Shown here: positions 1 through 64,000 of the stretch, piece after piece
Layout of the letters: each line of letters begins with the position of its first letter
Numbering within the stretch: position 1 is the first letter of the stretch
Source: Furfurilactobacillus milii
GTDB lineage: Bacteria > Bacillota > Bacilli > Lactobacillales > Lactobacillaceae
Direction of reading: 5' to 3'
Assembly: GCF_021654115.1 (NCBI RefSeq)
Contig: NZ_JAIWJF010000002.1
Span: forward strand, 1-64,000
DNA length: 64,000 bases
Translations under genes and position numbers: made by a program
Notes under the pieces: generated by a model
Seen by the model: only the letters and a program-made list of their open reading frames with translations
What the model was told of the DNA's origin: nothing
Database searches by the model: none

Positions 1-1
1 G

Positions 2-85
2 CTGGCTCAAGATACCTTAAACAACCGGCTACGGCGGTCATTGAACTATCGCTGCCCAGCCGATCTAATGCCTGAACTAGCTTAG
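2..85 (+). mobile_element. 3' end of an IS30-family-like transposase (cut by window edge)
   Basis: The window opens inside a reading frame that ends with TAG at 83-85. Its last residues (LNNRLRRSLNYR followed by a Pro-Ala-Asp-Leu stretch) resemble the C-terminus of IS30-family transposases, which end with an N-R-P/R-R-x-L-x-Y-x-T/C-P motif. About 40 bp further on, the sequence around 118-140 (GTGTTGCACTTGATTTGAC) resembles the end of LAB IS30 elements. Only 27 residues are visible, so family assignment rests on this short motif. Whether the element is intact cannot be judged from this window. Confidence 0.55.
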
Positions 86-195
86 CAACTAGACCACTTC
101 TAAGAATAGATTCTTAGTGTTGCACTTGATTTGACAATTGAGGGATTTTATAAAACTATTTATTTTCCGAAATATTCTTTGGGGGAGATGGGGCT

Positions 196-675
196 ATGAA
201 GGCAAATCCGGAAGAAGTGGATCGAGTCGTCAAGATATTGGCTGATGACTATCAAACGAATTTCCGGGCGATTGAGCAGATGCTAAAAGAGTCGGTTCAA
301 GAATTCGGCGAAGGGTGGGGCAGTATTTCACTATTGACCCAGATCTCGAATGGTCAGCGACTAACAATGTCCGATTTGGCTGAACGGAATCACATCACCA
401 AAGGGGCGATTTCAACTCAAGTTACCGGCATGTTATCTAAAGGGCTAGTTGAAGTTGTTGCGGACTGTGATGATCGACGTCGGCATTATATTCATTTGAC
501 GAGCAAGGGCGAACGCTTAATGAAGCGTGTTAACGATCACGCTCAATTTGTTGCCCATGATGTCATTAAAACGATGGGGATGGTTGGCATCAAACAGCTA
601 CATAACGACTTTACGACGTTTACGAGTACGATTGTTAACTCAACCCATTATTACAGTAATGATGAGTCTGAATAA
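196..675 (+). CDS. MarR-family transcriptional regulator
   Basis: A 159-aa winged-helix DNA-binding protein. Residues about 45-110 carry the MarR core: a recognition helix region (MSDLAERNHITKGAISTQV) and the wing with DDRRRHYIHLTSKG, the family's DxRxxxxxLTxxG signature. ATG is preceded by GGGGAGATGGGGCT. It lies about 70 nt upstream of the surface-protein gene on the same strand and could control it, but no operator palindrome is evident. A TTGACA at 131-136, inside what may be the IS30 end, could act as its -35 box. Confidence 0.88.
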   Translation: MKANPEEVDRVVKILADDYQTNFRAIEQMLKESVQEFGEGWGSISLLTQISNGQRLTMSDLAERNHITKGAISTQVTGMLSKGLVEVVADCDDRRRHYIHLTSKGERLMKRVNDHAQFVAHDVIKTMGMVGIKQLHNDFTTFTSTIVNSTHYYSNDESE

Positions 676-744
676 ACGACAAGTCAAAAACGTTGTTGCA
701 CATGATCTAGTGACTCAACTTTTTAAAAATGAGGGGGTATTATT

Positions 745-3075
745 TTGGAAACTAAAACACACTTCAAAATGTACAAAGATGGAAAACAATGGACTACATT
801 GGCGGCGACAGTACTGGCGGTTATTGGAACAGGGACTGCTATTGCAAAAGCGGACGAAGTGCCAAGCGTGGTTACGCAGGAAGTCAGCAGTGGAAATGTA
901 GCATCATTAGCCTGCTCTCAGGTGACATTGAGTGCGACAAGTCAGGCAACATCCGCTGCATCCAATAATGTAGTTTCAATGGCAAGCAGCGCCACAACTG
1001 ATACGTTACTGACAAGTAATTCTGCGGCACCTAAGACGCAGGCAAGCAATAATACAACGACTGAATCTGTGGCCAGCTCTGTTTCGTCTAATTATGACAA
1101 TAATGATCAAAGTGCTGCTGCGTCAGTTGACAAAGCGGCCATAAGCGTTGCATCGACGGCTGCCAGCACTGATAGTGTAGCTACTGTAGTGCCTACCGCT
1201 AGTTCTAACAAGCAAGTTAACGTTACCAATCTTGGCGACGTTGATGAGCAAGTGGTAACACAGGCAAAATCATTGGCTGCCAAGGTGTATCAGCAAACTT
1301 CACGACCACAAGAAATTACACGCGTGGATGCCACGACGACGCCAGCATCTGCTGCATCAGATACAATAACAAAATATACTGATCCTGCCTATTTTAGTTC
1401 TTACACTTGGCTAGATCCTGACCCGACACATTATACGTTTGACCAGATTGCGATTAATGATGGTGGCTTGATTGTGACATCAACCAATCGTAATGGGGAT
1501 GGAACGATCTATATTCATGAATTAATGCCGAAAACGTACACGCCTGTTGAAATATATATACTGAATTTGGGTCAGCGCGTTATTTCAAAAAAATACGGAT
1601 TTGAATACGCAAACCAAGATTACGGCGTCAGTTACTTTAACAAAATGAATTACACGACGTATATGGCTCAATGGCGGGCTGATGGTACTTACTCTGAGGC
1701 AGATCATTATACGTGGGTGCCAAAATTAGTTACGGCGACAACAAACTTTGTTGACGAAACTGGAACGGCCATTAAACCGGCAGCCACATCCCAAGGACTA
1801 GCTTGGCAAACATATACGGATACGCCAGCCATGATTAGCGGGTATACGCTTGACCAAACAAAACTGCCGAAAAATCAGACAGGTCAGTTAACGTTGTTTG
1901 GCAAAGGTTGGACGGGAACAATGGACTACGATGACGGTGTTACCGCCAAGTTTGTTCAATTAACGGATACTGGGGATATTGATGTGACGATAACGGATGA
2001 TCATCAATATGCAAAAACGCCAACAACGACACAAGTCTTCCATTTTAAGGCTGGCGACGAAAGTTATCAGTCTTATACTGCATTAGATTGGCGTGGTTGG
2101 GAAAAGACGATTTTCCTGAATAATCCTACGTATGGAAAGCCTGCAGTGGTGACCTATGTTTATTCTTCGAACTATGCGATCAGTGCCCGTAAAACGGTCA
2201 ATGAAACCATTAACTATGTTGACCAGCAAGGAAATGTAGTTGTAGCGCAGAAAAAAGCAACGCCACTCAATTTCCTAACAGTTCACGATTCAGCGACAAA
2301 GACGGATACAATTTTTTATTCAACAACAAAATCTGTAGCAGATGCTTCAATTGATCCGGGCACGGGAAAGCCAGTAGGAGACGGTTGGCAAACAGGGACT
2401 GCTAGTTTTGATGCAGTTTCAAATCCCACAGTAGCCGGGTATCACGTTATTAGTACAACTGCGCCAAATTCTGATTTGACTCAAACAAGTGCACAGAGCG
2501 TTGATAACAACAGTCAGGATTTAATTTACAACGTGGTCTATGCAAAAGATCCCGCTAAACCACAGGTTGTCCCACCCGTCACACCTCCAGACGAACCGAA
2601 TCCTGTTCCACAACCAGATGAGACACCGGGAAACACGCCGATACCAACGGCCCCGAAGACGAATAATGTGACGCCTAATACACCAGTTGTATCGACACCC
2701 ACTGTCGTGCAGGAACCATCAGTGCCAGTTAATGAAACACCTCAACAACTGACTGCTGAACCCAAACTAGTTCCAAACGTGCCAGGCAATGTGTCACCAG
2801 TATTTGGTCCAATCGTTACGCAAAAAAACATTAATTGGTTGGTCCCAACTCAAAAAGTGCAATTGTCCCATGACGTTACGATTGACACGGTTGCCGCAAC
2901 ACAGCCTCAAAAGAACCGGCAACCACAGCATGCGCTCAAGACGACCTTGCCGAGAACTGGTGAGCATGATGCCTCGACTGCCACTTTGATTGGCGAGAGT
3001 CTATTGGGAATGATTGGATTAAGCGCAGTTGTTGGAGCTTCACGACGGTTCAAACATGGCAGGTCTAAGAACTGA
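745..3075 (+). CDS. LPxTG-anchored surface protein with KxYKxGKxW signal and MucBP-like domains
   Basis: A 776-aa wall protein. TTG start at 745 with GAGGGGG eight bases upstream. The N-terminus has a KMYKDGKQW signal motif followed by a hydrophobic segment and a probable cut after AKA. Residues about 35-210 are Ser/Thr/Ala-rich and low complexity. Two regions (about 330-390 and 485-615) contain the motifs VDETG and YVDQQGN with GYHVISTT, typical of MucBP/mucin-binding-like repeats. A Pro-rich wall-spanning stretch (about 615-700) precedes LPRTGE, a hydrophobic helix and a basic tail, so sortase anchoring is expected. The likely role is adhesion to host or plant glycans; the ligand is not deducible. 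Confidence 0.9.
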   Translation: METKTHFKMYKDGKQWTTLAATVLAVIGTGTAIAKADEVPSVVTQEVSSGNVASLACSQVTLSATSQATSAASNNVVSMASSATTDTLLTSNSAAPKTQASNNTTTESVASSVSSNYDNNDQSAAASVDKAAISVASTAASTDSVATVVPTASSNKQVNVTNLGDVDEQVVTQAKSLAAKVYQQTSRPQEITRVDATTTPASAASDTITKYTDPAYFSSYTWLDPDPTHYTFDQIAINDGGLIVTSTNRNGDGTIYIHELMPKTYTPVEIYILNLGQRVISKKYGFEYANQDYGVSYFNKMNYTTYMAQWRADGTYSEADHYTWVPKLVTATTNFVDETGTAIKPAATSQGLAWQTYTDTPAMISGYTLDQTKLPKNQTGQLTLFGKGWTGTMDYDDGVTAKFVQLTDTGDIDVTITDDHQYAKTPTTTQVFHFKAGDESYQSYTALDWRGWEKTIFLNNPTYGKPAVVTYVYSSNYAISARKTVNETINYVDQQGNVVVAQKKATPLNFLTVHDSATKTDTIFYSTTKSVADASIDPGTGKPVGDGWQTGTASFDAVSNPTVAGYHVISTTAPNSDLTQTSAQSVDNNSQDLIYNVVYAKDPAKPQVVPPVTPPDEPNPVPQPDETPGNTPIPTAPKTNNVTPNTPVVSTPTVVQEPSVPVNETPQQLTAEPKLVPNVPGNVSPVFGPIVTQKNINWLVPTQKVQLSHDVTIDTVAATQPQKNRQPQHALKTTLPRTGEHDASTATLIGESLLGMIGLSAVVGASRRFKHGRSKN

Positions 3076-3187
3076 CTAGTTCTTGTAGAGATAAAACTTT
3101 TTTGAAACGATTCGGTGCAACAAAATTGTATGAACGTTACAACTACTAGATTTGATATAATTTATTAACATAAAGTTCGTAAAAAAT

Positions 3188-3242
3188 AACATGCCACCTA
3201 ACCAGCCGACATCATGTTGTCAGAAGGGTTAGGTGGCATGTT
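3188..3242 (-). terminator. Rho-independent terminator of the GT2 gene
   Basis: A 16-bp perfect stem (AACATGCCACCTAACC and its complement) with a 23-nt loop. On the minus strand the stem is followed by TTATTTTTT, so it terminates the glycosyltransferase gene. It may also stop read-through from the surface protein, although the plus-strand T-run is poor. Confidence 0.85.
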
Positions 3243-3253
3243 CTATTTACAGG

Positions 3254-4057
3254 TTATTCTTTATTCTTAAACGCATCGTTCAACGAAGTTCGGTTCGAGG
3301 CCAACAGCTTTTGTAGAGACAAACGTAAATCCGATTCCTGAATCACATCACTAATTTTATCAAGTGCGGCCATTTCGGAGGCGAACGTCTTGGCGGACAG
3401 GTTGTGACTGGCGCTGGTGCCGTGGGTGACGTAATGGTACGTTTGGTACGCATCGTACCAGAAGACGTTGGCGTCGCGAATGTAAGTCACATTGAACAAT
3501 TGATCTTCCATAACGGAGAGCTCAGTGTCAAAACGCAATTGGCGTTCGCGGATGATTGACATGGAATAGCACTTGTTCCACAGAAAGCCACGAATGTCGC
3601 CACCCGGTTTGATGATGTCTTGCAACATTTCGCCTTGGGTGAGGTGACGAGACAGTGGCTTGTTGACGGTGGCTTTGATCAAACCGCCATCGGCAAAGTA
3701 TCCGCAACATGCTAAGTCTGCTTTTTGCTCAGTCATATTAGTAACGAAGTGACTGATATAATCGGGTTCACACCAATCATCACTGTCAACGAAACAGACG
3801 TAATCACCATTGGCCTCATCTAAGCCACGGTTGCGGGCTGCTGACACACCCTGATTTTCCGGCTGGTGCAGCACACGCACGCGGCCATCGGCGGAGGCCC
3901 AAAAATCAGCATAGGTGCCAGATTCGTCAGGGGATGCATCATCGACCAGCAAAATTTCCATGTTTTCGTATGTTTGCCGGCACAAACTGGCAACACAGCG
4001 ATCGAGGTAATCGACCGCTTTATAAACGGGCACGATGATGGTGACAAGTGGTTGCAT
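3254..4057 (-). CDS. Glycosyltransferase family 2 (GT-A fold)
   Basis: A 267-aa protein starting with PLVTIIVPVYKAVDYL, the GT2 nucleotide-sugar binding strand. LLVDDASPDES and the catalytic metal-binding FVDSDDW (DxD motif) follow. An AAGGAG lies 12 nt upstream of ATG. There is no membrane segment, so it is probably a cytosolic enzyme that transfers a sugar during polysaccharide or surface-glycan synthesis. It is flanked by terminators on both sides and stands alone, with no glycan cluster around it. A link to glycosylation of the adjacent surface protein is only a guess from position. It is rather short for the family, with little sequence after the catalytic domain. Confidence 0.88.
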   Translation of the reverse strand: MQPLVTIIVPVYKAVDYLDRCVASLCRQTYENMEILLVDDASPDESGTYADFWASADGRVRVLHQPENQGVSAARNRGLDEANGDYVCFVDSDDWCEPDYISHFVTNMTEQKADLACCGYFADGGLIKATVNKPLSRHLTQGEMLQDIIKPGGDIRGFLWNKCYSMSIIRERQLRFDTELSVMEDQLFNVTYIRDANVFWYDAYQTYHYVTHGTSASHNLSAKTFASEMAALDKISDVIQESDLRLSLQKLLASNRTSLNDAFKNKE

Positions 4058-4190
4058 TTGTTCAGCTCCTTAGGTTAATTTGACTGGTTCAATTTAATTT
4101 ACTCATATTAATCATCGAAATTCGTGTGATAACTTGCTTCTAGGATACACGAATTTACACCAGACGATAAGCGCCAAGTATTCAATGTGC

Positions 4191-4233
4191 AAAAAAACTA
4201 CGATGAAATTTTTCATTTTCATCGTAGTTTTTT
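4191..4233 (-). terminator. Terminator of the trpXYZ-oppA operon
   Basis: A near-perfect hairpin of AAAAACTACGATGAAA and its complement around a 7-nt loop, flanked by T-runs on both strands. It lies 40 nt past the oppA stop codon on the minus strand and can also work for the plus strand. Confidence 0.9.
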
Positions 4234-4272
4234 GAATCAATATCGTAGTTATCGCTTCTGAATAATAATTAG

Positions 4273-5907
4273 CTACTTAACGTCGACTGATTTATAATTC
4301 CAGTTCAATCCAGCTGAGTTGTAAATGACACCCTTTACGTAGGGGCGTTGTAGGAATGGACCAGAACCAAAGTATGAACCAGAATACAATGGCAGAATGG
4401 CATAGCTTTTGACCAATGTTTGATCGGCTTTGACAAGGTTCTGGAAACGCGCCTCTTTATTCAAGGCGTTCTTGTTTGCAGAATCCTTAACGTTTTGATC
4501 GTAGCTGGCATCTGTCCAGCTCCCATTGTTATAAGGAGCGTTCGTGGTGAAGAGCGCAAACGTGTAAGGATCGCTGTAATCTGCTCCCCAAAGGGTTACC
4601 GTGGCATCATAGTTTTTGTCTGTCATTCGCGTTAGCCGAGTTTTGTTAGGAACGTTTGTGACGTCAACTTTAACGCCAGGGAGCTTTTGAAATTCTGATT
4701 GCAGAAATTCAGCATTCTTTTTGCCTGTGTCGCTGTCATCGGCAAGTAAGTTGAAATGGAGATCGTTAATACCAGTTTCCTTTTCGCCTTCTTTAAGTAA
4801 AGTTTTGGCTTTGCTTAGGTTTTGCGTCAGCGCGCCGTTGACCGTGGCTTCTTTAGCAAAGTCAGTCCCTGTCTTCGGGTCTTTGGCTAGCTTTGGTGGC
4901 GTGAATGTCTTAGCCGGTGTGGAACCATCTTGCAAAATGTTGTTGGTGAGCTGTTTGCGACTGATGGCATAGGATAGGGCAGCCCGAATCTTTTCGTTTT
5001 TAAACGCTGGCACCTTAGCCATGTTCAGAGAAACGTAAGTCACAGATGAACCCGCCCGATACAGATAATCTTTACTGTGTTTGTACTGGGCGACTTGATC
5101 ACCACTGAGGTTGGTCATGTCAATCTTCTTGGAGTTATACGTGTTGAGTTGCGTATTGGACTCTTTCACGACCTGAAAGTTAATCTTATTCAACTTAACG
5201 TGTTTCTTATCCCAATAAGTTTTATTTTTAACCCAACTCCACTTGGTGTTTGTCCCTTTGTATCCCTGTACACGAAACGGACCGTTATACACCTGTGTGG
5301 CGGAAGACTGACCATATTTTTTACCAAACTGTTTGACAGCATGTTCGTTTTCCGGGAAATAGACCGGAAAACCGAGCAGGAGTTTGAAATAAGGAATTGG
5401 CTTCTCCAGCGTGACAGACAGTTTATACTTGCCATCGGCCTTGATACCCAGGCTGTTCACAGATTTTTTACCTTTTTGGATGGCATCGGCGTTTTTCACG
5501 CCATCGAAGAGGTAGGCATACTGACCACCGGTCTTAGGATTGTTAGTTCGACGCCATGAATACACAAAATCTTGAGCCGTAACCGGATCACCATTTGACC
5601 ACTTTACCCCGTGTCGTAGGTCAAACGTCCAGTGAAGGCCGTCTTTTGAAATTGTTGTGTGGGTTGCTAAGGCGTTTTCAGGTTTAGAATCTTTGCCTAG
5701 GCGATAAATACCTTCTTCAGTATTGGACATTGCCTCTAATGATTCGTTGTCCACACCGAGTGATGGATCAAGTGACGGCATTTCTGATGGTAGTGCCAGG
5801 TTCAACTGACCTTTATGGCCGGAAGCGCCCTTACTGTTCCCACAAGCGGCCAGCGTTAATACAGATAACGCAGTGGCCCCCAATGCGATTAGTTTTCGTA
5901 CTTTCAT
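4273..5907 (-). CDS. OppA-type oligopeptide ABC transporter substrate-binding lipoprotein
   Basis: A 544-aa extracytoplasmic receptor of the SBP_bac_5 family. It has a lipoprotein signal ending LTLAAC, with the Cys as lipidation site. Family hallmarks include LHWTFDLRHGVKWSNGDPVTAQDFVYSWRR-type sequence (residues about 90-120) and YNGPFRV. ATG at 5907 is preferred; an in-frame TTG at 5913 is the alternative, and both share a GGGGGGG SD. The gene begins 29 nt after trpZ with no terminator between, so it is probably co-transcribed with the tryptophan transporter. No opp permease or ATPase genes are adjacent, so it must use components encoded elsewhere. It is paralogous to the gene at 62704. Confidence 0.92.
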   Translation of the reverse strand: MKVRKLIALGATALSVLTLAACGNSKGASGHKGQLNLALPSEMPSLDPSLGVDNESLEAMSNTEEGIYRLGKDSKPENALATHTTISKDGLHWTFDLRHGVKWSNGDPVTAQDFVYSWRRTNNPKTGGQYAYLFDGVKNADAIQKGKKSVNSLGIKADGKYKLSVTLEKPIPYFKLLLGFPVYFPENEHAVKQFGKKYGQSSATQVYNGPFRVQGYKGTNTKWSWVKNKTYWDKKHVKLNKINFQVVKESNTQLNTYNSKKIDMTNLSGDQVAQYKHSKDYLYRAGSSVTYVSLNMAKVPAFKNEKIRAALSYAISRKQLTNNILQDGSTPAKTFTPPKLAKDPKTGTDFAKEATVNGALTQNLSKAKTLLKEGEKETGINDLHFNLLADDSDTGKKNAEFLQSEFQKLPGVKVDVTNVPNKTRLTRMTDKNYDATVTLWGADYSDPYTFALFTTNAPYNNGSWTDASYDQNVKDSANKNALNKEARFQNLVKADQTLVKSYAILPLYSGSYFGSGPFLQRPYVKGVIYNSAGLNWNYKSVDVK

Positions 5908-5936
5908 AAACAATGATTCCCCCCCAGAATGATGTT

Positions 5937-6746
5937 TTATAAATCTTCAAAAAAGTTGAATAACTGTTCCCGCGTGAGTTGTTTCTTTTCCTCACCACGG
6001 ACGTCAAACGTAATCTTACCAGCGTTCAGAACAATCAGCCGGTTACCGTATTTCAAGGCGTCCTCCAGTCGGTGGGTGATCATCAGGCAGGTGAGGTGGT
6101 CGGCGGCAATTCTATCGTTAGTTGCCGTCATGAGTTGTTGGGACGTTTTGGGGTCCAGTGCTGCGGTATGTTCATCCAGCAACAGTAGTTCTGGTTTACT
6201 TTCAACAGCCATTAGAAAGCTAAGTGCCTGCCGTTGTCCACCAGAAAGGCTGCCAGTTGCTGTGTTCAAACGATTTTCCAGATTGTTATTCATGGTTGAA
6301 GCCATGGTTTTATATTCATCGAGATGTCTGCGTAAGCCTCGTGGTATGAGGCCGCGTCGTTGTCCACGTTTGCTAGCTAACAGAAGGTTTTCGGCGACGG
6401 TCATCCGTGGCGCGGTCCCTAGTTTAGGGTCCTGGAACACTCGCGCTAGAAAACGCGTGCGTTGTTCTTCACTCTCACGTTTGATTGACTTGCCATGCAG
6501 TAAGACATCACCTTCGTCAGCGTTCAAATTACCCCCGATAACGTTGAACAGGGTGGATTTACCGGCACCGTTAGAGCCCAAGACGGTAATGAAATCGCCG
6601 GGGTAAACGGTCAGATTCAGTCCGTTTAAAATTTTTGTTTCGTTAGCAGTATGTGCGTTAACCACTGTGGAGACGTCTTTTAATTCCAATAGTGGTGTTT
6701 CGGTGGCTGTATCAGCGTTCACAGTTTCATTAGTTGTTGCGTTCAT
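5937..6746 (-). CDS. trpZ: TrpXYZ-type amino-acid ABC transporter, ATP-binding protein
   Basis: A 269-aa ABC ATPase with Walker A (LGSNGAGKST), signature (LSGGQRQALSF) and Walker B (LLLLDEHTAAL). The start is ATG 6746, because AAAGGAG lies 9 nt upstream; an upstream TTG at 6764 would fall in that SD. The SD sits inside the end of the permease gene (17-nt overlap), so translation is likely coupled. With the two genes upstream it forms the COG4120/COG2984-type transporter named TrpXYZ in streptococci for tryptophan uptake. Tryptophan specificity here is inferred from family and from the Trp-codon leader. Confidence 0.87.
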   Translation of the reverse strand: MNATTNETVNADTATETPLLELKDVSTVVNAHTANETKILNGLNLTVYPGDFITVLGSNGAGKSTLFNVIGGNLNADEGDVLLHGKSIKRESEEQRTRFLARVFQDPKLGTAPRMTVAENLLLASKRGQRRGLIPRGLRRHLDEYKTMASTMNNNLENRLNTATGSLSGGQRQALSFLMAVESKPELLLLDEHTAALDPKTSQQLMTATNDRIAADHLTCLMITHRLEDALKYGNRLIVLNAGKITFDVRGEEKKQLTREQLFNFFEDL

Positions 6747-7635
6747 CGCGAACACTCCTTTCAATCAGGCGGTCAAAGTGGAAGAACTTGCGGAACCGTG
6801 GCAACAACAGGCAGATGGCCAAGATAATGGCGGATAGCAAGTTGAGGTCGTTAGCCGAGAAGTTTAACTGGAGTACGATCAGTAGCACGAAGCGGTAGAG
6901 GATACTGCCTAGTGTGACCGCGACCAAACGTTGTGTGAGGGAAAGGTCACCGAATGCCACTTCACCAATAATGATGGAGGCTAATGCGATAACGATGATC
7001 CCGATGCCCATGTTAACGTCCGCGTAACCGTTGTTTTGGGCAACTAAGGCGCCACCCATTGCAATCATGCCGTTTGAAATCATCAATCCCATAATCGTCA
7101 TGCGGTCTGTTTTGATCCCGATGGAACGTGCCATGGTCGGATTGTCACCGGTCGCGATGAACGCTTGACCAAGGTTAGTGTTCAGGAAGAAGACAAGGAG
7201 CAGGGTGACAACGATGATGACGACTAAGCCGACAAAGACACTGTCGAAATATTGTGGTAGTGAAGCTAAAAAGTCGTTCTTAAATAGGGAGGACTTGCCG
7301 AGCAAACTGAGGTTGGCGCGACCCATAATCCGCAGGTTAACGGAATAGGCGGCCGTCATGACCAAAATCCCGGCTAACAAAATTGGAATGCGGCCCTTTG
7401 TGTAAAGTAATCCCGTAATTAAACCGGCGACCATCCCAACTAGAAACGCGCAGAGTGTTGCTAACAGGGGATTCATGCCACGGTAGATAAGGGCGACGGC
7501 TGTTGCGGCGCCTAGTGGAAAGGTGCCTTCAACGGTCATATCAGGGAAGTCGAGAATTCTAAAGGTAAGAAAGAGGCCAAGCCCCAGGACGGCCCATAAT
7601 AGGCCCTGTCCGATAGCTGATGTGATTAAACTCAT
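6730..7635 (-). CDS. trpY: TrpXYZ-type ABC transporter permease
   Basis: A 301-aa, strongly hydrophobic protein with about eight membrane segments. The N-terminus (ITSAIGQGLLWAVLGLGLF) and the GTFPLGAATAVALIY region match branched-chain-type permeases of the COG4120 family, which serve tryptophan or related substrates. It overlaps the upstream receptor gene by ATGA (7632-7635) and the ATPase gene downstream, a tight operon. The cytoplasmic loop ATGDNPTMARSIGI is the likely ATPase coupling region. Confidence 0.88.
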   Translation of the reverse strand: MSLITSAIGQGLLWAVLGLGLFLTFRILDFPDMTVEGTFPLGAATAVALIYRGMNPLLATLCAFLVGMVAGLITGLLYTKGRIPILLAGILVMTAAYSVNLRIMGRANLSLLGKSSLFKNDFLASLPQYFDSVFVGLVVIIVVTLLLVFFLNTNLGQAFIATGDNPTMARSIGIKTDRMTIMGLMISNGMIAMGGALVAQNNGYADVNMGIGIIVIALASIIIGEVAFGDLSLTQRLVAVTLGSILYRFVLLIVLQLNFSANDLNLLSAIILAICLLLPRFRKFFHFDRLIERSVRDERNN

Positions 7636-8627
7636 TTGAATAGTTCCCCTTTCTGTTGTGCTTCTTTGATGTAGGATTTTGGAATGGTGATGCCTAATTG
7701 CTTGGCTGTTTTAAGGTTAATGGTTAAGTCGCCGTGACGGACGTACTTGATTGGCGTCGTCGCTGGTTTTGACTTGTGCTTCAGAATTGATGCGGTCATG
7801 TCACCAGTCAAACGACCTAACTTGTACTGGTTAATGGCGTAGGTAGCAAGACCACCTTGTTTAACCATTGTGTCAGCTGCTGGGAAGACCGGAATCTTCT
7901 TCGCATTGGTGTTGGCAACCAGTGTCTGCATGGCGCTAGCAATTGTGTTGTCGGTTGGAACATAAACGGCATCAACTTGGCCGGCCATGGTCTGTGAAAC
8001 TTGGTTTAAATCATTGGTGTTAGAGATGGAGTACACCTTGAGCGTGATGTTTTCTTTTTTGCACAGTGCTTTAAACTGCTTGTACTGTGCGGTCGCTGAA
8101 TCATCACTGGAAGTGTAGATAATACCAAGCGTTTTCAAGTTTGGCGTCAGTTTTTTGATCAAACCGAGTTGTTGTTTCAGTGGAGCTTGATCCGAGACAC
8201 CAGTGATGTTACCGCCGGGGCGTTTGTTGTTGGCAACCAACTTGGCGCCCTTAGGATCGGTAACGGCACCCAAGACAATCGGCGTCTTCTTAGTAGCGTT
8301 GGCCAAGGCCTGTGCAGAAGGAGTCGCAATTCCGACCGCGGCGTTGACGTGTTCGTGAACAAAACGGGCGCTCATGGATTGCAGGTTACTTTGATCACCC
8401 TCGGCATTTTGAAAGTCGATGTGAATCGTTTTGCCGGGGATGTACCCGTGAGCCTTCAAGCTATCATCAATTCCGTGATTGATGGCGTCCAGCGCAGGGT
8501 GGGTAAGTAACTGTAATACCCCGACCGTTGGGACCTTTTGTTGGGCCGCTTGTTCTTTACTTTCCTGGAAGTAGGCGACACCGAGAAAAACTAGAATAAT
8601 GGCAATGAGACCATACATGCGTTTCAT
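7632..8627 (-). CDS. trpX: TrpXYZ-type ABC transporter substrate-binding protein
   Basis: A 331-aa receptor of the ABC_sub_bind (COG2984) family. Family features are TVGVLQLLTHPALDAI, VGIATPSAQALANATK and PIVLGAVTDPKGAKLV. The N-terminal hydrophobic segment has no lipobox Cys, so it is probably a membrane-tethered or secreted receptor. ATG has AAGGGAG 8 nt upstream. It is the first full-length gene after a 370-nt leader with a mini-ORF and two terminators, so expression is probably decided by transcription read-through. Confidence 0.88.
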   Translation of the reverse strand: MKRMYGLIAIILVFLGVAYFQESKEQAAQQKVPTVGVLQLLTHPALDAINHGIDDSLKAHGYIPGKTIHIDFQNAEGDQSNLQSMSARFVHEHVNAAVGIATPSAQALANATKKTPIVLGAVTDPKGAKLVANNKRPGGNITGVSDQAPLKQQLGLIKKLTPNLKTLGIIYTSSDDSATAQYKQFKALCKKENITLKVYSISNTNDLNQVSQTMAGQVDAVYVPTDNTIASAMQTLVANTNAKKIPVFPAADTMVKQGGLATYAINQYKLGRLTGDMTASILKHKSKPATTPIKYVRHGDLTINLKTAKQLGITIPKSYIKEAQQKGELFK

Positions 8628-8732
8628 AGAAATAACTCCCTTTTCAAACAGAATGTGGTGCTGGCTAGATAGTGACTGACTTTGATGTGAAAGACGTTAG
8701 ACTTCAACCCGAAATTGCTCACGCTCGGATAC

Positions 8733-8767
8733 AAAAAGGGCAGTTCGCAATAATTGCGAGCTGCCCT
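8733..8767 (-). terminator. Second leader terminator before trpX
   Basis: Hairpin AGGGCAG(T/C)TCGCAA with its complement, 14-bp stem and tiny loop, followed on the minus strand by TTTTTG. It comes directly after the T-run of the first leader terminator. Confidence 0.85.
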
Positions 8768-8779
8768 AAAAAATAAAAA

Positions 8780-8823
8780 CACCGAGCCCGCACAGGTTTT
8801 ATAAAATCCGTGCGCTCTCGGTG
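8780..8823 (-). terminator. First leader terminator (candidate attenuator) before trpX
   Basis: Minus-strand hairpin CACCGAG-GCGCAC...GTGCG-CTCGGTG followed by TGTTTTTATTTTTT. It lies about 150 nt downstream of a strong promoter and 93 nt past the leader-peptide stop, the place expected for a transcription attenuator. Confidence 0.85.
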
Positions 8824-8915
8824 ATGAATTCACATCAAAGTTAGTCGGCACAGATACAATCGAAGTGATCTGACTTCAGATTGCATCCATGCAAGATGGT
8901 GGTTAAGCAATCTGA

Positions 8916-8963
8916 TTACCGGCTTTGCCAAGTATTCAATTGGTTCTTAACGTTTTGACTCAT
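8916..8963 (-). CDS. Candidate leader peptide with a Trp codon (MSQNVKNQLNTWQSR)
   Basis: A 15-codon ORF with a very good SD (AAAAGGAG, 9 nt before ATG). The promoter TTGACA-17-TACACT is just upstream. Trp is at position 12, three residues before the stop. Directly after the stop, 8907-8914 pairs with 8877-8884 (GCAATCTG/CAGATTGC). A second partner is possible: the Trp-codon segment TTGGCA can pair with TGCCGA at 8846-8851. Then come the two terminators and the tryptophan-type transporter. The layout fits ribosome-mediated attenuation, but only one Trp codon is present and no T-box motif is visible. Translation is inferred. Confidence 0.65.
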   Translation of the reverse strand: MSQNVKNQLNTWQSR

Positions 8964-9002
8964 CGCAACTAACTCCTTTTCTTAAGCTGTCTTTATGAAA
9001 TC

Positions 9003-9031
9003 AGTGTAGAGGAACAGTAAAACTGTGTCAA
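9003..9031 (-). promoter_or_regulatory. Promoter of the trpXYZ-oppA operon
   Basis: Minus-strand TTGACA, 17-bp spacer, TACACT. The predicted start near 8996 lies about 20 nt before the leader-peptide SD. Confidence 0.8.
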
Positions 9032-9052
9032 TAAGTTTTTTGAGAAAAGTTC

Positions 9053-9349
9053 TCATTTTTGATAGGAAAGGGGTGAATTGCTATCTTTACCAAGGCTTCG
9101 TAGAACTTGTTCCATGATTTCCATACTTTCGTCACTAGGAATCATTTGACCTTGTTCGATTTGAATAATGACCTTTTTAGAAACGCCAGATTTTTTAGCA
9201 AGTTGGCGTCGGCTTAATCTCATTTGGTTCCGTAAGTCATAGATTTCAACGGCAGCATTGTTACGCTTTTGAGCCTCTTCAAATAGTCTTTTTTTTGCAG
9301 GTTCTTTCAAATCCTCATCAATAAGAGAATCAATTGACTTGAGCTCCAT
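9053..9349 (-). CDS. higA: HigA-like XRE-family antitoxin
   Basis: A 98-aa protein with a helix-turn-helix at about residues 40-85 (LRNQMRLSRRQLAKKSGVSKKVIIQIEQG). It follows the toxin gene by a single base, the toxin-first order typical of higBA. It should neutralise the toxin and repress the operon. The N-terminal half is charged and probably contacts the toxin. No strong terminator follows it before the trp promoter. Confidence 0.85.
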   Translation of the reverse strand: MELKSIDSLIDEDLKEPAKKRLFEEAQKRNNAAVEIYDLRNQMRLSRRQLAKKSGVSKKVIIQIEQGQMIPSDESMEIMEQVLRSLGKDSNSPLSYQK

Positions 9350-9350
9350 T

Positions 9351-9692
9351 TTAATCTTTTCCTTTCGTATAGCTGTTGCGGATACTTTTTGCCCGTTTTA
9401 TTTCTCGACGTGGTGTTTTTTGAGTTTTCTTGGTAAAACCACTTACGATAATGTATTGAGATTTGGTGACGTGAAAATAGAGTGCCCGTTGTGAATTAAA
9501 CTTAGTCCTGATTCGAATTTCATATAAATTCTGTCCAATTTTTTTAACCCATTTCTTCGAAATCGACACCTGTAGACCGATGCTTTCAATTTGAGCGATT
9601 TTCGATAAAATTTCCATTCGATCTCTGGAATTCAATGTGTCTAAAAATGTTCGAAATTCAGGTGACCAGTCAAAGTGTACTGAATTTTTCAT
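9351..9692 (-). CDS. higB: HigB/RelE-like type II toxin (Gp49-like family)
   Basis: A 113-aa basic protein of the phage-derived Gp49-like (RelE/HigB) mRNA-interferase superfamily. It has LYEIRIRTKF, RALYFHV and SGFTKKTQKTPRREIKRA, the family's C-terminal strand pair and basic helix. ATG at 9692 gives normal family length. A longer frame from TTG 9725 would start inside the SD. The start codon overlaps the TGA of a 10-codon ORF by ATGA, suggesting translation by re-initiation. Confidence 0.85.
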   Translation of the reverse strand: MKNSVHFDWSPEFRTFLDTLNSRDRMEILSKIAQIESIGLQVSISKKWVKKIGQNLYEIRIRTKFNSQRALYFHVTKSQYIIVSGFTKKTQKTPRREIKRAKSIRNSYTKGKD

Positions 9693-9721
9693 TTGTATCG
9701 TAGCATGTGAAACACTAGCAT
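9689..9721 (-). CDS. 10-codon upstream ORF coupled to higB
   Basis: ATG at 9721 is preceded by AAAGGAG at a 5-nt spacing. It encodes MLVFHMLRYK and ends in TGA overlapping the higB start (ATGA). The toxin ATG itself has no SD, so ribosomes probably reach it through this ORF. Confidence 0.5.
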   Translation of the reverse strand: MLVFHMLRYK

Positions 9722-9797
9722 TCAACTCCTTTATCTCGTCTTAAAACGCCCGCCACTAAACGGTTTTGCGACTGCTCCTTTAAAAAATGGCAGAAAA

Positions 9798-9828
9798 AAG
9801 GCAATACCCGAAAAATGGGTACTGCCTT
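9798..9828 (-). terminator. Terminator-like hairpin upstream of higBA
   Basis: AAGGCA(G)TACCC stem of 12 bp with a T-run (TTTTTT) on the minus strand. A minus-strand promoter-like pair, TTGATA-17-TAATCT, is at 9870-9898. Together they define either a small RNA of about 70 nt or an attenuator in the higBA leader. No ORF lies between them. Confidence 0.6.
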
Positions 9829-10064
9829 AACATACGTAAATGATAGTCGAAATGTTTATTGCATGATGGAGATTAAAAATAATAGTTACATCTATCAAAA
9901 TTAAACGAACCAATTAGTGTTCTGGTTTAAGTCACTGACCAGCAATAACGCCAATTCAATGTTGGCTTTGTTGAGTGCAAAAGAATCTTGTGATTATAAA
10001 CTTGCTAAAATACTTAGATATCAGTAATCTGAAATGATATTCGAATTAAAGGAATGAGTGCGAT

Positions 10065-10469
10065 ATGTACAAACGAATCCTAGCAGTCGCCGGATTTGCG
10101 TTTATTGGTGGCGCCTTACGCGAAATGCTAGAACTGTGGTGGCCGTTTTCAACGAATTGGTTCGGCACGACCATCTGTATCAACATTGTCGGTGCATTCT
10201 TGCTCGCCATGATAAACTTTTGGGTGGCAAACCGGTTTGCGTTGCCTAGCCAGATTATCTTAGGGCTCGGGACTGGTATGATTGGCGCCTTTACGACATT
10301 TTCGAGTTTTTCGTTAGAAATCGTGACGCTGCTCAATGCTGGTCAGATTATGGGCCCGATTATTTATGTCCTCCTTTCCATTGGCGGCGGGGTGTTAGCC
10401 GCGTGGGGTGGTCAGCGACTGGCAGATCGTTTGCTAGGCGACCGAATGGACGGTGATGATAATGCTTAA
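10065..10469 (+). CDS. crcB: Fluoride exporter CrcB/Fluc, subunit 1
   Basis: A 134-aa, four-helix membrane protein of the CrcB/Fluc channel family that exports fluoride. Signature elements are GGALREM near residue 17 and GTGMIGAFTTFSSFS (about 65-80), the pore Phe/Thr motif. AAAGGA lies 12 nt before ATG. It overlaps the second crcB gene. Gram-positive bacteria often encode such pairs, which work as heterodimers. No fluoride riboswitch was recognised upstream. Confidence 0.92.
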   Translation: MYKRILAVAGFAFIGGALREMLELWWPFSTNWFGTTICINIVGAFLLAMINFWVANRFALPSQIILGLGTGMIGAFTTFSSFSLEIVTLLNAGQIMGPIIYVLLSIGGGVLAAWGGQRLADRLLGDRMDGDDNA

Positions 10470-10851
10470 CTGGATTTCAGTAGCATTGGCTGGCAGCGGT
10501 GCGGCGATTGGTGCGACAGGGCGGTACCTGGTCATGCAGATTGCCCAGTTAATTTCACATTGGCGTCTACAACACAGTGGTCGTGTGCCATCACGATTCC
10601 CGTGGCCGACATTTCTCATCAATGTTAGTGGCAGTTTCATGCTGGGCTGGGTGATGAGCAGTGGTTTAAACACTGGCATAAAGGTGCTTGTTGGTGCTGG
10701 GGTGCTTGGCGGCTTCACCACGTTTTCGACGATGGCTAATGAAATTGTCTTGTTAGCTCATGACCAGCGTTTGAAACTGGCCGTTTGGTACGGTTTGCTT
10801 TCACTTATCTGCGGCGTGTTGGCAGCAGTGGTTGGCGTGAAATTGAGCTAA
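10453..10851 (+). CDS. crcB: Fluoride exporter CrcB/Fluc, subunit 2
   Basis: A 132-aa CrcB paralogue with GATGRYLVM and GVLGGFTTFSTMANE motifs. GTG 10453, ATG 10456 and ATG 10462 are all possible starts; each overlaps the end of the first crcB gene, so translation is coupled. It most likely pairs with the first subunit in antiparallel topology. Confidence 0.92.
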   Translation: MMIMLNWISVALAGSGAAIGATGRYLVMQIAQLISHWRLQHSGRVPSRFPWPTFLINVSGSFMLGWVMSSGLNTGIKVLVGAGVLGGFTTFSTMANEIVLLAHDQRLKLAVWYGLLSLICGVLAAVVGVKLS

Positions 10852-10932
10852 AACTGACAGCTACTTGGAAGGTCTGAAAAACCGAATTGCAGTATACTAA
10901 GGGTAATACTTCGTGCAAAGTTGGGAGAAACA

Positions 10933-11802
10933 ATGAAAATTGCAGTTCTAACGGATAGTTCGGCTTATATCAGTCAGACCGATCTCGACCGTTATCACAT
11001 TTATGTTATTAATGATCCGGTGTTGTTCGGTAACCATGTTTATCACGAAAACGTGGATCTGGATTCGGCCAAGTTCTATGCGATGTTGAAAACGGAACAT
11101 GTGACGCCAACAACGTCGCAGGCTTCGAATGGTGAAGTTCAGCGTGTGCTGGATCAAGTAGTGGCTGACGGGTATGACACGGCCATTATCGTTGGTCTAT
11201 CCAGCGGTATTTCGGGCTTTATCTCAAATGTAGAAGCGTATGCGCCAACAGTAAAGGATATTGATGTGCATGTGTGGGATTCACGAATCGCCTGTTCCGG
11301 CGCCGGCAATCAGGTGCTATTGGCTGCTGCGTTGGCTGAAAAGGGACTTACCGTGTCGCAGATTTTTTCGCGGCTGGCAAAGTTGCGTGAAACTACCAAG
11401 GTGATGTTTGTGGTGAACGACATGCGCCACTTGATGCGTACCGGGCGAATCTCCAACGGTCAATCGCTGATTGGAACCATGTTGCAGATCAAACCAATGC
11501 TAGCGTTCACACCAGAAGGCAAGATTGTGGCGACCGGCCGCGAACGGCAAATGAAGCGTGCCTTTCAGACAATCCAGACGAGTTTTAAGCAGATCGTGGC
11601 TAATGCAAGTTATCCAATGCGCGTCAGCATCGTGGACGCGAATAATCCCGAGTTGAAAGCGCAGTGGTTGGCGACGGCCAAAGATGAGTTCCCCGAAGTG
11701 ACATTCGAAAGTAGCATTATTGGACCGCTGGTTGGGGTTCATACTGGTGAAAAAGCAATGGGATTCATTTATGCGCGTGACTGGCGGACACTGGTTGATT
11801 AA
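10933..11802 (+). CDS. DegV-family fatty-acid-binding protein
   Basis: A 289-aa protein that starts MKIAVLTDSSAYIS and contains TPTTSQAS and GLSSGISGF, the DegV fold signature that binds a fatty-acyl chain. In Gram-positive bacteria such proteins (FakB) deliver fatty acids to the kinase FakA. ATG 10933 is chosen because GGGAG ends 5 nt before it; the TTG at 10921 would include the SD. The gene is monocistronic, with a terminator 40 nt after its stop. Confidence 0.9.
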   Translation: MKIAVLTDSSAYISQTDLDRYHIYVINDPVLFGNHVYHENVDLDSAKFYAMLKTEHVTPTTSQASNGEVQRVLDQVVADGYDTAIIVGLSSGISGFISNVEAYAPTVKDIDVHVWDSRIACSGAGNQVLLAAALAEKGLTVSQIFSRLAKLRETTKVMFVVNDMRHLMRTGRISNGQSLIGTMLQIKPMLAFTPEGKIVATGRERQMKRAFQTIQTSFKQIVANASYPMRVSIVDANNPELKAQWLATAKDEFPEVTFESSIIGPLVGVHTGEKAMGFIYARDWRTLVD

Positions 11803-11841
11803 GAGTGTTGATGTAAATTGAAAAAGTGATTTCAGCAATGT

Positions 11842-11878
11842 AAAAAGCGTAATTGGTATAGACACCGATTGCGCTTTT
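11842..11878 (+). terminator. Terminator of degV, overlapping a NagR-like box
   Basis: AAAGCG-TAATTGGT pairs with ACCGATTG-CGCTTT and is followed by TTTTGTTGT. The stem-loop sequence contains TTGGTATAGACACC, which also reads as a GntR/NagR-type operator. Confidence 0.75.
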
Positions 11879-12077
11879 GTTGTGCCGTTTTAAAACTGTG
11901 AAAGCAAAATTGGATTGAAATAAAAAAATTGAAAAAGTTTTCGTTGTTGAAACCAATTGGTACAGTTGAAGTTCGAAGACTGGTATAGGTCAATGCAGGC
12001 GTTTGAACGCTTGCATATCAATTCTGTAAATGTGAACTATTCACATTGGTATAAAACAGATTTAGAGAATTGATATG
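11851..12077 (+). promoter_or_regulatory. Regulatory region of the GlcNAc-type PTS gene: four NagR-like boxes, palindromes, 5' hairpin
   Basis: Copies of a TGGTATAGAC-like motif occur at 11851-11870, 11954-11970, 11978-11995 and 12044-12060; such boxes are bound by GntR-family NagR/DasR-type repressors. A cre-like sequence (TTTGAACGCTTGCA) lies at 12002-12015. TGTGAActaTTCACA at 12031-12045 is a perfect palindrome. A 16-nt inverted repeat (12014-12029 with 12062-12077, 15 of 16 paired) brackets the palindrome and ends next to the SD at 12077-12081. Confidence 0.7.
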
Positions 12078-12085
12078 GGAGTGCG

Positions 12086-14077
12086 ATGAACATGAAGGAT
12101 TACTTTCAGCGAATTGGCCGGTCATTGATGTTGCCGGTCGCCACGCTGCCCGCTGCGGCGCTATTGATTGGGATTGGGAACTGGATCGGCGGTAAAACGA
12201 CGATTAGTGTGTTCTTGGTTAATGGTGGGATGGCCATTTTAGATAACCTGGCCTTGCTATTTGCGATTGGTCTGGCATTAGGGATGTCGGAACGACAAGA
12301 CGGTGCGGCCGCAGTGGCTGGATTGGTCGCCTACATTGTGCCAGATTACATGTTAAACCCAACTCAATTGGCGACATTATTACATGTGAAGGTGAGCGCT
12401 GTAAATCCAGCGTTTACAGCGATTCATAATAATGTGCTGATTGGGATTATTGCGGGACTAATCGCTGCAGCACTGTTTAACCGGTTCCATGAAACTAAGT
12501 TGCCGATGGCGTTATCCTTCTTCTCGGGCAAACGATGTGTCCCGATTCTGGCAGCCGTGACAATGCTGGTTGTGACGCTGGTGATGTTGTTTGTGTGGCC
12601 AGCCGTTTACGGCGCACTCGTGTTGTTTGGGACATCAATTGCTAAGCTTGGCTGGGTCGGTGCCGGATTGTACGGTTTCTTCAATCGGTTACTGATTCCA
12701 ACGGGGCTACATCATGCGTTGAACGCTGTATTCTGGTTCAACGTTGCTGGTATCAACGACATGGGTAAGTGGCTCGCAGGCACTGGTGTTAAAGGGATAA
12801 CAGGGATGTATATGGCTGGCTTCTTCCCTGTCATGATGTTTGGCTTGCCAGCTGGCGCTTACGCAATTTACCGGAATGCCAAACCACAGAACAAAAAGAA
12901 GACTGGTTCGTTGATGTTGGCGGGGGCGTTTGCTTCCTTCTTCACCGGTGTCAGTGAACCATTAGAGTTCTCGTTTATGTTTGTTGCTTGGCCATTGTAT
13001 GTATTGCACGCTATTTTCACTGGGTTATCCTTGGCGTTTGCGGCGGCAATGCACTGGACCGCTGGCTTTTCCTTTAGTGCAGGATTTGTGGACTTCTTGT
13101 TGAGTACACGGATGCCACTAGCACATCTGCCATTGATGTTGCTGGTCCAAGGCATTGTGATGGCCGGCATTTACTACTTTGGTTTTGATTTTGCGATTAA
13201 ACGCTTTGACTTAAAGACACCAGGCCGTGAAGACGATGTTGCGTTGGCCGATGATGACGCAACCGACGTGGCTGGCGCAACAGATGATAAGTACTTGCGT
13301 CAAGGCCGCCGCATCTGGGCAGCCATTGGCGGCAAAGATAATATTCAACAGATGGGTAATTGCACGACCCGATTACGCTGGAAGTTAAACGATACTGGCA
13401 AGATTGATCAGCCAGCGATTAAAGCTGCTGGGGTGCCAGCGGTTAACGTTTTGGACAAACACAATGTGCAGATTATCGTTGGCACCGAAGTTCAGTTTGT
13501 GGAAGACGCACTGGAATCCATCTATCGTGGTGACGTACCAGCGGTTGCGACGGCCGGTGTGGATGAGACCGCTGGTAACGCTGTCGATGTGCTCACACCA
13601 ACGGATGACGCAGAGACAACCACGACAACGTTTGCCGCAGTTGCGACTGGCCGGTTGGTCAAACTGAGTGATGTGGCGGATGATACGTTTGCCGGCAAGG
13701 TACTGGGCGACGGATATGCCGTTGAGCCAAGTGCAAACACAATTGTTAGTCCGGTGGCTGGCAAACTGACGATGGTCTTTCCAACTAAGCATGCATTTGG
13801 AGTCACGACGGACAGTGGTCTAGAGATACTGGTTCACGTGGGGATCAACACCGTTGAACTGAATGGCAAACCATTTGAAGTGTTGGCAACGGTCGGTGAT
13901 GAATTAACAGCGGGACAGCCTGTTTTGGACGCGGACATTCAAGCCATTCGGGATGCTGGCAAACACGCTACGACGATGGTTGTCGTGACCAATATGGATC
14001 ATGTTGACGACGTTCGGGTAGATGCTGTGAAGAATGTCGACGCTGGTGATGACGTGGCTGTCGTTAAGGGTCACTAA
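12086..14077 (+). CDS. nagE: PTS EIICBA, N-acetylglucosamine/glucose type
   Basis: A 663-aa fusion of three PTS domains that imports and phosphorylates a sugar at the membrane. EIIC (residues 1-375) has about ten helices and GVSEPLEF. EIIB (about 410-485) has the phosphorylated Cys in NCTTRLRW. EIIA (about 530-655) has the active His in ILVHVGINTV. Length and EIIC sequence fit NagE/NagP better than maltose or beta-glucoside enzymes, and the four NagR-like boxes upstream support N-acetylglucosamine, although glucose cannot be excluded. GGGAG precedes ATG. Confidence 0.88.
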   Translation: MNMKDYFQRIGRSLMLPVATLPAAALLIGIGNWIGGKTTISVFLVNGGMAILDNLALLFAIGLALGMSERQDGAAAVAGLVAYIVPDYMLNPTQLATLLHVKVSAVNPAFTAIHNNVLIGIIAGLIAAALFNRFHETKLPMALSFFSGKRCVPILAAVTMLVVTLVMLFVWPAVYGALVLFGTSIAKLGWVGAGLYGFFNRLLIPTGLHHALNAVFWFNVAGINDMGKWLAGTGVKGITGMYMAGFFPVMMFGLPAGAYAIYRNAKPQNKKKTGSLMLAGAFASFFTGVSEPLEFSFMFVAWPLYVLHAIFTGLSLAFAAAMHWTAGFSFSAGFVDFLLSTRMPLAHLPLMLLVQGIVMAGIYYFGFDFAIKRFDLKTPGREDDVALADDDATDVAGATDDKYLRQGRRIWAAIGGKDNIQQMGNCTTRLRWKLNDTGKIDQPAIKAAGVPAVNVLDKHNVQIIVGTEVQFVEDALESIYRGDVPAVATAGVDETAGNAVDVLTPTDDAETTTTTFAAVATGRLVKLSDVADDTFAGKVLGDGYAVEPSANTIVSPVAGKLTMVFPTKHAFGVTTDSGLEILVHVGINTVELNGKPFEVLATVGDELTAGQPVLDADIQAIRDAGKHATTMVVVTNMDHVDDVRVDAVKNVDAGDDVAVVKGH

Positions 14078-14169
14078 GCTGTCATTTGAAAGTCACTGTA
14101 ACTTTGCCGATGGAATGCGTATACTGGTGGAAAGAGTAATGCCGAAACGCATTTTTAGGGGGAAGTCAC

Positions 14170-14574
14170 GTGGCAGATAATGAACATGATATTGTTGCGA
14201 AACCATTGAAAAACGCGGGTGCCAGCTTGGTATCCAACACGATTTTACAGGGCAAGGGACCGCTGAAGTATGCGATTCGTGAAGACGCTGTTGCAGATGC
14301 CGATAACGGTTGGCGATTCTTTGCGGAGAATGATACAGATCCGTTGAGTACGGAGATGACGCCGATTGATTTCAACCTGATTTTACAGATGCAACCGGCC
14401 GTGTTTGGCATCTACGAATACCCAGCAGGTAGCACCCTGCAACTCGTCGTGTCACCAGATGGCGCCGCACAGTGGTGGGATAATGATTTGGAGCACCCTG
14501 TTAAAGTGCGGGCACCAAAGGCAGAAGAGTTGGCGGATGATACGCCAGATGACGACAACTCTGATGGTGAATGA
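14170..14574 (+). CDS. DUF2185/Imm33-like domain protein
   Basis: A 134-aa acidic protein, GTG start with AGGGGGAA 6 nt upstream. Residues 18-60 (SNTILQ...YAIREDA, then NGWRFFAEND) match the DUF2185 family, whose members are related to Imm33-type immunity proteins but have no established function. The tail is Asp/Glu-rich (TPDDDNSDGE). It follows the PTS gene by 92 nt and has its own strong terminator. No toxin partner is adjacent. Confidence 0.7.
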   Translation: MADNEHDIVAKPLKNAGASLVSNTILQGKGPLKYAIREDAVADADNGWRFFAENDTDPLSTEMTPIDFNLILQMQPAVFGIYEYPAGSTLQLVVSPDGAAQWWDNDLEHPVKVRAPKAEELADDTPDDDNSDGE

Positions 14575-14621
14575 TGTGAGCATGATTAAGAAACTAACAA
14601 TTTGTTTCTCTAATAATTTAT

Positions 14622-14663
14622 AAAAATACAGACCACATGATTTTTCATGTGGTCTGTATTTTT
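14622..14663 (+). terminator. Terminator of the DUF2185 gene
   Basis: An 18-bp perfect stem (AAAAATACAGACCACATG and complement), loop of 6 nt, with T-runs on both sides. Confidence 0.92.
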
Positions 14664-14878
14664 ATGAAATGGATTATTTGAACTAGTTATTATCCAAAAT
14701 ACGTTTGAATGTACAAAAACAAAGACATTAATAAACACAAAACTGTCGCAACTCTATTAGCGGTCCGGTACAATTAAACTTAGTTAAGGTTTAAAAGAGA
14801 GGCGGTTCGTTTTCAGATTTGAGGTGATGCTCTATGGCCGACATAGCATACGAAATTCTACTCGGAAGGAAAACGGTT

Positions 14879-14977
14879 ATGCATCAAAAGGATACATTGA
14901 CGCTGATGTTAGCAGCTGCTACGTTTGTGGTACTGCTGATAGGCTTGATTATCCAAATCATTGCGTTACTTATGTAA
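14879..14977 (+). CDS. Holin-like type I toxin peptide (Hol_Tox)
   Basis: A 32-aa peptide: MHQKDTLTLML, then one hydrophobic helix of Val, Leu and Ile to the C-terminus. The LTLML entry and size fit the putative holin-like toxin family of lactobacilli. GGAAGGA lies 8 nt before ATG. An in-frame ATG at 14834 with GAGGTGA would add 15 residues. A promoter-like TACAAT is at 14769. It faces an antisense RNA candidate at its 3' side, as in TxpA/RatA-type systems. Confidence 0.7.
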   Translation: MHQKDTLTLMLAAATFVVLLIGLIIQIIALLM

Positions 14978-14986
14978 TGATGGTGC

Positions 14987-15128
14987 AAAAAAAGCCCTCG
15001 TAAACTTTGACCAGCGGAGAAGGCTTAATTTGTGCTATTTGAATTAAACTTCGAAAATGGGCCACCGCTCTTAAAGCGGCAACTGAGGGGCTATCGGTGT
15101 ACCAGCACCGATAGCCTTTTTTCTACAC
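14987..15128 (-). ncRNA. Candidate antitoxin RNA antisense to the toxin mRNA 3' end
   Basis: Minus-strand extended -10 TGGTAAAAT (15135-15143) predicts a start near 15128. A minus-strand hairpin (AAGCC...GGCTT, 14994-15029) followed by TTTTTTT would end it. The plus-strand toxin mRNA runs through the same region to its terminator, so the two would overlap by about 130 nt. The RNA is inferred from sequence only. Confidence 0.5.
15089..15122 (+). terminator. Terminator of the holin-like toxin mRNA
   Basis: GGCTATCGGTG-taccag-CACCGATAGCC followed by TTTTTT. A small CCGCTCTTAAAGCGG hairpin precedes it at 15064-15078, as commonly seen after this toxin family. Confidence 0.9.
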
Positions 15129-15235
15129 ACATATTTTACCACAAAGGATTACTTTAGGAATCGTAATAACATTTAAACGCGAATCAAAGCTGTCGGTCTG
15201 ACGATGACGGTTAACATAACAGCTATCAGTCAAAC

Positions 15236-15418
15236 TTACTTTTGGTGATCTTCAGCCCACTTACCGTGGCGAATACTAATGGCCATGTAAAGTACAAAGG
15301 CGATTGTGGTTGCGCGAGCTAGCATACGCCCACCCTTACTGCGAGTGTTAAAATCATATCCCCAACCGAAGCGGCGTGGTTTGAACAAACGATGGTAATC
15401 GTGTTTAACTGGTTTCAT
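15236..15418 (-). CDS. Small membrane-associated protein, unknown
   Basis: A 60-aa protein with an excellent SD (AAGGAGG, 9 nt before ATG). The N-terminus is basic and aromatic (HRLFKPRRFGWGYDF), followed by one short hydrophobic segment (ATTIAFVLYMAI) and a charged tail. The family is not recognised. It lies 60 nt after the VOC gene on the same strand, so the two may be co-transcribed. Confidence 0.65.
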   Translation of the reverse strand: MKPVKHDYHRLFKPRRFGWGYDFNTRSKGGRMLARATTIAFVLYMAISIRHGKWAEDHQK

Positions 15419-15478
15419 AAATACGTTCCTCCTTATCGCGAGTGACGAACAATGAACAGCAACTTTACTAACTCAATT

Positions 15479-15838
15479 CTACTTGGCGCGCTCCAAAATT
15501 TCGATTAAATTGCCTTCAAAATCGTTAATATAAATGGCTTGAAGATCGCCATCCGGTGTCGGTCCAGCGATAATGGGTACCCAGTAATTTTGTAAGTGAC
15601 TGATAACATCCTTGATCCGGTCATGAGCGTGAAGAATGAAATCTGGGTGGGCAACATCTTTGTGGGCCTTGTGTTTGGGCACGGTAATGAAAGTCAGTGG
15701 TTTGCCAGCTACTGTGACCGTTTCAGTGCCGTCAGGTAGGACATCATCAGGCATGTCGAAGACCTCGTGATAAAAACGCCAAGCACGTTGTGGATCGCTA
15801 ACGTTAATTTGATACTGACTGATGGTGCGCACATTCAT
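15479..15838 (-). CDS. VOC-family (glyoxalase/dioxygenase superfamily) protein
   Basis: A 119-aa single VOC module: ISQYQINVSDPQRAWRFYHEVF at the start and YINDFEGNLIEILE at the end, the classic paired betaalphabeta ends. Candidate metal ligands are His near residue 57 and the Glu of LIEILE. Substrate is unknown. GGGAGGC is 8 nt upstream of ATG. Confidence 0.85.
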   Translation of the reverse strand: MNVRTISQYQINVSDPQRAWRFYHEVFDMPDDVLPDGTETVTVAGKPLTFITVPKHKAHKDVAHPDFILHAHDRIKDVISHLQNYWVPIIAGPTPDGDLQAIYINDFEGNLIEILERAK

Positions 15839-16065
15839 GGCGGAAGCCTCCCAATAATTATTCTACGTCGATTGTAGCATACGCCACGTTGGTAAAAGAC
15901 CTCGCGAGTGTGTTATATTATTAAATACTGTATATATGAAGAAGACTGTGTCAAACGGTCGCTGGATAAAATTAAAAGCGCGATTTAAAGGGCCGGGATG
16001 GACGTTTTGGACATGCCGGTTTTCTATCGGACACAGCACGACTAAGGGAAAAAGAGAGTAACGAA

Positions 16066-17619
16066 ATGAGTTTGTTAGAAGTATCTGGTTTATCGATGAG
16101 CTTTGCCGATAAAAACTTATATGAAGATGCCAGCTTTCAATTAGAGAAGGGTGAACATCTCGGGATTGTCGGGCAGAATGGTGCCGGTAAATCAACATTG
16201 ATTAAAATTTTAACGGGTACGGTGTTACCTGTTGAAGGTAGCATTAAGTGGCAAAAGAATATTCGTATTGGGTACTTGGACCAGTACGCTGACATTCCGG
16301 ATGGGATGACGCTGATTCAATTTTTGCATACGGCTTATGCTGATTTGTACGCTATGGACGAGCAAATGCAGAAGTACTACGCAGATTATGCTGAATCCAT
16401 GGACGACAAGTTGCTGGAAAAGGCTGGTCGAATTCAAGACGAACTGGCAGCGCGTAACTTTTACGAAGTAGAAACGGAAATTGAACGGGTCATCAGTGGT
16501 TTAGGATTGAACGAAATCGGTAAGGACCACGTGGTTTCAGAAATGTCTGGTGGGCAACGGTCAAAGATTATTTTGGCTAAGTTGTTGCTGGAAAATCCTG
16601 ATGTCATTCTGTTGGATGAACCGACTAACTACTTGGATGTTTCGCACATTCAGTGGTTGGAAGATTATCTGAATGGCTTTGAAGGTGCCGCAATGGTCAT
16701 TTCACATGATTACGACTTTTTGGAAGCTGTGACAAACGCTATCTGTGACGTTTCGTTTGGCCAGATCACGAAGTATCGTGGTAGCTTCAAGAAGGCCATG
16801 AAGCAGAAAGAAGAGAAGCGTGAGGCGCAAGAAAAGGCTTACGAGAAACAGCGTGTCGTGATCGAAAAGAACGAAAAGCTGATTTCCAAGTTTAAAGCCG
16901 GTTCACACTCTAACTTGGCCAAATCGCGTGAGAAGATGCTGAAACATATGGATCGGATCGATCCACCGTCAGATGCATTGCAGGCACGGTTCGACTTTCC
17001 ATATTTGGACACGGGTTCACAAAATGCGTTGGTGGTACGCAAAATATCTGTTGGTTATGAGCATCCACTGTTAGCACCCGTGACGTTTACGCTGGGTACT
17101 GGTCAAAAGATTGCGTTTGCTGGGTTCAACGGGGTCGGTAAATCGACCTTGATTAAATCCATTCTCGGTCAACTAAAGCCATTGTCTGGTGAAGCTGAGT
17201 TCTCGCCATCTGCGAAGGTGAACTATTTTAGCCAGGATCTGGTGTGGGATGACGATAGCAAGACGCCTTTGCAAATCATTCAGGATGAATTCCCAACGAT
17301 GCTGCCGAAAACAATTCGGACTAAACTGGGTGCGGCTGGGATTAACGCCGCTAACGTCATGAAGCCGATGAACCTGCTTTCTGGTGGTGAACAAACGAAA
17401 GTCAAGTTGGCTGTCATGGAATTGACGCCATCAAACTTCCTAATCATGGATGAACCGACCAATCATTTGGATGATGAAACAAAGCATGCGTTGGCTGATG
17501 CCCTGAACAAGTTCCGAGGCAATCTGATCATGGTTAGTCATGAGGAGGGCTTTTACGACGACTGGATTGATGAAGTACTGAACGTTGAAAAGCTGAGTTT
17601 ACGGAAGTCGGACAAGTAG
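16066..17619 (+). CDS. ABC-F family ribosome-associated ATPase (YfmM-like)
   Basis: A 517-aa protein with two ABC modules and no membrane segment. The first module has GQNGAGKST and MSGGQRSK; the second has GFNGVGKST, LSGGEQTK and LIMDEPTNHLDD. A charged linker (residues about 240-305, KKAMKQKEEKREAQEK) is the interdomain arm that enters the ribosomal E site in ABC-F proteins. It acts in translation or antibiotic protection. The length and N-terminus are nearer to YfmM than to Uup or EttA. A pentapeptide-repeat gene follows 13 nt later. Confidence 0.88.
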   Translation: MSLLEVSGLSMSFADKNLYEDASFQLEKGEHLGIVGQNGAGKSTLIKILTGTVLPVEGSIKWQKNIRIGYLDQYADIPDGMTLIQFLHTAYADLYAMDEQMQKYYADYAESMDDKLLEKAGRIQDELAARNFYEVETEIERVISGLGLNEIGKDHVVSEMSGGQRSKIILAKLLLENPDVILLDEPTNYLDVSHIQWLEDYLNGFEGAAMVISHDYDFLEAVTNAICDVSFGQITKYRGSFKKAMKQKEEKREAQEKAYEKQRVVIEKNEKLISKFKAGSHSNLAKSREKMLKHMDRIDPPSDALQARFDFPYLDTGSQNALVVRKISVGYEHPLLAPVTFTLGTGQKIAFAGFNGVGKSTLIKSILGQLKPLSGEAEFSPSAKVNYFSQDLVWDDDSKTPLQIIQDEFPTMLPKTIRTKLGAAGINAANVMKPMNLLSGGEQTKVKLAVMELTPSNFLIMDEPTNHLDDETKHALADALNKFRGNLIMVSHEEGFYDDWIDEVLNVEKLSLRKSDK

Positions 17620-17632
17620 ATAGGAGACAGAA

Positions 17633-18235
17633 ATGGCAGACACAAATATAGTCGAGGGCCAAACATTGTCGTTGGATGATGTAGAACCGGATCACCATTA
17701 TGTGAAGTGTCATTTCACAGTTTCCAATGCGCCGATTCGACTGATGGATGTGAGTTTTGATCACTGCACGTTTGATCAAACGAACTTTGATAACGGTGAT
17801 TTCAGCCGCGTAATGTGGACGCACAGTCAGTTTTTAAATGCGACTTGGCGTGAGACGAGCTGGTTCGATTGCAAACTGAAGAGTTTACAGTTAGCGGGCA
17901 GTGACTTTAGCGAATCCGTGATGAAGAACACCACATTCGACGCCTGCAAACTAACATACGCAAACTTCAGCGAAATGAGCGTGGAAAACAGCAAATTTTT
18001 AAATTGTGACCTGTTAGAAAGTGCGTTTCAGGCCGTCCGAGCTAAGAAAAATATTAAGTTCGATGGCTCACGACTAAATGGGGCCGATTTTGTCGAAACA
18101 CGGTTGAAAGGTTTTGACTGGCATAAAGCGGAGTTTGACACGTTGAGTATGAGCGCCAACTTAGCTAGCGGACTGGTTGTGAGCCAGTATCAAGCCGCTC
18201 AGTTAATTGGGATGTTTGGGATTGAAGTTAAATAA
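17633..18235 (+). CDS. Pentapeptide-repeat protein
   Basis: A 200-aa protein built of A(D/N)LXX-like repeats: DHCTFDQTNFDNGDFSRV, AGSDFSES and LTYANFSEMSVENSKF, with aromatic or Leu residues every fifth position from about residue 40 to 165. Such proteins fold as a right-handed beta helix; some (Qnr, McbG) protect DNA gyrase. The function here is not known. It has AGGAG and is spaced 13 nt from the ABC-F gene, an apparent two-gene operon ending in a terminator. Confidence 0.88.
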   Translation: MADTNIVEGQTLSLDDVEPDHHYVKCHFTVSNAPIRLMDVSFDHCTFDQTNFDNGDFSRVMWTHSQFLNATWRETSWFDCKLKSLQLAGSDFSESVMKNTTFDACKLTYANFSEMSVENSKFLNCDLLESAFQAVRAKKNIKFDGSRLNGADFVETRLKGFDWHKAEFDTLSMSANLASGLVVSQYQAAQLIGMFGIEVK

Positions 18236-18242
18236 AATGAAG

Positions 18243-18281
18243 TCGCCAAATCACACGAAAGGTATGGTTTGGCGATTTTTT
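18243..18281 (+). terminator. Terminator of the ABC-F/pentapeptide operon
   Basis: TCGCCAAA stem with complement, 17-nt loop, followed by TTTTTT. Confidence 0.85.
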
Positions 18282-18446
18282 AGACTGATTTTCAAAATTT
18301 TTGTTGCGGTTATATCGAAAATAGTAGTTTTTAAGCTTAGATGAATGACAGATATAAATGCGTAAGATAAAATATGATTATAAAACCATAGCATTAAAGT
18401 TATTATTCCGGATTATCGGTGGCTATAGAACAAAGGGGATATTAAG

Positions 18447-18731
18447 ATGAAAAAGACAATATCCATCGTTCCAACAATTATCGCTTTATTTATAGTTGGA
18501 ATTCTACCCTTTATCTCAAAAATGAACGAAGTGCTCAAAAGTACGATTACAGCTTATACGTTGTTCGGTTTAGCAGGCTACAGTTTTTTACTCGTTTTTT
18601 TATATTGTATGCAGAACGCCTATCAAGCAAAAAATAAGCTAAATAGAAATGAAAAACTGTATGTTGGCTATTTTGTAATTTTGTTGATTGGATTAACTTT
18701 GTTTGGATTAACTTCGATGTTTTATCAGTAA
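18447..18731 (+). CDS. Small three-helix membrane protein, unknown
   Basis: A 94-aa, AT-rich gene. Three hydrophobic segments (about 7-25, 36-56, 70-90) are separated by a basic loop (AKNKLNRNEK). AAAGGGG lies 8 nt before ATG. It is unrelated to its neighbours and not recognised. The surrounding 18.25-18.9 kb is more AT-rich than the rest of the window. Confidence 0.65.
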   Translation: MKKTISIVPTIIALFIVGILPFISKMNEVLKSTITAYTLFGLAGYSFLLVFLYCMQNAYQAKNKLNRNEKLYVGYFVILLIGLTLFGLTSMFYQ

Positions 18732-18876
18732 GCTGCTAAATATGATTATTAGTTAAAAGTCGTACAATTCCAAATTGTAGTAAATGCCAAAAGGTCAGTT
18801 TATATTCATTTTCAATACAAATATAATTTCGACGAACAAGGATAGTTTCAATTTACGCTGCTTAAGGTCGTGTTTT

Positions 18877-18930
18877 CTAAATAAAGCATAGCAAACGGAC
18901 AAAATTGTTCGTTTGCTATGCTTTATTTAG
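18877..18930 (-). terminator. Bidirectional terminator
   Basis: A 21-bp perfect stem (CTAAATAAAGCATAGCAAACG and complement). It is placed just past the stop of the 18940-19434 gene on the minus strand. Confidence 0.8.
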
Positions 18931-18939
18931 CGTTAAAAG

Positions 18940-19434
18940 TTAATTATGCCGGCGTTTGTCACTTGCAATAGATGCTGAAACAGCATACGCCAAGAGTGCA
19001 ACCACTAGGCCAGTACCTAGATCTATCAGTGCGTTGAAAGGCAAGCGACTAACGCTGGTATCGCCAGTTATTGGATTGAAAACTAGAGTGAATAAGAAAA
19101 AGAAGATGGCTAAATCAATCCCAGCAAACGCCGACCTGAGAATAAGCCAGCGTCGTGTCGTGTTTTGATTTTTAAGCGTGCCATTTGGATCTTGGCTACG
19201 AATGAGTTTTCCAATTGAACCCCCGCCAAACATATAGATTAAAATGGTTAATAGAGCTAAGAGACTAGTGCCGTGGCTGAGACTACCAGCCGGCCAATCT
19301 AACGCCAAACTCACTAGTGTTAAGGGAAGACTTAACACTGCGGCCCACAACAATCCGTTTAATAGGCGATTGTTTAGCGTTTGTGTCTGTGCGGATTCTT
19401 TAGGGTATACGAGGTATTGTAAAAGTTTTAGCAT
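18940..19434 (-). CDS. Four-helix membrane protein, unknown
   Basis: A 164-aa protein with four hydrophobic segments (about 27-47, 55-72, 95-118, 132-158). The N-terminus is polar (YPKESAQTQTLNN). GGGAGA lies 8 nt before ATG. I do not recognise the family. It is divergent from the ArsR gene, with about 125 nt between start codons, and could be part of the same regulated unit. Confidence 0.65.
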   Translation of the reverse strand: MLKLLQYLVYPKESAQTQTLNNRLLNGLLWAAVLSLPLTLVSLALDWPAGSLSHGTSLLALLTILIYMFGGGSIGKLIRSQDPNGTLKNQNTTRRWLILRSAFAGIDLAIFFFLFTLVFNPITGDTSVSRLPFNALIDLGTGLVVALLAYAVSASIASDKRRHN

Positions 19435-19555
19435 GGTCTACATCTCCCTTTTTGATCTATTCTAATAATAGAATAAGTTGACTCTCAATAACAGAAAAGT
19501 CTTTTGGGATAGCAGTATCATTGGTTGAAATAAATTTGTTTTCGCTGTATCTTTG

Positions 19556-19571
19556 TTCTATGAATATCGAA
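19556..19571. promoter_or_regulatory. ArsR operator over the arsR start codon
   Basis: TTCTATGAATATCGAA matches the perfect palindrome at 19878-19893 at 13 of 16 positions and covers the ATG. The arsR promoter TTGAAA-17-TATCTT lies directly upstream, so binding would block initiation. Confidence 0.65.
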
Positions 19572-19850
19572 CAAAGAGCAATTGATGACAAACTGGCAAC
19601 AATCTTTAAAGTGCTGAGTGACCCTCACCGCATTAGCATTCTCCGAATTCTTCATGAAAACGGTCATGAGATGACGTGTGGTGAGGTTGGTGAGCGACTA
19701 AACCTTGCTAAATCAACCGTGTCTTATCACTTTAAGGCGTTACGAAAAGCTGGCTTGACCAACACACGCCAAGTTAGCCAAACCAAATTATTGTCCATTA
19801 ACGAAACGACATTTGAACAATATTTACCGCACTTTTTTGATGTTTTATAG
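19560..19850 (+). CDS. ArsR-family transcriptional repressor
   Basis: A 96-aa winged-helix protein (FKVLSDPHRISILRIL, then LAKSTVSYHFKALRKAG). The metal-binding ELCVCDL motif is absent; one Cys occurs at TCGEVGE, so a non-metal or thiol signal is possible. No SD precedes ATG 19560. The -10 box TATCTT is 6 nt upstream, so the mRNA is probably leaderless. The longer frame from 19521 would include the promoter. It sits 65 nt before a GST-like gene that carries the same operator. Confidence 0.85.
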   Translation: MNIEQRAIDDKLATIFKVLSDPHRISILRILHENGHEMTCGEVGERLNLAKSTVSYHFKALRKAGLTNTRQVSQTKLLSINETTFEQYLPHFFDVL

Positions 19851-19877
19851 TTACCGTTTTTATTTTTTGAATAGTAT

Positions 19878-19893
19878 TTCGATAATTATCGAA
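19878..19893. promoter_or_regulatory. Perfect ArsR-type palindrome upstream of the GST gene
   Basis: TTCGATAATTATCGAA is a perfect 16-bp palindrome, 22 nt before the GST start. It matches the site over the arsR start, so the regulator probably controls both genes. Confidence 0.7.
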
Positions 19894-19915
19894 CTAATTA
19901 AAACAGAAAGGTCGA

Positions 19916-20566
19916 ATGGTGATGAAATTATTCTTTGCTGCTGGAGCAAGTTCCATGGCGCCACATATTTTATTACGAGAATTGAAGCTGAATTTTGAAT
20001 TAAGACGCGTTAATTTGGATCAAAAAACGTGGTCACAAGGTGATTATAACGATGTTAACCCGAAATCGTATGTACCTGTTTTAGAGTTGAATGATGGAAC
20101 TCGATTAACAGAATGTGCCGTTATTTTGGAATATCTTGCTAGTCACGAGCACCGGCTAATTGCGGACTATGATTCGAAGCAATACTGGCAACAACGCCAA
20201 TGGCTGAATTATCTTGCCACTGAATTGCATAAAAACTTTATTTCCCCGTTTCGTACTGGCAATTGGCTGCCCAACACGGCGGATAGCAAAATGTTGGTTT
20301 GGCAACGTGTCTTACCACGATTACAGTTTGTCGAAACCACCTTTGAGGATGGTCGACAATGGCTAGTGGGGAATGACTTTTCGTTAGTCGACCCATATTT
20401 ATTTGTGATGACAAACTGGCTTTACAGATTGAATTACAGTTTTGAAACTTTGCCACGGCTAAAGACATTTGATTCACGCATGCGTGAGCGAGCAAGTGTT
20501 ATCGATACTTTTAAGTTAGAAGGTAAGCCACACGCATTGACTGATTCAACTAATGAAAGTGCCTAA
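19916..20566 (+). CDS. Glutathione S-transferase-like protein
   Basis: About 215 aa with a thioredoxin-like N-terminal domain (KLFFAAGASSMAPHILLREL, then SYVPVLELNDG and the substrate-contacting TECAVILEYLA) and an all-helical C-terminal domain. Ser in GASS is the candidate catalytic residue of bacterial GSTs. Start is ATG 19916 or ATG 19922; GAAAGG suits both. It is probably a detoxification enzyme derepressed through the upstream ArsR protein. Confidence 0.85.
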   Translation: MVMKLFFAAGASSMAPHILLRELKLNFELRRVNLDQKTWSQGDYNDVNPKSYVPVLELNDGTRLTECAVILEYLASHEHRLIADYDSKQYWQQRQWLNYLATELHKNFISPFRTGNWLPNTADSKMLVWQRVLPRLQFVETTFEDGRQWLVGNDFSLVDPYLFVMTNWLYRLNYSFETLPRLKTFDSRMRERASVIDTFKLEGKPHALTDSTNESA

Positions 20567-20615
20567 AACAACCGGTCAGCGGGCTCGACTATTTGAGCTA
20601 GCTGACCGGTTGTTT
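20566..20615 (+). terminator. Bidirectional terminator between GST and nucleotidyltransferase genes
   Basis: AAACAACCGGTCAGC and its complement form a 15-bp stem followed by TGTTTTGG. It serves both converging genes. Confidence 0.85.
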
Positions 20616-20629
20616 GTTTTGGGAAATTG

Positions 20630-21571
20630 TTAAAGGAGGGATTTGAGTGCTTTATTGTAGTCTTGGCTAAAAGTTTGCAGTTGCTCACTGGTAGTTGCCT
20701 GAAAATGATTTCGATTGAGCAACGCTAAATATTGCTGAGAAAATTGATTTAAAAAGACATCGAGTGTCTGACCGTCATTTAGACAATCAAAAAAGAGGAA
20801 TAAAATCTCTCCACACATTGTGTAACGCATCAGCGCAAAGTTTTGCTGAGCCGCATAACGGTTCAGTTTTCCTGCTAACAGTGTTAACTGAGTCTTGGCG
20901 TTGTATTGTTGTGTCAATTTTGGTCCACAAGCATGCTGTAGCATTTGAAAATCGTCAAGTAGTAGCTGGCTAGAACATTTTTCGTTAGTGGCGCCCAGGA
21001 GCTGGTTTAACTGATTTAGTTCTGGATTATGCGTGGCCGTGTCAAAGACGGCCCGGTTACCCAGTTTACGACCATTAATGAATGCAAACTGCATATTTAA
21101 TTGCCCGACCAACCATAATTCCGTTTGATAGGCTGAAAAAGATCTTGCAGGTTGTTGTGCTAAAACATTGAGCAATCGACGGTCGGTATTTATAAATGTA
21201 TGCGAATAGTCGTTCTTAGAAAATTGATTAATTCGTTTGTTAACCGATGCTTGATAATTGGTGAGGCGAAGATTTCTGTCGTGAATAATGACATTTTCAA
21301 GCCAATAGCGTTTATCAAAGGCCTCATTTGGTGATTGTGGTAGCGACGAGTCATTTTCATTGAAGTAGCTAACTTGAAAAAGATGGTCTTGAAACGGAAC
21401 ATCAATTTGTGTTTCGTTATGATTTGGATTAAATACAAGTAGGTCAATGTCGCTGTGTGTGCTCATTTCACCACGTGCAGTTGATCCGGTTAGGACAATT
21501 TCAGTTTCATTAGGACAATATGCTTGGCAAAAATGAATAATTAACTGCTGCGTTGATTCTGGTAACGACAT
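20630..21571 (-). CDS. Nucleotidyltransferase-domain protein
   Basis: A 313-aa protein. Residues 26-48 have the pol-beta-type signature VLTGSTARGEMSTHSDIDLL, with GS and the D-x-D metal ligands. The remainder is helical and of unknown family, reminiscent of aminoglycoside or HEPN-linked nucleotidyltransferases. GGAG is 7 nt before ATG. It is divergent from a marR gene, and its promoter shares the 18-bp palindrome at 21634-21677, so it is probably regulated by that MarR. The substrate is unknown. Confidence 0.72.
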   Translation of the reverse strand: MSLPESTQQLIIHFCQAYCPNETEIVLTGSTARGEMSTHSDIDLLVFNPNHNETQIDVPFQDHLFQVSYFNENDSSLPQSPNEAFDKRYWLENVIIHDRNLRLTNYQASVNKRINQFSKNDYSHTFINTDRRLLNVLAQQPARSFSAYQTELWLVGQLNMQFAFINGRKLGNRAVFDTATHNPELNQLNQLLGATNEKCSSQLLLDDFQMLQHACGPKLTQQYNAKTQLTLLAGKLNRYAAQQNFALMRYTMCGEILFLFFDCLNDGQTLDVFLNQFSQQYLALLNRNHFQATTSEQLQTFSQDYNKALKSLL

Positions 21572-21633
21572 TTAATGGCTCCAATCTGGATATGTTTGTT
21601 TACCATATTTTTTTAGGTCAGAAAAAAGAAAAT

Positions 21634-21677
21634 ATTATACAGTATTTTGTTTTAATCACAACAAAATACTGTATAAT
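21634..21677. promoter_or_regulatory. MarR operator with face-to-face promoters
   Basis: A perfect 18-bp inverted repeat (ATTATACAGTATTTTGTT and complement) separated by 8 nt. Each outer end reads TATAAT on its outward strand, so the palindrome supplies the -10 boxes of both divergent genes. Confidence 0.8.
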
Positions 21678-21709
21678 CTCCATAACAAGCTAATTAACAG
21701 GAGAGAAAT

Positions 21710-22162
21710 ATGGAAGATGTATTACGTTCTATCGGTAAAATTTCACGTGCACTAGATGCGATTTCTAATATTGATTTCCAGAACATCGACCTTACCAAAG
21801 GCCAGTATCTGTATCTTGTGAGAATCTGCGAAAATCCCGGCATCATTCAGGGGCGGTTGGCAGAACTCGTAATGGTGGATCGCACGACGGTATCACAGGC
21901 GATAAAAAAGCTGGTTAACCATGGCTTCATCACGCGCCAACACAGCGAAACGAACCTTAAAAACTATGAACTTTATCCAACGGCAAAAGGAACGGCCGTT
22001 TATCCACGACTCAAACGTGAAAATGCGTATTCGACTGACAAGGCCCTGCAAGGCTTTTCAAAAGCAGAGGCCCAACAGTTGGCAGCTCTTTTAGAACGAA
22101 TGACCGTTAACGTTAACGAAGATTGGAAGTCCGTCAAAGCGGGCGTCCCACGAGATTACTAA
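21710..22162 (+). CDS. MarR-family regulator
   Basis: A 150-aa regulator with a wHTH at about 45-100 (GRLAELVMVDRTTVSQAIKKLVNHGFI) and the wing ETNLKNYELYPTAKG. AGGAG precedes ATG. It is 16 nt from a GNAT gene, probably co-transcribed, and is divergent from the nucleotidyltransferase gene across a palindrome that carries both -10 boxes. Confidence 0.88.
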   Translation: MEDVLRSIGKISRALDAISNIDFQNIDLTKGQYLYLVRICENPGIIQGRLAELVMVDRTTVSQAIKKLVNHGFITRQHSETNLKNYELYPTAKGTAVYPRLKRENAYSTDKALQGFSKAEAQQLAALLERMTVNVNEDWKSVKAGVPRDY

Positions 22163-22178
22163 CAATCATGGAGGATTT

Positions 22179-22694
22179 ATGACAATACAAATAACAACAG
22201 TCACACCACAAGACGTAACAACGCTACGTGAGGTCAGCTGCGCAACATTTCAAGATACATTTGGCTCTGAAAATAGTGTGACGGATTTACAAAACTATCT
22301 TGACCGCGCTTACTCAGTCGATCAATTGTTGACAGAAATCAATAATCCAAAATCGTGGTTCTACTTTATTAAAGTAGACCAAGCAGTTGCAGGTTATCTC
22401 AAATTAAATGTTGGCGAGGCACAAACGGAGAAGATGGGGGCAGATACGTTAGAGATACAGCGGATTTATATCCTGCCAACGTTTAAGCGTCACGGATTGG
22501 GCACGCAATTATTCAATCAAGCGATTACCACTGCCAAAGATTTGCACAAGCGTGCGCTCTGGCTTGGCGTTTGGGAACACAATGATGCAGCTCGCAAATT
22601 TTATCATAAAATCGGGTTCCAGCCAGTCGGCGACCACGTATTCCAACTTGGCTCCTCTGTTCAACGTGACCTGATCATGAAACGCCAGCTGTAG
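22179..22694 (+). CDS. GNAT-family N-acetyltransferase
   Basis: A 171-aa acetyltransferase. It has the acetyl-CoA loop after ILPTFKRHGLGTQLF (Q/RxxGxG/A) and the C-terminal ALWLGVWEHNDAARKFYHKIGFQ. Its N-terminus (LREVSCATFQDTFG) resembles spermidine/ribosomal-type GNATs of LAB. GGAGG is 6 nt before ATG. It is in an operon with marR. The substrate is not deducible. Confidence 0.88.
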   Translation: MTIQITTVTPQDVTTLREVSCATFQDTFGSENSVTDLQNYLDRAYSVDQLLTEINNPKSWFYFIKVDQAVAGYLKLNVGEAQTEKMGADTLEIQRIYILPTFKRHGLGTQLFNQAITTAKDLHKRALWLGVWEHNDAARKFYHKIGFQPVGDHVFQLGSSVQRDLIMKRQL

Positions 22695-22700
22695 CACAAA

Positions 22701-22982
22701 CTAGGAGAGATCTTCTGGGTCAATTTCTAGGGTTGGCCAATGGGACAGGGTCGATAAATCCGTATCATAAGGCACACTGTAAACCATATAGTAATGATCT
22801 GGCTTCTGTTTGCGAAGGCGAGCAAGTTGTTGTTGAGCTTGCTGAACGTCTGTCGTGACATAAAGCAAACCCACCACGCCGACCTTTTGACCATCTGGGT
22901 TCAATTCGGTCCAACCGCCCAGAATTACTTTTAACGGCGCTTTGCCGGATAAGCCAAGTTGAATTAGCTCTTCATCGTTCAT
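22701..22982 (-). CDS. Hypothetical protein
   Basis: A 93-aa soluble protein with AAAGGCGG about 10 nt before ATG. It contains GGWTELNPDGQKVG and a Gln-rich helix (TTDVQQAQQQLARLRKQ). The family is not recognised. It ends 7 nt from the converging GNAT stop and lies 40 nt after the phosphoesterase gene, so the two minus-strand genes are probably one unit. Confidence 0.65.
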   Translation of the reverse strand: MNDEELIQLGLSGKAPLKVILGGWTELNPDGQKVGVVGLLYVTTDVQQAQQQLARLRKQKPDHYYMVYSVPYDTDLSTLSHWPTLEIDPEDLS

Positions 22983-23021
22983 AGTTATGGCCGCCTTTCA
23001 TCAAGAAAGTTTTAAATCTGT

Positions 23022-23927
23022 TTAATGGTTACCTTTACCTGGCATATCATCAGCATGGTTCTGGTTTTCAGGAGTCGGTAAACTGTTTAGAAATTCAATG
23101 GCCTGCTCACGATAATGATGTTCCGCGTTGACCTTAGTTAGGGTAGCGGCATCATGCGTTGAGGCGTGTCCGGTGAACATCAGTTTTTGGTATAAATCGA
23201 CATATGGAAAGCGTAAATCTTTGGCATGCTGCAGTTCGCCGTCCATATCATACGAGACACGGCGAAAATCAACATCTTCAATGCCTTTTTCTGAAATTGT
23301 GAGCAATAGATAACTGGCTGCACGGTTGGCCAACAGTTTATCCCGGGTAAACCAAATTTGGCCGATGGAACCGGGATTCAATACCATCTGACCGTTAGAT
23401 GTATATCGCCAAACGGGTGTATGTGTGTGCGCATAAAGGGCCACATCTGCGTCATGGTTATTTTCGGTTAGAACGTCGAAGTTTGTTTGGGTCTCAGTAG
23501 GAAATAGCGAGTGACCATGATTCTTAGTCGGAAGATTATGTGACATCGTGAAAACAAGATTATCAATAACCTTTCGGCCGGTCATGGGCAGGCTTCGTAA
23601 TTGGGCTTCTCGTTGAGGCGTGTAGCGAGTGTGCTCATACTGGGCCAAAATGGTGAAGTAAACATCGGTGGGGTCATCAAAGTTCACACCTTTTTTTGGT
23701 TTGCCCATGATAAAGTTGTAGTCACTTTCCCAGTTGCCCATGAGGTATTGAGTAGCGTCAACTTGTTCCAATAAGTCATAACATTCTGCTGATGTCGCGC
23801 CGCCAAGCGCAATATCGCCCAGTGACCACACTTCATCGACACCGTGCTTTTTCGCATCACTGAGGGCAGCGCTCAACGCCGATGCATTGCCATGACTGTC
23901 TGATAACACCGCAATTCGATAATCCAT
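23022..23927 (-). CDS. Calcineurin-like metallophosphoesterase
   Basis: A 301-aa enzyme with all five metallophosphatase motifs: LSDSHGN, SLGDIALGG, MGNWE, MSHNLPT and YAHTHTPVW, then NPGSIGQ. Two metal ions are expected. It resembles YfcE/MJ0936-type phosphodiesterases but has a longer C-terminus. Substrate unknown. It is divergent from the nucleoside phosphorylase gene. Confidence 0.87.
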   Translation of the reverse strand: MDYRIAVLSDSHGNASALSAALSDAKKHGVDEVWSLGDIALGGATSAECYDLLEQVDATQYLMGNWESDYNFIMGKPKKGVNFDDPTDVYFTILAQYEHTRYTPQREAQLRSLPMTGRKVIDNLVFTMSHNLPTKNHGHSLFPTETQTNFDVLTENNHDADVALYAHTHTPVWRYTSNGQMVLNPGSIGQIWFTRDKLLANRAASYLLLTISEKGIEDVDFRRVSYDMDGELQHAKDLRFPYVDLYQKLMFTGHASTHDAATLTKVNAEHHYREQAIEFLNSLPTPENQNHADDMPGKGNH

Positions 23928-24103
23928 GTTGTACCTCCGTCTCTCTTCAAATCTCCGATTGGTGAGTGCTTGTTGAATCTGTACACTCTGCCTTTAGTTT
24001 ACTGACCGTTTGCAAACTTGCAATCAAAATGTTGCAACGGGGTAGACGAATAATTAAGTTAAGTGTAATCTTAACATTAAAATTTGATGAGGAGATGAGG
24101 CCG

Positions 24104-24874
24104 ATGACAGAATCACCATTATTTAACTTTGATACAAACCAGGTGGGCGTCACCGATCCGCATGAAGACCCCGAAATCATTGCGGAAACGAAGTGTCTAT
24201 TTGCATTTGTAGAAACTGCAGACCTGGTAACGTTTTTACGGCCATATCATCCGGTAGAGGTGGGGACGTTTAGCTGTATTACAAGAGAATTTCCGATTTT
24301 ACGCATTGAGGTTGAGGGGCAACCGGTGACAGTGATGCAGGCGCCACTTGGAGCTCCCGCTGCGACGCAGATTTTGGATTATTTGATTGGACACGGTGTT
24401 AAACAAATTATCAGTATGGGCAGTTGCGGTGTGTTGACTGATCATGCGGAGGGCGCCTTCTTGTTGCCAATGAATGCGTTGCGCGATGAAGGCACTTCCT
24501 ACCATTATCTACCGGCAGAAACGACGGTAACGCTGAACCCAGCGATGCAGCAGGCGATTGAGACAACTATCAGTCAGCATCATGAGACGATTACCCGCGT
24601 GAACACGTGGACGACAGACGGTTATTTCCGCGAAACCGAAAAGTTGGTCGACCAATACCGCGCCGCAGGTTACCAAACGGTGGAAATGGAGTGTGCTGCG
24701 TTGGCCGCTTGCGCCCAATTTCGCGGTGTCGATTTTGGTCAGTTTTTCTTTACGGCCGATTCGTTAGCGCACGCAAATGCCTATGATAAACGTGATTGGG
24801 GCCGTTCGGCTCGACAAACGGCTCTACGTTTGGGATTAGCGACATTACTAGCGCTACCTAATCCGTTAAATTAG
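24104..24874 (+). CDS. Nucleoside phosphorylase (PNP/UDP family)
   Basis: A 256-aa protein with VMQAPLGAPAATQIL, SMGSCGVL and the substrate-binding VEMECAALAACAQFRG, the PNP/uridine-phosphorylase signature. It should cleave a nucleoside with phosphate. ATG 24104 is 9 nt after GGAG. A longer frame from 23966 crosses the promoter region and was not used. The acidic catalytic region near ADSLAHANAYDKRDW differs from classic uridine phosphorylase, so the base specificity is open. Confidence 0.85.
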   Translation: MTESPLFNFDTNQVGVTDPHEDPEIIAETKCLFAFVETADLVTFLRPYHPVEVGTFSCITREFPILRIEVEGQPVTVMQAPLGAPAATQILDYLIGHGVKQIISMGSCGVLTDHAEGAFLLPMNALRDEGTSYHYLPAETTVTLNPAMQQAIETTISQHHETITRVNTWTTDGYFRETEKLVDQYRAAGYQTVEMECAALAACAQFRGVDFGQFFFTADSLAHANAYDKRDWGRSARQTALRLGLATLLALPNPLN

Positions 24875-25000
24875 TGGACATGCATAAACTGATTGGGCGA
24901 TAATGCAATTAATAAGAATTTCGGAGGTCACCATCTATGGGGTGTGACAAACGTAAGACTGCACTTTGCTGAGACGTTAAGCGAAGTGGAGGACAATTAA

Positions 25001-25411
25001 ATGATTAATATTAAAACCGTTTCGACGATGGACGAACAGGATGTTTTAACGCTGTATAAAGCGAACGGGTGGATTGCTTATACACAAAATCCGCAAGCAC
25101 TGATGACTGCGATTGCGCATTCAGTCAACCTTGCGGCGTTTGATGGCGAAAAGCTCGTGGGATTACTGCGCTATGTGACCGATGAGGTGTCGATTGCCTT
25201 TATTCAAGATATTTTGGTGTTGCCTGAATACCAACGACAGAGTATCGGCCGACAGTTGATGATGACAGCGATGGCGCGACTGAAGAATATCGGGCAGGTC
25301 CATTTGCTGACTGAAAACGAGCCGAAGACCGTCGGGTTTTACACCGCAGTTGGTTTTCGTAATGCGGCTGATGCAAACTTGGTTACGTTTACGATGGAAA
25401 ATCGGTATTAA
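25001..25411 (+). CDS. GNAT-family N-acetyltransferase
   Basis: A 136-aa acetyltransferase with ILVLPEYQRQSIGRQLM (acetyl-CoA loop) and HLLTENEPKTVGFYTAVGF. GGAGG is 8 nt before ATG. Upstream, an 11-codon ORF at 24937-24972 with its own GGAGGT SD ends 28 nt before the start. The substrate is unknown. Confidence 0.87.
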   Translation: MINIKTVSTMDEQDVLTLYKANGWIAYTQNPQALMTAIAHSVNLAAFDGEKLVGLLRYVTDEVSIAFIQDILVLPEYQRQSIGRQLMMTAMARLKNIGQVHLLTENEPKTVGFYTAVGFRNAADANLVTFTMENRY

Positions 25412-25794
25412 CTTTTGAAAAAGTTTGCCCATTGTTTGTGGAGTGAAAATTATGATAATTTGGACTTATAAATTATAAAATATAAAGCGAAAAAAACGGG
25501 GCAGTCATGATGCGTGGCTGTCCCGTTTCACTGTAGATGGACTTTTTGGTTCAAACTTTTAGCGGACTTGATATAACTGCAATGTTAAGAGAACATCATG
25601 TCAATGATACCCCTGCCGATCCGCAAAAGCAGTGGTGGAAACGACAAATGAGCAATCGTCACCTTACCAAAGATGAGACGACTGCTCTTTTTTATGGCTC
25701 AATTTTGATGAGGTTTTCGTGCTGTTTTCGTTAGGGTTTCATGGTGCTTTGATTAAGATATAAATTCTTTAATATCAGCATTTTGAAGCCTGTT
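25412..25794. other. Intergenic region with two terminator-like hairpins, no gene
   Basis: No convincing ORF. A minus-strand terminator (stem AACGGG(G/A)CAG, 25495-25527, T-run at 25488) and a plus-strand terminator (GAGCAATCGTC...GACGACTGCTC then TTTTTT, 25650-25693) face away from each other. ATATAAATTCTTTAATAT at 25759-25776 resembles the TetR sites near 26.6-26.76 kb. An open frame at 25537-25734 has no SD and crosses the terminator, so I do not call it a gene. Confidence 0.6.
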
Positions 25795-26601
25795 TTATAG
25801 TCCGCCACTTACCATGCGGTCAAACATTCGGTAAGAAAATTTGCGGGCGGCAATGACCATCCACTTGTCGTGCATTGTGGCTTGATAACGCGTTTTAGGA
25901 TGTTTGATTTGAGCAACTTTGAGCATTAAAGCGCCGATTTGATCCGCCGTTTCTAGCCCAGTTGGTGTTGCGCTGGTAAAAGCATCGACCATCTTGCGAT
26001 ACGCTGAGTTGGCAGGTGTAGCCGCGATGAGGTGATCCGCGGAAATTTTCAGCCAGTTAGTATTGGTACCGCCGGGTTCGGTGATGACAACGTCGATGCC
26101 GAACTGTTTGACCTCTAAACGGAGTGAATCACTGAGCGCCTCAAAAGCGTGTTTGGAAGCAAAGTACCAGCCACCAAGTGGTGCATAAATTTGACCAACA
26201 ATGGAGGAGTTGTTGATGATCCGGCCAGAATGTTGAGCCCGCATCGTTGGCAATACCAGTTGGGTTAGGTTCATGGCCCCAAAAACATTCACATCGAATT
26301 GTTGCTTGGCTTCTTCGGGGGAGACATCTTCCAGCGCGCCAAAAGACCCATAGCCAGCGTTATTAATTAGGATGTCAATCCGACCAGCGTCTTTTAGTAC
26401 CTGATCGACAAAAGCCTGGTTAGATTGGGAATCGGTGACGTCCAAACGAAAGGTGTGGATACCTAATTTGGACAAGTGCGCCATTTTTTCAATGCGGCGG
26501 GCGCCAGCGTAAACAGTATAACCGGCGTCAAAGAATTGTTTGGCTGCCGATTCACCCATGCCTGAGGATGCACCAGTAATGATCACAACGGGTTTAGTCA
26601 T
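25795..26601 (-). CDS. Short-chain dehydrogenase/reductase
   Basis: A 268-aa NAD(P)-dependent SDR with the cofactor motif TGASSGMG, NNAGYG, catalytic Ser in INNSSIVG and YFASK (YxxxK). AAAGGAG is 9 nt before ATG. It is divergent from a TetR gene, with AATTCTTTTA-type repeats in between, so it is probably the regulator's target. The substrate is not deducible. Confidence 0.9.
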   Translation of the reverse strand: MTKPVVIITGASSGMGESAAKQFFDAGYTVYAGARRIEKMAHLSKLGIHTFRLDVTDSQSNQAFVDQVLKDAGRIDILINNAGYGSFGALEDVSPEEAKQQFDVNVFGAMNLTQLVLPTMRAQHSGRIINNSSIVGQIYAPLGGWYFASKHAFEALSDSLRLEVKQFGIDVVITEPGGTNTNWLKISADHLIAATPANSAYRKMVDAFTSATPTGLETADQIGALMLKVAQIKHPKTRYQATMHDKWMVIAARKFSYRMFDRMVSGGL

Positions 26602-26620
26602 GTTAATAATCTCCTTTAAG

Positions 26621-26768
26621 GAATATAAATTCTTTTATTAAGCAAAAAAATAAATGAGTAACTGGATTTAATTGAACGTGTTTTAATATAAAAGAATTTT
26701 TATTCTTTGTCAATCGTTTATCTAAAAAGACTTTTTATCTTGACCAGGAATCTAAATTCTTTTATAGT
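26621..26768. promoter_or_regulatory. Divergent SDR/tetR promoter region with three TetR-like sites
   Basis: Sites of the form AAAGAATnnnnATTCTTT occur at 26621-26640, 26690-26708 (near-perfect palindrome) and 26746-26762. The third fills the 17-bp spacer of the tetR promoter TTGACC (26740-26745) and TATAGT (26763-26768), a position that would block RNA polymerase. Confidence 0.7.
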
Positions 26769-26774
26769 GGCAAC

Positions 26775-27359
26775 ATGAGAGAAAAAGATGAAAATCGTCG
26801 GCAGCATATCCTCGACGTGACGACAAAAATGATTATTTCAGAGGGTATTAGCGGCGTGACCCTAACCAAAGTAGCGAAAGCGGCAGGCATTTCGCAATCT
26901 AATATTTATATCTACTTTAAGGACAAGGCAGATATCGTCAAGCAAACCTTTTTAAGCCGTAAACAGATCATTGGTGACTATTTAATGTTTCATTATTCAC
27001 CAAAGGGCAGTGCTATTGAAAACCTAACACTGTTTGCACGGGCACTTTATCAGTTTGCTATCGAAGATCCTGATGACATGGCGCTTATTCAGCAGTTCAA
27101 TGCCTCACCTGTGCTCGCAACGTTAGACCTATCACAGGAAGAAGCCGAACTAAACTTTGACCAAATCTTCAAAGAGCTAAAGCAGGGCGTTGAAGACGGC
27201 GAACTGCGTGAGATGGATCCTGATGTTATTTTGACCATGGGGTTTGTCACGATTACGACTTACGCACAACGGGTGGCCGCCAAAACGATTGATCCTGTTA
27301 CGACACCTTTGAGTGCTGTCATTGATATGATTATTGCGGCAAGCAGAAAGCCGGCCTGA
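26775..27359 (+). CDS. TetR-family regulator
   Basis: A 194-aa regulator with an N-terminal HTH (residues about 25-50, GVTLTKVAKAAGISQSNIYIYFKDKADIV) and a helical ligand domain. No SD precedes ATG; the -10 TATAGT ends 6 nt upstream, so the mRNA is probably leaderless. It is divergent from an SDR gene and likely controls both genes through the AATTCTTT sites. Confidence 0.88.
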   Translation: MREKDENRRQHILDVTTKMIISEGISGVTLTKVAKAAGISQSNIYIYFKDKADIVKQTFLSRKQIIGDYLMFHYSPKGSAIENLTLFARALYQFAIEDPDDMALIQQFNASPVLATLDLSQEEAELNFDQIFKELKQGVEDGELREMDPDVILTMGFVTITTYAQRVAAKTIDPVTTPLSAVIDMIIAASRKPA

Positions 27360-27361
27360 AT

Positions 27362-27496
27362 TTGCAAACGGACTTGAAGCAAATGTGGTCGACTTTGAAT
27401 GATCAGTATATTGAATTGTTGGGTGCAGATGGTGAGCAAACGTTGCGAACCTTACTGAATGCTGATTTCGATGTACTTAAAGCTAACAAAGGCTAA
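27362..27496 (+). pseudogene. Orphan 3' fragment of a MarR-like regulator
   Basis: A 44-residue open stretch without start signals, just after the tetR stop. Its sequence MWSTLNDQYIELLGADGEQT and the following TLLNADF resemble the C-terminal dimerisation helices of MarR regulators. The DNA-binding domain is missing. It appears to be a gene remnant. Confidence 0.5.
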
Positions 27497-27955
27497 TTAT
27501 TGTTTGGCAATCCACTGTTTTAGGCAGTCGAGCATGTCCTGACTTTGTTTGAAAAACAATGCTGGGGCGCTATCCAAATCGAAAAAGCGCACCGCGGTAG
27601 TTTCGTTGGTTACCTGATTTAGCAGGCGTCCACCGGCCTTTTTAACAACAAACAAAGTAGAAATGATTTGCGTTTCATCGCCGTTAGGGTATGTATAGAA
27701 ATATTTATCGAAGACACCGAGTGTTTGGTTCACTGTAACCGATAGCCCGGTGTCTTCTTTAAATTCACGCACTATTGCTTCCTTGTACGACTCGCCGAAT
27801 TCCAAGTAACCGCCTGGTAGACACCAGCCGCCAGTATCTGCGCGTTCTTGGAGTAAAATTTGTTGTTGGTCATTTAGCAAGCACCCGGTTGAGGAGTTCA
27901 AAATTAATGGGCGATGGCCTGTAAGCGACCGAATCTCTTTAATATAATTTGCCAT
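27497..27955 (-). CDS. Nudix hydrolase
   Basis: A 152-aa protein with the Nudix box GGYLEFGESYKEAIVREF followed by KEDTG, in which the second Glu of the usual EE is Asp. ATG 27955 is preferred, as AAAGGAG lies 9 nt upstream; the longer frame from 28009 lacks an SD. It should hydrolyse a nucleoside diphosphate linked to X. It is the tandem paralogue of the next gene. Confidence 0.88.
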   Translation of the reverse strand: MANYIKEIRSLTGHRPLILNSSTGCLLNDQQQILLQERADTGGWCLPGGYLEFGESYKEAIVREFKEDTGLSVTVNQTLGVFDKYFYTYPNGDETQIISTLFVVKKAGGRLLNQVTNETTAVRFFDLDSAPALFFKQSQDMLDCLKQWIAKQ

Positions 27956-28014
27956 GTCAAACACTCCTTTTCGATTAGATAGATGACGGAAATTTAATGT
28001 GCCGACCAATCACG

Positions 28015-28479
28015 TTAATCATAAAACGGAATGTCGAATTGTTGAAGATGTTTCCAAATTATTTCAGCTTGACTGTTGAACAATTGGGGATGATCTTTTA
28101 GCGAAAACCAACGTAGTGAGTTGGTCTCATCGTTGTCTGCATTAAGCTGACCGGATACTAGCTGCATTTCGAAAATGATGCCAACTGTCTGAGCCACATC
28201 ACTATTGGGATAGTGGGCGATGAAATCGGAAGTGGTGCCTAACAGTCCTGTTACTTTAGTTAGGAGGCCAGTTTCTTCTTGGAATTCTCGAATGACAGCG
28301 TGGCGAGTTGATTCACCGTACTGAAGCATGCCGCCGGGGAACCCCCACAGTCGTGAGTCTGATCGTTGCTGCAATAAGATGGCCCCGTCAGTATTTCTAA
28401 GGATGCCACCAGCAAAGACTAGGATAAGTGGCTGATGGCCGATGATTTTACGTAAACCTTGTATATAATTTTCGTTCAT
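28015..28479 (-). CDS. Nudix hydrolase, tandem paralogue
   Basis: A 154-aa protein with the Nudix box GGMLQYGESTRHAVIREF and QEETG (complete REUxEE). The N-terminus (LRKIIGHQPLIL) matches that of the neighbouring Nudix gene (IRSLTGHRPLIL), showing a tandem duplication. Its ATG overlaps the MFS stop codon (ATGA, 28476-28479), so translation is coupled. Confidence 0.88.
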   Translation of the reverse strand: MNENYIQGLRKIIGHQPLILVFAGGILRNTDGAILLQQRSDSRLWGFPGGMLQYGESTRHAVIREFQEETGLLTKVTGLLGTTSDFIAHYPNSDVAQTVGIIFEMQLVSGQLNADNDETNSLRWFSLKDHPQLFNSQAEIIWKHLQQFDIPFYD

Positions 28480-29690
28480 TTTGTTTCCTTCTCTCTAAAA
28501 AATAAGTGCGTTATGAGTGCCGTAACAATCGTGCCTAAACTGATAAGTAAAAAGGTGAAATTACCGATTTGATTAATAATCTGACCGAAGAGGAGACTTC
28601 CAAGTGGTGCCAAACATGAGACGGTTAAAAAGACAGCGCTGAAAACACGACCAAGAAATTCACGGTTAGTATGCGTTTGAACAAAAGCAAAAAAATTGAT
28701 GTTGAACCGGGCCATGATGAATTCACAGACAAATGTGATCACTAACAGGAACCAATAATTGGTCCAAAATCCAGCAATTCCAAGAATCGCACTGCCACCA
28801 ACGAGGTCGGCAAACATCTGCCGCAAGTTAGCTTCACGATTTCGTTTACCGACCCACAAACCGCATAAAATACCACCGGCCGCTTGGGCAAATAACAGCC
28901 AGCTGTAATTAATCGCAGGTAGTTGATAGACATGATGAATCAGGTAAGGCAGGAGAATATCTAGGCCGGCATAGAAGAAGTTGACCCATGCACAGATAAT
29001 TATGATATCCAGCAATGCCGGCGTTTGCCTAAGGTAGGTGAAACCGGTGATCAAACTGTTAATGAAATTTTGTTTTTCGTGAGTTGGGGTAAACCGGTAT
29101 CTCAATGTCGCATCCAGTACTGCCGCGAACACAAATGACCAACCATTTAGCCACATAAAGGCGCGGAGGTTCATGAAACTAAAACCGATTAGCAGACCGC
29201 CTAAGGCTGGCCCAACGAGTTTAATTAAGTAAGACGTACTGTTTGTGGTCGCGTTAAACCGCGGTAGGTGATCTTTGTCAATGATTTCTGGGGTGATGGC
29301 TTTAACTGACGGCGAATTAAATGCGAAAACGAAAGCTAAAATGCCCGACATGACAGTGAGCAGGACGATTTGTGGCCGTTGAGTATTGATAAACAGGGCA
29401 ACCGTGATGCAGGCCACCGCCGAGAGCAAGTCTGACCAGATCAATAAACGCTGGCGATTGTGTTGATCGACAACAGGACCGGAAAAGAGATTGCCTGCCA
29501 CCATTGCGACCCCAGCGACAGCGTTGATTGTGCTGAGGGCACTCGCGTTGCCGGTAAGTTTGATTAGATACCAATTTAGCGCAAATGTATAAAGAATACT
29601 GCCAAGCTTAGAAATGATGGCACTGGTTAACAACGGCCAGCTAAAATGATGTGTCTGAGTGATTGGCTCCGTTTGAATTAAAGACTTCAT
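28476..29690 (-). CDS. MFS transporter
   Basis: A 404-aa, twelve-helix membrane protein. The N-terminal half carries SGPVVDQHNRQRLL, the A-loop between helices 2 and 3. Its sequence and tail are close to MefA/TetV-like efflux carriers. GAGGAGG precedes ATG. It forms an operon with the two Nudix genes and is divergent from an Rgg-like regulator. The substrate is unknown. Confidence 0.85.
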   Translation of the reverse strand: MKSLIQTEPITQTHHFSWPLLTSAIISKLGSILYTFALNWYLIKLTGNASALSTINAVAGVAMVAGNLFSGPVVDQHNRQRLLIWSDLLSAVACITVALFINTQRPQIVLLTVMSGILAFVFAFNSPSVKAITPEIIDKDHLPRFNATTNSTSYLIKLVGPALGGLLIGFSFMNLRAFMWLNGWSFVFAAVLDATLRYRFTPTHEKQNFINSLITGFTYLRQTPALLDIIIICAWVNFFYAGLDILLPYLIHHVYQLPAINYSWLLFAQAAGGILCGLWVGKRNREANLRQMFADLVGGSAILGIAGFWTNYWFLLVITFVCEFIMARFNINFFAFVQTHTNREFLGRVFSAVFLTVSCLAPLGSLLFGQIINQIGNFTFLLISLGTIVTALITHLFFREKETK

Positions 29691-29756
29691 GATTTCTGTT
29701 CGCCTCCTCGAATTAATAATTCTCAGTGTAGCCGGCGGGAGGAAATTGAAGATTTT

Positions 29757-29785
29757 TTGTCTCTGATTTCGACATTGCGTATAAT
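29757..29785 (+). promoter_or_regulatory. Promoter of the Rgg-like gene
   Basis: TTGTCT, 17-bp spacer, TATAAT. It ends 35 nt before the ATG at 29821. Confidence 0.8.
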
Positions 29786-29820
29786 TTGAAGTGTTAGTTA
29801 GGAATGAAGGAGGCCGCGCA

Positions 29821-30675
29821 ATGACAGTCGGTGAAGTGCTTCGCCAGTTACGTATCGATAAAAATCTGACTCAAAGAGAAGTGGCAACAGGTATTATGTC
29901 ACGTTCTCATCTATCTGAATTGGAACATGGTGATTATTACCCAGCGTATGACACAATGTTGCGCCTGCTTCGGCGCTTAAATATCACGTTGACAGAGTTT
30001 CAAACGGAGATTGGCGCCGTTTCTGACGAACCGGGAAGAGCCTACATTCAGCACACAAATCATTTATCAACGGAGCAGAAGTTGCCTGAGTTGGAACGTT
30101 ACCTCACCGAGGTGTTTACGGATGATGTGGCTAAGTCCGATCTGCGTTTACGTATGAAGCGATTAAATATGCTGGGGCTGGTTAACTTCGAACTGCACCC
30201 ACAGACAGTAAATTTAAACGATTATCAACCAATTTTTGATTACTTACTAGGATGTCAAAATTGGCACGAATACGAAATTCGGTTGCTGGCAAACTCAATT
30301 TTTCTGGCCCAGTATGACGTTGCCAAAATGTTGGCCCATCAGTTTGTAACGAAGGGACGCCGTGTTCACTTCCACGATTTTAAGATTAAAGTGGCGCTGT
30401 TCTTTCACAATTTAATGGAAATTGCGCTTGACCATGGGGATGACCGGTTATCGAAGCAGTATGCGACCCAGTCCTTGTTTTACGGAAAAGCCGCGCACAG
30501 TCTGTCGTTTCAGATAGATGCAGAAATTTTTCTCGAGTTAATTGCCACTCGTGCCGGAACAGATATCGGTCAAAATAAACAAAAAATCGAACACCGAATT
30601 TCGATGTTCGAAGAATTAGGCTATCAAGATGTTGCCAACAATCGACGTCAAGCGGTTAAAAAGTATCTTACTTGA
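29821..30675 (+). CDS. Rgg/MutR-like XRE-family regulator
   Basis: A 284-aa protein: HTH at residues 4-60 (LRQLRIDKNLTQREVATGIM, then SRSHLSELEHG) and a helical C-terminal domain of the Rgg/MutR type that usually binds a short peptide. AAGGAGG is 8 nt before ATG 29821. It sits between two MFS genes on the opposite strand. No obvious SHP-type peptide gene was found nearby. It could regulate the flanking exporters. Confidence 0.85.
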   Translation: MTVGEVLRQLRIDKNLTQREVATGIMSRSHLSELEHGDYYPAYDTMLRLLRRLNITLTEFQTEIGAVSDEPGRAYIQHTNHLSTEQKLPELERYLTEVFTDDVAKSDLRLRMKRLNMLGLVNFELHPQTVNLNDYQPIFDYLLGCQNWHEYEIRLLANSIFLAQYDVAKMLAHQFVTKGRRVHFHDFKIKVALFFHNLMEIALDHGDDRLSKQYATQSLFYGKAAHSLSFQIDAEIFLELIATRAGTDIGQNKQKIEHRISMFEELGYQDVANNRRQAVKKYLT

Positions 30676-31891
30676 ACGGATGGTGTAACAGTAGGGAAAA
30701 ACTAACCAGTAATAAAAAGTTAGCGCAAACAAAATACAATTGCTGAACCGATAGCCAGTTTAGGACAACGCTAGCTAATATGGTTCCTAATGTCACACTG
30801 CCCACGTTTATCAACCCTTTGAAAACATACATGCGCCCAATTTCACTGTGAGGGCTGGCATTTTGGAATAGCAGATTGTTTTCAACGTCAAAGATGGCGG
30901 AAAACAGTCCGATTAGCAGGAACCACAGGATTAACAAATACAGCTTAGTGGTCAGGCTAATTAAAACCAATAATCCCGCGATGAACAACACAGTCCATAA
31001 ATTTCGCTTTAACAGATTAGACTGATGTCCAGGCTTGCGGGCGAGGTGCGTAGCCATTAGGATGAGTCCGATTGACTGGCTGACAGTCAATAACGTGTAG
31101 TTAAAATTAGCATGTGGTCCTAATTGCTGGGTGAACTTAAGCAATACTGGCATGACGGTACCGATGAATAACGTATTCAGTAAAAACATAAGGCTGGCGC
31201 TGTGGCGTAAGGCTGATGAATGAATAAAAGTGCTAAGGGTGGTTCGGAGTGAGCCAACTGAGATACTTTTTTCGCTGGTTGTGCTCGCCGGCATCATTAA
31301 TACGATGATGACAGAGCTAAACAGGATAACTGACATTACGGTCAGCGTAAACCGAGCGTTAAACCAAGTTGTGAATAACGTGGCTAAGAAGGGTCCGATA
31401 ATCGTGGTGGACTGGTCTGACAGCTCGAGCATTGCGTTAATTTGAACCATTTCCGTTTGGCTAAAGACTTCCGTTAGCAAACGGACTTCTGCTGGGTGGA
31501 AAATTGGCTCGACAATGCCTAGGAGACAGACAATGATGACAAGATACAATGGTCGATTGAAATTGCCATTAACGAGTAACGTAGTGACAATCAGCCAGCG
31601 AGAAACCTCTGACCCCAACATTAGAAATCGGCTTGGTAAGCGATCTACATAACTAACCATCACTAAGTGGCTAACAAAGCTACCACCGTAATAGCTGGTC
31701 CAGAGAAGGCTAAGCCAGTAGGCAGACTTTTGCTGACCAATAATCAAAGTAAATAGAAAAATAAGGGTGGCGTTTGAAAAGTCGGTTAGAAAGGTGCTGA
31801 TGATTAATAATCGTTTGAGATTTATAAAACGCTGATAAACGTGTCAATGATGCGTTAATCGGATCAGATGCTTAAACATGGTTCGTTTCAT
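30668..31891 (-). pseudogene. MFS transporter interrupted by an in-frame UGA
   Basis: An AAAGGAG and ATG at 31891 open a frame that hits TGA at codon 16 (31846-31844) and then continues without another stop for 391 codons. Counting through the TGA, the protein would be about 407 aa, normal for an MFS carrier, and the codons after it supply helix 1 (LLIISTFLTDFSNATLIF). The first usable start after the TGA is a TTG at 31747, inside helix 1. TGG to TGA is the simplest origin. It is a paralogue-like partner to the MFS gene at 28476. Confidence 0.75.
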
Positions 31892-31933
31892 GTCCGTCGC
31901 ACTCCTTTATAAAAATTACCGTCAGTTTACCGC

Positions 31934-31975
31934 AAACGACGCGCCAACTCCAATAAGGGGTCAGCGCGTCGTTTT
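31934..31975 (-). terminator. Hairpin after the NAD(P)-binding gene
   Basis: AAACGACGCGC pairs with GCGCGTCGTTT over 11 bp. The T-run is short on both strands, so efficiency is uncertain. Confidence 0.6.
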
Positions 31976-31995
31976 GTTATCTCGTGTGAATGTTT

Positions 31996-32646
31996 TTAGA
32001 ATGCCTGGTCAATCGGTGTGTCACCGGAACCAATCGTATAGGACTGACGAATTGTGTCGGGAGCGTCGATCAACTCGGTAATGGTCGCAGCGACGTCTGC
32101 ACGGGGAATTTTAACGCCTTTTTCGTCAGCTGGGTTAATGGTGATTTCACCGGTAGCGGCGTCATTAGTTAAATATCCAGGGCGAATGATGGTGTAGTCG
32201 AGACTGGTTTGCTTTAGCATCTCATCTGCGTATCGTTTGGCAATCATGTAAGGTTTGATGCCACTTGCGTCCCATGCTTCACGGTGATTGCTGAAGATAG
32301 AGCTGACCATGATATAACGTTTGATGCCAGCCTGCTCAGCGGCTTCCATCGTTTTCACGGCACCGTCCAGATCAACAATCAGGGTTTGATCGTCACCAGT
32401 TTTGCCGCCTGAACCTGCAGAGAAGACGATGGTGTCAACGCCAGTGGCCTTGAACTGCTCAGCCATTTTATCTGGTAGTGCGTTGAGATCAAACGCGGTT
32501 GGGTGGACAAACTGACTGTCTGGGAATACGTCAGCCTGTGCAAGGTCACGAATGCCAGCAAAGACTGTGACGCCTTTGTCAGCTAAGTCAGCAACAATCT
32601 GTTGACCAATATGACCGTGTGCACCAACAAGAAATACAGAACTCAT
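31996..32646 (-). CDS. NAD(P)-binding atypical SDR
   Basis: A 216-aa Rossmann protein with GAHGHIGQQ (the atypical-SDR glycine motif) and IIRPGYLTND. SAGSGGK follows the cofactor core. It belongs to the NmrA/NAD(P)H-binding group found in LAB. GGAGGAT is 5 nt before ATG. The substrate is unknown. Confidence 0.87.
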   Translation of the reverse strand: MSSVFLVGAHGHIGQQIVADLADKGVTVFAGIRDLAQADVFPDSQFVHPTAFDLNALPDKMAEQFKATGVDTIVFSAGSGGKTGDDQTLIVDLDGAVKTMEAAEQAGIKRYIMVSSIFSNHREAWDASGIKPYMIAKRYADEMLKQTSLDYTIIRPGYLTNDAATGEITINPADEKGVKIPRADVAATITELIDAPDTIRQSYTIGSGDTPIDQAF

Positions 32647-32826
32647 AAGAATCCTCCTTAAATTGTAACTGGAATAATTTCAATAACAGCAGTGTAGCGA
32701 CAATAAACAAAGATTACAAACATTTACGGCTGAGTTTCCGGAATCCCTTTTGTTTAGGTGAGAGAATTGCTATACTAAATGAGAGTTTTAACCATTTTCT
32801 AATCAATATGAAACGAGGCAGTATAT

Positions 32827-34791
32827 ATGACAGTTAATAATCACATTGCAGCATTAGTCGGCGGTGCCACTAGCGCAGACGAGGGTACTGCAGATGTTAA
32901 AGATGATTTGTATTTAGGCGTTAATGGTGACTGGCTGAAAACGGCCAAGATTCCAGCTGACAAACCCACTACTGGTGGTTTTGCGGACTTAGTTGAAAAC
33001 ATTGAAAAGACATTGATGAATGACTTTGGCGACATGTTGGATGGCAAAGTTGAACCAAACAACGTTTTACTGGCTAACTTCATTGCTTTCTACCACCAAG
33101 CTAGTGATTACGCAGCTCGTGACAAGGCTGGTTTCGAGCCATTAAAGCCACTGGTAAAACAGGTTCAGGATTTAACTAGTTTTGAAGACTTACAAAAGCA
33201 GTTAGTGACCTTTATTAAGCAGGGGAGTGGTGCCTTAGTTCCAATCGATGTTGAACCTGACATGAAGGATACCAAACATCGTGTTGTAAACGTTGACGCA
33301 CCAAGTTTGATCCTACCAGATACAACCTATTATGCGGAGGGCAATGAAGCCGCTCCTAAATTGATGGCAGCGTTCCGTGGCATGATGACAAAGTTGTTCA
33401 AGGCTACCGGTTTTAGTGATGACGAGATCAAAACAACGTTGGATAAAGCCATCGCTTTGGATGCGAAGTTTGCCCAACACGAAAAGAGTAGCGAAGAAAA
33501 GGCTGATTATCCTAAGCTGTATAACCCACAAGATTTATCAGAGTTTGGTAAACACAGTTCTGTGCTGGACTTAAAGACTTACGTGGATGAAGCGCTTGAT
33601 AACCGGGTTAACCGCGTTATCGTTGCTGATCCTAAGTTCTATGAAGAGTTTGACAGTCTTGTAACAGTTGATAATTTTGATGAGGTAAAGAGCTGGTACC
33701 TAGTTAAGGTGGTCCGCAACTGGGCTGGCTACTTAACCGACGATGCTCGTGTAATTGCCGGTGAATACAACCGTGCGCTGACGGGAACTAAGGAAGCACC
33801 TGACAAACAAAAGGGTGCTTACCGCTTAGCCTACAGTCAATTCAACATGGTCGTTGGTGATTATTACGCTCGTAAGTATTTCGGTACTAAGGCGAAGAAT
33901 GATGTTATGGACATGGTTCATCGGATGATTGACGTCTATAAAAACCGTTTGGCTAACAACGACTGGTTAAGCAAGGATACGCGCGACAAAGCTATTTTGA
34001 AGCTGAACACGTTGATTCCAAACGTTGGTTTCCCCGACAAAATCGATCATGTGTTTGCACAGTTCGTGGTCAAGACTGAAGCAGATGGTGGCTCCTTATT
34101 CAGCAATGCATTGAACTTTGCAAAGATTGCGGCTCAGGCTAACTTTGATGATATCGATAAGCCAGTTGACCGGACCATGTGGAACTACATGGATCCAGCG
34201 ATGGTTAACGCTTATTACGACCCATCGAACAACATCATCGTGTTCCCAGCTGCCATTCTGCAGGCACCATTCTACAGCTTGAAGCAAACGAGTTCTGAAA
34301 ACTTTGGTGGGATCGGTGCTGTTATGGCACATGAAATTTCACATGCCTTTGATAATAACGGTGCTCAATTTGATGAGTACGGGAACATGCACAATTGGTG
34401 GACTGAAGCCGATTTGAAGCACTTCCAAGGGCTGACGCAAGCGATGATCGACGAATTTAACGGTCTTGATTTTGCAGGTCAAAAAGTTAACGGTAAATTG
34501 GTTGTTTCTGAAAACGTTGCGGATCAAGGTGGCCTGAGCTGTGCGTTGGAAGCGGCTAAGGAAGATGACAGTTTCTCTGGCAAGGAATTCTTCACCAACT
34601 GGGCTAAGGTTTGGTGCATGAAGGCCAGCCAAGAATATGAACAAATGTTGTTGAGCATCGACGTCCACGCACCACATAAGTTGCGTGCCAATGTTCAGGC
34701 ACAGAACTTGGATGAATTCTATACCGCCTTCAATGTTAAGGAAGGCGACGGTATGTGGTTGGCACCGGATAAGAGAGTGCATATTTGGTAA
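32827..34791 (+). CDS. pepO: Oligoendopeptidase PepO (M13 neprilysin family)
   Basis: A 654-aa metallopeptidase. The zinc site is MAHEISHAFDNNG (HExxH), with the third ligand in ENVADQGG. NAYYDPSNNIIVFPAAILQ matches the substrate-cleft NAYY motif. It has no signal peptide, so it acts in the cytoplasm on imported peptides of about 5-30 residues. GAGG is near ATG. It is a single-gene unit with a very strong terminator, and complements the OppA receptors and PepX in this window. Confidence 0.95.
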   Translation: MTVNNHIAALVGGATSADEGTADVKDDLYLGVNGDWLKTAKIPADKPTTGGFADLVENIEKTLMNDFGDMLDGKVEPNNVLLANFIAFYHQASDYAARDKAGFEPLKPLVKQVQDLTSFEDLQKQLVTFIKQGSGALVPIDVEPDMKDTKHRVVNVDAPSLILPDTTYYAEGNEAAPKLMAAFRGMMTKLFKATGFSDDEIKTTLDKAIALDAKFAQHEKSSEEKADYPKLYNPQDLSEFGKHSSVLDLKTYVDEALDNRVNRVIVADPKFYEEFDSLVTVDNFDEVKSWYLVKVVRNWAGYLTDDARVIAGEYNRALTGTKEAPDKQKGAYRLAYSQFNMVVGDYYARKYFGTKAKNDVMDMVHRMIDVYKNRLANNDWLSKDTRDKAILKLNTLIPNVGFPDKIDHVFAQFVVKTEADGGSLFSNALNFAKIAAQANFDDIDKPVDRTMWNYMDPAMVNAYYDPSNNIIVFPAAILQAPFYSLKQTSSENFGGIGAVMAHEISHAFDNNGAQFDEYGNMHNWWTEADLKHFQGLTQAMIDEFNGLDFAGQKVNGKLVVSENVADQGGLSCALEAAKEDDSFSGKEFFTNWAKVWCMKASQEYEQMLLSIDVHAPHKLRANVQAQNLDEFYTAFNVKEGDGMWLAPDKRVHIW

Positions 34792-34793
34792 GA

Positions 34794-34910
34794 GCGTGAA
34801 CACCCCGGGTTGCGAGCCGAGCAATAACATGAAATAAGCACCGTGAAGGTGAACTTTGCCTTTACGGTGCTTATTTCGGGTTATGCACAGGCTCGTGGGG
34901 GTGTGAACGC
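34794..34910 (+). repeat. Nested inverted repeats after pepO
   Basis: An inner 14-bp hairpin (GAAATAAGCACCGT and complement, 34831-34877) works as the pepO terminator. Around it an outer, imperfect repeat pairs GTGAACACCCC...CGAGCC with GGCTCG...GGGTGTGAAC. Together they could fold into one rod of more than 110 nt. Confidence 0.65.
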
Positions 34911-35043
34911 GTTTCGGCTATATAAAAGTAAAAAACAAAACCAAGCTGACTAAACTGCCACAACAGACGGCCAACCACAAGGTACAAAATCTGCTTGGTC
35001 ATCTAGCTTCAGTTTAAAAATACGATTTAAAAAGGGGTTTCTC

Positions 35044-35625
35044 ATGCAAATTCGCGATTACCGTCCTGCAGACGAGCAGTCATGGCTTCAATGCCGTGTT
35101 TTATCATTCATGGATTCTAGCTATTTTCAAGACGTCCAACAGCACCGCCAAACGTTTGCGCGACCAAGTGTTGAATTAGTAGTCGTTCAAGAAAATAAAA
35201 TTATCGGCCTGATTGATGCGGAGATCGACAGTCAGAGCATGACGGACAAACAAGAATCCGGTGCAATGATTTGGAATTTGGCGGTTTTGCCAGAATATCG
35301 TCGACAAGGTATTGCGAAGGACTTATGGCAAGCAATGCGCAAACGACTGCTGGATCAAGATATTCATTACTGCGAACTGTGGACGCAAGAGGATGTGCCG
35401 GCTAACCGTTTTTATCAACACAACGGGTTCAAACTGGATACTAATGCAACGTATTTACGGTGCAAAATTGGTGGCAGAGAGCTGCCATTAGCATTATCGA
35501 AGCACTTCAACAAAACTGCCTGTGTTGAGGAAATGACGTTTGAAGCACAAGTTAGTGAGCGGGAACAATTACAACCATTATGTGATGAAATCATCGAAAC
35601 GCGAATGTACACACAACACTTTTAA
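35044..35625 (+). CDS. GNAT-family N-acetyltransferase
   Basis: A 193-aa acetyltransferase: LAVLPEYRRQGIAKDLW (acetyl-CoA loop) and CELWTQEDVPANRFYQHNGF. The tail beyond residue 150 (YTQHF end) is longer than in the minimal GNAT fold. AAAGGGG is 7 nt before ATG. The pepD gene begins 76 nt downstream, so the two may be co-transcribed. Confidence 0.85.
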   Translation: MQIRDYRPADEQSWLQCRVLSFMDSSYFQDVQQHRQTFARPSVELVVVQENKIIGLIDAEIDSQSMTDKQESGAMIWNLAVLPEYRRQGIAKDLWQAMRKRLLDQDIHYCELWTQEDVPANRFYQHNGFKLDTNATYLRCKIGGRELPLALSKHFNKTACVEEMTFEAQVSEREQLQPLCDEIIETRMYTQHF

Positions 35626-35700
35626 TTGCCGCCAAGGACTAGGAATTTATCCATCAGACTTATACACTGGAATTACAATATAAATAAAGAAGGCTTTTTG

Positions 35701-37116
35701 ATGAAAACGAATCATTCTTCATGCACGGCCATTTTAGTTGGCAAAAAGGCAACCATGGACGGCTCGACAATCATTGCACGGAACGAAGACGGCTATGGTG
35801 CCATTGGGCCAAAGAAGTTCATTGTTCATGCGGCTCGTCATGGTCAACCGGATACGTACACGTCCGTCACCACTGGGGTTAAAATCGACTTGCCAGCTGA
35901 CGCATTACGGTATACGGCTGAGCCCAGTGTGCCAACGGATGAAGGCTTGTATGAAGAGGCCGGAATTAACGAAAAAAACGTTGCGATGAGTGCCACTGAA
36001 ACCACGTTTACCAATCCACGGGTGCTTGGTTTCGATCCTCTGGTTCACAATGGCGTCGATGAAGAAGCAATGGTGACATTAGTATTGCCATACATCAATT
36101 CTGCGCGTGAAGGGGTACAACGTCTCGGCGATTTCATCGAAGATTATGGGACTGGAGAAAGCAACGGGATTGCTTTCTCCGATAAGGATGAAGTATGGTA
36201 CATGGAAACGGCTGGTGGTCATCACTGGGCAGCTGTTCGTTTGCCAGACGATGCTTACGCTGTTGCACCAAACCAAATCAACATTCAAGCGATTGATTTC
36301 AATGACACTGACAACTTCATGTGGGCTAAAGACTTGCAGGAGTTTGTGGCCGATAATCAGTTGAATCCAACACCAGACACGTTTAATTTCCGTGAGATTT
36401 TTGGCACTCACACCGAAAGTGACGCGCATTACAACACACCGCGTGCGTGGTATGGTGAAAAATTATTTACACCGGATTTGGAACAAGAACCCACCAGTCA
36501 ACAGATTCCGTTTATTCAACATGCTAACCGCAAACTAGCGGTGGAAGATGTCGAATATTTCCTGACGTCTCACTATCAGGAAACACCGTTTGATCCGTTT
36601 GGCGATGGCACACCTGCTCAAAAGAAAACATTCCGGTCAATCGCACTGGATCGTAACCAAATTTCACACATCCTACAGATTCGGCCAAACGTTGATGCGG
36701 CGCATGCCGCAGTTGAATGGATGGCGATGGGCTTCTTTGCATACAGTCCATACGTGCCATTCTTTACGAACATCAATGACACGCCGGCCAACTACAAGAA
36801 CACCACTGAAGCCGTTTCGCTGGATAACGCGTACTGGTTATACAAATCGCTCGGTGTGTTAGTTGAACCACACTACCACGACTTTATTGTTGAGGTTAAC
36901 GAGTATCGTGATGCTTGTCAGGCTTATGCACGTTCACGCGTGATTGCGACGGATGCTGAGACGTCATCGCAAAGTGACGCAACTAGTTACCTTACGAAAC
37001 AAAACGACGTCACTGCTGCTGAAATTACCAAACGAACGAAGACGTTAATGGATCATTTGGTTAAGGAAGCATTGGAGTTGTCACCGGTTACGTTTGAACC
37101 AGGAGATAATCTGTAA
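35701..37116 (+). CDS. pepD: C69-family dipeptidase (PepD)
   Basis: A 471-aa cytoplasmic dipeptidase. The catalytic Cys is in SSCTAILVGKKATMDGS; IIARNEDG follows, the C69 N-terminal nucleophile hydrolase signature. ATG 35701 is chosen for AGAAGG just upstream, and because the Cys near the N-terminus is exposed by processing in this family; the longer frame from 35626 has no SD. It hydrolyses dipeptides made by PepO and PepX-type enzymes. Confidence 0.9.
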   Translation: MKTNHSSCTAILVGKKATMDGSTIIARNEDGYGAIGPKKFIVHAARHGQPDTYTSVTTGVKIDLPADALRYTAEPSVPTDEGLYEEAGINEKNVAMSATETTFTNPRVLGFDPLVHNGVDEEAMVTLVLPYINSAREGVQRLGDFIEDYGTGESNGIAFSDKDEVWYMETAGGHHWAAVRLPDDAYAVAPNQINIQAIDFNDTDNFMWAKDLQEFVADNQLNPTPDTFNFREIFGTHTESDAHYNTPRAWYGEKLFTPDLEQEPTSQQIPFIQHANRKLAVEDVEYFLTSHYQETPFDPFGDGTPAQKKTFRSIALDRNQISHILQIRPNVDAAHAAVEWMAMGFFAYSPYVPFFTNINDTPANYKNTTEAVSLDNAYWLYKSLGVLVEPHYHDFIVEVNEYRDACQAYARSRVIATDAETSSQSDATSYLTKQNDVTAAEITKRTKTLMDHLVKEALELSPVTFEPGDNL

Positions 37117-37130
37117 CAGCTTATTAAGAG

Positions 37131-37164
37131 AGGTGAGAATCCGATTGTGGATTGTCACCTTTTT
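37131..37164 (+). terminator. Terminator of pepD
   Basis: AGGTGAgAATCC pairs with GGATTgTCACCT, followed by TTTTTAAG. One internal mismatch. Confidence 0.8.
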
Positions 37165-37280
37165 AAGTATCCGCGACGTTACTTCCAGCGGTAAAACACG
37201 TATGTTATTGTAGTTTGCGACTAAGCCTGTATAATTGATAACGCACTAATGGTTAAAATTGCCATTACAAGAGGATAAAG

Positions 37281-37586
37281 ATGATTGAAATAACGGTTCA
37301 AACGTTGCACGAAATGTTACCGAATGTTGAACACTTAATCGATGTTCGAGAACCCGATGAATATGCGGAAGGCCATGTTGAACAAACAATGAACCTGCCA
37401 TTAAGTACGATTGACCAGTGGATATCAAACCTATCGAATACATCAACGTACACGGTGATTTGCCGCTCGGGACGGCGGTCATCACTAGCCATTGAACAAA
37501 TGAAACAACATGGCATTACTGGTGTTAACGTCAACGGCGGCACACTTGCTTGGCAGGCAGCAGGTTACCCAGTCACTAAGAAATGA
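37281..37586 (+). CDS. Rhodanese-like domain protein
   Basis: A 101-aa single rhodanese domain. The active-site Cys lies in TVICRSGRRSS, and LIDVREPDEYAEGHV is the N-terminal signature. GAGG precedes ATG. It should carry sulfur as a persulfide. It ends 7 nt before recQ, and its stop codon is part of the recQ SD, so the two are co-translated. Confidence 0.9.
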   Translation: MIEITVQTLHEMLPNVEHLIDVREPDEYAEGHVEQTMNLPLSTIDQWISNLSNTSTYTVICRSGRRSSLAIEQMKQHGITGVNVNGGTLAWQAAGYPVTKK

Positions 37587-37593
37587 GGAGCGC

Positions 37594-39381
37594 ATGACTG
37601 AAACAGCACTTAAAGTACTAAAGGACAAATTTGGCTATGATAGTTTTCGTCCAGGCCAAGATGAAATCATTAATAAAATTATGAATCACGAAAACGTCCT
37701 TGCTGTTATGCCAACGGGTGGCGGAAAGTCTTTGTGTTACCAGATTCCGGCCTTGATGCTGCCAGGTTTGACGGTGGTAGTGTCGCCCTTGATTTCGCTG
37801 ATGAAGGACCAGGTTGATGCATTATCTGAAAATGGGATTGCCGCCACATTCATCAACAGTACATTGGATTATCAAGAGATTGAACATCGTTTGCAACAGG
37901 CCGCAATGGATCAGGTCAAACTGATTTATTTGGCGCCTGAACGGTTGGATGATGAACGTTTTTTGAGCGAGTTGAGTGACCTAAACATTTCTCAGTTGGC
38001 GATTGATGAGGCTCACTGTATTTCCCAATGGGGACATGATTTTCGACCGAGTTATTTAAACTTGATGAATACGGTGCACCAATTTCCATCTCATCCAGTG
38101 GTGGTTGCCTTGACCGCGACGGCGACGAGTAAAGTGGCTAGTGACATTATGCAACGGCTCAATATCGATCCAACTAATGAGGTCAGTACTGGATTTGCAC
38201 GAGATAATTTGTCGTTTCAAGTCGTCAAGAACCAAAATAAAGAGGCTTTTCTGTTAGAATATTTGAAAGTCAACGCTAATGCGGCCGGGATTATCTATGC
38301 CAGTACCCGTAAAGAAGTTGAGCGCTTGACCGGTTTATTACAGAAAAAGGGCGTTAAGGCTGAAATGTATCACGCTGGTCTAAGCGAAGATGTGCGAAAT
38401 AAGAATCAGGAAGACTTTTTGTACGACCGCGTTCAGGTGATGGTTGCGACAAATGCTTTCGGGATGGGGATTGATAAAAGTAATGTGCGTTTCGTCATTC
38501 ATTATCAAGTACCTGGCAACCTTGAGGCTTATTACCAAGAGGCTGGCCGTGCAGGTCGTGATGGGCTGCCCAGTGAAGCAATTTTGATGTACCAACCGTC
38601 AGATTTACAGATTCAGCACTTTTTTATCGATCAGTCGGATATGGAACCAGCGTTTAAAACGCGTGAGTACCTAAAGCTGCAAGAAATGTCGAAGTACGCG
38701 AATACTGAAGGCTGTTTACAGCAGTTTATTTTGAAATACTTTGGTGAGTCTTCGCCCGCATGTGGCCACTGTGGGAATTGCTTGGATGAACGGGATCAGG
38801 TTAACGTAACGGTCGACGCCCAAAAGGTCTTATCCTGTGTTTTGCGAATGCGGCAACGCTACGGTAAGTCACTGATCGCGCAAGTGTTGACCGGTTCGCA
38901 TGTCAAACGGATTCGTGACGAACACTTTGACCAATTGTCGACTTATGGACTGATGAAAGGGCGGTCACAGAAGGAAGTTACTGATTTGATTGACTTCTTG
39001 ACCAGTAGTGGCTATCTCCAACAAGTTGGTGGCGAATACCCAACGCTGCATGTGAGCGAGATGGGCGGCAGTGTCTTGAAAGGCAAGGCAAAAGTCCTTC
39101 GTCGTGGCGCAGTGAAGGCCAAACGGACTGTTTCAGTGGACGACGGTTTGTTCGAATCGTTACGTCAACTACGTTTGAATTTTGCCGAGCAACAGCATGT
39201 GCCACCGTACGTCATCTTTTCAGATAAAACACTGCAAGCCTTTTGTGAAGAATTACCGCAAAGCACATTGGATATGCTGTCGATCAAAGGGGTCGGTCAG
39301 AACAAACTGGATAAGTACGGGGATGCATTCCTCAACGTTATTCAAGAGTATGAAGCTGACGCAAGTGAGGCCGCTCAGTAA
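37594..39381 (+). CDS. recQ: ATP-dependent DNA helicase RecQ
   Basis: A 595-aa superfamily 2 helicase. Walker A MPTGGGKSLCYQIPAL, DEAH in AIDEAHCISQWGHDFR, motif VI AYYQEAGRAGRDG, the zinc cluster (CLQQ...CGHCGNCLDE), a winged-helix region and a C-terminal HRDC domain (LPQSTLDMLSIKGVG). It unwinds DNA in repair and recombination. ATG 37594 follows GAGGAG that overlaps the rhodanese stop; a frame from 37510 is longer but lies within that gene. Confidence 0.95.
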   Translation: MTETALKVLKDKFGYDSFRPGQDEIINKIMNHENVLAVMPTGGGKSLCYQIPALMLPGLTVVVSPLISLMKDQVDALSENGIAATFINSTLDYQEIEHRLQQAAMDQVKLIYLAPERLDDERFLSELSDLNISQLAIDEAHCISQWGHDFRPSYLNLMNTVHQFPSHPVVVALTATATSKVASDIMQRLNIDPTNEVSTGFARDNLSFQVVKNQNKEAFLLEYLKVNANAAGIIYASTRKEVERLTGLLQKKGVKAEMYHAGLSEDVRNKNQEDFLYDRVQVMVATNAFGMGIDKSNVRFVIHYQVPGNLEAYYQEAGRAGRDGLPSEAILMYQPSDLQIQHFFIDQSDMEPAFKTREYLKLQEMSKYANTEGCLQQFILKYFGESSPACGHCGNCLDERDQVNVTVDAQKVLSCVLRMRQRYGKSLIAQVLTGSHVKRIRDEHFDQLSTYGLMKGRSQKEVTDLIDFLTSSGYLQQVGGEYPTLHVSEMGGSVLKGKAKVLRRGAVKAKRTVSVDDGLFESLRQLRLNFAEQQHVPPYVIFSDKTLQAFCEELPQSTLDMLSIKGVGQNKLDKYGDAFLNVIQEYEADASEAAQ

Positions 39382-39404
39382 ACAAATTTTCGGGAGGCTT
39401 CAGT

Positions 39405-40139
39405 ATGAATAACCGTTGGATAAAGCTATTTGGAACTTGGCTAATTGTAATTGTTGTAGCGCTTATTGGCGGTTTCTGGATGGCACATAGTGGTATTGGT
39501 CATGTACCAAGCACAATCATCTATGAAGTGGCCATGTTTACAATTATGTTTTTATTGAATCATTTTTGGTTACATCAAACGGTTTATTTACAGCCAACTG
39601 AACAAACGTGGCGATTAATTCCACTTAACTGGATTACCATCGTTTTGGTTGCACAGGCCGTTTTGTTGTTATTTACGAGTTCCGGTCATCTGGCTCTTGG
39701 TGTGACGCTATTACTGTTTGTTGGGGTCACCGAAGAATACATTTTTCGTGGTTTATTGTTGCCACTCGCCAGTAAGTTGACGTCTGGACGCAATCAGCTG
39801 TGGACTGGTGTATTGGTGTCTAGCCTATTATTTGGGCTTGCTCACAGTGTTAATGCGTTGCATCAGCCGATGATGGCAACGATTGTCCAAATTTTATCCG
39901 CTGTGAGTGTTGGCATATTGCTGTCAGCCACGTACCTAAGAACCGGAAGTTTGTTATTTCCGATCTTACTTCACGGTATTAACGACTTCATTCCGGCTTT
40001 TTACAACGGTAGTGCTACGGAGACTAGCCAAATCGTTAGTTTGAATGAGGTATGGCCGATTCTTTTGTTCTTAGTGGTTGGGTTCTTTATGTTGAGAAAA
40101 TCCAAGCGGTCAACGATTAAACACGTCATTCCACAATAA
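39405..40139 (+). CDS. CPBP-family intramembrane metalloprotease (copy 1)
   Basis: A 244-aa membrane protein with about seven helices. The catalytic motifs of the CAAX-protease/Abi family are EEYIFRG, FGLAHSV and HGINDF. These proteases are often linked to bacteriocin self-immunity or prenyl-protein processing. It is the first of three paralogues in this window; all begin with a KW/RW-x-x-L motif. Here it follows recQ by 23 nt, and element copy A lies 54 nt downstream. Confidence 0.9.
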   Translation: MNNRWIKLFGTWLIVIVVALIGGFWMAHSGIGHVPSTIIYEVAMFTIMFLLNHFWLHQTVYLQPTEQTWRLIPLNWITIVLVAQAVLLLFTSSGHLALGVTLLLFVGVTEEYIFRGLLLPLASKLTSGRNQLWTGVLVSSLLFGLAHSVNALHQPMMATIVQILSAVSVGILLSATYLRTGSLLFPILLHGINDFIPAFYNGSATETSQIVSLNEVWPILLFLVVGFFMLRKSKRSTIKHVIPQ

Positions 40140-40192
40140 GTAATTAAGGGCTAAAACGCTATGATTGCTGTGACTGAATGACTTAAATTTGG

Positions 40193-40405
40193 TGCTGGCT
40201 GTCGCTTTCGGTTGTCAACAGTGACACGCTCGCCGTGGGACCGGTTCAAGCCTCCCAAGTTCGGAGTCTTTCACCTCGCCGTAAAGCCTCGTGAAGCCCG
40301 CGAGTCTTGGCGTCCGTCCGTAACCTAAATTCGGAGAACCACCGAATTAACGTTACTTTCACGGCTCGGTATCACTATTGACGCCCTGTCGCTTAGGCAG
40401 TAGCA
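40193..40405 (-). repeat. Structured intergenic element, copy A
   Basis: Core on the minus strand (40276-40230): AGACTCCGAACTTGGGAGG, then TGAACCGGTCCCACGGCG. Terminal arms GTCAATAGTGA and TCACTGTTGAC pair; an internal helix GTAAC-TTAATTCGG pairs with CCGAATTTA-GTTAC. It has no ORF and lies between the CPBP gene and a convergent tetR gene. Confidence 0.75.
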
Positions 40406-40461
40406 AGATCCATTTAATAATTGCATTTATGAATATTTTAGTGCTTTTGACTATCAACTAT

Positions 40462-40510
40462 AAAAGAAGGCAAGATACAACTGTGAAAGTTAGTGTCTTG
40501 CCTTCTTTTT
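40462..40510. terminator. Bidirectional terminator
   Basis: AAAAGAAGGCAAGATAC pairs with GTGTCTTGCCTTCTTTT, with T-runs on both strands. It is 50 nt past the tetR stop on the minus strand. Confidence 0.85.
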
Positions 40511-40560
40511 GCAATGTTCACTGCATCTAGGAGGAGTGACTAAAATTGAAAAATTAGATG

Positions 40561-41172
40561 TTATTTTCGAATTAGTGTTTTAATCAGACGATTGATAGTA
40601 ATTGTGCCATGGTCGACGATATCAAAATCACCGTTTGCAAAACACCATGTGGCCATAATGCCACGAATCATTGAAGATAGATCAAACAGCACTTCATTTT
40701 CCGGTTGGATTAACAATCTTTTCTGTTCTTCTAATTGGGCAATATCCTGTTGAATTGATGTAACAAAGCGTCGTTTTTCAAAATGGCTGCCTGGAATAGT
40801 CATGTTGGCCGTGAAATTAGTGATGTAGGCTAGTGTTGTTAACTCGACGCCAATATTATTGGCAAATTTAAGTTCTGCAATCAAGATTGCGATTAAATGA
40901 TCTGCAGGATCAAGGTTTTCTTGACCGAGATCACTGATACTATGCATGATATAGTCGTTTAGATTCTCATAAAAAACCTGTGATACGATGTCTTCCTTAG
41001 ATCGGAAGTGGACATAGAATGCTCCTGTTGTGACGTCAGCTGCATTCGCAATATCACGAACTGAAACTTTATCGAAACCATTTTTCTTAATTAAAGAAGT
41101 AGCTGCCTTGAACAATGCAATCTTCGTGGCGGCTTTTTGTTTTTCGCGCTTGTTTGTTTTTTCCATTGACAT
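40561..41172 (-). CDS. TetR-family regulator
   Basis: A 203-aa regulator. The N-terminal HTH is DKVSVRDIANAADVTTGAFYVHF (residues about 35-60), and the rest is the helical ligand domain. ATG 41172 and ATG 41166 both fit the AGGTAGG SD. It is divergent from a YciI-like gene; the perfect palindrome CATAACATGTTATG lies between them. Confidence 0.88.
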   Translation of the reverse strand: MSMEKTNKREKQKAATKIALFKAATSLIKKNGFDKVSVRDIANAADVTTGAFYVHFRSKEDIVSQVFYENLNDYIMHSISDLGQENLDPADHLIAILIAELKFANNIGVELTTLAYITNFTANMTIPGSHFEKRRFVTSIQQDIAQLEEQKRLLIQPENEVLFDLSSMIRGIMATWCFANGDFDIVDHGTITINRLIKTLIRK

Positions 41173-41205
41173 TAACCTACCTCTGGACGATACTTATTAA
41201 GCTCA

Positions 41206-41219
41206 CATAACATGTTATG
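41206..41219. promoter_or_regulatory. TetR operator, 14-bp perfect palindrome
   Basis: CATAACATGTTATG lies centrally between the divergent tetR and YciI-like genes, 34 nt from the tetR start codon. Confidence 0.7.
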
Positions 41220-41267
41220 CGAAAATCATTGTTTGAATTATTAAAAGTATAACAGGAGATGATGGCC

Positions 41268-41558
41268 ATGTTTTTTATGGAATTGACTTATAAGAAGCCA
41301 ATAAGTGTTGTTGAAGCAACTTTACCTTTACATAATCAGTATTTGGATCGCAATTATAAACTGGGAAATTTTATTTTTTCAGGACGAAAGGATCCACGTA
41401 ACGGTGGTGTCATTTTAGCTAATGTAGCCGATTTGAAAGATTTAGAAAATATTTACCATGAGGATCCATTCTTTAGGCAAGGTATTGCAGATTATAAAAT
41501 ACTTAATTTTACGCCGACAAAGATGAATGATGTGTTTGCTCAAATCCCGTTAAGGTGA
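41268..41558 (+). CDS. YciI-like protein
   Basis: A 96-aa protein with the YciI dimeric-barrel pattern (HNQYLDRNY near the N-terminus and FILVN-like GGVILANV). A His and an Asp (DHxxF-like region) may be functional. ATG 41268 is favoured because AGGAG is 9 nt upstream; ATGs at 41259/41262 would touch it. It is the likely target of the divergent TetR protein. The substrate is unknown. Confidence 0.8.
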   Translation: MFFMELTYKKPISVVEATLPLHNQYLDRNYKLGNFIFSGRKDPRNGGVILANVADLKDLENIYHEDPFFRQGIADYKILNFTPTKMNDVFAQIPLR

Positions 41559-41566
41559 TGATATGC

Positions 41567-41596
41567 AAAAATGCCACTTTATTTAGTGGCATTTTT
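41567..41596. terminator. Bidirectional terminator of the YciI-like gene
   Basis: AAAAATGCCAC pairs with GTGGCATTTTT around an 8-nt loop, T-runs on both strands. Confidence 0.9.
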
Positions 41597-41619
41597 ACGT
41601 GATTTCTATAAATTAAAAA

Positions 41620-41976
41620 CTAGGCCTGTGACGACTCTTCCTCACGATGGGTGGCGTTATAGTAGCGACCCCATTTTTCCATGGCGATAATTACAGGAAC
41701 GAGGGTTTCACCGAATGAAGTTAGACGATATTCAGTCTTGGGCGCCATGACAGGGTAGATGGTTTTAACCAGTACGCCATCGTTTTCAAGTTCTTTTAAT
41801 TGCAGTGCCAGCATTCGATGAGAGCAATCTTTCATTTGACGCTGCAGGTCCCCAAATCGTTCGGTGCCGTTTTTGATAAGGTGAAATAAAATAACACTTT
41901 TCCATTTTCCCGAAATAATCTGTAGCGTGCTTTCAACTGGACAGCCATCCTGACAACCGTATGTGTGACGTACCAT
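41620..41976 (-). CDS. HxlR-family redox-type regulator
   Basis: A 118-aa winged-helix regulator: CPVESTLQIISGKWKSVILFHL, then GDLQRQMKDCSHRMLALQLKEL. The Cys in QDGCPVE is the conserved HxlR N-terminal Cys. ATG 41976 lies 5 nt after GGAGGT; the TTG at 41988 is not needed. It is divergent from a zinc-type oxidoreductase that it probably controls, as in quinone/aldehyde-responsive HxlR systems. Confidence 0.88.
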   Translation of the reverse strand: MVRHTYGCQDGCPVESTLQIISGKWKSVILFHLIKNGTERFGDLQRQMKDCSHRMLALQLKELENDGVLVKTIYPVMAPKTEYRLTSFGETLVPVIIAMEKWGRYYNATHREEESSQA

Positions 41977-42193
41977 AACTACCTCCAAGTCGATAAATTC
42001 CTATCACTAAAGTATGTATTAGTGTCAGAATACAGCAGTCACGTTAAAATTAACAACAAATCATCGTCAACTGGGGTTACTAGTGAAAAATTTGTAACTA
42101 GGTGATTAAAATTTCACGATTGTAGCTTTTTTTGACGATATTAGAATGGAGTTGTTGTTAGAGCAGTTGTCATAGGGAGAGGGAGTTATCAAA

Positions 42194-43222
42194 ATGGCTA
42201 AAACAATGAATGCAATCGGTTTTACTGATCATTTGCCAATTACAGATGAGCACAGCTTACAAGACTTTACAGAAGCGGTTCCTGTTGCCAAGGGTCACGA
42301 TTTATTAGTTCATGTTAGCGCGGTCTCGGTTAATCCAGTAGACATTGGCGTGCGTCGTGGCGGTCGTGGTCATTTGAGTCAGCCCCGTGTGATTGGCTGG
42401 GATGCAGTTGGCGAGGTCGTTGCTGTTGGTGGACAGGTACAGTTGTTTAACGTCGGTGACCGGGTTTATTACGCGGGTTCGTTTAAACGGGCGGGTAGCG
42501 ATAGTGATTACCAGCTCGTGGACGAACGCATTGTTGGTCACGCACCACAGCATTTAAGCGATGTAGAAGCAGCGGCAATGCCACTAACGACGCTGGCCGC
42601 GTGGGAAGCACTGTTTGAACAATTGCCAATTGACCCAGATGACAAAGAAAACAATGCGAAGTACAATTTGTTAATCATCAATGGTGCCGGTGGGGTGGGC
42701 TCCATTGCGACCCAACTCGCACATTGGGCCGGTTTGCACGTGATTGCGACCGCTTCGAGGCCAGAAACAATTGACTGGACGCTAGCTCACGGCGCCGATG
42801 AAACAGTTAACCACCGTGAAGATCTGGTTAAACAAGTACGTAATCTTGGGTATCACTACGTTGACTATATTTTGGAACTGAATAATTTGGACGCTCATTG
42901 GAATGAAATGGCTGAGCTGATTGAACCAAGCGGCTGGATTGCCTCAATTACTGAAAATCATCGACCAGTGGATCTCAAACGTTTGACTCAAAAGCGGGGC
43001 CACTTTGCATGGGAGTGGATGTACACAAAATCATTTTTCCACACTGCAGATATGCAAACGCAACATGATATTTTGGAACGAGCCGCGAAGATGTTTGACG
43101 ATGGGACATTGAAAAGCACGTTGACCAAACAGTTATCACCATTTGATGCAGCAACATTACGTCAGGCTCATACGTTAGTAGAATCAGGTCACATGATGGG
43201 AAAAGTTGTCGTTACCCGGTGA
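42194..43222 (+). CDS. Zinc-binding alcohol dehydrogenase/quinone reductase family protein
   Basis: A 342-aa medium-chain dehydrogenase/reductase. Residues 1-140 are a GroES-like domain and AGGVGSIATQLAHWAG is the Rossmann cofactor loop. The catalytic zinc Cys are not obvious, which fits the zinc-independent YhdH/quinone-reductase branch (TIGR02817-like). GGGAG precedes ATG. It is divergent from hxlR. Confidence 0.86.
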   Translation: MAKTMNAIGFTDHLPITDEHSLQDFTEAVPVAKGHDLLVHVSAVSVNPVDIGVRRGGRGHLSQPRVIGWDAVGEVVAVGGQVQLFNVGDRVYYAGSFKRAGSDSDYQLVDERIVGHAPQHLSDVEAAAMPLTTLAAWEALFEQLPIDPDDKENNAKYNLLIINGAGGVGSIATQLAHWAGLHVIATASRPETIDWTLAHGADETVNHREDLVKQVRNLGYHYVDYILELNNLDAHWNEMAELIEPSGWIASITENHRPVDLKRLTQKRGHFAWEWMYTKSFFHTADMQTQHDILERAAKMFDDGTLKSTLTKQLSPFDAATLRQAHTLVESGHMMGKVVVTR

Positions 43223-43298
43223 TTAGGAGTCGATGATGGCACCGATTTTTGTTGTTTGCGTGTATAATGACGGCAAAAAGTACAATCAGGTGAATGTC

Positions 43299-43583
43299 AT
43301 GAAATTAGATCGTCTTTTCACTCGGATTAAAATGGTGCGGGTGTTAAATATCCTCGGAGGCAGTTTGGGTACTTCCGTAGCGATGCGAATGATTCAAAGA
43401 CGGATTACGCATGATATGCTGTCTTTGCGATTAATGCCGGCTGATTTGAATAAAATGCTGAATTTGCCGCCGTATACGATTACTGCACTGGCGTCCGGAA
43501 ACCCAGATTTCTTTCAGGTCAGGTATAAACAGTTGCAAAGACTGGCCAGAATGTTGGACGAACGGTTGAATGCAGTCCATTAA
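43299..43583 (+). CDS. Small HTH-like protein, unknown
   Basis: A 94-aa basic protein. AGGTGA is 5 nt before ATG 43299, and TATAAT at 43263-43268 suits a promoter, so the longer frame from 43233 is rejected. Its C-terminal half (LNKMLNLPPYTITALASGNP) reads like an XRE-type helix-turn-helix. The protein at 53604 has a comparable C-terminal half. The family is not recognised. Confidence 0.7.
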   Translation: MKLDRLFTRIKMVRVLNILGGSLGTSVAMRMIQRRITHDMLSLRLMPADLNKMLNLPPYTITALASGNPDFFQVRYKQLQRLARMLDERLNAVH

Positions 43584-43705
43584 ATGACGGCGTTTTTTCC
43601 AGTATAGTTGCACCGATAACTGGATGAGGTGTGACTGATAAAAATTGATGAGATATGGTCTACTTATCGTTTGTCGATGTAGCAGCTATGTGGTATATTA
43701 TTGTC

Positions 43706-43765
43706 GAAGCGAAGCATGGAAGCATCCGACCCCTTACTAGGTGTGACTAGTAAGGGGTCTTTTTT
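43706..43765 (+). ncRNA. RNAII-like antitoxin RNA of the Fst-type locus
   Basis: Promoter TTGTCG-17-TATATT (43671-43699) and terminator GACCCCTTACTA...TAGTAAGGGGTC-TTTTTT (43728-43765) define a short transcript. It carries GAAGCATGGAAGCATCC (43711-43727), which matches 15 of 17 nt of the toxin start region at 43897-43913 and so can pair with the toxin mRNA at its SD and start codon. Confidence 0.7.
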
Positions 43766-43813
43766 CGAATAATATGTAATTAGACGGGACACTTTAGGTT
43801 GAATTATGGTCAA

Positions 43814-43903
43814 CTACGGCCGATTGTGGCGATCATCCAACCAGTGGTCAAACATCTTTAAAAGCATGCCCACAATCAGTGGTGCTAAAAATAATTGAAG
43901 CAT
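43814..43903 (-). CDS. Fst/Lpt-family type I toxin peptide
   Basis: A 29-aa peptide: MLQLFLAPLIVGMLLKM, then FDHWLDDRHNRP. A single membrane helix with an acidic-basic tail is the Fst family signature (AP-x-x-VG core). It would insert in the membrane and stop growth unless repressed. SD GGGGG is present. The start region is complementary to the plus-strand RNAII candidate. An extended -10 (TGGTATTCT) lies upstream on the minus strand near 43955. Confidence 0.85.
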   Translation of the reverse strand: MLQLFLAPLIVGMLLKMFDHWLDDRHNRP

Positions 43904-44002
43904 GGTTGCATCCCCCTTTCATCCAGATTCTCGATGAATCGAGTCGACCACGCTTTTAAGAATACCAAAACTAGTTCTTTGTTTCTCTTACATGTTTATG
44001 AG

Positions 44003-44049
44003 AAAAAGCAGGCGATAAATCCCGTTATATTGGGATCTATCGCCTGCTT
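44003..44049 (-). terminator. Terminator of brnQ
   Basis: AAGCAGGCGATAAATCCC pairs with GGGAT(C/-)TATCGCCTGCTT around an 8-nt loop, followed on the minus strand by TTTTTCTC. A similar sequence lies after pepI. Confidence 0.8.
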
Positions 44050-44127
44050 GTTTATTTTGATTTAGGTTAGCAACATTGTTATCAATGTGTAAATCACGTT
44101 TTTAATCAGATGACTGGCCAACAATTT

Positions 44128-45510
44128 TTAGTTGTCTGAAACCGAGGCCGTGGTGTGTTCCCGAGCAAGTTTAACGAAATGCCAAGTCAGGCCGATCACA
44201 GCACCAACTAAAGCGGGGACGACCCAGTCCATACCGTACTTGGCGAATGGCAGGTAGCTCATTTGAAAACTGGTCATGGCTTTACCAAACGCACTTTGGC
44301 TAACGACTGGCGGAAAGGCGGCAATCATGTCGAAAACAGCGGGAACACAAGTGAACAGCACGACGAAAGCGTACACGACTGGATCTCGTTTGAATAGGGG
44401 TGAAGTGATGGATAACAGAATCAGTACCATCGCAAGCGGGTATAAGAACATCAACATTGGCGTGGACCATGAAATGATTAGGTTAAGGCCGATGTTAGCC
44501 GTTAAGAAGGATGCGATAGTGGTGAACCGTAACCAAACGCGGTAGCTGACGCTTGGAAAATGCTTGTGGAAATCTTGGGCAAACGCAGCAACTAAGCCGA
44601 TGGCAGTTGTGAGACAAGTAACCGTGATCAGAACGGCTAAAATAGCTTGTCCGGCGACACCGAGATAGTGGTTGACCAGCTGATCAAACGTAACCCCACC
44701 ATTAGCGGCTAGCTTGAATTGGCCCAATGACATGGCACCAATCACGATTAGTAATAAGTAAATGATGGCTTCGAAACCCATTGAGAAGAAACCAGCACGG
44801 GCCGTAACTAATGCGATGGCGTTAGGATTCCGTTTGCCAAGGGAGCGAATTGCAGTGACGACGGTAACCCCGAAGGCAAGCCCCGCCAAGGCGTCCATCG
44901 TGTTATATCCCTGAAGGAAACCGTTGAAAAAGGCATCATGCTGGTAGGCTGTTGTGACGGCCTGGTGGACAGGATTGCCGAGTGGTTTCAAAAAGGCGAG
45001 GAAGAAGACAAGTGCTAGCAAAATTAGAAAAATTGGGTTTAGCAATTTACCAATGTTGGCGACAATTTTGCTTTGTTCAACGGAAAAGAAATACGCGAGG
45101 CCAAAGAAGACAGCTGAGAAAATGACGAGTCCTAACGTTTGAAAATGGGCAGGCACTAGGGGCGCAACGCCAACTGTATAGGATACAGTCGCTGTCCGGG
45201 GAGTACCAAATAGCGGCCCGATAGTACCGTGAATCAGAACCATAAAGGTGAGTGCAAAGCAAACGCCGAGTGGGCGGCCTACGTCGTAAACACCGCCGGC
45301 CCGGGTGATGCTAATTGCCAGCACAGAGAGTAAGGGAAGCAATACCGCTGTTACCAGAAAGCCTAATGCCGCGCTGAGCCAGTGGGCGCCAGATAATTGA
45401 CCTAGGTGCAACGGAAAGATAAGGTTGCCGGCACCAAAGAAGAGTGCGAACAGCATTGAGCTGACTAACGCATATTCACGTTTGGTTAATTTATGTTCCT
45501 GTAATTCCAT
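44128..45510 (-). CDS. brnQ: Branched-chain amino-acid transporter BrnQ
   Basis: A 460-aa, twelve-helix permease of the LIVCS family (FFGAGNLIFPLHLGQLSG) that imports Leu, Ile and Val with Na+ or H+. ATG 45510 follows AGAGG by 8 nt; the upstream frame from 45537 runs into the T-box leader. A T-box riboswitch directly precedes it, with Ile (ATC) as the candidate specifier codon. Confidence 0.92.
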   Translation of the reverse strand: MELQEHKLTKREYALVSSMLFALFFGAGNLIFPLHLGQLSGAHWLSAALGFLVTAVLLPLLSVLAISITRAGGVYDVGRPLGVCFALTFMVLIHGTIGPLFGTPRTATVSYTVGVAPLVPAHFQTLGLVIFSAVFFGLAYFFSVEQSKIVANIGKLLNPIFLILLALVFFLAFLKPLGNPVHQAVTTAYQHDAFFNGFLQGYNTMDALAGLAFGVTVVTAIRSLGKRNPNAIALVTARAGFFSMGFEAIIYLLLIVIGAMSLGQFKLAANGGVTFDQLVNHYLGVAGQAILAVLITVTCLTTAIGLVAAFAQDFHKHFPSVSYRVWLRFTTIASFLTANIGLNLIISWSTPMLMFLYPLAMVLILLSITSPLFKRDPVVYAFVVLFTCVPAVFDMIAAFPPVVSQSAFGKAMTSFQMSYLPFAKYGMDWVVPALVGAVIGLTWHFVKLAREHTTASVSDN

Positions 45511-45556
45511 ATAATTGCCTCTTTTCATTCGCGTCATCGAGAAACTATTTCTTTGA

Positions 45557-45842
45557 TAAAAAAACGTCCTTAGCCGAATTGCTTCAGCTAAGGACGTTTA
45601 CACGTGTTACCACCTTTGTTCGCAGACCTCTCACGAGAGCCTGCCTCTTCAAGTACGTGGCCTAACGCCAGATACTCTAGCTCTGTAATGGGAGCACCCA
45701 TTGACTACTGTTGTCGTAGTCAACGCTCAAAGATGATGTTCACTTGTGGTTGATCGACGCCCTTTCACCAATCGGCGCTCGCTTAACGATCTTTTCGCAG
45801 GTTACTTTTCTTTTCAACGCGTATTTCATTCATCAAATTTTA
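45557..45842 (-). promoter_or_regulatory. T-box riboswitch controlling brnQ, candidate Ile specifier
   Basis: On the minus strand the conserved T-box reads AAAGGTGGTAACACG (45607-45620), followed by terminator stem AACGTCCTTAGC/GCTAAGGACGTT and TTTTTT. A large stem I precedes it. In the region GTGAACATCATC (45732-45743) ATC occurs twice and is the likely specifier. Promoter TTGACA-17-CATAAT is at 45851-45879. Uncharged tRNA-Ile binding should prevent termination. Confidence 0.85.
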
Positions 45843-45916
45843 ATGTGTTTATTATGATATCTTAGTCGAAAATTGTCAACGATTTTTGAAAAAGTTTTAT
45901 TCGCTGCAAGTTATGT

Positions 45917-46867
45917 TTAGAACAGTTTGATCAATAACACGCCGACGATCATGATTAACAGGCCAATGATTTTAAGGGGAACGATAGGATTTCGTTTGGC
46001 ACCGAACCAGCCGAACTGATCGACAATGAGGCCTCCGATAATCTGACCAAACAATACGATCACAACGGTTAAGCCAGTTCCGATGATAGGTACTAGATAA
46101 ACATTACCAAGTACAAACAACGCACCAATGAACCCGCCAAACCAGATCCACCACGGATTGTGTGAAATGGCACCGACTGGGAACCGCAAGCCGTGATTCT
46201 GAATCAGCACGACGATTAATAAAATGAGGGTGCCAACCAGAAAGCTGACGTAGGCACCTTGAATGGGCGATTTCAATAAGTGCCCCAAGTGACCGTTAAT
46301 CGCAGTTTGTCCCGCGGCAAACGCACCAAACAAGATACCCAACAATTGCCAAAAGCCACGGTGGGGAACGTGATGAGTTTCAGTAGCTTCCGCAGAACCT
46401 TGGAACGTGTTTTTACGTGCCCGTTCCGGTAGGACGACCGCAAAAACGATGCCGACAATCATTAGGATTGCGCCGAAAGCACGCAACCATGTGATTGAGT
46501 GTTGAGTACTGGCAAACCAACCAAAGTTATCAATTAGCAAACCCATTAGGATTTCCCCTAAAATGGGCATTAAGACCGTTTGAATACCACCTAGTTTAGG
46601 AAACAACAAAATGTTCCCAGTGAGGTAAACGACGGCGAGCACACCACCAAGCCAGATCCACCAGGGATGGCTAGTAAAGAAAGTTCCGGGAATTAATAAA
46701 CTGCGTCCAGTCGCAAGCAAAAGTGCAGTTAAAAGGACGGTTCCCATGAAAAATGACATCAATGAGGCAAAGTAGGGCGATTTAAGTGTCCCTTGTAAAC
46801 GTGAATTAATGGCGGTTTCCATCGGCAAAGCGATTCCAATAGCGATGGCAATCGTAATGGCAAGCAT
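45917..46867 (-). CDS. DMT-type membrane protein, YdcZ/DUF606 family
   Basis: A 316-aa membrane protein with ten hydrophobic segments in two similar halves (GGVLAVVYLTGNIL and GGFIGALFVLGNVYL). It belongs to the YdcZ family of drug/metabolite-type transporters with unknown substrates. ATG 46867 is chosen for GGAGGT 5 nt before it; the frame from 46912 lacks an SD. Confidence 0.87.
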   Translation of the reverse strand: MLAITIAIAIGIALPMETAINSRLQGTLKSPYFASLMSFFMGTVLLTALLLATGRSLLIPGTFFTSHPWWIWLGGVLAVVYLTGNILLFPKLGGIQTVLMPILGEILMGLLIDNFGWFASTQHSITWLRAFGAILMIVGIVFAVVLPERARKNTFQGSAEATETHHVPHRGFWQLLGILFGAFAAGQTAINGHLGHLLKSPIQGAYVSFLVGTLILLIVVLIQNHGLRFPVGAISHNPWWIWFGGFIGALFVLGNVYLVPIIGTGLTVVIVLFGQIIGGLIVDQFGWFGAKRNPIVPLKIIGLLIMIVGVLLIKLF

Positions 46868-47111
46868 ATAATACCTCCTACAGCATTTGAATAACTCGCT
46901 TAATGTTACCACTCTGAGCGGGATGTATGGTAAATTAAAAAGTAATGAGAGTATAAGCGTGGTGATAATATTGGTATTTTAATGATGAATAACTTTATTT
47001 CGTGGAAGCGCGTTTGGCAATAGCCATACGTTAATCCTTCGAGGATAGTGTGCATTCAATTAGCCTCACTATCTAAAACAAAACTAAATAGATATAAAAG
47101 TAGGTGGTCGA

Positions 47112-48590
47112 ATGAGTACCATTCAAATTGACCAATTAACGTTCCGTTATCCCGGCGCTGATGCGCCGGTATTTGATAAATTATCGCTCAATCTCGATAC
47201 AACTTGGCGATTAGGTTTGATTGGCCGTAATGGTCGTGGCAAAACGACCTTCATGAATTTATTGCGCGGTCAGTTATCCGGTCACGGCTTGATTAAAAGT
47301 CCGGTGACGTTCAATTATTTTCCCGATGCAACGATTAATCGGTCGCAAACAGTCATGGCAATCATGACATCAACTGGTGCCGAAGAGTGGCAGGCCAGCA
47401 TGGAGTTGGATCGGATTGGGCTAGATGAAAGTTATGAGCAACGTCCGTTTGACACACTCAGTGGTGGCGAACAAACGCGGGTGTTACTGGCTTGTGGATT
47501 TGTTAACGAAAACGACTTTCCGTTAATTGATGAACCGACGAATCATTTGGATATTGAAGGTCGTCAGGTCGTCGGCGCTTATCTGAGACAAAAACAAGGT
47601 TTCATTTGTGTCAGTCATGATGAAAGCTTTTTGAATCTGTTCGTGGACCACGTTATGTCATTAAATCGGAGTTCAGTGGATTTAGTGGCGGGCAATGTCG
47701 AAAACTGGCAGGTTGATAAAGAGCGACGTGACAATGCAGCGGCCGCGCAAAACGAGCATTTGCAACATCGCATCAAGCAATTGTCGAGTCGTGCCAATAT
47801 TCAGCGTGAGTGGGCTGAGAAGCGTGAACGTGAGTCAAATGACGCTTCCAGTCGGCGGATGGCTAAGAAGTTAATGTCCCGCGCGAAGGTGTTTGAACAC
47901 CGAACAGATACCGCGATTGAACAACGGAAAGGTTTAATGAACGATGTCGATCAGGTGGATAGATTGCGAACCAATGTTCAGCAAACTTCAGGCGGACAGT
48001 TGTTGTTCAGTTTGCGAGACTTCAGCGTTAAACGGCAAAATGAGCCGCTATTTCAGCCCGTTTCGTTGGATTTTCACAGAGGCGACCGCTTAGCAATCAT
48101 TGGTTCTAACGGTGTGGGTAAAACGAGTTTTTTGAACTTGCTTTGCGGGCAAGAAAAGTTGAATTACGAAGGTTATTTGATGAATGATTTGCCCCAAGAC
48201 ATCGGTTACCTGTCACAGCAGTTTACGGATTTTATCACGGACGGTTCGTTTGAACGATGGCGTGATCATCACGATGAAACGACCGTTTGGAATTTAATGC
48301 ATCAGTTAGGCGTTTCACGCCCAAGGTTAAAGGCGCCGACCAGCGAATGGAGCATGGGCGAAATGAAGAAAGCCGCGTTGGCTGTGAGCTTGAGTGAGCC
48401 ACACGAAATATTGATTTGGGATGAGCCGACCAACTATTTGGATATTGATGCTCGCGAACAGTTGCAAACCTTGATTCAGCAGGTACGACCCACGATGGTT
48501 TTGATTGATCACGATCGTCATTTCATTGAAGAAACGTGTACACAGCAAATGACGCTGAACAGATTTAAAAACGTTCCTCATTTTCATTAG
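47112..48590 (+). CDS. Lsa-like ABC-F antibiotic-protection ATPase
   Basis: A 492-aa ABC-F protein, two ABC modules, no membrane segment. GRNGRGKTTF, LSGGEQTRV and IDEPTNHLD, then GSNGVGKTSF and WDEPTNYLD. The short first signature domain and the linker (RDNAAAAQNEHLQHRI) fit the Lsa/Vga group that protects ribosomes against lincosamides, streptogramin A and pleuromutilins. A short ORF and hairpin lie in its 5' region. Resistance is inferred only from family. Confidence 0.82.
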   Translation: MSTIQIDQLTFRYPGADAPVFDKLSLNLDTTWRLGLIGRNGRGKTTFMNLLRGQLSGHGLIKSPVTFNYFPDATINRSQTVMAIMTSTGAEEWQASMELDRIGLDESYEQRPFDTLSGGEQTRVLLACGFVNENDFPLIDEPTNHLDIEGRQVVGAYLRQKQGFICVSHDESFLNLFVDHVMSLNRSSVDLVAGNVENWQVDKERRDNAAAAQNEHLQHRIKQLSSRANIQREWAEKRERESNDASSRRMAKKLMSRAKVFEHRTDTAIEQRKGLMNDVDQVDRLRTNVQQTSGGQLLFSLRDFSVKRQNEPLFQPVSLDFHRGDRLAIIGSNGVGKTSFLNLLCGQEKLNYEGYLMNDLPQDIGYLSQQFTDFITDGSFERWRDHHDETTVWNLMHQLGVSRPRLKAPTSEWSMGEMKKAALAVSLSEPHEILIWDEPTNYLDIDAREQLQTLIQQVRPTMVLIDHDRHFIEETCTQQMTLNRFKNVPHFH

Positions 48591-48644
48591 TGCTATTCCT
48601 TGGCATTCAACCAGCAGTGCTAACACATGTGTGGTATATTCCGT

Positions 48645-48815
48645 TGCGGCACCCAACAACGCCGTTCCGTGGGGAACGTTTCAGCCCGCTGAAAACCGCG
48701 GTCTTCAACATCGACTTTGAGCCATAAAGGTCTCAAAGCTCGTCCCACACAACTAAATGGCGAAAACCATGCCATTAAGTTGTGTTGACACGGAACTCTG
48801 TTGCTGGTCGCCTTC
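48645..48815 (-). repeat. Structured intergenic element, copy B1
   Basis: Minus-strand core GAAGACCGCGGTTTTCAGCG, then CTGAAACGTTCCCCACGGAACGGCG. The hairpin stem is CCGC/GCGG here where other copies have CTCC/GGAG. The terminal arms contain CAAC...GTTCCGTG and CACGGAAC...GTTG. A long internal helix pairs CACAACTTAATGGC with GCCATTTAGTTGTG. It lies downstream of the Lsa-like gene, pointing the other way. Confidence 0.7.
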
Positions 48816-48889
48816 ACTCAACTGCCACCTTGTTGATTAGTGTAATCGGTTAGATTGTTAAACTGAGTGTTCAATATTTAAAACTAATG

Positions 48890-49085
48890 TGAGCCGGAGG
48901 GCGTCAAAATTGAATGCAAGCCGTGAAGGTGGTGTTAATTGGGCGTTTTTAAGCCCAATTTACAGCACGGGACGGTCGTGAAGACGTGGTTTTCGGCTTC
49001 ACGGCGAAGTGAACGACTCCGAACTTTAGGAGGCGTGAACTGGTCCCACGGCGGAATTCAATTTGGACAACCGCAAGCGTGAGTC
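48890..49085 (+). repeat. Structured intergenic element, copy B2
   Basis: Plus-strand core (49008-49053) GACTCCGAACTTTAGGAGG, then GTGAACTGGTCCCACGGCGG. The terminal arms pair AAATTGAAT with ATTCAATTT. An internal helix pairs TTAATTGGGC with GCCCAATTTA. It stands head-to-head with copy B1 in a 592-bp region without genes. Confidence 0.75.
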
Positions 49086-49108
49086 AATGGCTACGGTCTA
49101 TCATCTAG

Positions 49109-49163
49109 ACAAGCAAACAGGCGACAAGTCCCTGATATGGGGGATTTGCCGCCTGCTTATTTG
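49109..49163 (-). terminator. Hairpin after pepI
   Basis: CAAGCAAACAGGCGACAAGTCCC pairs imperfectly with GGGATTTGCCGCCTGCTTATTTG. It resembles the brnQ terminator, both containing CAGGCGA, but the T-run is weak. Confidence 0.6.
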
Positions 49164-49182
49164 TGACTATTGAATTTAAAAA

Positions 49183-50094
49183 TTAGTCGTTAAAGTTGCC
49201 GCTTTCAACATCCTTGATGAACTTGGCCAAGTGATCGAAGTAAACGGGAGCGTTATCGATCATGTGGTGGTGACCACCATCTGGTGTTGTTTCAAGACGA
49301 GCGTGAGGGATCAGCTTTTGCATGGTCCGCGCTGTGTCTAACGGCATAGTTTCGTGCTCACCAAACGTTAATAGCGTTGGGACTTTGATGTCCTTAAGGT
49401 GATCACGGAAATGCCAGTCCTTCAACTTACCGGTAATAACGAATTCGTTGTCGCCTTGGAAGGCGTTATAAACGGGCGTTGCCATCATTGAAATTAAATG
49501 AGCGATTGCCGGTGGCTGTTTGCGGTCAACATAGCCGCGATTTAAGACATCAACATCAGCTTGGTAGCGGTCGTTGTCATAGTCATTTTTAGCTTCACAA
49601 GCCTGCATGAACTTAACTTCTTCTGCAGGTAATGCTTCTTCACGAACCTTGTTAATGTGGGTGACGTATTCATCAATTTCATCAACCATTGATGAAACAA
49701 TAGCGCCTTTCAAGTGGTCGCCGTATTTAGCAGCGTATTCTTGAACTAACAGGCCGCCCCAGCTTTGACCGATAAGGTAGAAATTGTCGATGCCAAGCTT
49801 TTGACGCACTTCTTCAACTTCATCCAAGAAGTATTCATAAGTGAGGTACTTGTCAGCAGTTGCCTTGTCTGAGTAGTCGGGTTGGTCTGAATAAAATGAA
49901 CCTAGTTGATCGTACATGTGAACGGTCACGTTCAAGCCTTGTTTGCCAAGTTCCTCAGCAAAGTTTTCCCAGTATTCGTGTGTGCCACCAGGGCCACCGT
50001 GCAGACATAGTAAGTGAATGTCGCCCGTGCCTTGAGTGTTAGTCCATAAGTGATACCCGTTATCGAGTGTCATGATGGTGGTTCCTTGTTTCAT
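49183..50094 (-). CDS. pepI: Proline iminopeptidase (PepI-type, S33)
   Basis: A 303-aa alpha/beta hydrolase. The oxyanion loop HGGPGG and nucleophile elbow GQSWGG are those of proline iminopeptidases; the Asp in FGEHE and His in DGGHHHM complete the triad. It removes N-terminal Pro from peptides. ATG 50094 is 9 nt from AAGGAGG, which lies inside the longer frame starting at 50112. Confidence 0.88.
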   Translation of the reverse strand: MKQGTTIMTLDNGYHLWTNTQGTGDIHLLCLHGGPGGTHEYWENFAEELGKQGLNVTVHMYDQLGSFYSDQPDYSDKATADKYLTYEYFLDEVEEVRQKLGIDNFYLIGQSWGGLLVQEYAAKYGDHLKGAIVSSMVDEIDEYVTHINKVREEALPAEEVKFMQACEAKNDYDNDRYQADVDVLNRGYVDRKQPPAIAHLISMMATPVYNAFQGDNEFVITGKLKDWHFRDHLKDIKVPTLLTFGEHETMPLDTARTMQKLIPHARLETTPDGGHHHMIDNAPVYFDHLAKFIKDVESGNFND

Positions 50095-50338
50095 GGGGTC
50101 AGCCTCCTTCATGTAATGTCACTAGTTTATCACGTTTCTGATGGTGTTCATCAATTTACTAATAAATGGGCGTGAAATCGGTGAATATTTGTGCAAACAG
50201 GCCTATTTTTGGTTAAACTTAAGGGTAATGCCGATAGTTCCGTGGTTTATGAACATTAAGGCAATAGGCAAGTGTTTAATAAGAGAGTGGACTTGCAAAT
50301 GACTAAGTAAGTGCACAGTTAAGAGAGGATAAACTGAC

Positions 50339-51472
50339 ATGAATATTTGGGCAAACTATATTGCCAGTTGGCAACAAATTTTTAATTATCGCGGTAAGAC
50401 ACGCCGACGTGATTTCTGGGCCGCCATTATTGGCATGGCGGTTGTCAGTATCGTAGTTAGTACAATCCTATCAGGTGCAACAGGATTGAGCGACGGAATT
50501 GCGCTTCCGGCCCACTGGTTGGAAAACTTCTTCTTTCTGGCTCAGTTTTTACAATATCTAAGTATGTCGGTTCGTCGGTTACATAGTTTAAGTTTGTCTG
50601 GCCACTATCAGTGGTTGATGCTGGTTCCTGGTGTGCACATGATTGTTTTGCACGCATTACCAGAAGTTGAAAAAGACCCACGCGCGCCATGGTACAACAT
50701 GATGAGCGTCGATAATGGCCCCGCAAGTTTAGAGGTTAACCATCGCGGTCATGTAAGTGGCATTTTGAGTAATGCTTTTGGGTACACATGGCGTAATATG
50801 TTTAATTTTCACGACACAGTGTCACGAGGCAACTATCTATGGGCGAGAGTGACATGGAGCATTTTTAGTTTGATTGCGGGCGCCTTGCTTTCGCTGACCA
50901 TCTTTTTAATTGTCGTCGTGCGCATCTTTGTTTCATTACTCGTAAACCGTGGGAATACGCTGCAATTAAATCCAAGCATGCAATCACCGACGTTTGATCC
51001 AAGCGTGCTGAACGGATTGGGTCTTTTCGTTATTCCAGTTGGTTTAGTAGTCGGTTTCTTGATTGTATTTCCAATCGTTTCACTAACGGCACGACGCTTA
51101 CACGATCAAGAATTAAGTGCTTGGTGGGTGTTTTTATACTTGGCAGGCTCTGTTGGTAGTTTGATTTTGCTTTTGTTGTCACTACTGCCGGCTAAGGATG
51201 GTCAAACGAAATATCCAGTCGCAGATGGGCGCCCAGCAGTGAATACTGCTAGTACCGATAATGGTGCTGAAAGTGACCAAACGGCTAGCGGCTCGGTGGC
51301 TCCTTCACAGGCATCAGTAGAGGTATTTTATCCACAGTCCGCCACAAGTGCGGCGCAAGTTGAAGTTTTCTATCCACAACCATCGACCGTTGCTTCTAGT
51401 GAGTCCATAGCGACAAGTGATACTAGTGTGCAATCAAACGCGGCTTCTGAGGATCGTGATGATCATGTCTAA
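50339..51472 (+). CDS. Tandem DUF805 membrane protein
   Basis: A 377-aa protein with two DUF805 units: IFNYRGKTRRRDFWAA with RRLHSLSLSGHYQWL (residues 14-100), and MFNFHDTVSRGNYLW with ARRLHDQELSAWWVF (about 155-260). Each unit has three to four helices. The C-terminal tail after residue 290 is Ser/Ala-rich and repeats VEVFYPQ twice. The usual family members have one unit, so this is a fusion. It overlaps the next gene. Confidence 0.8.
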   Translation: MNIWANYIASWQQIFNYRGKTRRRDFWAAIIGMAVVSIVVSTILSGATGLSDGIALPAHWLENFFFLAQFLQYLSMSVRRLHSLSLSGHYQWLMLVPGVHMIVLHALPEVEKDPRAPWYNMMSVDNGPASLEVNHRGHVSGILSNAFGYTWRNMFNFHDTVSRGNYLWARVTWSIFSLIAGALLSLTIFLIVVVRIFVSLLVNRGNTLQLNPSMQSPTFDPSVLNGLGLFVIPVGLVVGFLIVFPIVSLTARRLHDQELSAWWVFLYLAGSVGSLILLLLSLLPAKDGQTKYPVADGRPAVNTASTDNGAESDQTASGSVAPSQASVEVFYPQSATSAAQVEVFYPQPSTVASSESIATSDTSVQSNAASEDRDDHV

Positions 51473-52439
51473 GCGTCGACATAAATCGTGGTCGCCTGTA
51501 GTCACTTTAGCTGTTCTAGCAACGTTACTCGTAATCGTTTCGGCATGTGGTCGTTCAACACAAAGGGTCAGTGCGCCAGCGACAAAACCAACCAACATTA
51601 ATTTTGCTGTTGGTCAGTCGGTGGATGCCTTACCGCTCTATGTGGCGGAAGAGCGCGGTTATTTCACGCAGGCCAAATTGCGCGTGACCTTAACTAATGT
51701 TGCGGCGGCCGACGATCGGGTCAGCGGCATCAGTACGCATCAGTTTGAAGGCGCCATTAGTGGCTTGCCTGAGCTAATGATGACCAGCGGTACACACCCA
51801 ACGAGTCAAGTAGTCGGTAACGCCACAAATTACACTGCGTTGATGACGACGGATGATAACGTGACCAAATTGAAGCAACTGAAAAATAAAACAATCGGTA
51901 CATTGGCCAATTCAACGCAAGCTTATGCGACGGATCTGCTTTTGGTAAAGGCTAAATTAACAGACAAGAACGTTACGTTAAAAACGACTGGTAGTGAAAC
52001 TGAGCTGATGAGTGCCGCTAATAACCATACTGCGAGTGCAGTTAGCTTAACAGATCCCAATGCAAGCTTGTTGCGACGTCAAGGAGCCCGAACGCTAGCC
52101 CAGACGACTGCCGATCAGGCAGATACCGGAATTGTGTTTGGTAATAGCATGTTGAAAAATCATGCGGCGGCTGTTCAGGGATTCATGCGGGCATATAATC
52201 AAGCAGTGGATTACATCAATGCACATCCCAGCACCATAGATTATCAAGAGATTTTGGTTACCAAGTTGGGTTATCCCGGGGATGGCCTAAATGCTTTGGC
52301 ATTGCCACATTTTGCTTCGGCAACGACCGTTAGCAAACAATCTATCGGGGATGTGCGCAGTTGGTTATTGGTCAAGAATCAGGGGCTGCGATTAGCGACT
52401 GTTGAGCGTTACCGTTCCACCTTATTAGCTGACAAATAA
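51465..52439 (+). CDS. NMT1/SsuA-like ABC substrate-binding lipoprotein
   Basis: A 324-aa extracytoplasmic receptor. The signal has lipobox VSAC, and AVGQSVDALPLYVAEERGYF is the NMT1/SsuA-type N-terminus (aliphatic sulfonate, thiamine-precursor or nitrate receptors). ATG 51465 or 51459 overlaps the upstream stop. No permease or ATPase gene is next to it, so it is an orphan receptor. The ligand is unknown. Confidence 0.83.
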   Translation: MSKRRHKSWSPVVTLAVLATLLVIVSACGRSTQRVSAPATKPTNINFAVGQSVDALPLYVAEERGYFTQAKLRVTLTNVAAADDRVSGISTHQFEGAISGLPELMMTSGTHPTSQVVGNATNYTALMTTDDNVTKLKQLKNKTIGTLANSTQAYATDLLLVKAKLTDKNVTLKTTGSETELMSAANNHTASAVSLTDPNASLLRRQGARTLAQTTADQADTGIVFGNSMLKNHAAAVQGFMRAYNQAVDYINAHPSTIDYQEILVTKLGYPGDGLNALALPHFASATTVSKQSIGDVRSWLLVKNQGLRLATVERYRSTLLADK

Positions 52440-52473
52440 AAGTGTGCTTGGTACACAACGAACGAGGAAAACT

Positions 52474-52803
52474 ATGTTAATGAAAGTTTTGAGCTTCATC
52501 ACAACGTTTGCCGTGGCAATATACGGTATTTGGATCATTATCGTGGCACAACGTAAAAAGACCCGCCCTTCACGTGAATATCAATTGTGGCTGTTAGTCG
52601 GCGGTATTTTCATCTTGTGTCAGGTTTTATTTAGTGACAATCGTCTGCTAGGCGCCGCAATGCTGTTTGTGGGCTGTGTTGTGGTATCGGTGGTCTATTA
52701 TCTGATTGACCGCAAACAACATGACACGATTAACTGGCGGGCGCACATTTTACGTGGCTTACTCGAGCTCGTATTAGTTGTGTGGGCAGCGTTTGTTGGA
52801 TAG
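52474..52803 (+). CDS. Small membrane protein, unknown
   Basis: A 109-aa protein with three or four hydrophobic segments. GAGGAAA precedes ATG 52474; the frame from 52444 was not used. It follows the lipoprotein gene by 34 nt. The family is not recognised. Confidence 0.65.
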   Translation: MLMKVLSFITTFAVAIYGIWIIIVAQRKKTRPSREYQLWLLVGGIFILCQVLFSDNRLLGAAMLFVGCVVVSVVYYLIDRKQHDTINWRAHILRGLLELVLVVWAAFVG

Positions 52804-52864
52804 TGGCATAATGAAATCAATTAGTTTGGAACAATAAAGTGAGAATGATTGGGAGCAAACTTAA

Positions 52865-53566
52865 ATGAGTAAAAGCGTCTTGATTACTGGTGCGACCCGT
52901 GGCATTGGGCTGGCACTGGCACAGAAGTATGTTGAAGATGGTGACTTGGTTCTGGTGGGAACCCGTGACCTCAATCGTGGGTTGGATGTTGTCGACGAAT
53001 TGCGAGCCGATGGCGGTCAGGCACGGTTATTGCAGATTGATTTGATGGATCATGGCAGTGTTATGCAAGCGGGTCAGTGGATTGGTGAGCAGTTTGGCAA
53101 ACTGAATTTGTTGATTAACAACGCTGGCGTGTTTGATGATCACGACATTCAGGCGAGTCACGAAGATTCAGAAAGCCTTCATCAAACATTCGATGTGAAC
53201 GTTCTGGGAACCTATTTGGTTACGCAACAGATGCTGCCATGGCTAAAGGCTGCCGATGATGGAATGGTTATCAGTATGTCTGACGAACTGGCAACGTTTG
53301 CCAATTTTGCTGCTAGCACGCCAACAACTGGATTAGGTCAACGAATTTCCCGAATGGGTGTTAATGCAATGACGGTCTTGCTCCAAAATGAACTTCAAGG
53401 TGAGATTCATTTTCGTGCGGTGACGCCAGGACCAATTGCCAGCAACCCAGCACGAAAGGGTGCGCCGGTTGCAACAGCCGTCGATTTGATTCAAAAAATT
53501 GATCAACATAAGGACTCTGACTGGGATGGCAAGCTTATTGGCGCTGATGGCGTCTTACCATTTTAG
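52865..53566 (+). CDS. SDR-family protein lacking the YxxxK motif
   Basis: A 233-aa Rossmann protein with TGATRGIG, NNAGVFDD and SMSDEL. Where classical SDRs have YxxxK, this protein reads QRISR before MGVNAMT. Both catalytic Tyr and Lys appear replaced, so it may be a non-catalytic cofactor-binding paralogue or act by another mechanism. GGGAG precedes ATG. It is followed by a small HTH-like gene. Confidence 0.82.
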   Translation: MSKSVLITGATRGIGLALAQKYVEDGDLVLVGTRDLNRGLDVVDELRADGGQARLLQIDLMDHGSVMQAGQWIGEQFGKLNLLINNAGVFDDHDIQASHEDSESLHQTFDVNVLGTYLVTQQMLPWLKAADDGMVISMSDELATFANFAASTPTTGLGQRISRMGVNAMTVLLQNELQGEIHFRAVTPGPIASNPARKGAPVATAVDLIQKIDQHKDSDWDGKLIGADGVLPF

Positions 53567-53603
53567 GACTCAGATTTAACTGATTGAGATTGAGGTGATG
53601 TTG

Positions 53604-53921
53604 ATGCCAAAGCACAGTCGGTTGTGGTACCAAATTCGCAATGCACGTCACGCTGGTGAAGGTGAACTGCCTGGCGATAAGTGGCGCACGACAAACGCGT
53701 ATATATTAGCGACAGCGTATTACCAAACGTTAATGAAGTTATCAAAAACGGAATTGGCCGCCTTCATAGATGTGTATCCGGAAATGATTCCGACCATTGT
53801 CGACGGCCATGCGGTTAACGTTGATGGTGCCTATTTATCCATGGACGAATGGCAGGCGTTAGCAACTGTGCTAGAACAAAAAGCACGCGCGTCACAGTTG
53901 CCACTTTATCAAAAGATTTAA
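53604..53921 (+). CDS. Small HTH-like protein, unknown
   Basis: A 105-aa basic protein. GAGGTGA precedes, with ATG 53604 the best-spaced of several starts. The segment KLSKTELAAFIDVYPEMIPT looks like a helix-turn-helix, similar in layout to the protein at 43299. It follows the SDR gene by 37 nt. Confidence 0.65.
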   Translation: MPKHSRLWYQIRNARHAGEGELPGDKWRTTNAYILATAYYQTLMKLSKTELAAFIDVYPEMIPTIVDGHAVNVDGAYLSMDEWQALATVLEQKARASQLPLYQKI

Positions 53922-54000
53922 GCGAGGACTTATCATTCATTACGATCATTCAAAAACTGGTATGATTTATCTTAATCACGGTAGGTAGGGGATGACGATA

Positions 54001-54726
54001 ATGGTGCAATCGAAATGGATGAAGGTTTTTGGGACATGGCTAACAGTTCTTATTGTTAGTTTGTCATTTGACAAGGTGCAAGGTTTATTGCGCTCTGAAA
54101 TCGTTTTCCTTGTCGTTTTTGAAATGGTCATGTTTTTGATCATGTGGTTGTTGAACCAGTACTGGTTGCATGTATCTGTGTATCTTAAGCCGACAGCGCG
54201 ATCTGGGCAATTGCTGACGGTGAACTGGGTGACACTAGTGATCTTTATTGAAGCACTTATTGTAGTGCGGTCACGCACAGGAAAATTCTGGTTGGCCCTA
54301 GCGACGTTAATATTTGTGGGCATCACTGAAGAGTTTACGTTTCGCGGCTTGTTGTTGCCGTTAGCGAGCAAGCTTGGTTCCGCGCGGCATCAACTCTGGG
54401 TTGGTGTCTTGACCTCGAGTATCTTATTTGGATTGGCACATAGTGTGAATATTCTTCACCAGTCATTGCCAATCACGGCGTTTCAAATGTTGTCCGCTTT
54501 TTCTTTGGGTGTTTTATTAGCGGCTATTTATTTGAGGACAGGGAGTCTTATCTTTCCCATTCTTCTACACGGATTGAATGATTTTGTCAGCACGTACGCG
54601 AGTGGTCTTCAAAATCCCAGCGTTTCAGCGGTTGGTGTCAGTTTTGTGCTTGTGTACTTATTTACCGGCATTTTCTTATTGCGTCGTTCTAAACGAGCAG
54701 CAATTAAACAACCTTTTACAAACTGA
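54001..54726 (+). CDS. CPBP-family intramembrane metalloprotease (copy 2)
   Basis: A 241-aa membrane protease with motifs EEFTFRG, FGLAHSV and HGLNDF. ATG 54001 aligns with the start of copy 1 (MVQSKWMKVFGTWL against MNNRWIKLFGTWL); ATG 53992 is possible. It is closer to copy 1 than to copy 3. A single-gene unit with its own terminator. Confidence 0.9.
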   Translation: MVQSKWMKVFGTWLTVLIVSLSFDKVQGLLRSEIVFLVVFEMVMFLIMWLLNQYWLHVSVYLKPTARSGQLLTVNWVTLVIFIEALIVVRSRTGKFWLALATLIFVGITEEFTFRGLLLPLASKLGSARHQLWVGVLTSSILFGLAHSVNILHQSLPITAFQMLSAFSLGVLLAAIYLRTGSLIFPILLHGLNDFVSTYASGLQNPSVSAVGVSFVLVYLFTGIFLLRRSKRAAIKQPFTN

Positions 54727-54772
54727 ACAATGAAAGTCGAACTAACATGGTTTTGCTTTCTTAGGTGACACG

Positions 54773-54815
54773 AATACGATGTTTATGGGGATTTTCCCAT
54801 GAACATCGTATTTTT
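54773..54815 (+). terminator. Terminator of CPBP copy 2
   Basis: AATACGATGTTTATGGG pairs with CCCATGAACATCGTATT, followed by TTTGTTTT. Confidence 0.9.
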
Positions 54816-54970
54816 GTTTTATCTCCCAAACTCATTTTTCATTATGAATGAGGTTTTTGACGCTTACGTCAGTACATGTTTATACCGACTAGTATCATAG
54901 GTAAGGTCATTTACCAAACAGTTCGTAGTCGCCACAAGGCGATTGTTATTAGAAATTAAATAAGTCGTTT

Positions 54971-54984
54971 TGTAAGCGATTACA
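54971..54984. promoter_or_regulatory. CcpA cre site before the alpha-galactosidase gene
   Basis: TGTAAGCGATTACA fits the cre consensus exactly and is a palindrome extended to TTTTGTAAGCGATTACAAAA. It lies 65 nt upstream of the start, placing it for catabolite repression. Confidence 0.85.
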
Positions 54985-55048
54985 AAACGTGTAAAATTAG
55001 AAGCATAAGACTGTTAATATTTGATTGACTTATAGGAGGTTGTTGTCA

Positions 55049-57271
55049 ATGAGCATCATCGTAACAGGGCACGATTTTAATTTGCAAACAACGCATACCA
55101 GCTATTTGATGGGCGTGTTGGAAAATGGTGAAATGGGACAATATTATTATGGTCCGCGGCTGGGTGATAAGGTTAACTTCGCAGATTTTCGCCATCGTGA
55201 ATTTCGTTCCATCACACCGACACTGACGGCAGAACAGCCTGAAATCACGCTGAGTATGATTAAGCAAGAATATCCAAGCTACGGTCATGGTGATTTTCGG
55301 TATCCTGCCTATCAGGTTACCTACGATAATGGCGCCCGCATTTCTGAATTCACCTACCAAGATTATGAAATTATTGATGGGAAACCAAAATTAGGCACCT
55401 TGCCGTCTGCCAGTGCTGACGTCGACGACAAGCACGTTCAAACGTTGCGAATTCATTTACTTGAACAGCAGAGCGGCTTGAAAATGACCTTGAATTACAG
55501 TGTGTTCGAAGACGAGGACGTAATTGTGCGAAGCACGACATTTGAAAACAAGGGGACATCGACGGTCAAACTCGATGCGGCATTAAGTGCGAGCGTTGAT
55601 TTTTCTGATGATCAGTATGACATGATTCAATTGTCTGGTGCGTGGGCGCGGGAACGGCATCTGTATCGGCGACCACTAACGCGTGGTGTGCAAGCAATCA
55701 GTAGTACTCGAGATGCCAGCAGTGCGCAACAAAGTCCGTTTTTAGCACTTGCCCGTAAACAGACCACGGATCAAAACGGTGACGTTTATGGCTTTAATTT
55801 GGTTTATAGTGGTAATTTCTTAGCGCAGGTCGAAGTCGATTCCTATAACGTCACGCGGATGACGATGGGCATTAATCCGTTTGAATTCGGTTGGCAACTC
55901 AAATCACATACGCAATTTCAAACGCCTGAGGTAATGATGACATTTGCCAGTGACGGTTTTAACGGCATGAGCCATCAATTTCAACGCTTCTTAACCAACC
56001 ATTTGATTTCAAAGCGGTGGGTCAAAGAACCACGGCCAATTCTCATTAACAATTGGGAGGCAACCTATTTTGATTTCAATGAGCAAAAACTATTAGCTAT
56101 TGCGAAATCGGCAAAGTCGTTGGGGATTGAACTGTTTGTGCTCGATGACGGTTGGTTTGGCAAACGAAACGACGATAAGACTTCTTTAGGTGACTGGCAG
56201 GTCAACCTAGCCAAGCTACCAAACGGATTGAGCGGGTTAGCCAATAAAATTCACGATTTGGGCCTTCAATTTGGTCTATGGTTTGAACCGGAAATGATTT
56301 CTAAGGAAAGTAAGCTATACGCGGCTCATCCAGATTGGACCATTCATGTACCGGATCGACGGATGACGCCGGCTCGCAATCAGTTTGTACTCGACTTCTC
56401 TCGTCAAGAGGTAATCGATTATCTTTTTGATCAAATGGCGGCGGCAATTCGTAAGACGCACCTCGACTATATTAAGTGGGACATGAATCGCCATATTACT
56501 GAAATGTTTAGTTTGGCACTGTCAGCGGATCAACAGGAAGAACTCCCACACCGCTACATTCTTGGAGTCTACCAATTGTATGAACGATTGACGTCAGCAT
56601 TTCCTGATGTTCTGTTTGAATCTTGTTCGTCGGGTGGTGGCCGTTTTGACGCTGGTATGTTGTACTATGCGCCACAGACGTGGACAAGTGATGATACGGA
56701 TGCCATTGAACGACTCAAAATTCAGTGGGGGACTTCAATGATCTATCCATTGAGTACGATGGGGGCTCACGTTTCTGCTGTACCAAACCATCAAGATCGC
56801 CGCGTGACCTCACTGGCAACCCGGGCAGAGGTTGCTTACTTTGGTGTACTTGGCTATGAACTGGATATTAGTAAAATGAGTCCGGCTGAAAAGGCGACTG
56901 TGGTTGATCAGATCAAGTTTTATAAAAAGTATCGGCTACTATTCCAGCAAGGCACATTTATTCGCCTACAGAGTCCATATGATGGCGATGGTAACGTGAC
57001 ATCTTGGATGGTCGTCAGTGACGATCAAAGGACGGCTATTGCAGGACGTTATCAAGTGTTGGCAGAGCCTAACCCAGCGTATCGTCGCTTGAAGTTTGCC
57101 GGCTTGAATCCTGATTTTCAATATACAGTAGACGGCGTTGAGGGTGAATTTTCAGGCCGCCAATTGATGAACGCTGGGATTTTTATTCCAGAACTGTTTG
57201 CGGAACGCGGTGATAATCGTGATCAAACTTTCGATTTTCATGCGGATCTATACGTTGTACATGCTAAATAA
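55049..57271 (+). CDS. melA: Alpha-galactosidase, GH36
   Basis: A 740-aa glycoside hydrolase that releases alpha-linked galactose from melibiose, raffinose and stachyose. Catalytic nucleophile Asp is in YIKWDMNRH; the acid/base Asp is in TWTSDDTDAIER, after CSSGGGRFD. It has no signal peptide, so it acts in the cytoplasm. AGGAGG is 8 nt before ATG 55049. A cre site lies upstream and an MFS gene 44 nt downstream, which may import the sugar. Confidence 0.93.
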   Translation: MSIIVTGHDFNLQTTHTSYLMGVLENGEMGQYYYGPRLGDKVNFADFRHREFRSITPTLTAEQPEITLSMIKQEYPSYGHGDFRYPAYQVTYDNGARISEFTYQDYEIIDGKPKLGTLPSASADVDDKHVQTLRIHLLEQQSGLKMTLNYSVFEDEDVIVRSTTFENKGTSTVKLDAALSASVDFSDDQYDMIQLSGAWARERHLYRRPLTRGVQAISSTRDASSAQQSPFLALARKQTTDQNGDVYGFNLVYSGNFLAQVEVDSYNVTRMTMGINPFEFGWQLKSHTQFQTPEVMMTFASDGFNGMSHQFQRFLTNHLISKRWVKEPRPILINNWEATYFDFNEQKLLAIAKSAKSLGIELFVLDDGWFGKRNDDKTSLGDWQVNLAKLPNGLSGLANKIHDLGLQFGLWFEPEMISKESKLYAAHPDWTIHVPDRRMTPARNQFVLDFSRQEVIDYLFDQMAAAIRKTHLDYIKWDMNRHITEMFSLALSADQQEELPHRYILGVYQLYERLTSAFPDVLFESCSSGGGRFDAGMLYYAPQTWTSDDTDAIERLKIQWGTSMIYPLSTMGAHVSAVPNHQDRRVTSLATRAEVAYFGVLGYELDISKMSPAEKATVVDQIKFYKKYRLLFQQGTFIRLQSPYDGDGNVTSWMVVSDDQRTAIAGRYQVLAEPNPAYRRLKFAGLNPDFQYTVDGVEGEFSGRQLMNAGIFIPELFAERGDNRDQTFDFHADLYVVHAK

Positions 57272-57314
57272 ATGAGTCAATTGAGCACTGTTTTAACCCG
57301 AGGGGGCGGTATTG

Positions 57315-58511
57315 ATGATTCGAAAACAATCGTGGGTAGCCAAGTTTGCCTTATTGTCGATTTCGTTAGTCTTAACTTCCGCATATGTGATTTCAGTTAG
57401 TTTGCCAGCCATGGAAAAGGCGTTCCCAAACGTCAGTCAGGCGTCAATCGAATTGCTAGCGACACTGCCAGCGTTTTCTGTCATGATTATGGTATTACTG
57501 AGTGGGTCGATTGCCGCCAAAATTGGCAACAAGAATACGACTTTGATCGGCCTGATTATTGCTGGCGCGGCGGGGATTGTGCCAGCGTTTTCAAATAGTT
57601 ATCCCGTGATTTTTGGATCACGTTTAGTGTTAGGCGTTGGCTTGGGGATGTTCAATTCACTGGCTGTTAGCATGATTGGGTTTATGTACGATGGCAAAAC
57701 AAAGGCCAATTTGATGGGCTTTCGCAGTGCATTTGAAAACCTGGGTCAATCATTGTTGATTTTTATCGCCAGTTATTTAATTTCGATTAGTTGGCACGCA
57801 ACGTTTTGGGTTTATGCAGCGGCCTTTATCGTTGCGATATTCTTTTATGTAGCGGTCCCTGAACCACAAAACCCACAGGCAGTTTCAGCTAAACAACAAG
57901 GTGACAAGATTCATCAACATATTAACCGGCAAGTCGTTGGCCTAGCCATCTTTTTCTTCTTTTTGGTGATGATCCACATTGCCACCCTTGTTCACTTACC
58001 GTTTATTGTCACCGGTGTCGGTTATGGCACGGCTGGTCAGGCGGGACTTATCACCGGCTCCATGACGATTATTGGCGTACTCGCTGCCATTTCATACGGA
58101 CAGATTTACAAAGCGCTGAGTCGTTATATTTTACCGATTGGATTAGCCTGTTTGAGCATCGGCGTGCTAGTCATGGCAATTTCACACACATTCTGGCTAA
58201 CGTTGGCTGGCGCTTGGGTGTTTGGAATTGCATATCCATTAATTGCCGCTCACATGTTCAATAGTGTCTCAACAGTTTCATCGCCAAACTCCGAAACGTT
58301 GACTGCCGCCGTGTTGCTGGTTGGCACTAATTCAGGCGCTTTGCTCGCACCATATGGCATTAAGGTACAGGGCGCAATTACACATGACGCAGTGGGGACG
58401 AAGACATTCTTTTTACTTGGATCGCTTTTAGTCGTGATTACGATTGGCGCATTTGCTATTGCAGTAACGGTGGGGAGTCGTCGTCAAACTTCTTCCAGAA
58501 CATCGCGTTAA
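57315..58511 (+). CDS. MFS transporter
   Basis: A 398-aa twelve-helix carrier (SISLVLTSAYVISVSLP start; LVLGVGLGMFN). GAGGGGG precedes ATG 57315. It follows the alpha-galactosidase gene without a terminator and so may import alpha-galactosides or export a related compound. It resembles AraJ/CynX-type MFS proteins, which makes the substrate uncertain. Confidence 0.83.
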   Translation: MIRKQSWVAKFALLSISLVLTSAYVISVSLPAMEKAFPNVSQASIELLATLPAFSVMIMVLLSGSIAAKIGNKNTTLIGLIIAGAAGIVPAFSNSYPVIFGSRLVLGVGLGMFNSLAVSMIGFMYDGKTKANLMGFRSAFENLGQSLLIFIASYLISISWHATFWVYAAAFIVAIFFYVAVPEPQNPQAVSAKQQGDKIHQHINRQVVGLAIFFFFLVMIHIATLVHLPFIVTGVGYGTAGQAGLITGSMTIIGVLAAISYGQIYKALSRYILPIGLACLSIGVLVMAISHTFWLTLAGAWVFGIAYPLIAAHMFNSVSTVSSPNSETLTAAVLLVGTNSGALLAPYGIKVQGAITHDAVGTKTFFLLGSLLVVITIGAFAIAVTVGSRRQTSSRTSR

Positions 58512-58573
58512 ACCAATTAAAGAATATCCATTGATTCTTCTAAACGCTGACATGACAGGTGTCTAGGATTCTT

Positions 58574-58609
58574 AGCCCAGTAATGAACACTGATTACTGG
58601 GCTTTTTTA
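58574..58609 (+). terminator. Terminator of the alpha-galactosidase/MFS operon
   Basis: AGCCCAGTAAT pairs with ATTACTGGGCT around an 8-nt loop, followed by TTTTTT. Confidence 0.93.
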
Positions 58610-58670
58610 GTGGCCGAGCATACACTAATCTCACAATAAGAAAACAGTATTTAGTGAGGGGATGTTTACA

Positions 58671-59426
58671 ATGCTCAAAAATAAATGGGTTCAATTGTTG
58701 GCGCCAGTTTTAGTTCTTTGGTTGGTGTTGGAAATTTCAAAATTTGCGGCAAGCCCGCATTCGATTGTGGGAGCGACGATGTGGGAAGTCATCCTTTTAG
58801 CTGGTCCACTATTACTGAACCTAGGGTGGCTAAATCAACCGATTGGACTGACATCGACTCTTTCGCCGCATAAATTAATGTGGATCAACTGGTATGGCAT
58901 TTTTCGCGCTTTGCTGGCGATTGTGGTGGTCGTTATTGCAATCAGAAATGGTCGCGTCACAGCTATCTTAAGTGCCTTTGTTTTAGCGATGTTTGTTGGC
59001 CTTACTGAAGAATACGTTTTTCGCGGTATGATATTGCCGTTAGCCATCAGGGCTTTTTCTGGGAAACATCAAATCTTTTTTGGCGTAATGGTTAGCAGTA
59101 TATTATTTGGTTCAACGCACCTTTTCAATTTAACGCAACAATCATTGCTAGCAACATCAGAGCAAATGCTTTCTGCGACGGCTATAGGCGCCCTTCTAGC
59201 GGCAATATACCTGAGAACAGGAAATCTCTGGTTTGTCATCGTAACGCATGCGTTACAAGACTTTCCGGGCATAGCAGGTCCAAGTCAGGGCATGCAAGTG
59301 GAGATGCCAGTGCTACCTTTGGTGATTATTACGGCGGCATTCTTTGTCTTTGCATGGATATTGTTGCGAAAAACAAAAGTGAAAACAGTGGACTTGAAGC
59401 GACTTGGGTTGACTCCGATGATCTAG
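58671..59426 (+). CDS. CPBP-family intramembrane metalloprotease (copy 3)
   Basis: A 251-aa membrane protease with motifs EEYVFRG, FGSTHLF and THALQDF. ATG 58671 is 9 nt from GAGGGG; ATG 58662 would touch the SD. The third catalytic block is more diverged than in copies 1 and 2. It is a single-gene unit between an MFS gene and a bidirectional terminator. Confidence 0.88.
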   Translation: MLKNKWVQLLAPVLVLWLVLEISKFAASPHSIVGATMWEVILLAGPLLLNLGWLNQPIGLTSTLSPHKLMWINWYGIFRALLAIVVVVIAIRNGRVTAILSAFVLAMFVGLTEEYVFRGMILPLAIRAFSGKHQIFFGVMVSSILFGSTHLFNLTQQSLLATSEQMLSATAIGALLAAIYLRTGNLWFVIVTHALQDFPGIAGPSQGMQVEMPVLPLVIITAAFFVFAWILLRKTKVKTVDLKRLGLTPMI

Positions 59427-59476
59427 TTTTAAATTGCGGCGGCTGTAGCATGGGCGGTTAGATTCATATAAGAGAA

Positions 59477-59521
59477 AAAACGATCACACTTGAAGATTTT
59501 CGCTTCAGGTGTGATCGTTTT
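59477..59521. terminator. Bidirectional terminator between CPBP copy 3 and pepX
   Basis: AAAACGATCACACTTGAAG pairs with CTTCAGGTGTGATCGTTTT; T-runs on both strands. Confidence 0.9.
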
Positions 59522-59600
59522 GACGAGGTGGATATTTATTTTGTAGTAGTATTTATTTTTTGCGAATGCTTTTTGTCCACAGGCCACTGAAATGAGTGAA

Positions 59601-59766
59601 GTGGTCTGGCGATAGAGTTCCGTGAAAGTCATACTAGCTGGCGGAAACCAGCTAGTATGACGGGACGACTTCAGAGACGAGTGGTTTATGCGGCTCTGAA
59701 TCGAGGTTGAAGACTCCGGGTTTGGGAGGCTGAGACCGGTCCCAGGGAACGGCGTTGCCAGACCGC
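59601..59766 (+). repeat. Structured intergenic element, copy C
   Basis: Core (59707-59744) GAAGACTCCGGGTTTGGGAG, then GCTGAGACCGGTCCCAGG. Terminal arms GGTCTGGC and GCCAGACC pair; an internal 14-bp helix pairs GTCATACTAGCTGG with CCAGCTAGTATGAC, and TTCAGAG pairs with CTCTGAA. It lies in the 3' region of pepX on the opposite strand. Confidence 0.75.
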
Positions 59767-59798
59767 GCAACGAGAGCCATCTACCCAACCGTACTGAA

Positions 59799-62231
59799 TT
59801 AGTCCTTGAACGGAACATCCACAAAACTGTGGTCCAAACTAATGGAGTATTGCAAATCTTGATTGCCACGCACCGTCATCCCAAAGTCGGTTGCATAAAC
59901 AACCAATCCTAGTTGATGACCGGCTAACAGTCGATGGAACGTTGGCTGAAGTTCAACGCTGACCTCGTAGAATTGATTTGGCTTTAGTTCATCGTTTTGC
60001 CAAGGATGCTCACGGTTTTGCAGGTTAATGTGGCCCTTGGTAATCATCTTAAATGCAGTCTTGTGACTGGCCAACATGAATTCTCGCAAACTATCTTCAC
60101 GCCAGTGGTAGCCCAGGTCCAGACCGTGTGCATCAATCGTCGTTGGCGAAACATTGAAGCGTTTGGCTTCACCGTAGTCAACCAGCTGAAAACTCAGCAT
60201 GCCTAACGGTTGATTAACAGCGACTGCGGCGTGGACGATAACTTTCCCATCAATGATTTTCGTATCATCAAATTGGGCAGATTTCATTAATAGTCGATTA
60301 TTACTCAAGGCATTTTTATCAGCAGTTAAGAGTTCTTGTTCCCAAACGTCATTATGCGCGGCGTAGCGGTTAAACGTTTCTTGGGGAAGCTGATCGCTAA
60401 ATGATTTGGCCCCGTGATTAGCAGGCGTTGCAACCAGTTCGTCGTTTGCAAAATAGTAACGTGTTTTTGGCAACATTGGCTCTGACCAGTCTTTGTATGC
60501 CGTCCAGGTTTCTGGTGTGACATTGTCTTGAATAACAACGTTTGGTAATTGTTCTTTAGCGCCATTATCAACGCCGTAAAGTTCATGACTGAGCCAAAGG
60601 TTCATCATGTCGGTATAGTCGATTGACCGGAAAGCGTTGATATAGATATGTTGCCCTTGGTGAAGGATGATTTTTTTGGTGACTGGTAAATCACGTAATC
60701 CAGCCCACAGGCGTTCCACGTTGCGTGGTTTAACGTTCCAGTCGTTTAAACCGTGAACCATTACGATATCGGCTTTAATATTTTTAATGTTTTTGCGATA
60801 GTTTCGTTCATCCCAAAATGTATTGTAATTGCCGCTCTCACGGTCCATTTGTTCCTGCATTAACTTCATTTGCGCATCGAAGAAAGGTTTGATGCCGTGG
60901 TAATCAGCAGGTTTCATCATTCGACTGAATGTTTCAACAGCCAGTACATCCGCGTCCTCACCAGGGAAGCCACCGGGAGCGATTACTAAACCGTTGTCAC
61001 GATAATAATCGTACCAAGAGGAGATGGCGGCTTCTGAAATAATGGTCTTCAAACCGTCGACACCAGTCGTAGCGGCTGCAGTTGCCAATGTGCCAAGGTA
61101 GGAACGACCCGTCATGGCAATATTACCATTGCACCACCAAGCTTTGATGGCAATATTATCGGTACGGTTGGTAAAGGCACGCCGCGATCCGTTAAGCCAT
61201 TCAATGATGGCAACGGTCGATTTTGTTTGTTCAATGGAACCACATGTTTGAACGCCATCGGAATCTACTGTGCCAATGCCAGCAGCGTAAACGGCTGCAA
61301 AGCCCCGGGCCAGGAAGTAGTCGTTTAATGTGTAACTTGCTTCACGACCAAACGTTTCTTCTGTCGCTGTAGTTTCCCCGGCAACTGTGCGTTTGTCCGG
61401 TAAAGTTTGGTCAGCTTCGTGGTATTCAATGTCAGCATAGCTAGTATGATTGGGTTCCTTGGCCGTTAATGGCACGTTGACATTGTGCGTTTGTGCCTCG
61501 CCAGCCTCGTCATTAATCCCTTGATTATAGGGGCTCGACGTATAGAGCGCTGGAACTTTCAAACCATCGCTTGTTTCACGCGGACGGATAATCTCTGCCT
61601 TCAATAAATCGAGCTTGCCGTCATGATCGGAATCAACGTCACTTTCGACATAGACCACTTCACGAATCAGATTGTTTTGATCAAACACTGGCTGTGCTTT
61701 CCCGTTAAAGAATAACGGCTTTTTGCCAGAAGGGAGGGCGTATAAACTAGTGAAGTAGCCATTAACGGCCAGTTTGTCTAAATATGTTTGGCCGTTTTTA
61801 GTGTGCGTAGTTAACAAAAGGTACCACGCAGCCAAAACGTCATCCTTAGACCATTTGTCATGGTTTGTGTGGTAAACGGGCAGTTGGATCTTAGCCATGG
61901 CAGCCAATGGATCGGTTAAGTCGTAGTCGATGGTTTCCAGAAAGTCTAACAATTGTAAGGCCACGCGATAGAAAATTGACGCAGTCACAGGTTGTTCTAA
62001 ATCCAACCAGTCGGCTAGGTTAGTCTCTGGGGTTGCTAGGTAGTTAGCCAGTTTGATGTCAAAGTTGCTGCCAGTAGTGGCGTCCAAAAAGGCCTTGCGC
62101 AGTAACAAACGGTATGTGAAGACACCATTTGTCGCATTAGCAACGCTGGCATCGTAAAAGTTGATTGTCTGCATTTCACTGATTGCCGTTGTTAAATCGG
62201 TATCCAGACGAGCAAACTGATTATTTTTCAT
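59799..62231 (-). CDS. pepX: X-prolyl dipeptidyl aminopeptidase PepX
   Basis: An 810-aa S15 peptidase that removes X-Pro dipeptides from casein-type peptides. The catalytic Ser is in [20 protein letters not shown] contributes the Asp region and HQGQHIYI the His. It is cytoplasmic and works after OppA-mediated import with PepO, PepD and PepI. ATG 62231 is 9 nt from AAGGAG; the longer frame to 62327 lacks an SD. It is divergent from the Cys-rich leader ORF of the next oppA gene. Confidence 0.94.
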
Positions 62232-62372
62232 AATAAACTCCTTCATGTTTGCAAACCGATTTGAGGTGCGGCACTTGATTTGCAAATCCAAACACAATTT
62301 AAAAATAATTATACCGCTTTCTTTCACGCGATAATGGCAACAAAATGAGAAACTTTAGAAGAGAAAGTTTAG

Positions 62373-62401
62373 TTGACAAGGCTACTTATTTTCAGTAAGT
62401 T
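62373..62401 (+). promoter_or_regulatory. Promoter of the Cys-rich leader/oppA unit
   Basis: TTGACA, 17-bp spacer, TAAGTT. It ends 22 nt before the GGAGG SD of the mini-ORF. Confidence 0.75.
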
Positions 62402-62434
62402 TATCAAGAAGGAATAACAGATGGAGGCCATCAC

Positions 62435-62533
62435 ATGTCATTCACGACAAAAACAGTCGAACACGTTTGTTGCACACAAGAACAGTGTGTTTGTTTTGTC
62501 GTGGATCAACGTGTGGTTAGTCAACAAGTCTAG
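62435..62533 (+). CDS. Cys-rich 32-aa ORF, candidate leader peptide
   Basis: A short ORF with an optimal SD (GGAGG, 7 nt before ATG). The peptide begins MSFTTKTVEHVCC and has Cys at 12, 13, 18 and 20 (CC-x4-C-x-C). The coding region itself folds: CACGACAAAA at 62443 pairs with TTTTGTCGTG at 62494. A terminator follows 27 nt after the stop, then the oppA-like gene. This fits a cysteine-sensing attenuator, but a Cys-rich metal-binding peptide is an alternative. Confidence 0.6.
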   Translation: MSFTTKTVEHVCCTQEQCVCFVVDQRVVSQQV

Positions 62534-62555
62534 TTATCAATAATCTTTGATGATA

Positions 62556-62597
62556 ACAGCGGACCTGACCACAATGTTGGTTAGGTCCGTTATTTTT
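62556..62597 (+). terminator. Terminator between the Cys-rich ORF and oppA
   Basis: CGGACCTGACCA pairs with TGGTTAGGTCCG, followed by TTATTTTTG. A preceding hairpin (GTTATCA/TGATAAC) overlaps its 5' side. Confidence 0.88.
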
Positions 62598-62703
62598 GTC
62601 AACGAGCTAAGGTTGGTGGCAAACGTGCGATGTTGGATTTGTGAGTTACGAAATGAATGGGCACATATTGGGAGTCATATTTAAAATAAACGGGGCGATA
62701 AAA

Positions 62704-64000
62704 GTGAAATATTTTAAACATTATCTTCGAACGGTTGCGTTAGTTTCAGTTGCTACGGTAACGGCTATTACATTGGCTGCCTGTGGTAACAAAAAGACCA
62801 CCACTAATAAAAATAATTTTCGCGTGGGCACCGTTGATGCCTTAGCGACGTTAAATAGTAGTCGCTACTCAGACATTAGTTCTGGTGAAGCCATTCAAAA
62901 CGCAATTGAAGGACTTTACAGACTCAACCAAAAAGGCAAGCCAGTATTGGCTGGAGCGAAGTCCGTCACCGTATCCAAAGATCAAAAGGTATATACATTT
63001 AAACTGCAGACAAACAAATGGACAAACGGCGATCCTGTGACGGCACAAAACTATGTGTACGCATGGCGAAAGCTTGCTGATCCGACGACGGGCTCACCGA
63101 ATTCGCAAAATATTGATCCATTGCAGAATGGTCAGAATGTCCGTTTGGGTAAGAAACCGATCACTGATTTAGGCGTAAAAGCCTTAAACAAAACGACGTT
63201 ACAAGTTACATTAGCCAATCCAATCACTTATTTGAACGAGTTATTAGCCACTGCACCGTATGCACCACAGGATGAAGCATATGTGAAGAAGCAGGGACAG
63301 GCGTATGGTACGATCGCTGCTCACGCTATTTACAACGGTCCATTTAAGGTGACTGAGTGGACGGGAACCAATGACAAGTGGGCCTTTGTGAAGAATTCAA
63401 AATATTGGGACGCTAAGTCGGTTCATATCAATAAAATTTCGCTGACTACCGTTAAATCTGAAAGCACAGCGGCAAACCTATACCAGTCCGGTAAATTAGA
63501 CTTTATTGATTTGGACAATGAGTATGTCAAACAGTATAAGGGTCGGAGCGGGTACCACGTTCGTAAGATTCCGGCGATTGGCTACTTAAACTTCAATACT
63601 AAGCGGGAAGCGACAGGCAATGTTCACATTCGCCGTGCCCTTGCCACTGGTTTCAATAAGACACAATTAACAAAGAATGTTTTGCAGGACGGGTCAACAC
63701 CACTAAACGGAATTGTGCCAGCAAACTTTGTTAAAAATCCGGTCACTGGTGAAGATTTCCGGAAGTACAGTGGCAATTTAGTTCCGTATGACCGTGCTTA
63801 CGCGCAAAAGGAATTCAAGGAAGGGCTGAAAGAACTTGGTAAAAAGAGCCTGACCCTGGAATTCTTATCAGCGGATACACCAGAGGCGAAGGCTGTCGCT
63901 GAATTCATGAAAAGCTCATATCAAAAGAACCTGCCAGGATTGAAAATTTCAGTCCGCGAAGTCCCATTGAAACAACGCTTGAATTTTGGTCACAATTATC
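62704..64000 (+). CDS. OppA-type substrate-binding lipoprotein (runs past window end)
   Basis: At least 432 aa with no stop before the edge. GTG start with GGGGCGA upstream. The signal has lipobox LAAC. The motifs KWTNGDPVTAQNYVYAWRK and YNGPFKV match SBP_bac_5 peptide receptors, and the protein is paralogous to the one at 4273. It takes up peptides with permease and ATPase subunits not in this window. It lies behind a promoter, a Cys-rich mini-ORF and a terminator. Confidence 0.92.
   Translation, partial: MKYFKHYLRTVALVSVATVTAITLAACGNKKTTTNKNNFRVGTVDALATLNSSRYSDISSGEAIQNAIEGLYRLNQKGKPVLAGAKSVTVSKDQKVYTFKLQTNKWTNGDPVTAQNYVYAWRKLADPTTGSPNSQNIDPLQNGQNVRLGKKPITDLGVKALNKTTLQVTLANPITYLNELLATAPYAPQDEAYVKKQGQAYGTIAAHAIYNGPFKVTEWTGTNDKWAFVKNSKYWDAKSVHINKISLTTVKSESTAANLYQSGKLDFIDLDNEYVKQYKGRSGYHVRKIPAIGYLNFNTKREATGNVHIRRALATGFNKTQLTKNVLQDGSTPLNGIVPANFVKNPVTGEDFRKYSGNLVPYDRAYAQKEFKEGLKELGKKSLTLEFLSADTPEAKAVAEFMKSSYQKNLPGLKISVREVPLKQRLNFGHNY

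Follow-up and report, generated by a model that had tools for sequence, protein, structure and literature searches.

In Escherichia coli, the trp attenuator has a short Trp-containing leader, and the position of the ribosome on it selects either a terminator or an antiterminator. Leader-peptide attenuation in Firmicutes is reportedly the subject of a further study. His and Leu leader-peptide attenuators that replace T-boxes have been described in Firmicutes, and for the his genes of Lactobacillales the same papers report T-boxes and not attenuators (PMC2965389, PMC9413887). The trpX gene of Streptococcus suis carries a T-box (PMC9382623). The trpB motif (RF04312), described from over 900 sites in Firmicutes and Fusobacteria, is found mostly upstream of an uncharacterized amino-acid-type ABC transporter and also upstream of trpB; it was published in 2024 as a strong riboswitch candidate by authors who left classic attenuation open (PMC11109978, Nucleic Acids Res. 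2024). Among the papers listed by searches limited to the open-licence literature, none was found to describe trpX as controlled by a Trp leader peptide, or RF04312 as an attenuator of this type.

We examined the leader upstream of a trpXYZ-oppA operon in the window, i.e. the whole 64,000-nucleotide stretch of DNA analysed, for which the original prediction had proposed ribosome-mediated attenuation in a Gram-positive transporter operon. The comparative evidence supports this proposal, with the qualification that the window leader itself is weak in our equilibrium model, and the leader is very probably a ribosome-mediated transcription attenuator sensing charged tRNA-Trp. It comprises a leader ORF (uORF), the tail of which is segment 0, a post-stop segment (1), the hairpin P1 (2 and 3), terminator 1 (4 and 5) and terminator 2 (6 and 7), as follows:

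9003..9031, minus strand: sigma-70 type promoter-like site TTGACA-17-TACACT, 10/12 consensus matches
8973..8978, minus strand: Shine-Dalgarno sequence AAGGAG of the leader ORF, 9 nt 5' of the ATG, by direct reading
8916..8963, minus strand: leader ORF MSQNVKNQLNTWQSR* of 15 codons, ATG 8963-8961, stop TAA 8918-8916, by direct reading
8928..8930, minus strand: regulatory Trp codon TGG, codon 12, three codons ahead of the last codon
8936..8942, minus strand: segment 0 (codons near Gln-Leu-Asn), candidate for pairing with segment 1
8907..8915, minus strand: segment 1, immediately 3' of the stop codon, its partner being segment 2 (8884-8876)
8873..8892, minus strand: segment 2, left arm of P1, from segment parsing of the leader
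8848..8866, minus strand: segment 3, right arm of P1, with the antiterminator strand at 8855-8848
8806..8823, minus strand: segment 4, left arm of terminator 1 (8823-8808), of which 8813-8806 with segment 3 makes the antiterminator
8768..8796, minus strand: segment 5, right arm of terminator 1 (8796-8780) and U-tract (8779-8768)
8754..8767, minus strand: segment 6, left arm of terminator 2, of which 8762-8756 is able to pair with 8791-8785 of terminator 1
8733..8750, minus strand: segment 7, right arm of terminator 2 and U-tract

The promoter, the 15-residue ORF with its strong Shine-Dalgarno sequence and Trp at codon 12, the competing pairings after its stop codon and the two tandem terminators had all been predicted, and all were found in place on the minus strand. 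Promoter-like sites are frequent by chance (a mean of 1.7 per shuffle in the consensus promoter scan), so that this site alone is little proof. The leader folds better than its shuffles (z -6.4; 0/100 shuffles as good), with P1 (-23.1 kcal/mol) outweighing the 1:2 pairing (-12.4 kcal/mol). Both terminators, at 8823-8768 and 8767-8733, have U-tracts, with duplex energies of -24.5 and -21.3 kcal/mol respectively, and neither was listed by a simple automated terminator scan. An 18-base inverted repeat (8846-8829 / 8692-8675) flanks both terminators and belongs to the predicted fold; we considered it as a mobile element or long-range lock and rejected it, and it was omitted from the mechanism because it is mismatched in one arm in L013 and lacks its second arm in the relative L015. 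A gene pair encoding HTH antitoxin-like and Gp49/RelE-like proteins (9053-9725, minus strand) ends 21 bases ahead of the leader promoter-like site.

Domain searches identified the genes downstream of the leader, and these make up the tryptophan-type transporter that had been anticipated:

7632..8627, minus strand: trpX, tryptophan ABC transporter substrate-binding protein (NF041285, 487.9 bits, cut-off 390)
6730..7635, minus strand: trpY, ABC permease, PF02653 (BPD_transp_2)
5937..6764, minus strand: trpZ, ABC ATPase, PF00005
4273..5913, minus strand: oppA-like substrate-binding protein, PF00496 (SBP_bac_5)

The window TrpX is 99-100% identical to the TrpX of Furfurilactobacillus milii and F. 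rossiae. A homologous leader was present in all four relatives whose leader was read, and the uORFs of L015 and L017, ending in ...QLNTWQS[RW]*, are homologues of the window leader ORF. In addition, the window's genome has a second Trp leader (C23:155892-156060; L010, L017), with the leader peptide MDRCAQQLNTWQSW*, upstream of an oppA-like gene that is 47% identical to the window oppA. This suggests that this OppA serves the uptake of Trp or Trp-peptides.

Homology was also assessed with a covariance model, R1, built from 37 of 49 leaders, none of them from the window's genus; the 12 omitted were mainly trpB-type or other-gene leaders. R1 matched the window leader with 60.3 bits, rank 1 in the 64 kb, with an E value of 2.4e-11 on a rough calibration, the next match within the window having 22.8 bits (E 0.003). 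Genome-wide, the oppA copy at C23 came first (68.9 bits), the window leader second (E 1e-9), and the third match had 21.9 bits. This match, significant although R1 contains no leader of the genus, places the window leader in the R1 lineage, i.e. the Lactobacillaceae-family lineage of RF04312. A permissive Rfam scan of the window leader returned seven matches, all under their gathering scores; these seven weak matches did not include the E. coli Trp leader family, and RF04312 was the only one fitting strand, place and gene (27.0 bits, E 0.13). The window leader fails the RF04312 gathering score of 59, and the oppA copy reaches 41.6 bits. The match runs from 8893, after the uORF stop, to 8770, before terminator 2, and the leader has the RF04312 layout of P1, an antiterminator strand in the right arm of P1, and a terminator in the 5' UTR of an amino acid transporter. 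Judged by these matches, the window leader is a divergent relative of RF04312, within the wider RF04312 lineage. Five weak RF04312 rows in its own genome (L019, L020, L022-L024; E 0.017 to 0.47) were inspected and judged to be chance.

RF04312 itself gave matches in 153/301 genomes of the window's family (E up to 0.01), 133/295 genomes of its order (E up to 1e-4) and 2/398 genomes of the phylum, one of these two lying inside the order; a single scan of the genome contigs gave 6 loci. We read 163 RF04312 loci with 162 distinct leaders, taking every match with a locus, together with 60 picked rows of the family search and 40 rows of the order search, and omitting near-duplicates and weaker rows. 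With an ORF choice that carried no Trp bonus, a strict uORF (ATG plus at least 5 Shine-Dalgarno bases, ending near the hairpin) was present in 114/162 leaders compared with 100/3,240 shuffles, and one with Trp in 105/162 compared with 15/3,240; for a lax uORF the counts were 157/162 and 903/3,240, or 142/162 and 165/3,240 with Trp. Trp made up 163/1,879 residues of the strict uORFs, against 19/1,696 in shuffles. The pairing tests used 151 of these leaders, the other 11 (L034, L099, L129, L133, L138, L141, L142, L144, L145, L147 and L181) being left out as having no uORF or no two hairpins parsed. The uORF chooser of this 151-leader set favoured Trp frames with a bonus, so that its Trp counts, i.e. 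WQ in 130/151 uORFs and a first Trp mostly 4 or 6 codons ahead of the stop, are biased, as is, slightly, the comparison of 25 close pairs. In these pairs, Trp codons were changed in 0/37 comparisons, compared with 53/355 other codons changing amino acid, and changes of the uORF outside Trp were near neutral (25 synonymous, 22.2 expected), on which ground no functional whole peptide is claimed. Unchanged Trp codons in a uORF that otherwise changes near-neutrally are as predicted for a leader peptide, in which the codons count and not the peptide. The invariant or near-invariant columns of two alignments were mainly pairing strands, joined in the Lactobacillaceae-family alignment by the TGGCAA codons.

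These figures bear on the reading as a true riboswitch, in which the P1/terminator RNA would bind an amino-acid-related ligand and the uORF would be incidental. The uORF frequency argues against it, as do invariant columns that are mainly pairing strands and TGGCAA codons, and the different uORF codons before aro operons described below. Conservation of P1 and the terminator would suit a riboswitch, and the trpB motif is listed as a strong candidate in the same paper that leaves classic attenuation open (PMC11109978). Taken together, we regard a riboswitch as very improbable.

The pairings were tested in the 151 leaders by comparing each leader's own arms with arms swapped between members. The z values for own versus swapped arms were -19.5 for 1:2, -29.9 for 2:3, -12.0 for 3:4 and -29.9 for 4:5, to be read with the caveat that the members are related and that repeats along the leader could yield complementarity by descent. 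Pairing of segments 0 and 1, with z -3.9, did not go beyond the control combinations, which spanned -5.5 (for 2:5) to +5.3, and is thus unproven. The 0:3 combination, entered as a control, came out at z -10.8 and is read, post hoc, as a helper pairing. The second terminator was present in 116/151 leaders, and pairing of its left arm with the right arm of terminator 1 (5:6) gave z -14.2, five control combinations giving -3.7 to +1.0. Covariation was assessed in an alignment (A1) of 57 of 68 leaders, with 5 near-duplicates and 6 divergent leaders omitted and the tested helices written from one row. In this 57-sequence alignment, compensatory cells numbered 47 for 1:2 (11.0 in shuffles), 18 for 0:3 (2.5), 8 for 2:3 (1.0) and 53 for 4:5 (10.4). 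The 3:4 pairing had no covariation support (13 compared with 6.4 cells, slid controls being equal), yet 88% of its cells pair. Thus, on pairing energies and covariation, with the covariation of 3:4 excepted, the terminator and antiterminator are mutually exclusive, and the pairing predicted from the aligned leaders is one of two alternating registers, one of which would form both tandem terminators. In the consensus fold of the Lactobacillaceae-family model, the uORF tail pairs with the flank just 3' of P1, extending P1 and not competing with it; because it does so in the window's family, the role of segment 0 varies between families.

The mechanism we propose would operate as follows. When Trp is scarce, the ribosome would stall with TGG in its A site, covering the RNA to approximately position 8918 and leaving segment 1 free. 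Segment 1 would then pair with segment 2, blocking P1 (2:3), so that segment 3 would pair with segment 4; the right arm of terminator 1, freed in this way, would pair with segment 6 (5:6), the left arm of terminator 2, and the polymerase would continue into trpXYZ-oppA. When Trp is plentiful, a ribosome at the stop codon would cover segment 1 (8915-8907), and P1 and then both terminators (4:5 and 6:7) would form. Without translation, the uORF sequence could pair either with segment 1 or with segment 3 together with its flank, and termination would be favoured. As expected of a leader-peptide attenuator, a short ORF with a ribosome-binding site lies ahead of the structure, and its codons suit the operon, with TGG before trpX and Tyr/Phe before the two aro operons of relatives.

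The effect of ribosome position was modelled by equilibrium folding up to the loop of terminator 1, with the ribosome stepped over each codon and an assumed footprint spanning 18 nt on the 5' side and 12 nt on the 3' side of the first base of the A-site codon. Averaged over 141 Trp leaders, 3:4 had 7.75 pairs when the ribosome stood at the first Trp, 2.88 when it stood at the stop and 4.33 in its absence, and the corresponding means for P1 were 8.0, 15.7 and 10.2. In 127/141 leaders, 3:4 pairing with the ribosome on a Trp exceeded that with the ribosome at the stop, and 71/141 switched in the strict sense of at least 5 pairs on Trp and fewer than 5 at the stop. In this model, therefore, a ribosome on the Trp codons would favour antitermination and one at the stop codon termination, as a family average. 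Two leaders with other codons would behave like textbook attenuators in the model: the His leader L028 had 0.1 3:4 pairs without a ribosome, approximately 9 on the His codons and 1.5 at the stop, and L120 had 0.2, 10-13 on the first three Tyr codons and 1.8 respectively. L117 showed no switching in the ribosome model, and L140, L148 and L180 retained 7.5-10.5 3:4 pairs at the stop. The window leader hardly switches at equilibrium (3:4 pairs of 1.16 on Trp and 0.60 at the stop), with 3:4 maxima at codons 3 and 6 (6.0 and 5.0), away from Trp; P1 had the most pairs at every ribosome position scanned, and the oppA sister behaved alike. Its geometry fits: for a ribosome with TGG in its A site the assumed footprint extends to 8918, so that segment 1 (8915-8907) stays free, and for one at the stop codon it extends to 8906, hiding segment 1. 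Switching in the window leader would need cotranscriptional kinetics, with 1:2 perhaps established ahead of P1 while the RNA is being made, or the leader may be a weak switch.

This weak predicted antitermination, together with the strength of the two terminators, is what might be expected if they were constitutive, ending a separate small transcript, with trpX transcribed from its own downstream promoter. The consensus scan of 8400-9400 found no other minus-strand promoter, and the same arrangement recurs before trpX, trpB-like and aro operons, which leaves a constitutive double terminator with only a very slim chance.

Having read the loci, we compared the leader codons with the genes downstream. 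A TrpX-like gene, by BLAST, lay downstream in 122/163 RF04312 loci and 13 further loci were trpB-like by eye, the one scanned being L030 (PF00291). Regulatory codons would appear to be exchanged in some members of the wider RF04312 lineage. The leader L186, ending in ...QLNNYYFSYFR*, precedes aroE, DAHP synthase, aroB, aroC, tyrA, aroA, aroK and pheA, and L117, ending in ...TRYYWFS*, precedes transketolase (tkt), DAHP synthase, aroB and type I dehydroquinase. L120 (YYYGYF), L127 (FFAGFFF), L180 (FYFSYF) and L188 (FNFSYF) all lie upstream of TrpX-like proteins that fall below the TrpX cut-off (308-336 bits compared with 390). These proteins overlap the lowest Trp-led proteins in BLAST score to the window TrpX, so that their identity as Tyr/Phe transporters is only a guess. 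L028 (...HHHLHR*) precedes a basic amino acid antiporter, L084 is a Phe-rich leader upstream of a sodium-dependent transporter, and in the window's genome L018 (C19:74825-74943) is a Tyr/Phe-type leader, MTQSLTYNTYAFAFSLFG*, with hairpin and terminator, upstream of an APC amino acid permease. In L140 and L148, which closely resemble the Trp type (R1 70.5 and 88.0 bits), W-Q is replaced by L-R; both precede a fused substrate-binding/permease gene of a polar amino acid class ABC transporter; their specificity may possibly be Arg or Leu. A match of codon and substrate appears plausible in the His, APC, sodium-transporter and Arg/Leu cases. Among these eleven codon exceptions, only L028 is above the RF04312 gathering score (62.2 bits), the others having 36.7-52.1 bits; R1 matches 10/11 at E up to 0.05, several at just 17-25 bits where an antisense match reaches 22 bits, and L018 has no R1 match at E up to 0.05. 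L126, with serC, possible Ser codons and a TTG start, was considered as an added specificity and rejected as too weak. L116, L118 and L124 are Trp-type leaders (WQVWY, WQAWY) upstream of a membrane protein for which Pfam gave a weak match at best (2HCT, in L118 only), which makes this protein a candidate tryptophan transporter.

The exchanges also bear on whether the uORF might encode a TnaC-like arrest peptide, the nascent chain of which would sense free Trp and stall the ribosome, thus answering free Trp and not starvation. The frequency of WQ, biased as it is by the ORF choice, would be in keeping with such a peptide. However, some members have His, Tyr or Phe runs instead (HHHLH, YYYGYF, YYFSYF), the remaining peptide is variable and WQ is lost in the His, Tyr/Phe and Arg/Leu members, so that there is no conserved arrest peptide; moreover, uptake and biosynthesis genes should be raised by starvation. 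We therefore consider an arrest peptide highly improbable.

We also surveyed trpX control starting from the TrpX protein and not from the RNA, using 150 TrpX matches listed among 295 genomes of the order. RF04312 lay within 800 nt 5' of trpX in 91/150 of the matches listed, distributed by family as f3 43/43, f2 12/14, f5 3/3, f9 14/18, f1 16/30 and f4 3/42. The remaining listed rows outside f4 were the window, a tandem second copy (L239) and 18 others, and 17 of these 18 had a WQ-type uORF and an R1 match, with L232 doing so by construction as it is the same leader as L134, an R1 member; the uORF check of trpX loci lacking RF04312 reported only frames with Trp near the end. L238 had neither a WQ-type uORF nor an R1 match. 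An attenuator was thus found at 109/150 listed trpX genes: 91 with RF04312, the window leader, and 17/18 others by uORF and R1. The Rfam T-box scan covered 39 trpX loci without RF04312, namely 20 of the 39 listed f4 rows and 19 others. Among the matches listed, T-boxes were found in 17/20 f4 loci scanned and in 0/19 non-f4 loci scanned, and R1 matched 0/20 f4 loci. We take f4 to be Streptococcaceae, which agrees with the T-box of S. suis (PMC9382623). The original prediction had held that such operons are usually T-box-controlled in Lactobacillales; these data contradict it, since an attenuator was found at 109 of the 150 listed trpX genes and T-boxes only in f4 among the 39 loci scanned.

In 15/20 f4 loci (L242-L244, L246-L248, L250-L256, L258 and L259), a Shine-Dalgarno-led short ORF with [KR]-W-[RH] lies 5' of trpX, approximately 96-213 nt before the trpX HMM start, and in the loci where coordinates were compared (L242, L244, L247 and L248) it follows the T-box. 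This ORF is a possible second Trp-sensing layer.

At the window leader itself, RF00230 searches, including the permissive Rfam scan, found no T-box, as the original prediction had stated. The sole RF00230 match in the 64-kb window (45587-45826, minus strand, 104 bits) lies 5' of a gene for a 469-aa membrane protein (44128-45537), and across the genome T-box matches with E up to 0.001 number 26, of which 6 are above the cut-off, so that T-boxes are in use in this genome and not at trpX. Control by a T-box or TRAP, to be considered since T-boxes are common in Firmicutes and one is present at S. suis trpX (PMC9382623), has next to no likelihood here, with no RF00230 match at the leader and no PF02081 match for TRAP in the searched genome, the B. 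subtilis control being positive.

With ribosome-mediated attenuation as the preferred reading of the window leader, we propose that RF04312 is likely to be not a riboswitch but a broad, modular leader-peptide attenuator of Lactobacillales, with a conserved scaffold, domino pairings that open or close two tandem terminators together, and codons that can be exchanged, i.e. Trp, His, perhaps Arg/Leu, and, ahead of aro operons and TrpX-like paralogues, Tyr/Phe. For an orphan riboswitch candidate, of which over 900 members have been reported, this offers an answer, namely the ribosome rather than a ligand. Leader-peptide attenuation was the main trpX control found in the sampled genomes, in an order for which T-box control would have been the expectation. 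If the proposal is true, RF04312 would be a translation-based counterpart of the T-box, and, if the scaffold keeps the RNA and swaps the codons, uncharacterized transporters could be assigned to an amino acid from the leader alone. Leader-peptide attenuation is known in principle; the setting and build are new, and they reinterpret a published riboswitch candidate.

Compared with RF04312 as published (PMC11109978), the window leader has the same P1, antiterminator strand in the right arm of P1 and subsequent intrinsic terminator, which in the family lie ahead of trpB or of an amino-acid-type ABC transporter, whereas its uORF, segment 1, terminator 2 and the link of the latter to terminator 1 lie outside the RF04312 match, and the published family is a riboswitch candidate. 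The Trp T-box of Streptococcus trpXYZ (PMC9382623) serves an identical operon type with induction at low Trp, but is a tRNA-binding RNA. The Firmicutes His and Leu attenuators are likewise Gram-positive leader peptides in the stead of T-boxes, but belong to other genes and taxa. With the E. coli trp attenuator the window leader shares a Trp leader peptide and a structure that would be decided by ribosome position; it differs in having two overlapping registers made from seven segments, two tandem terminators, and a ribosome that, at the stop codon, would hide segment 1.
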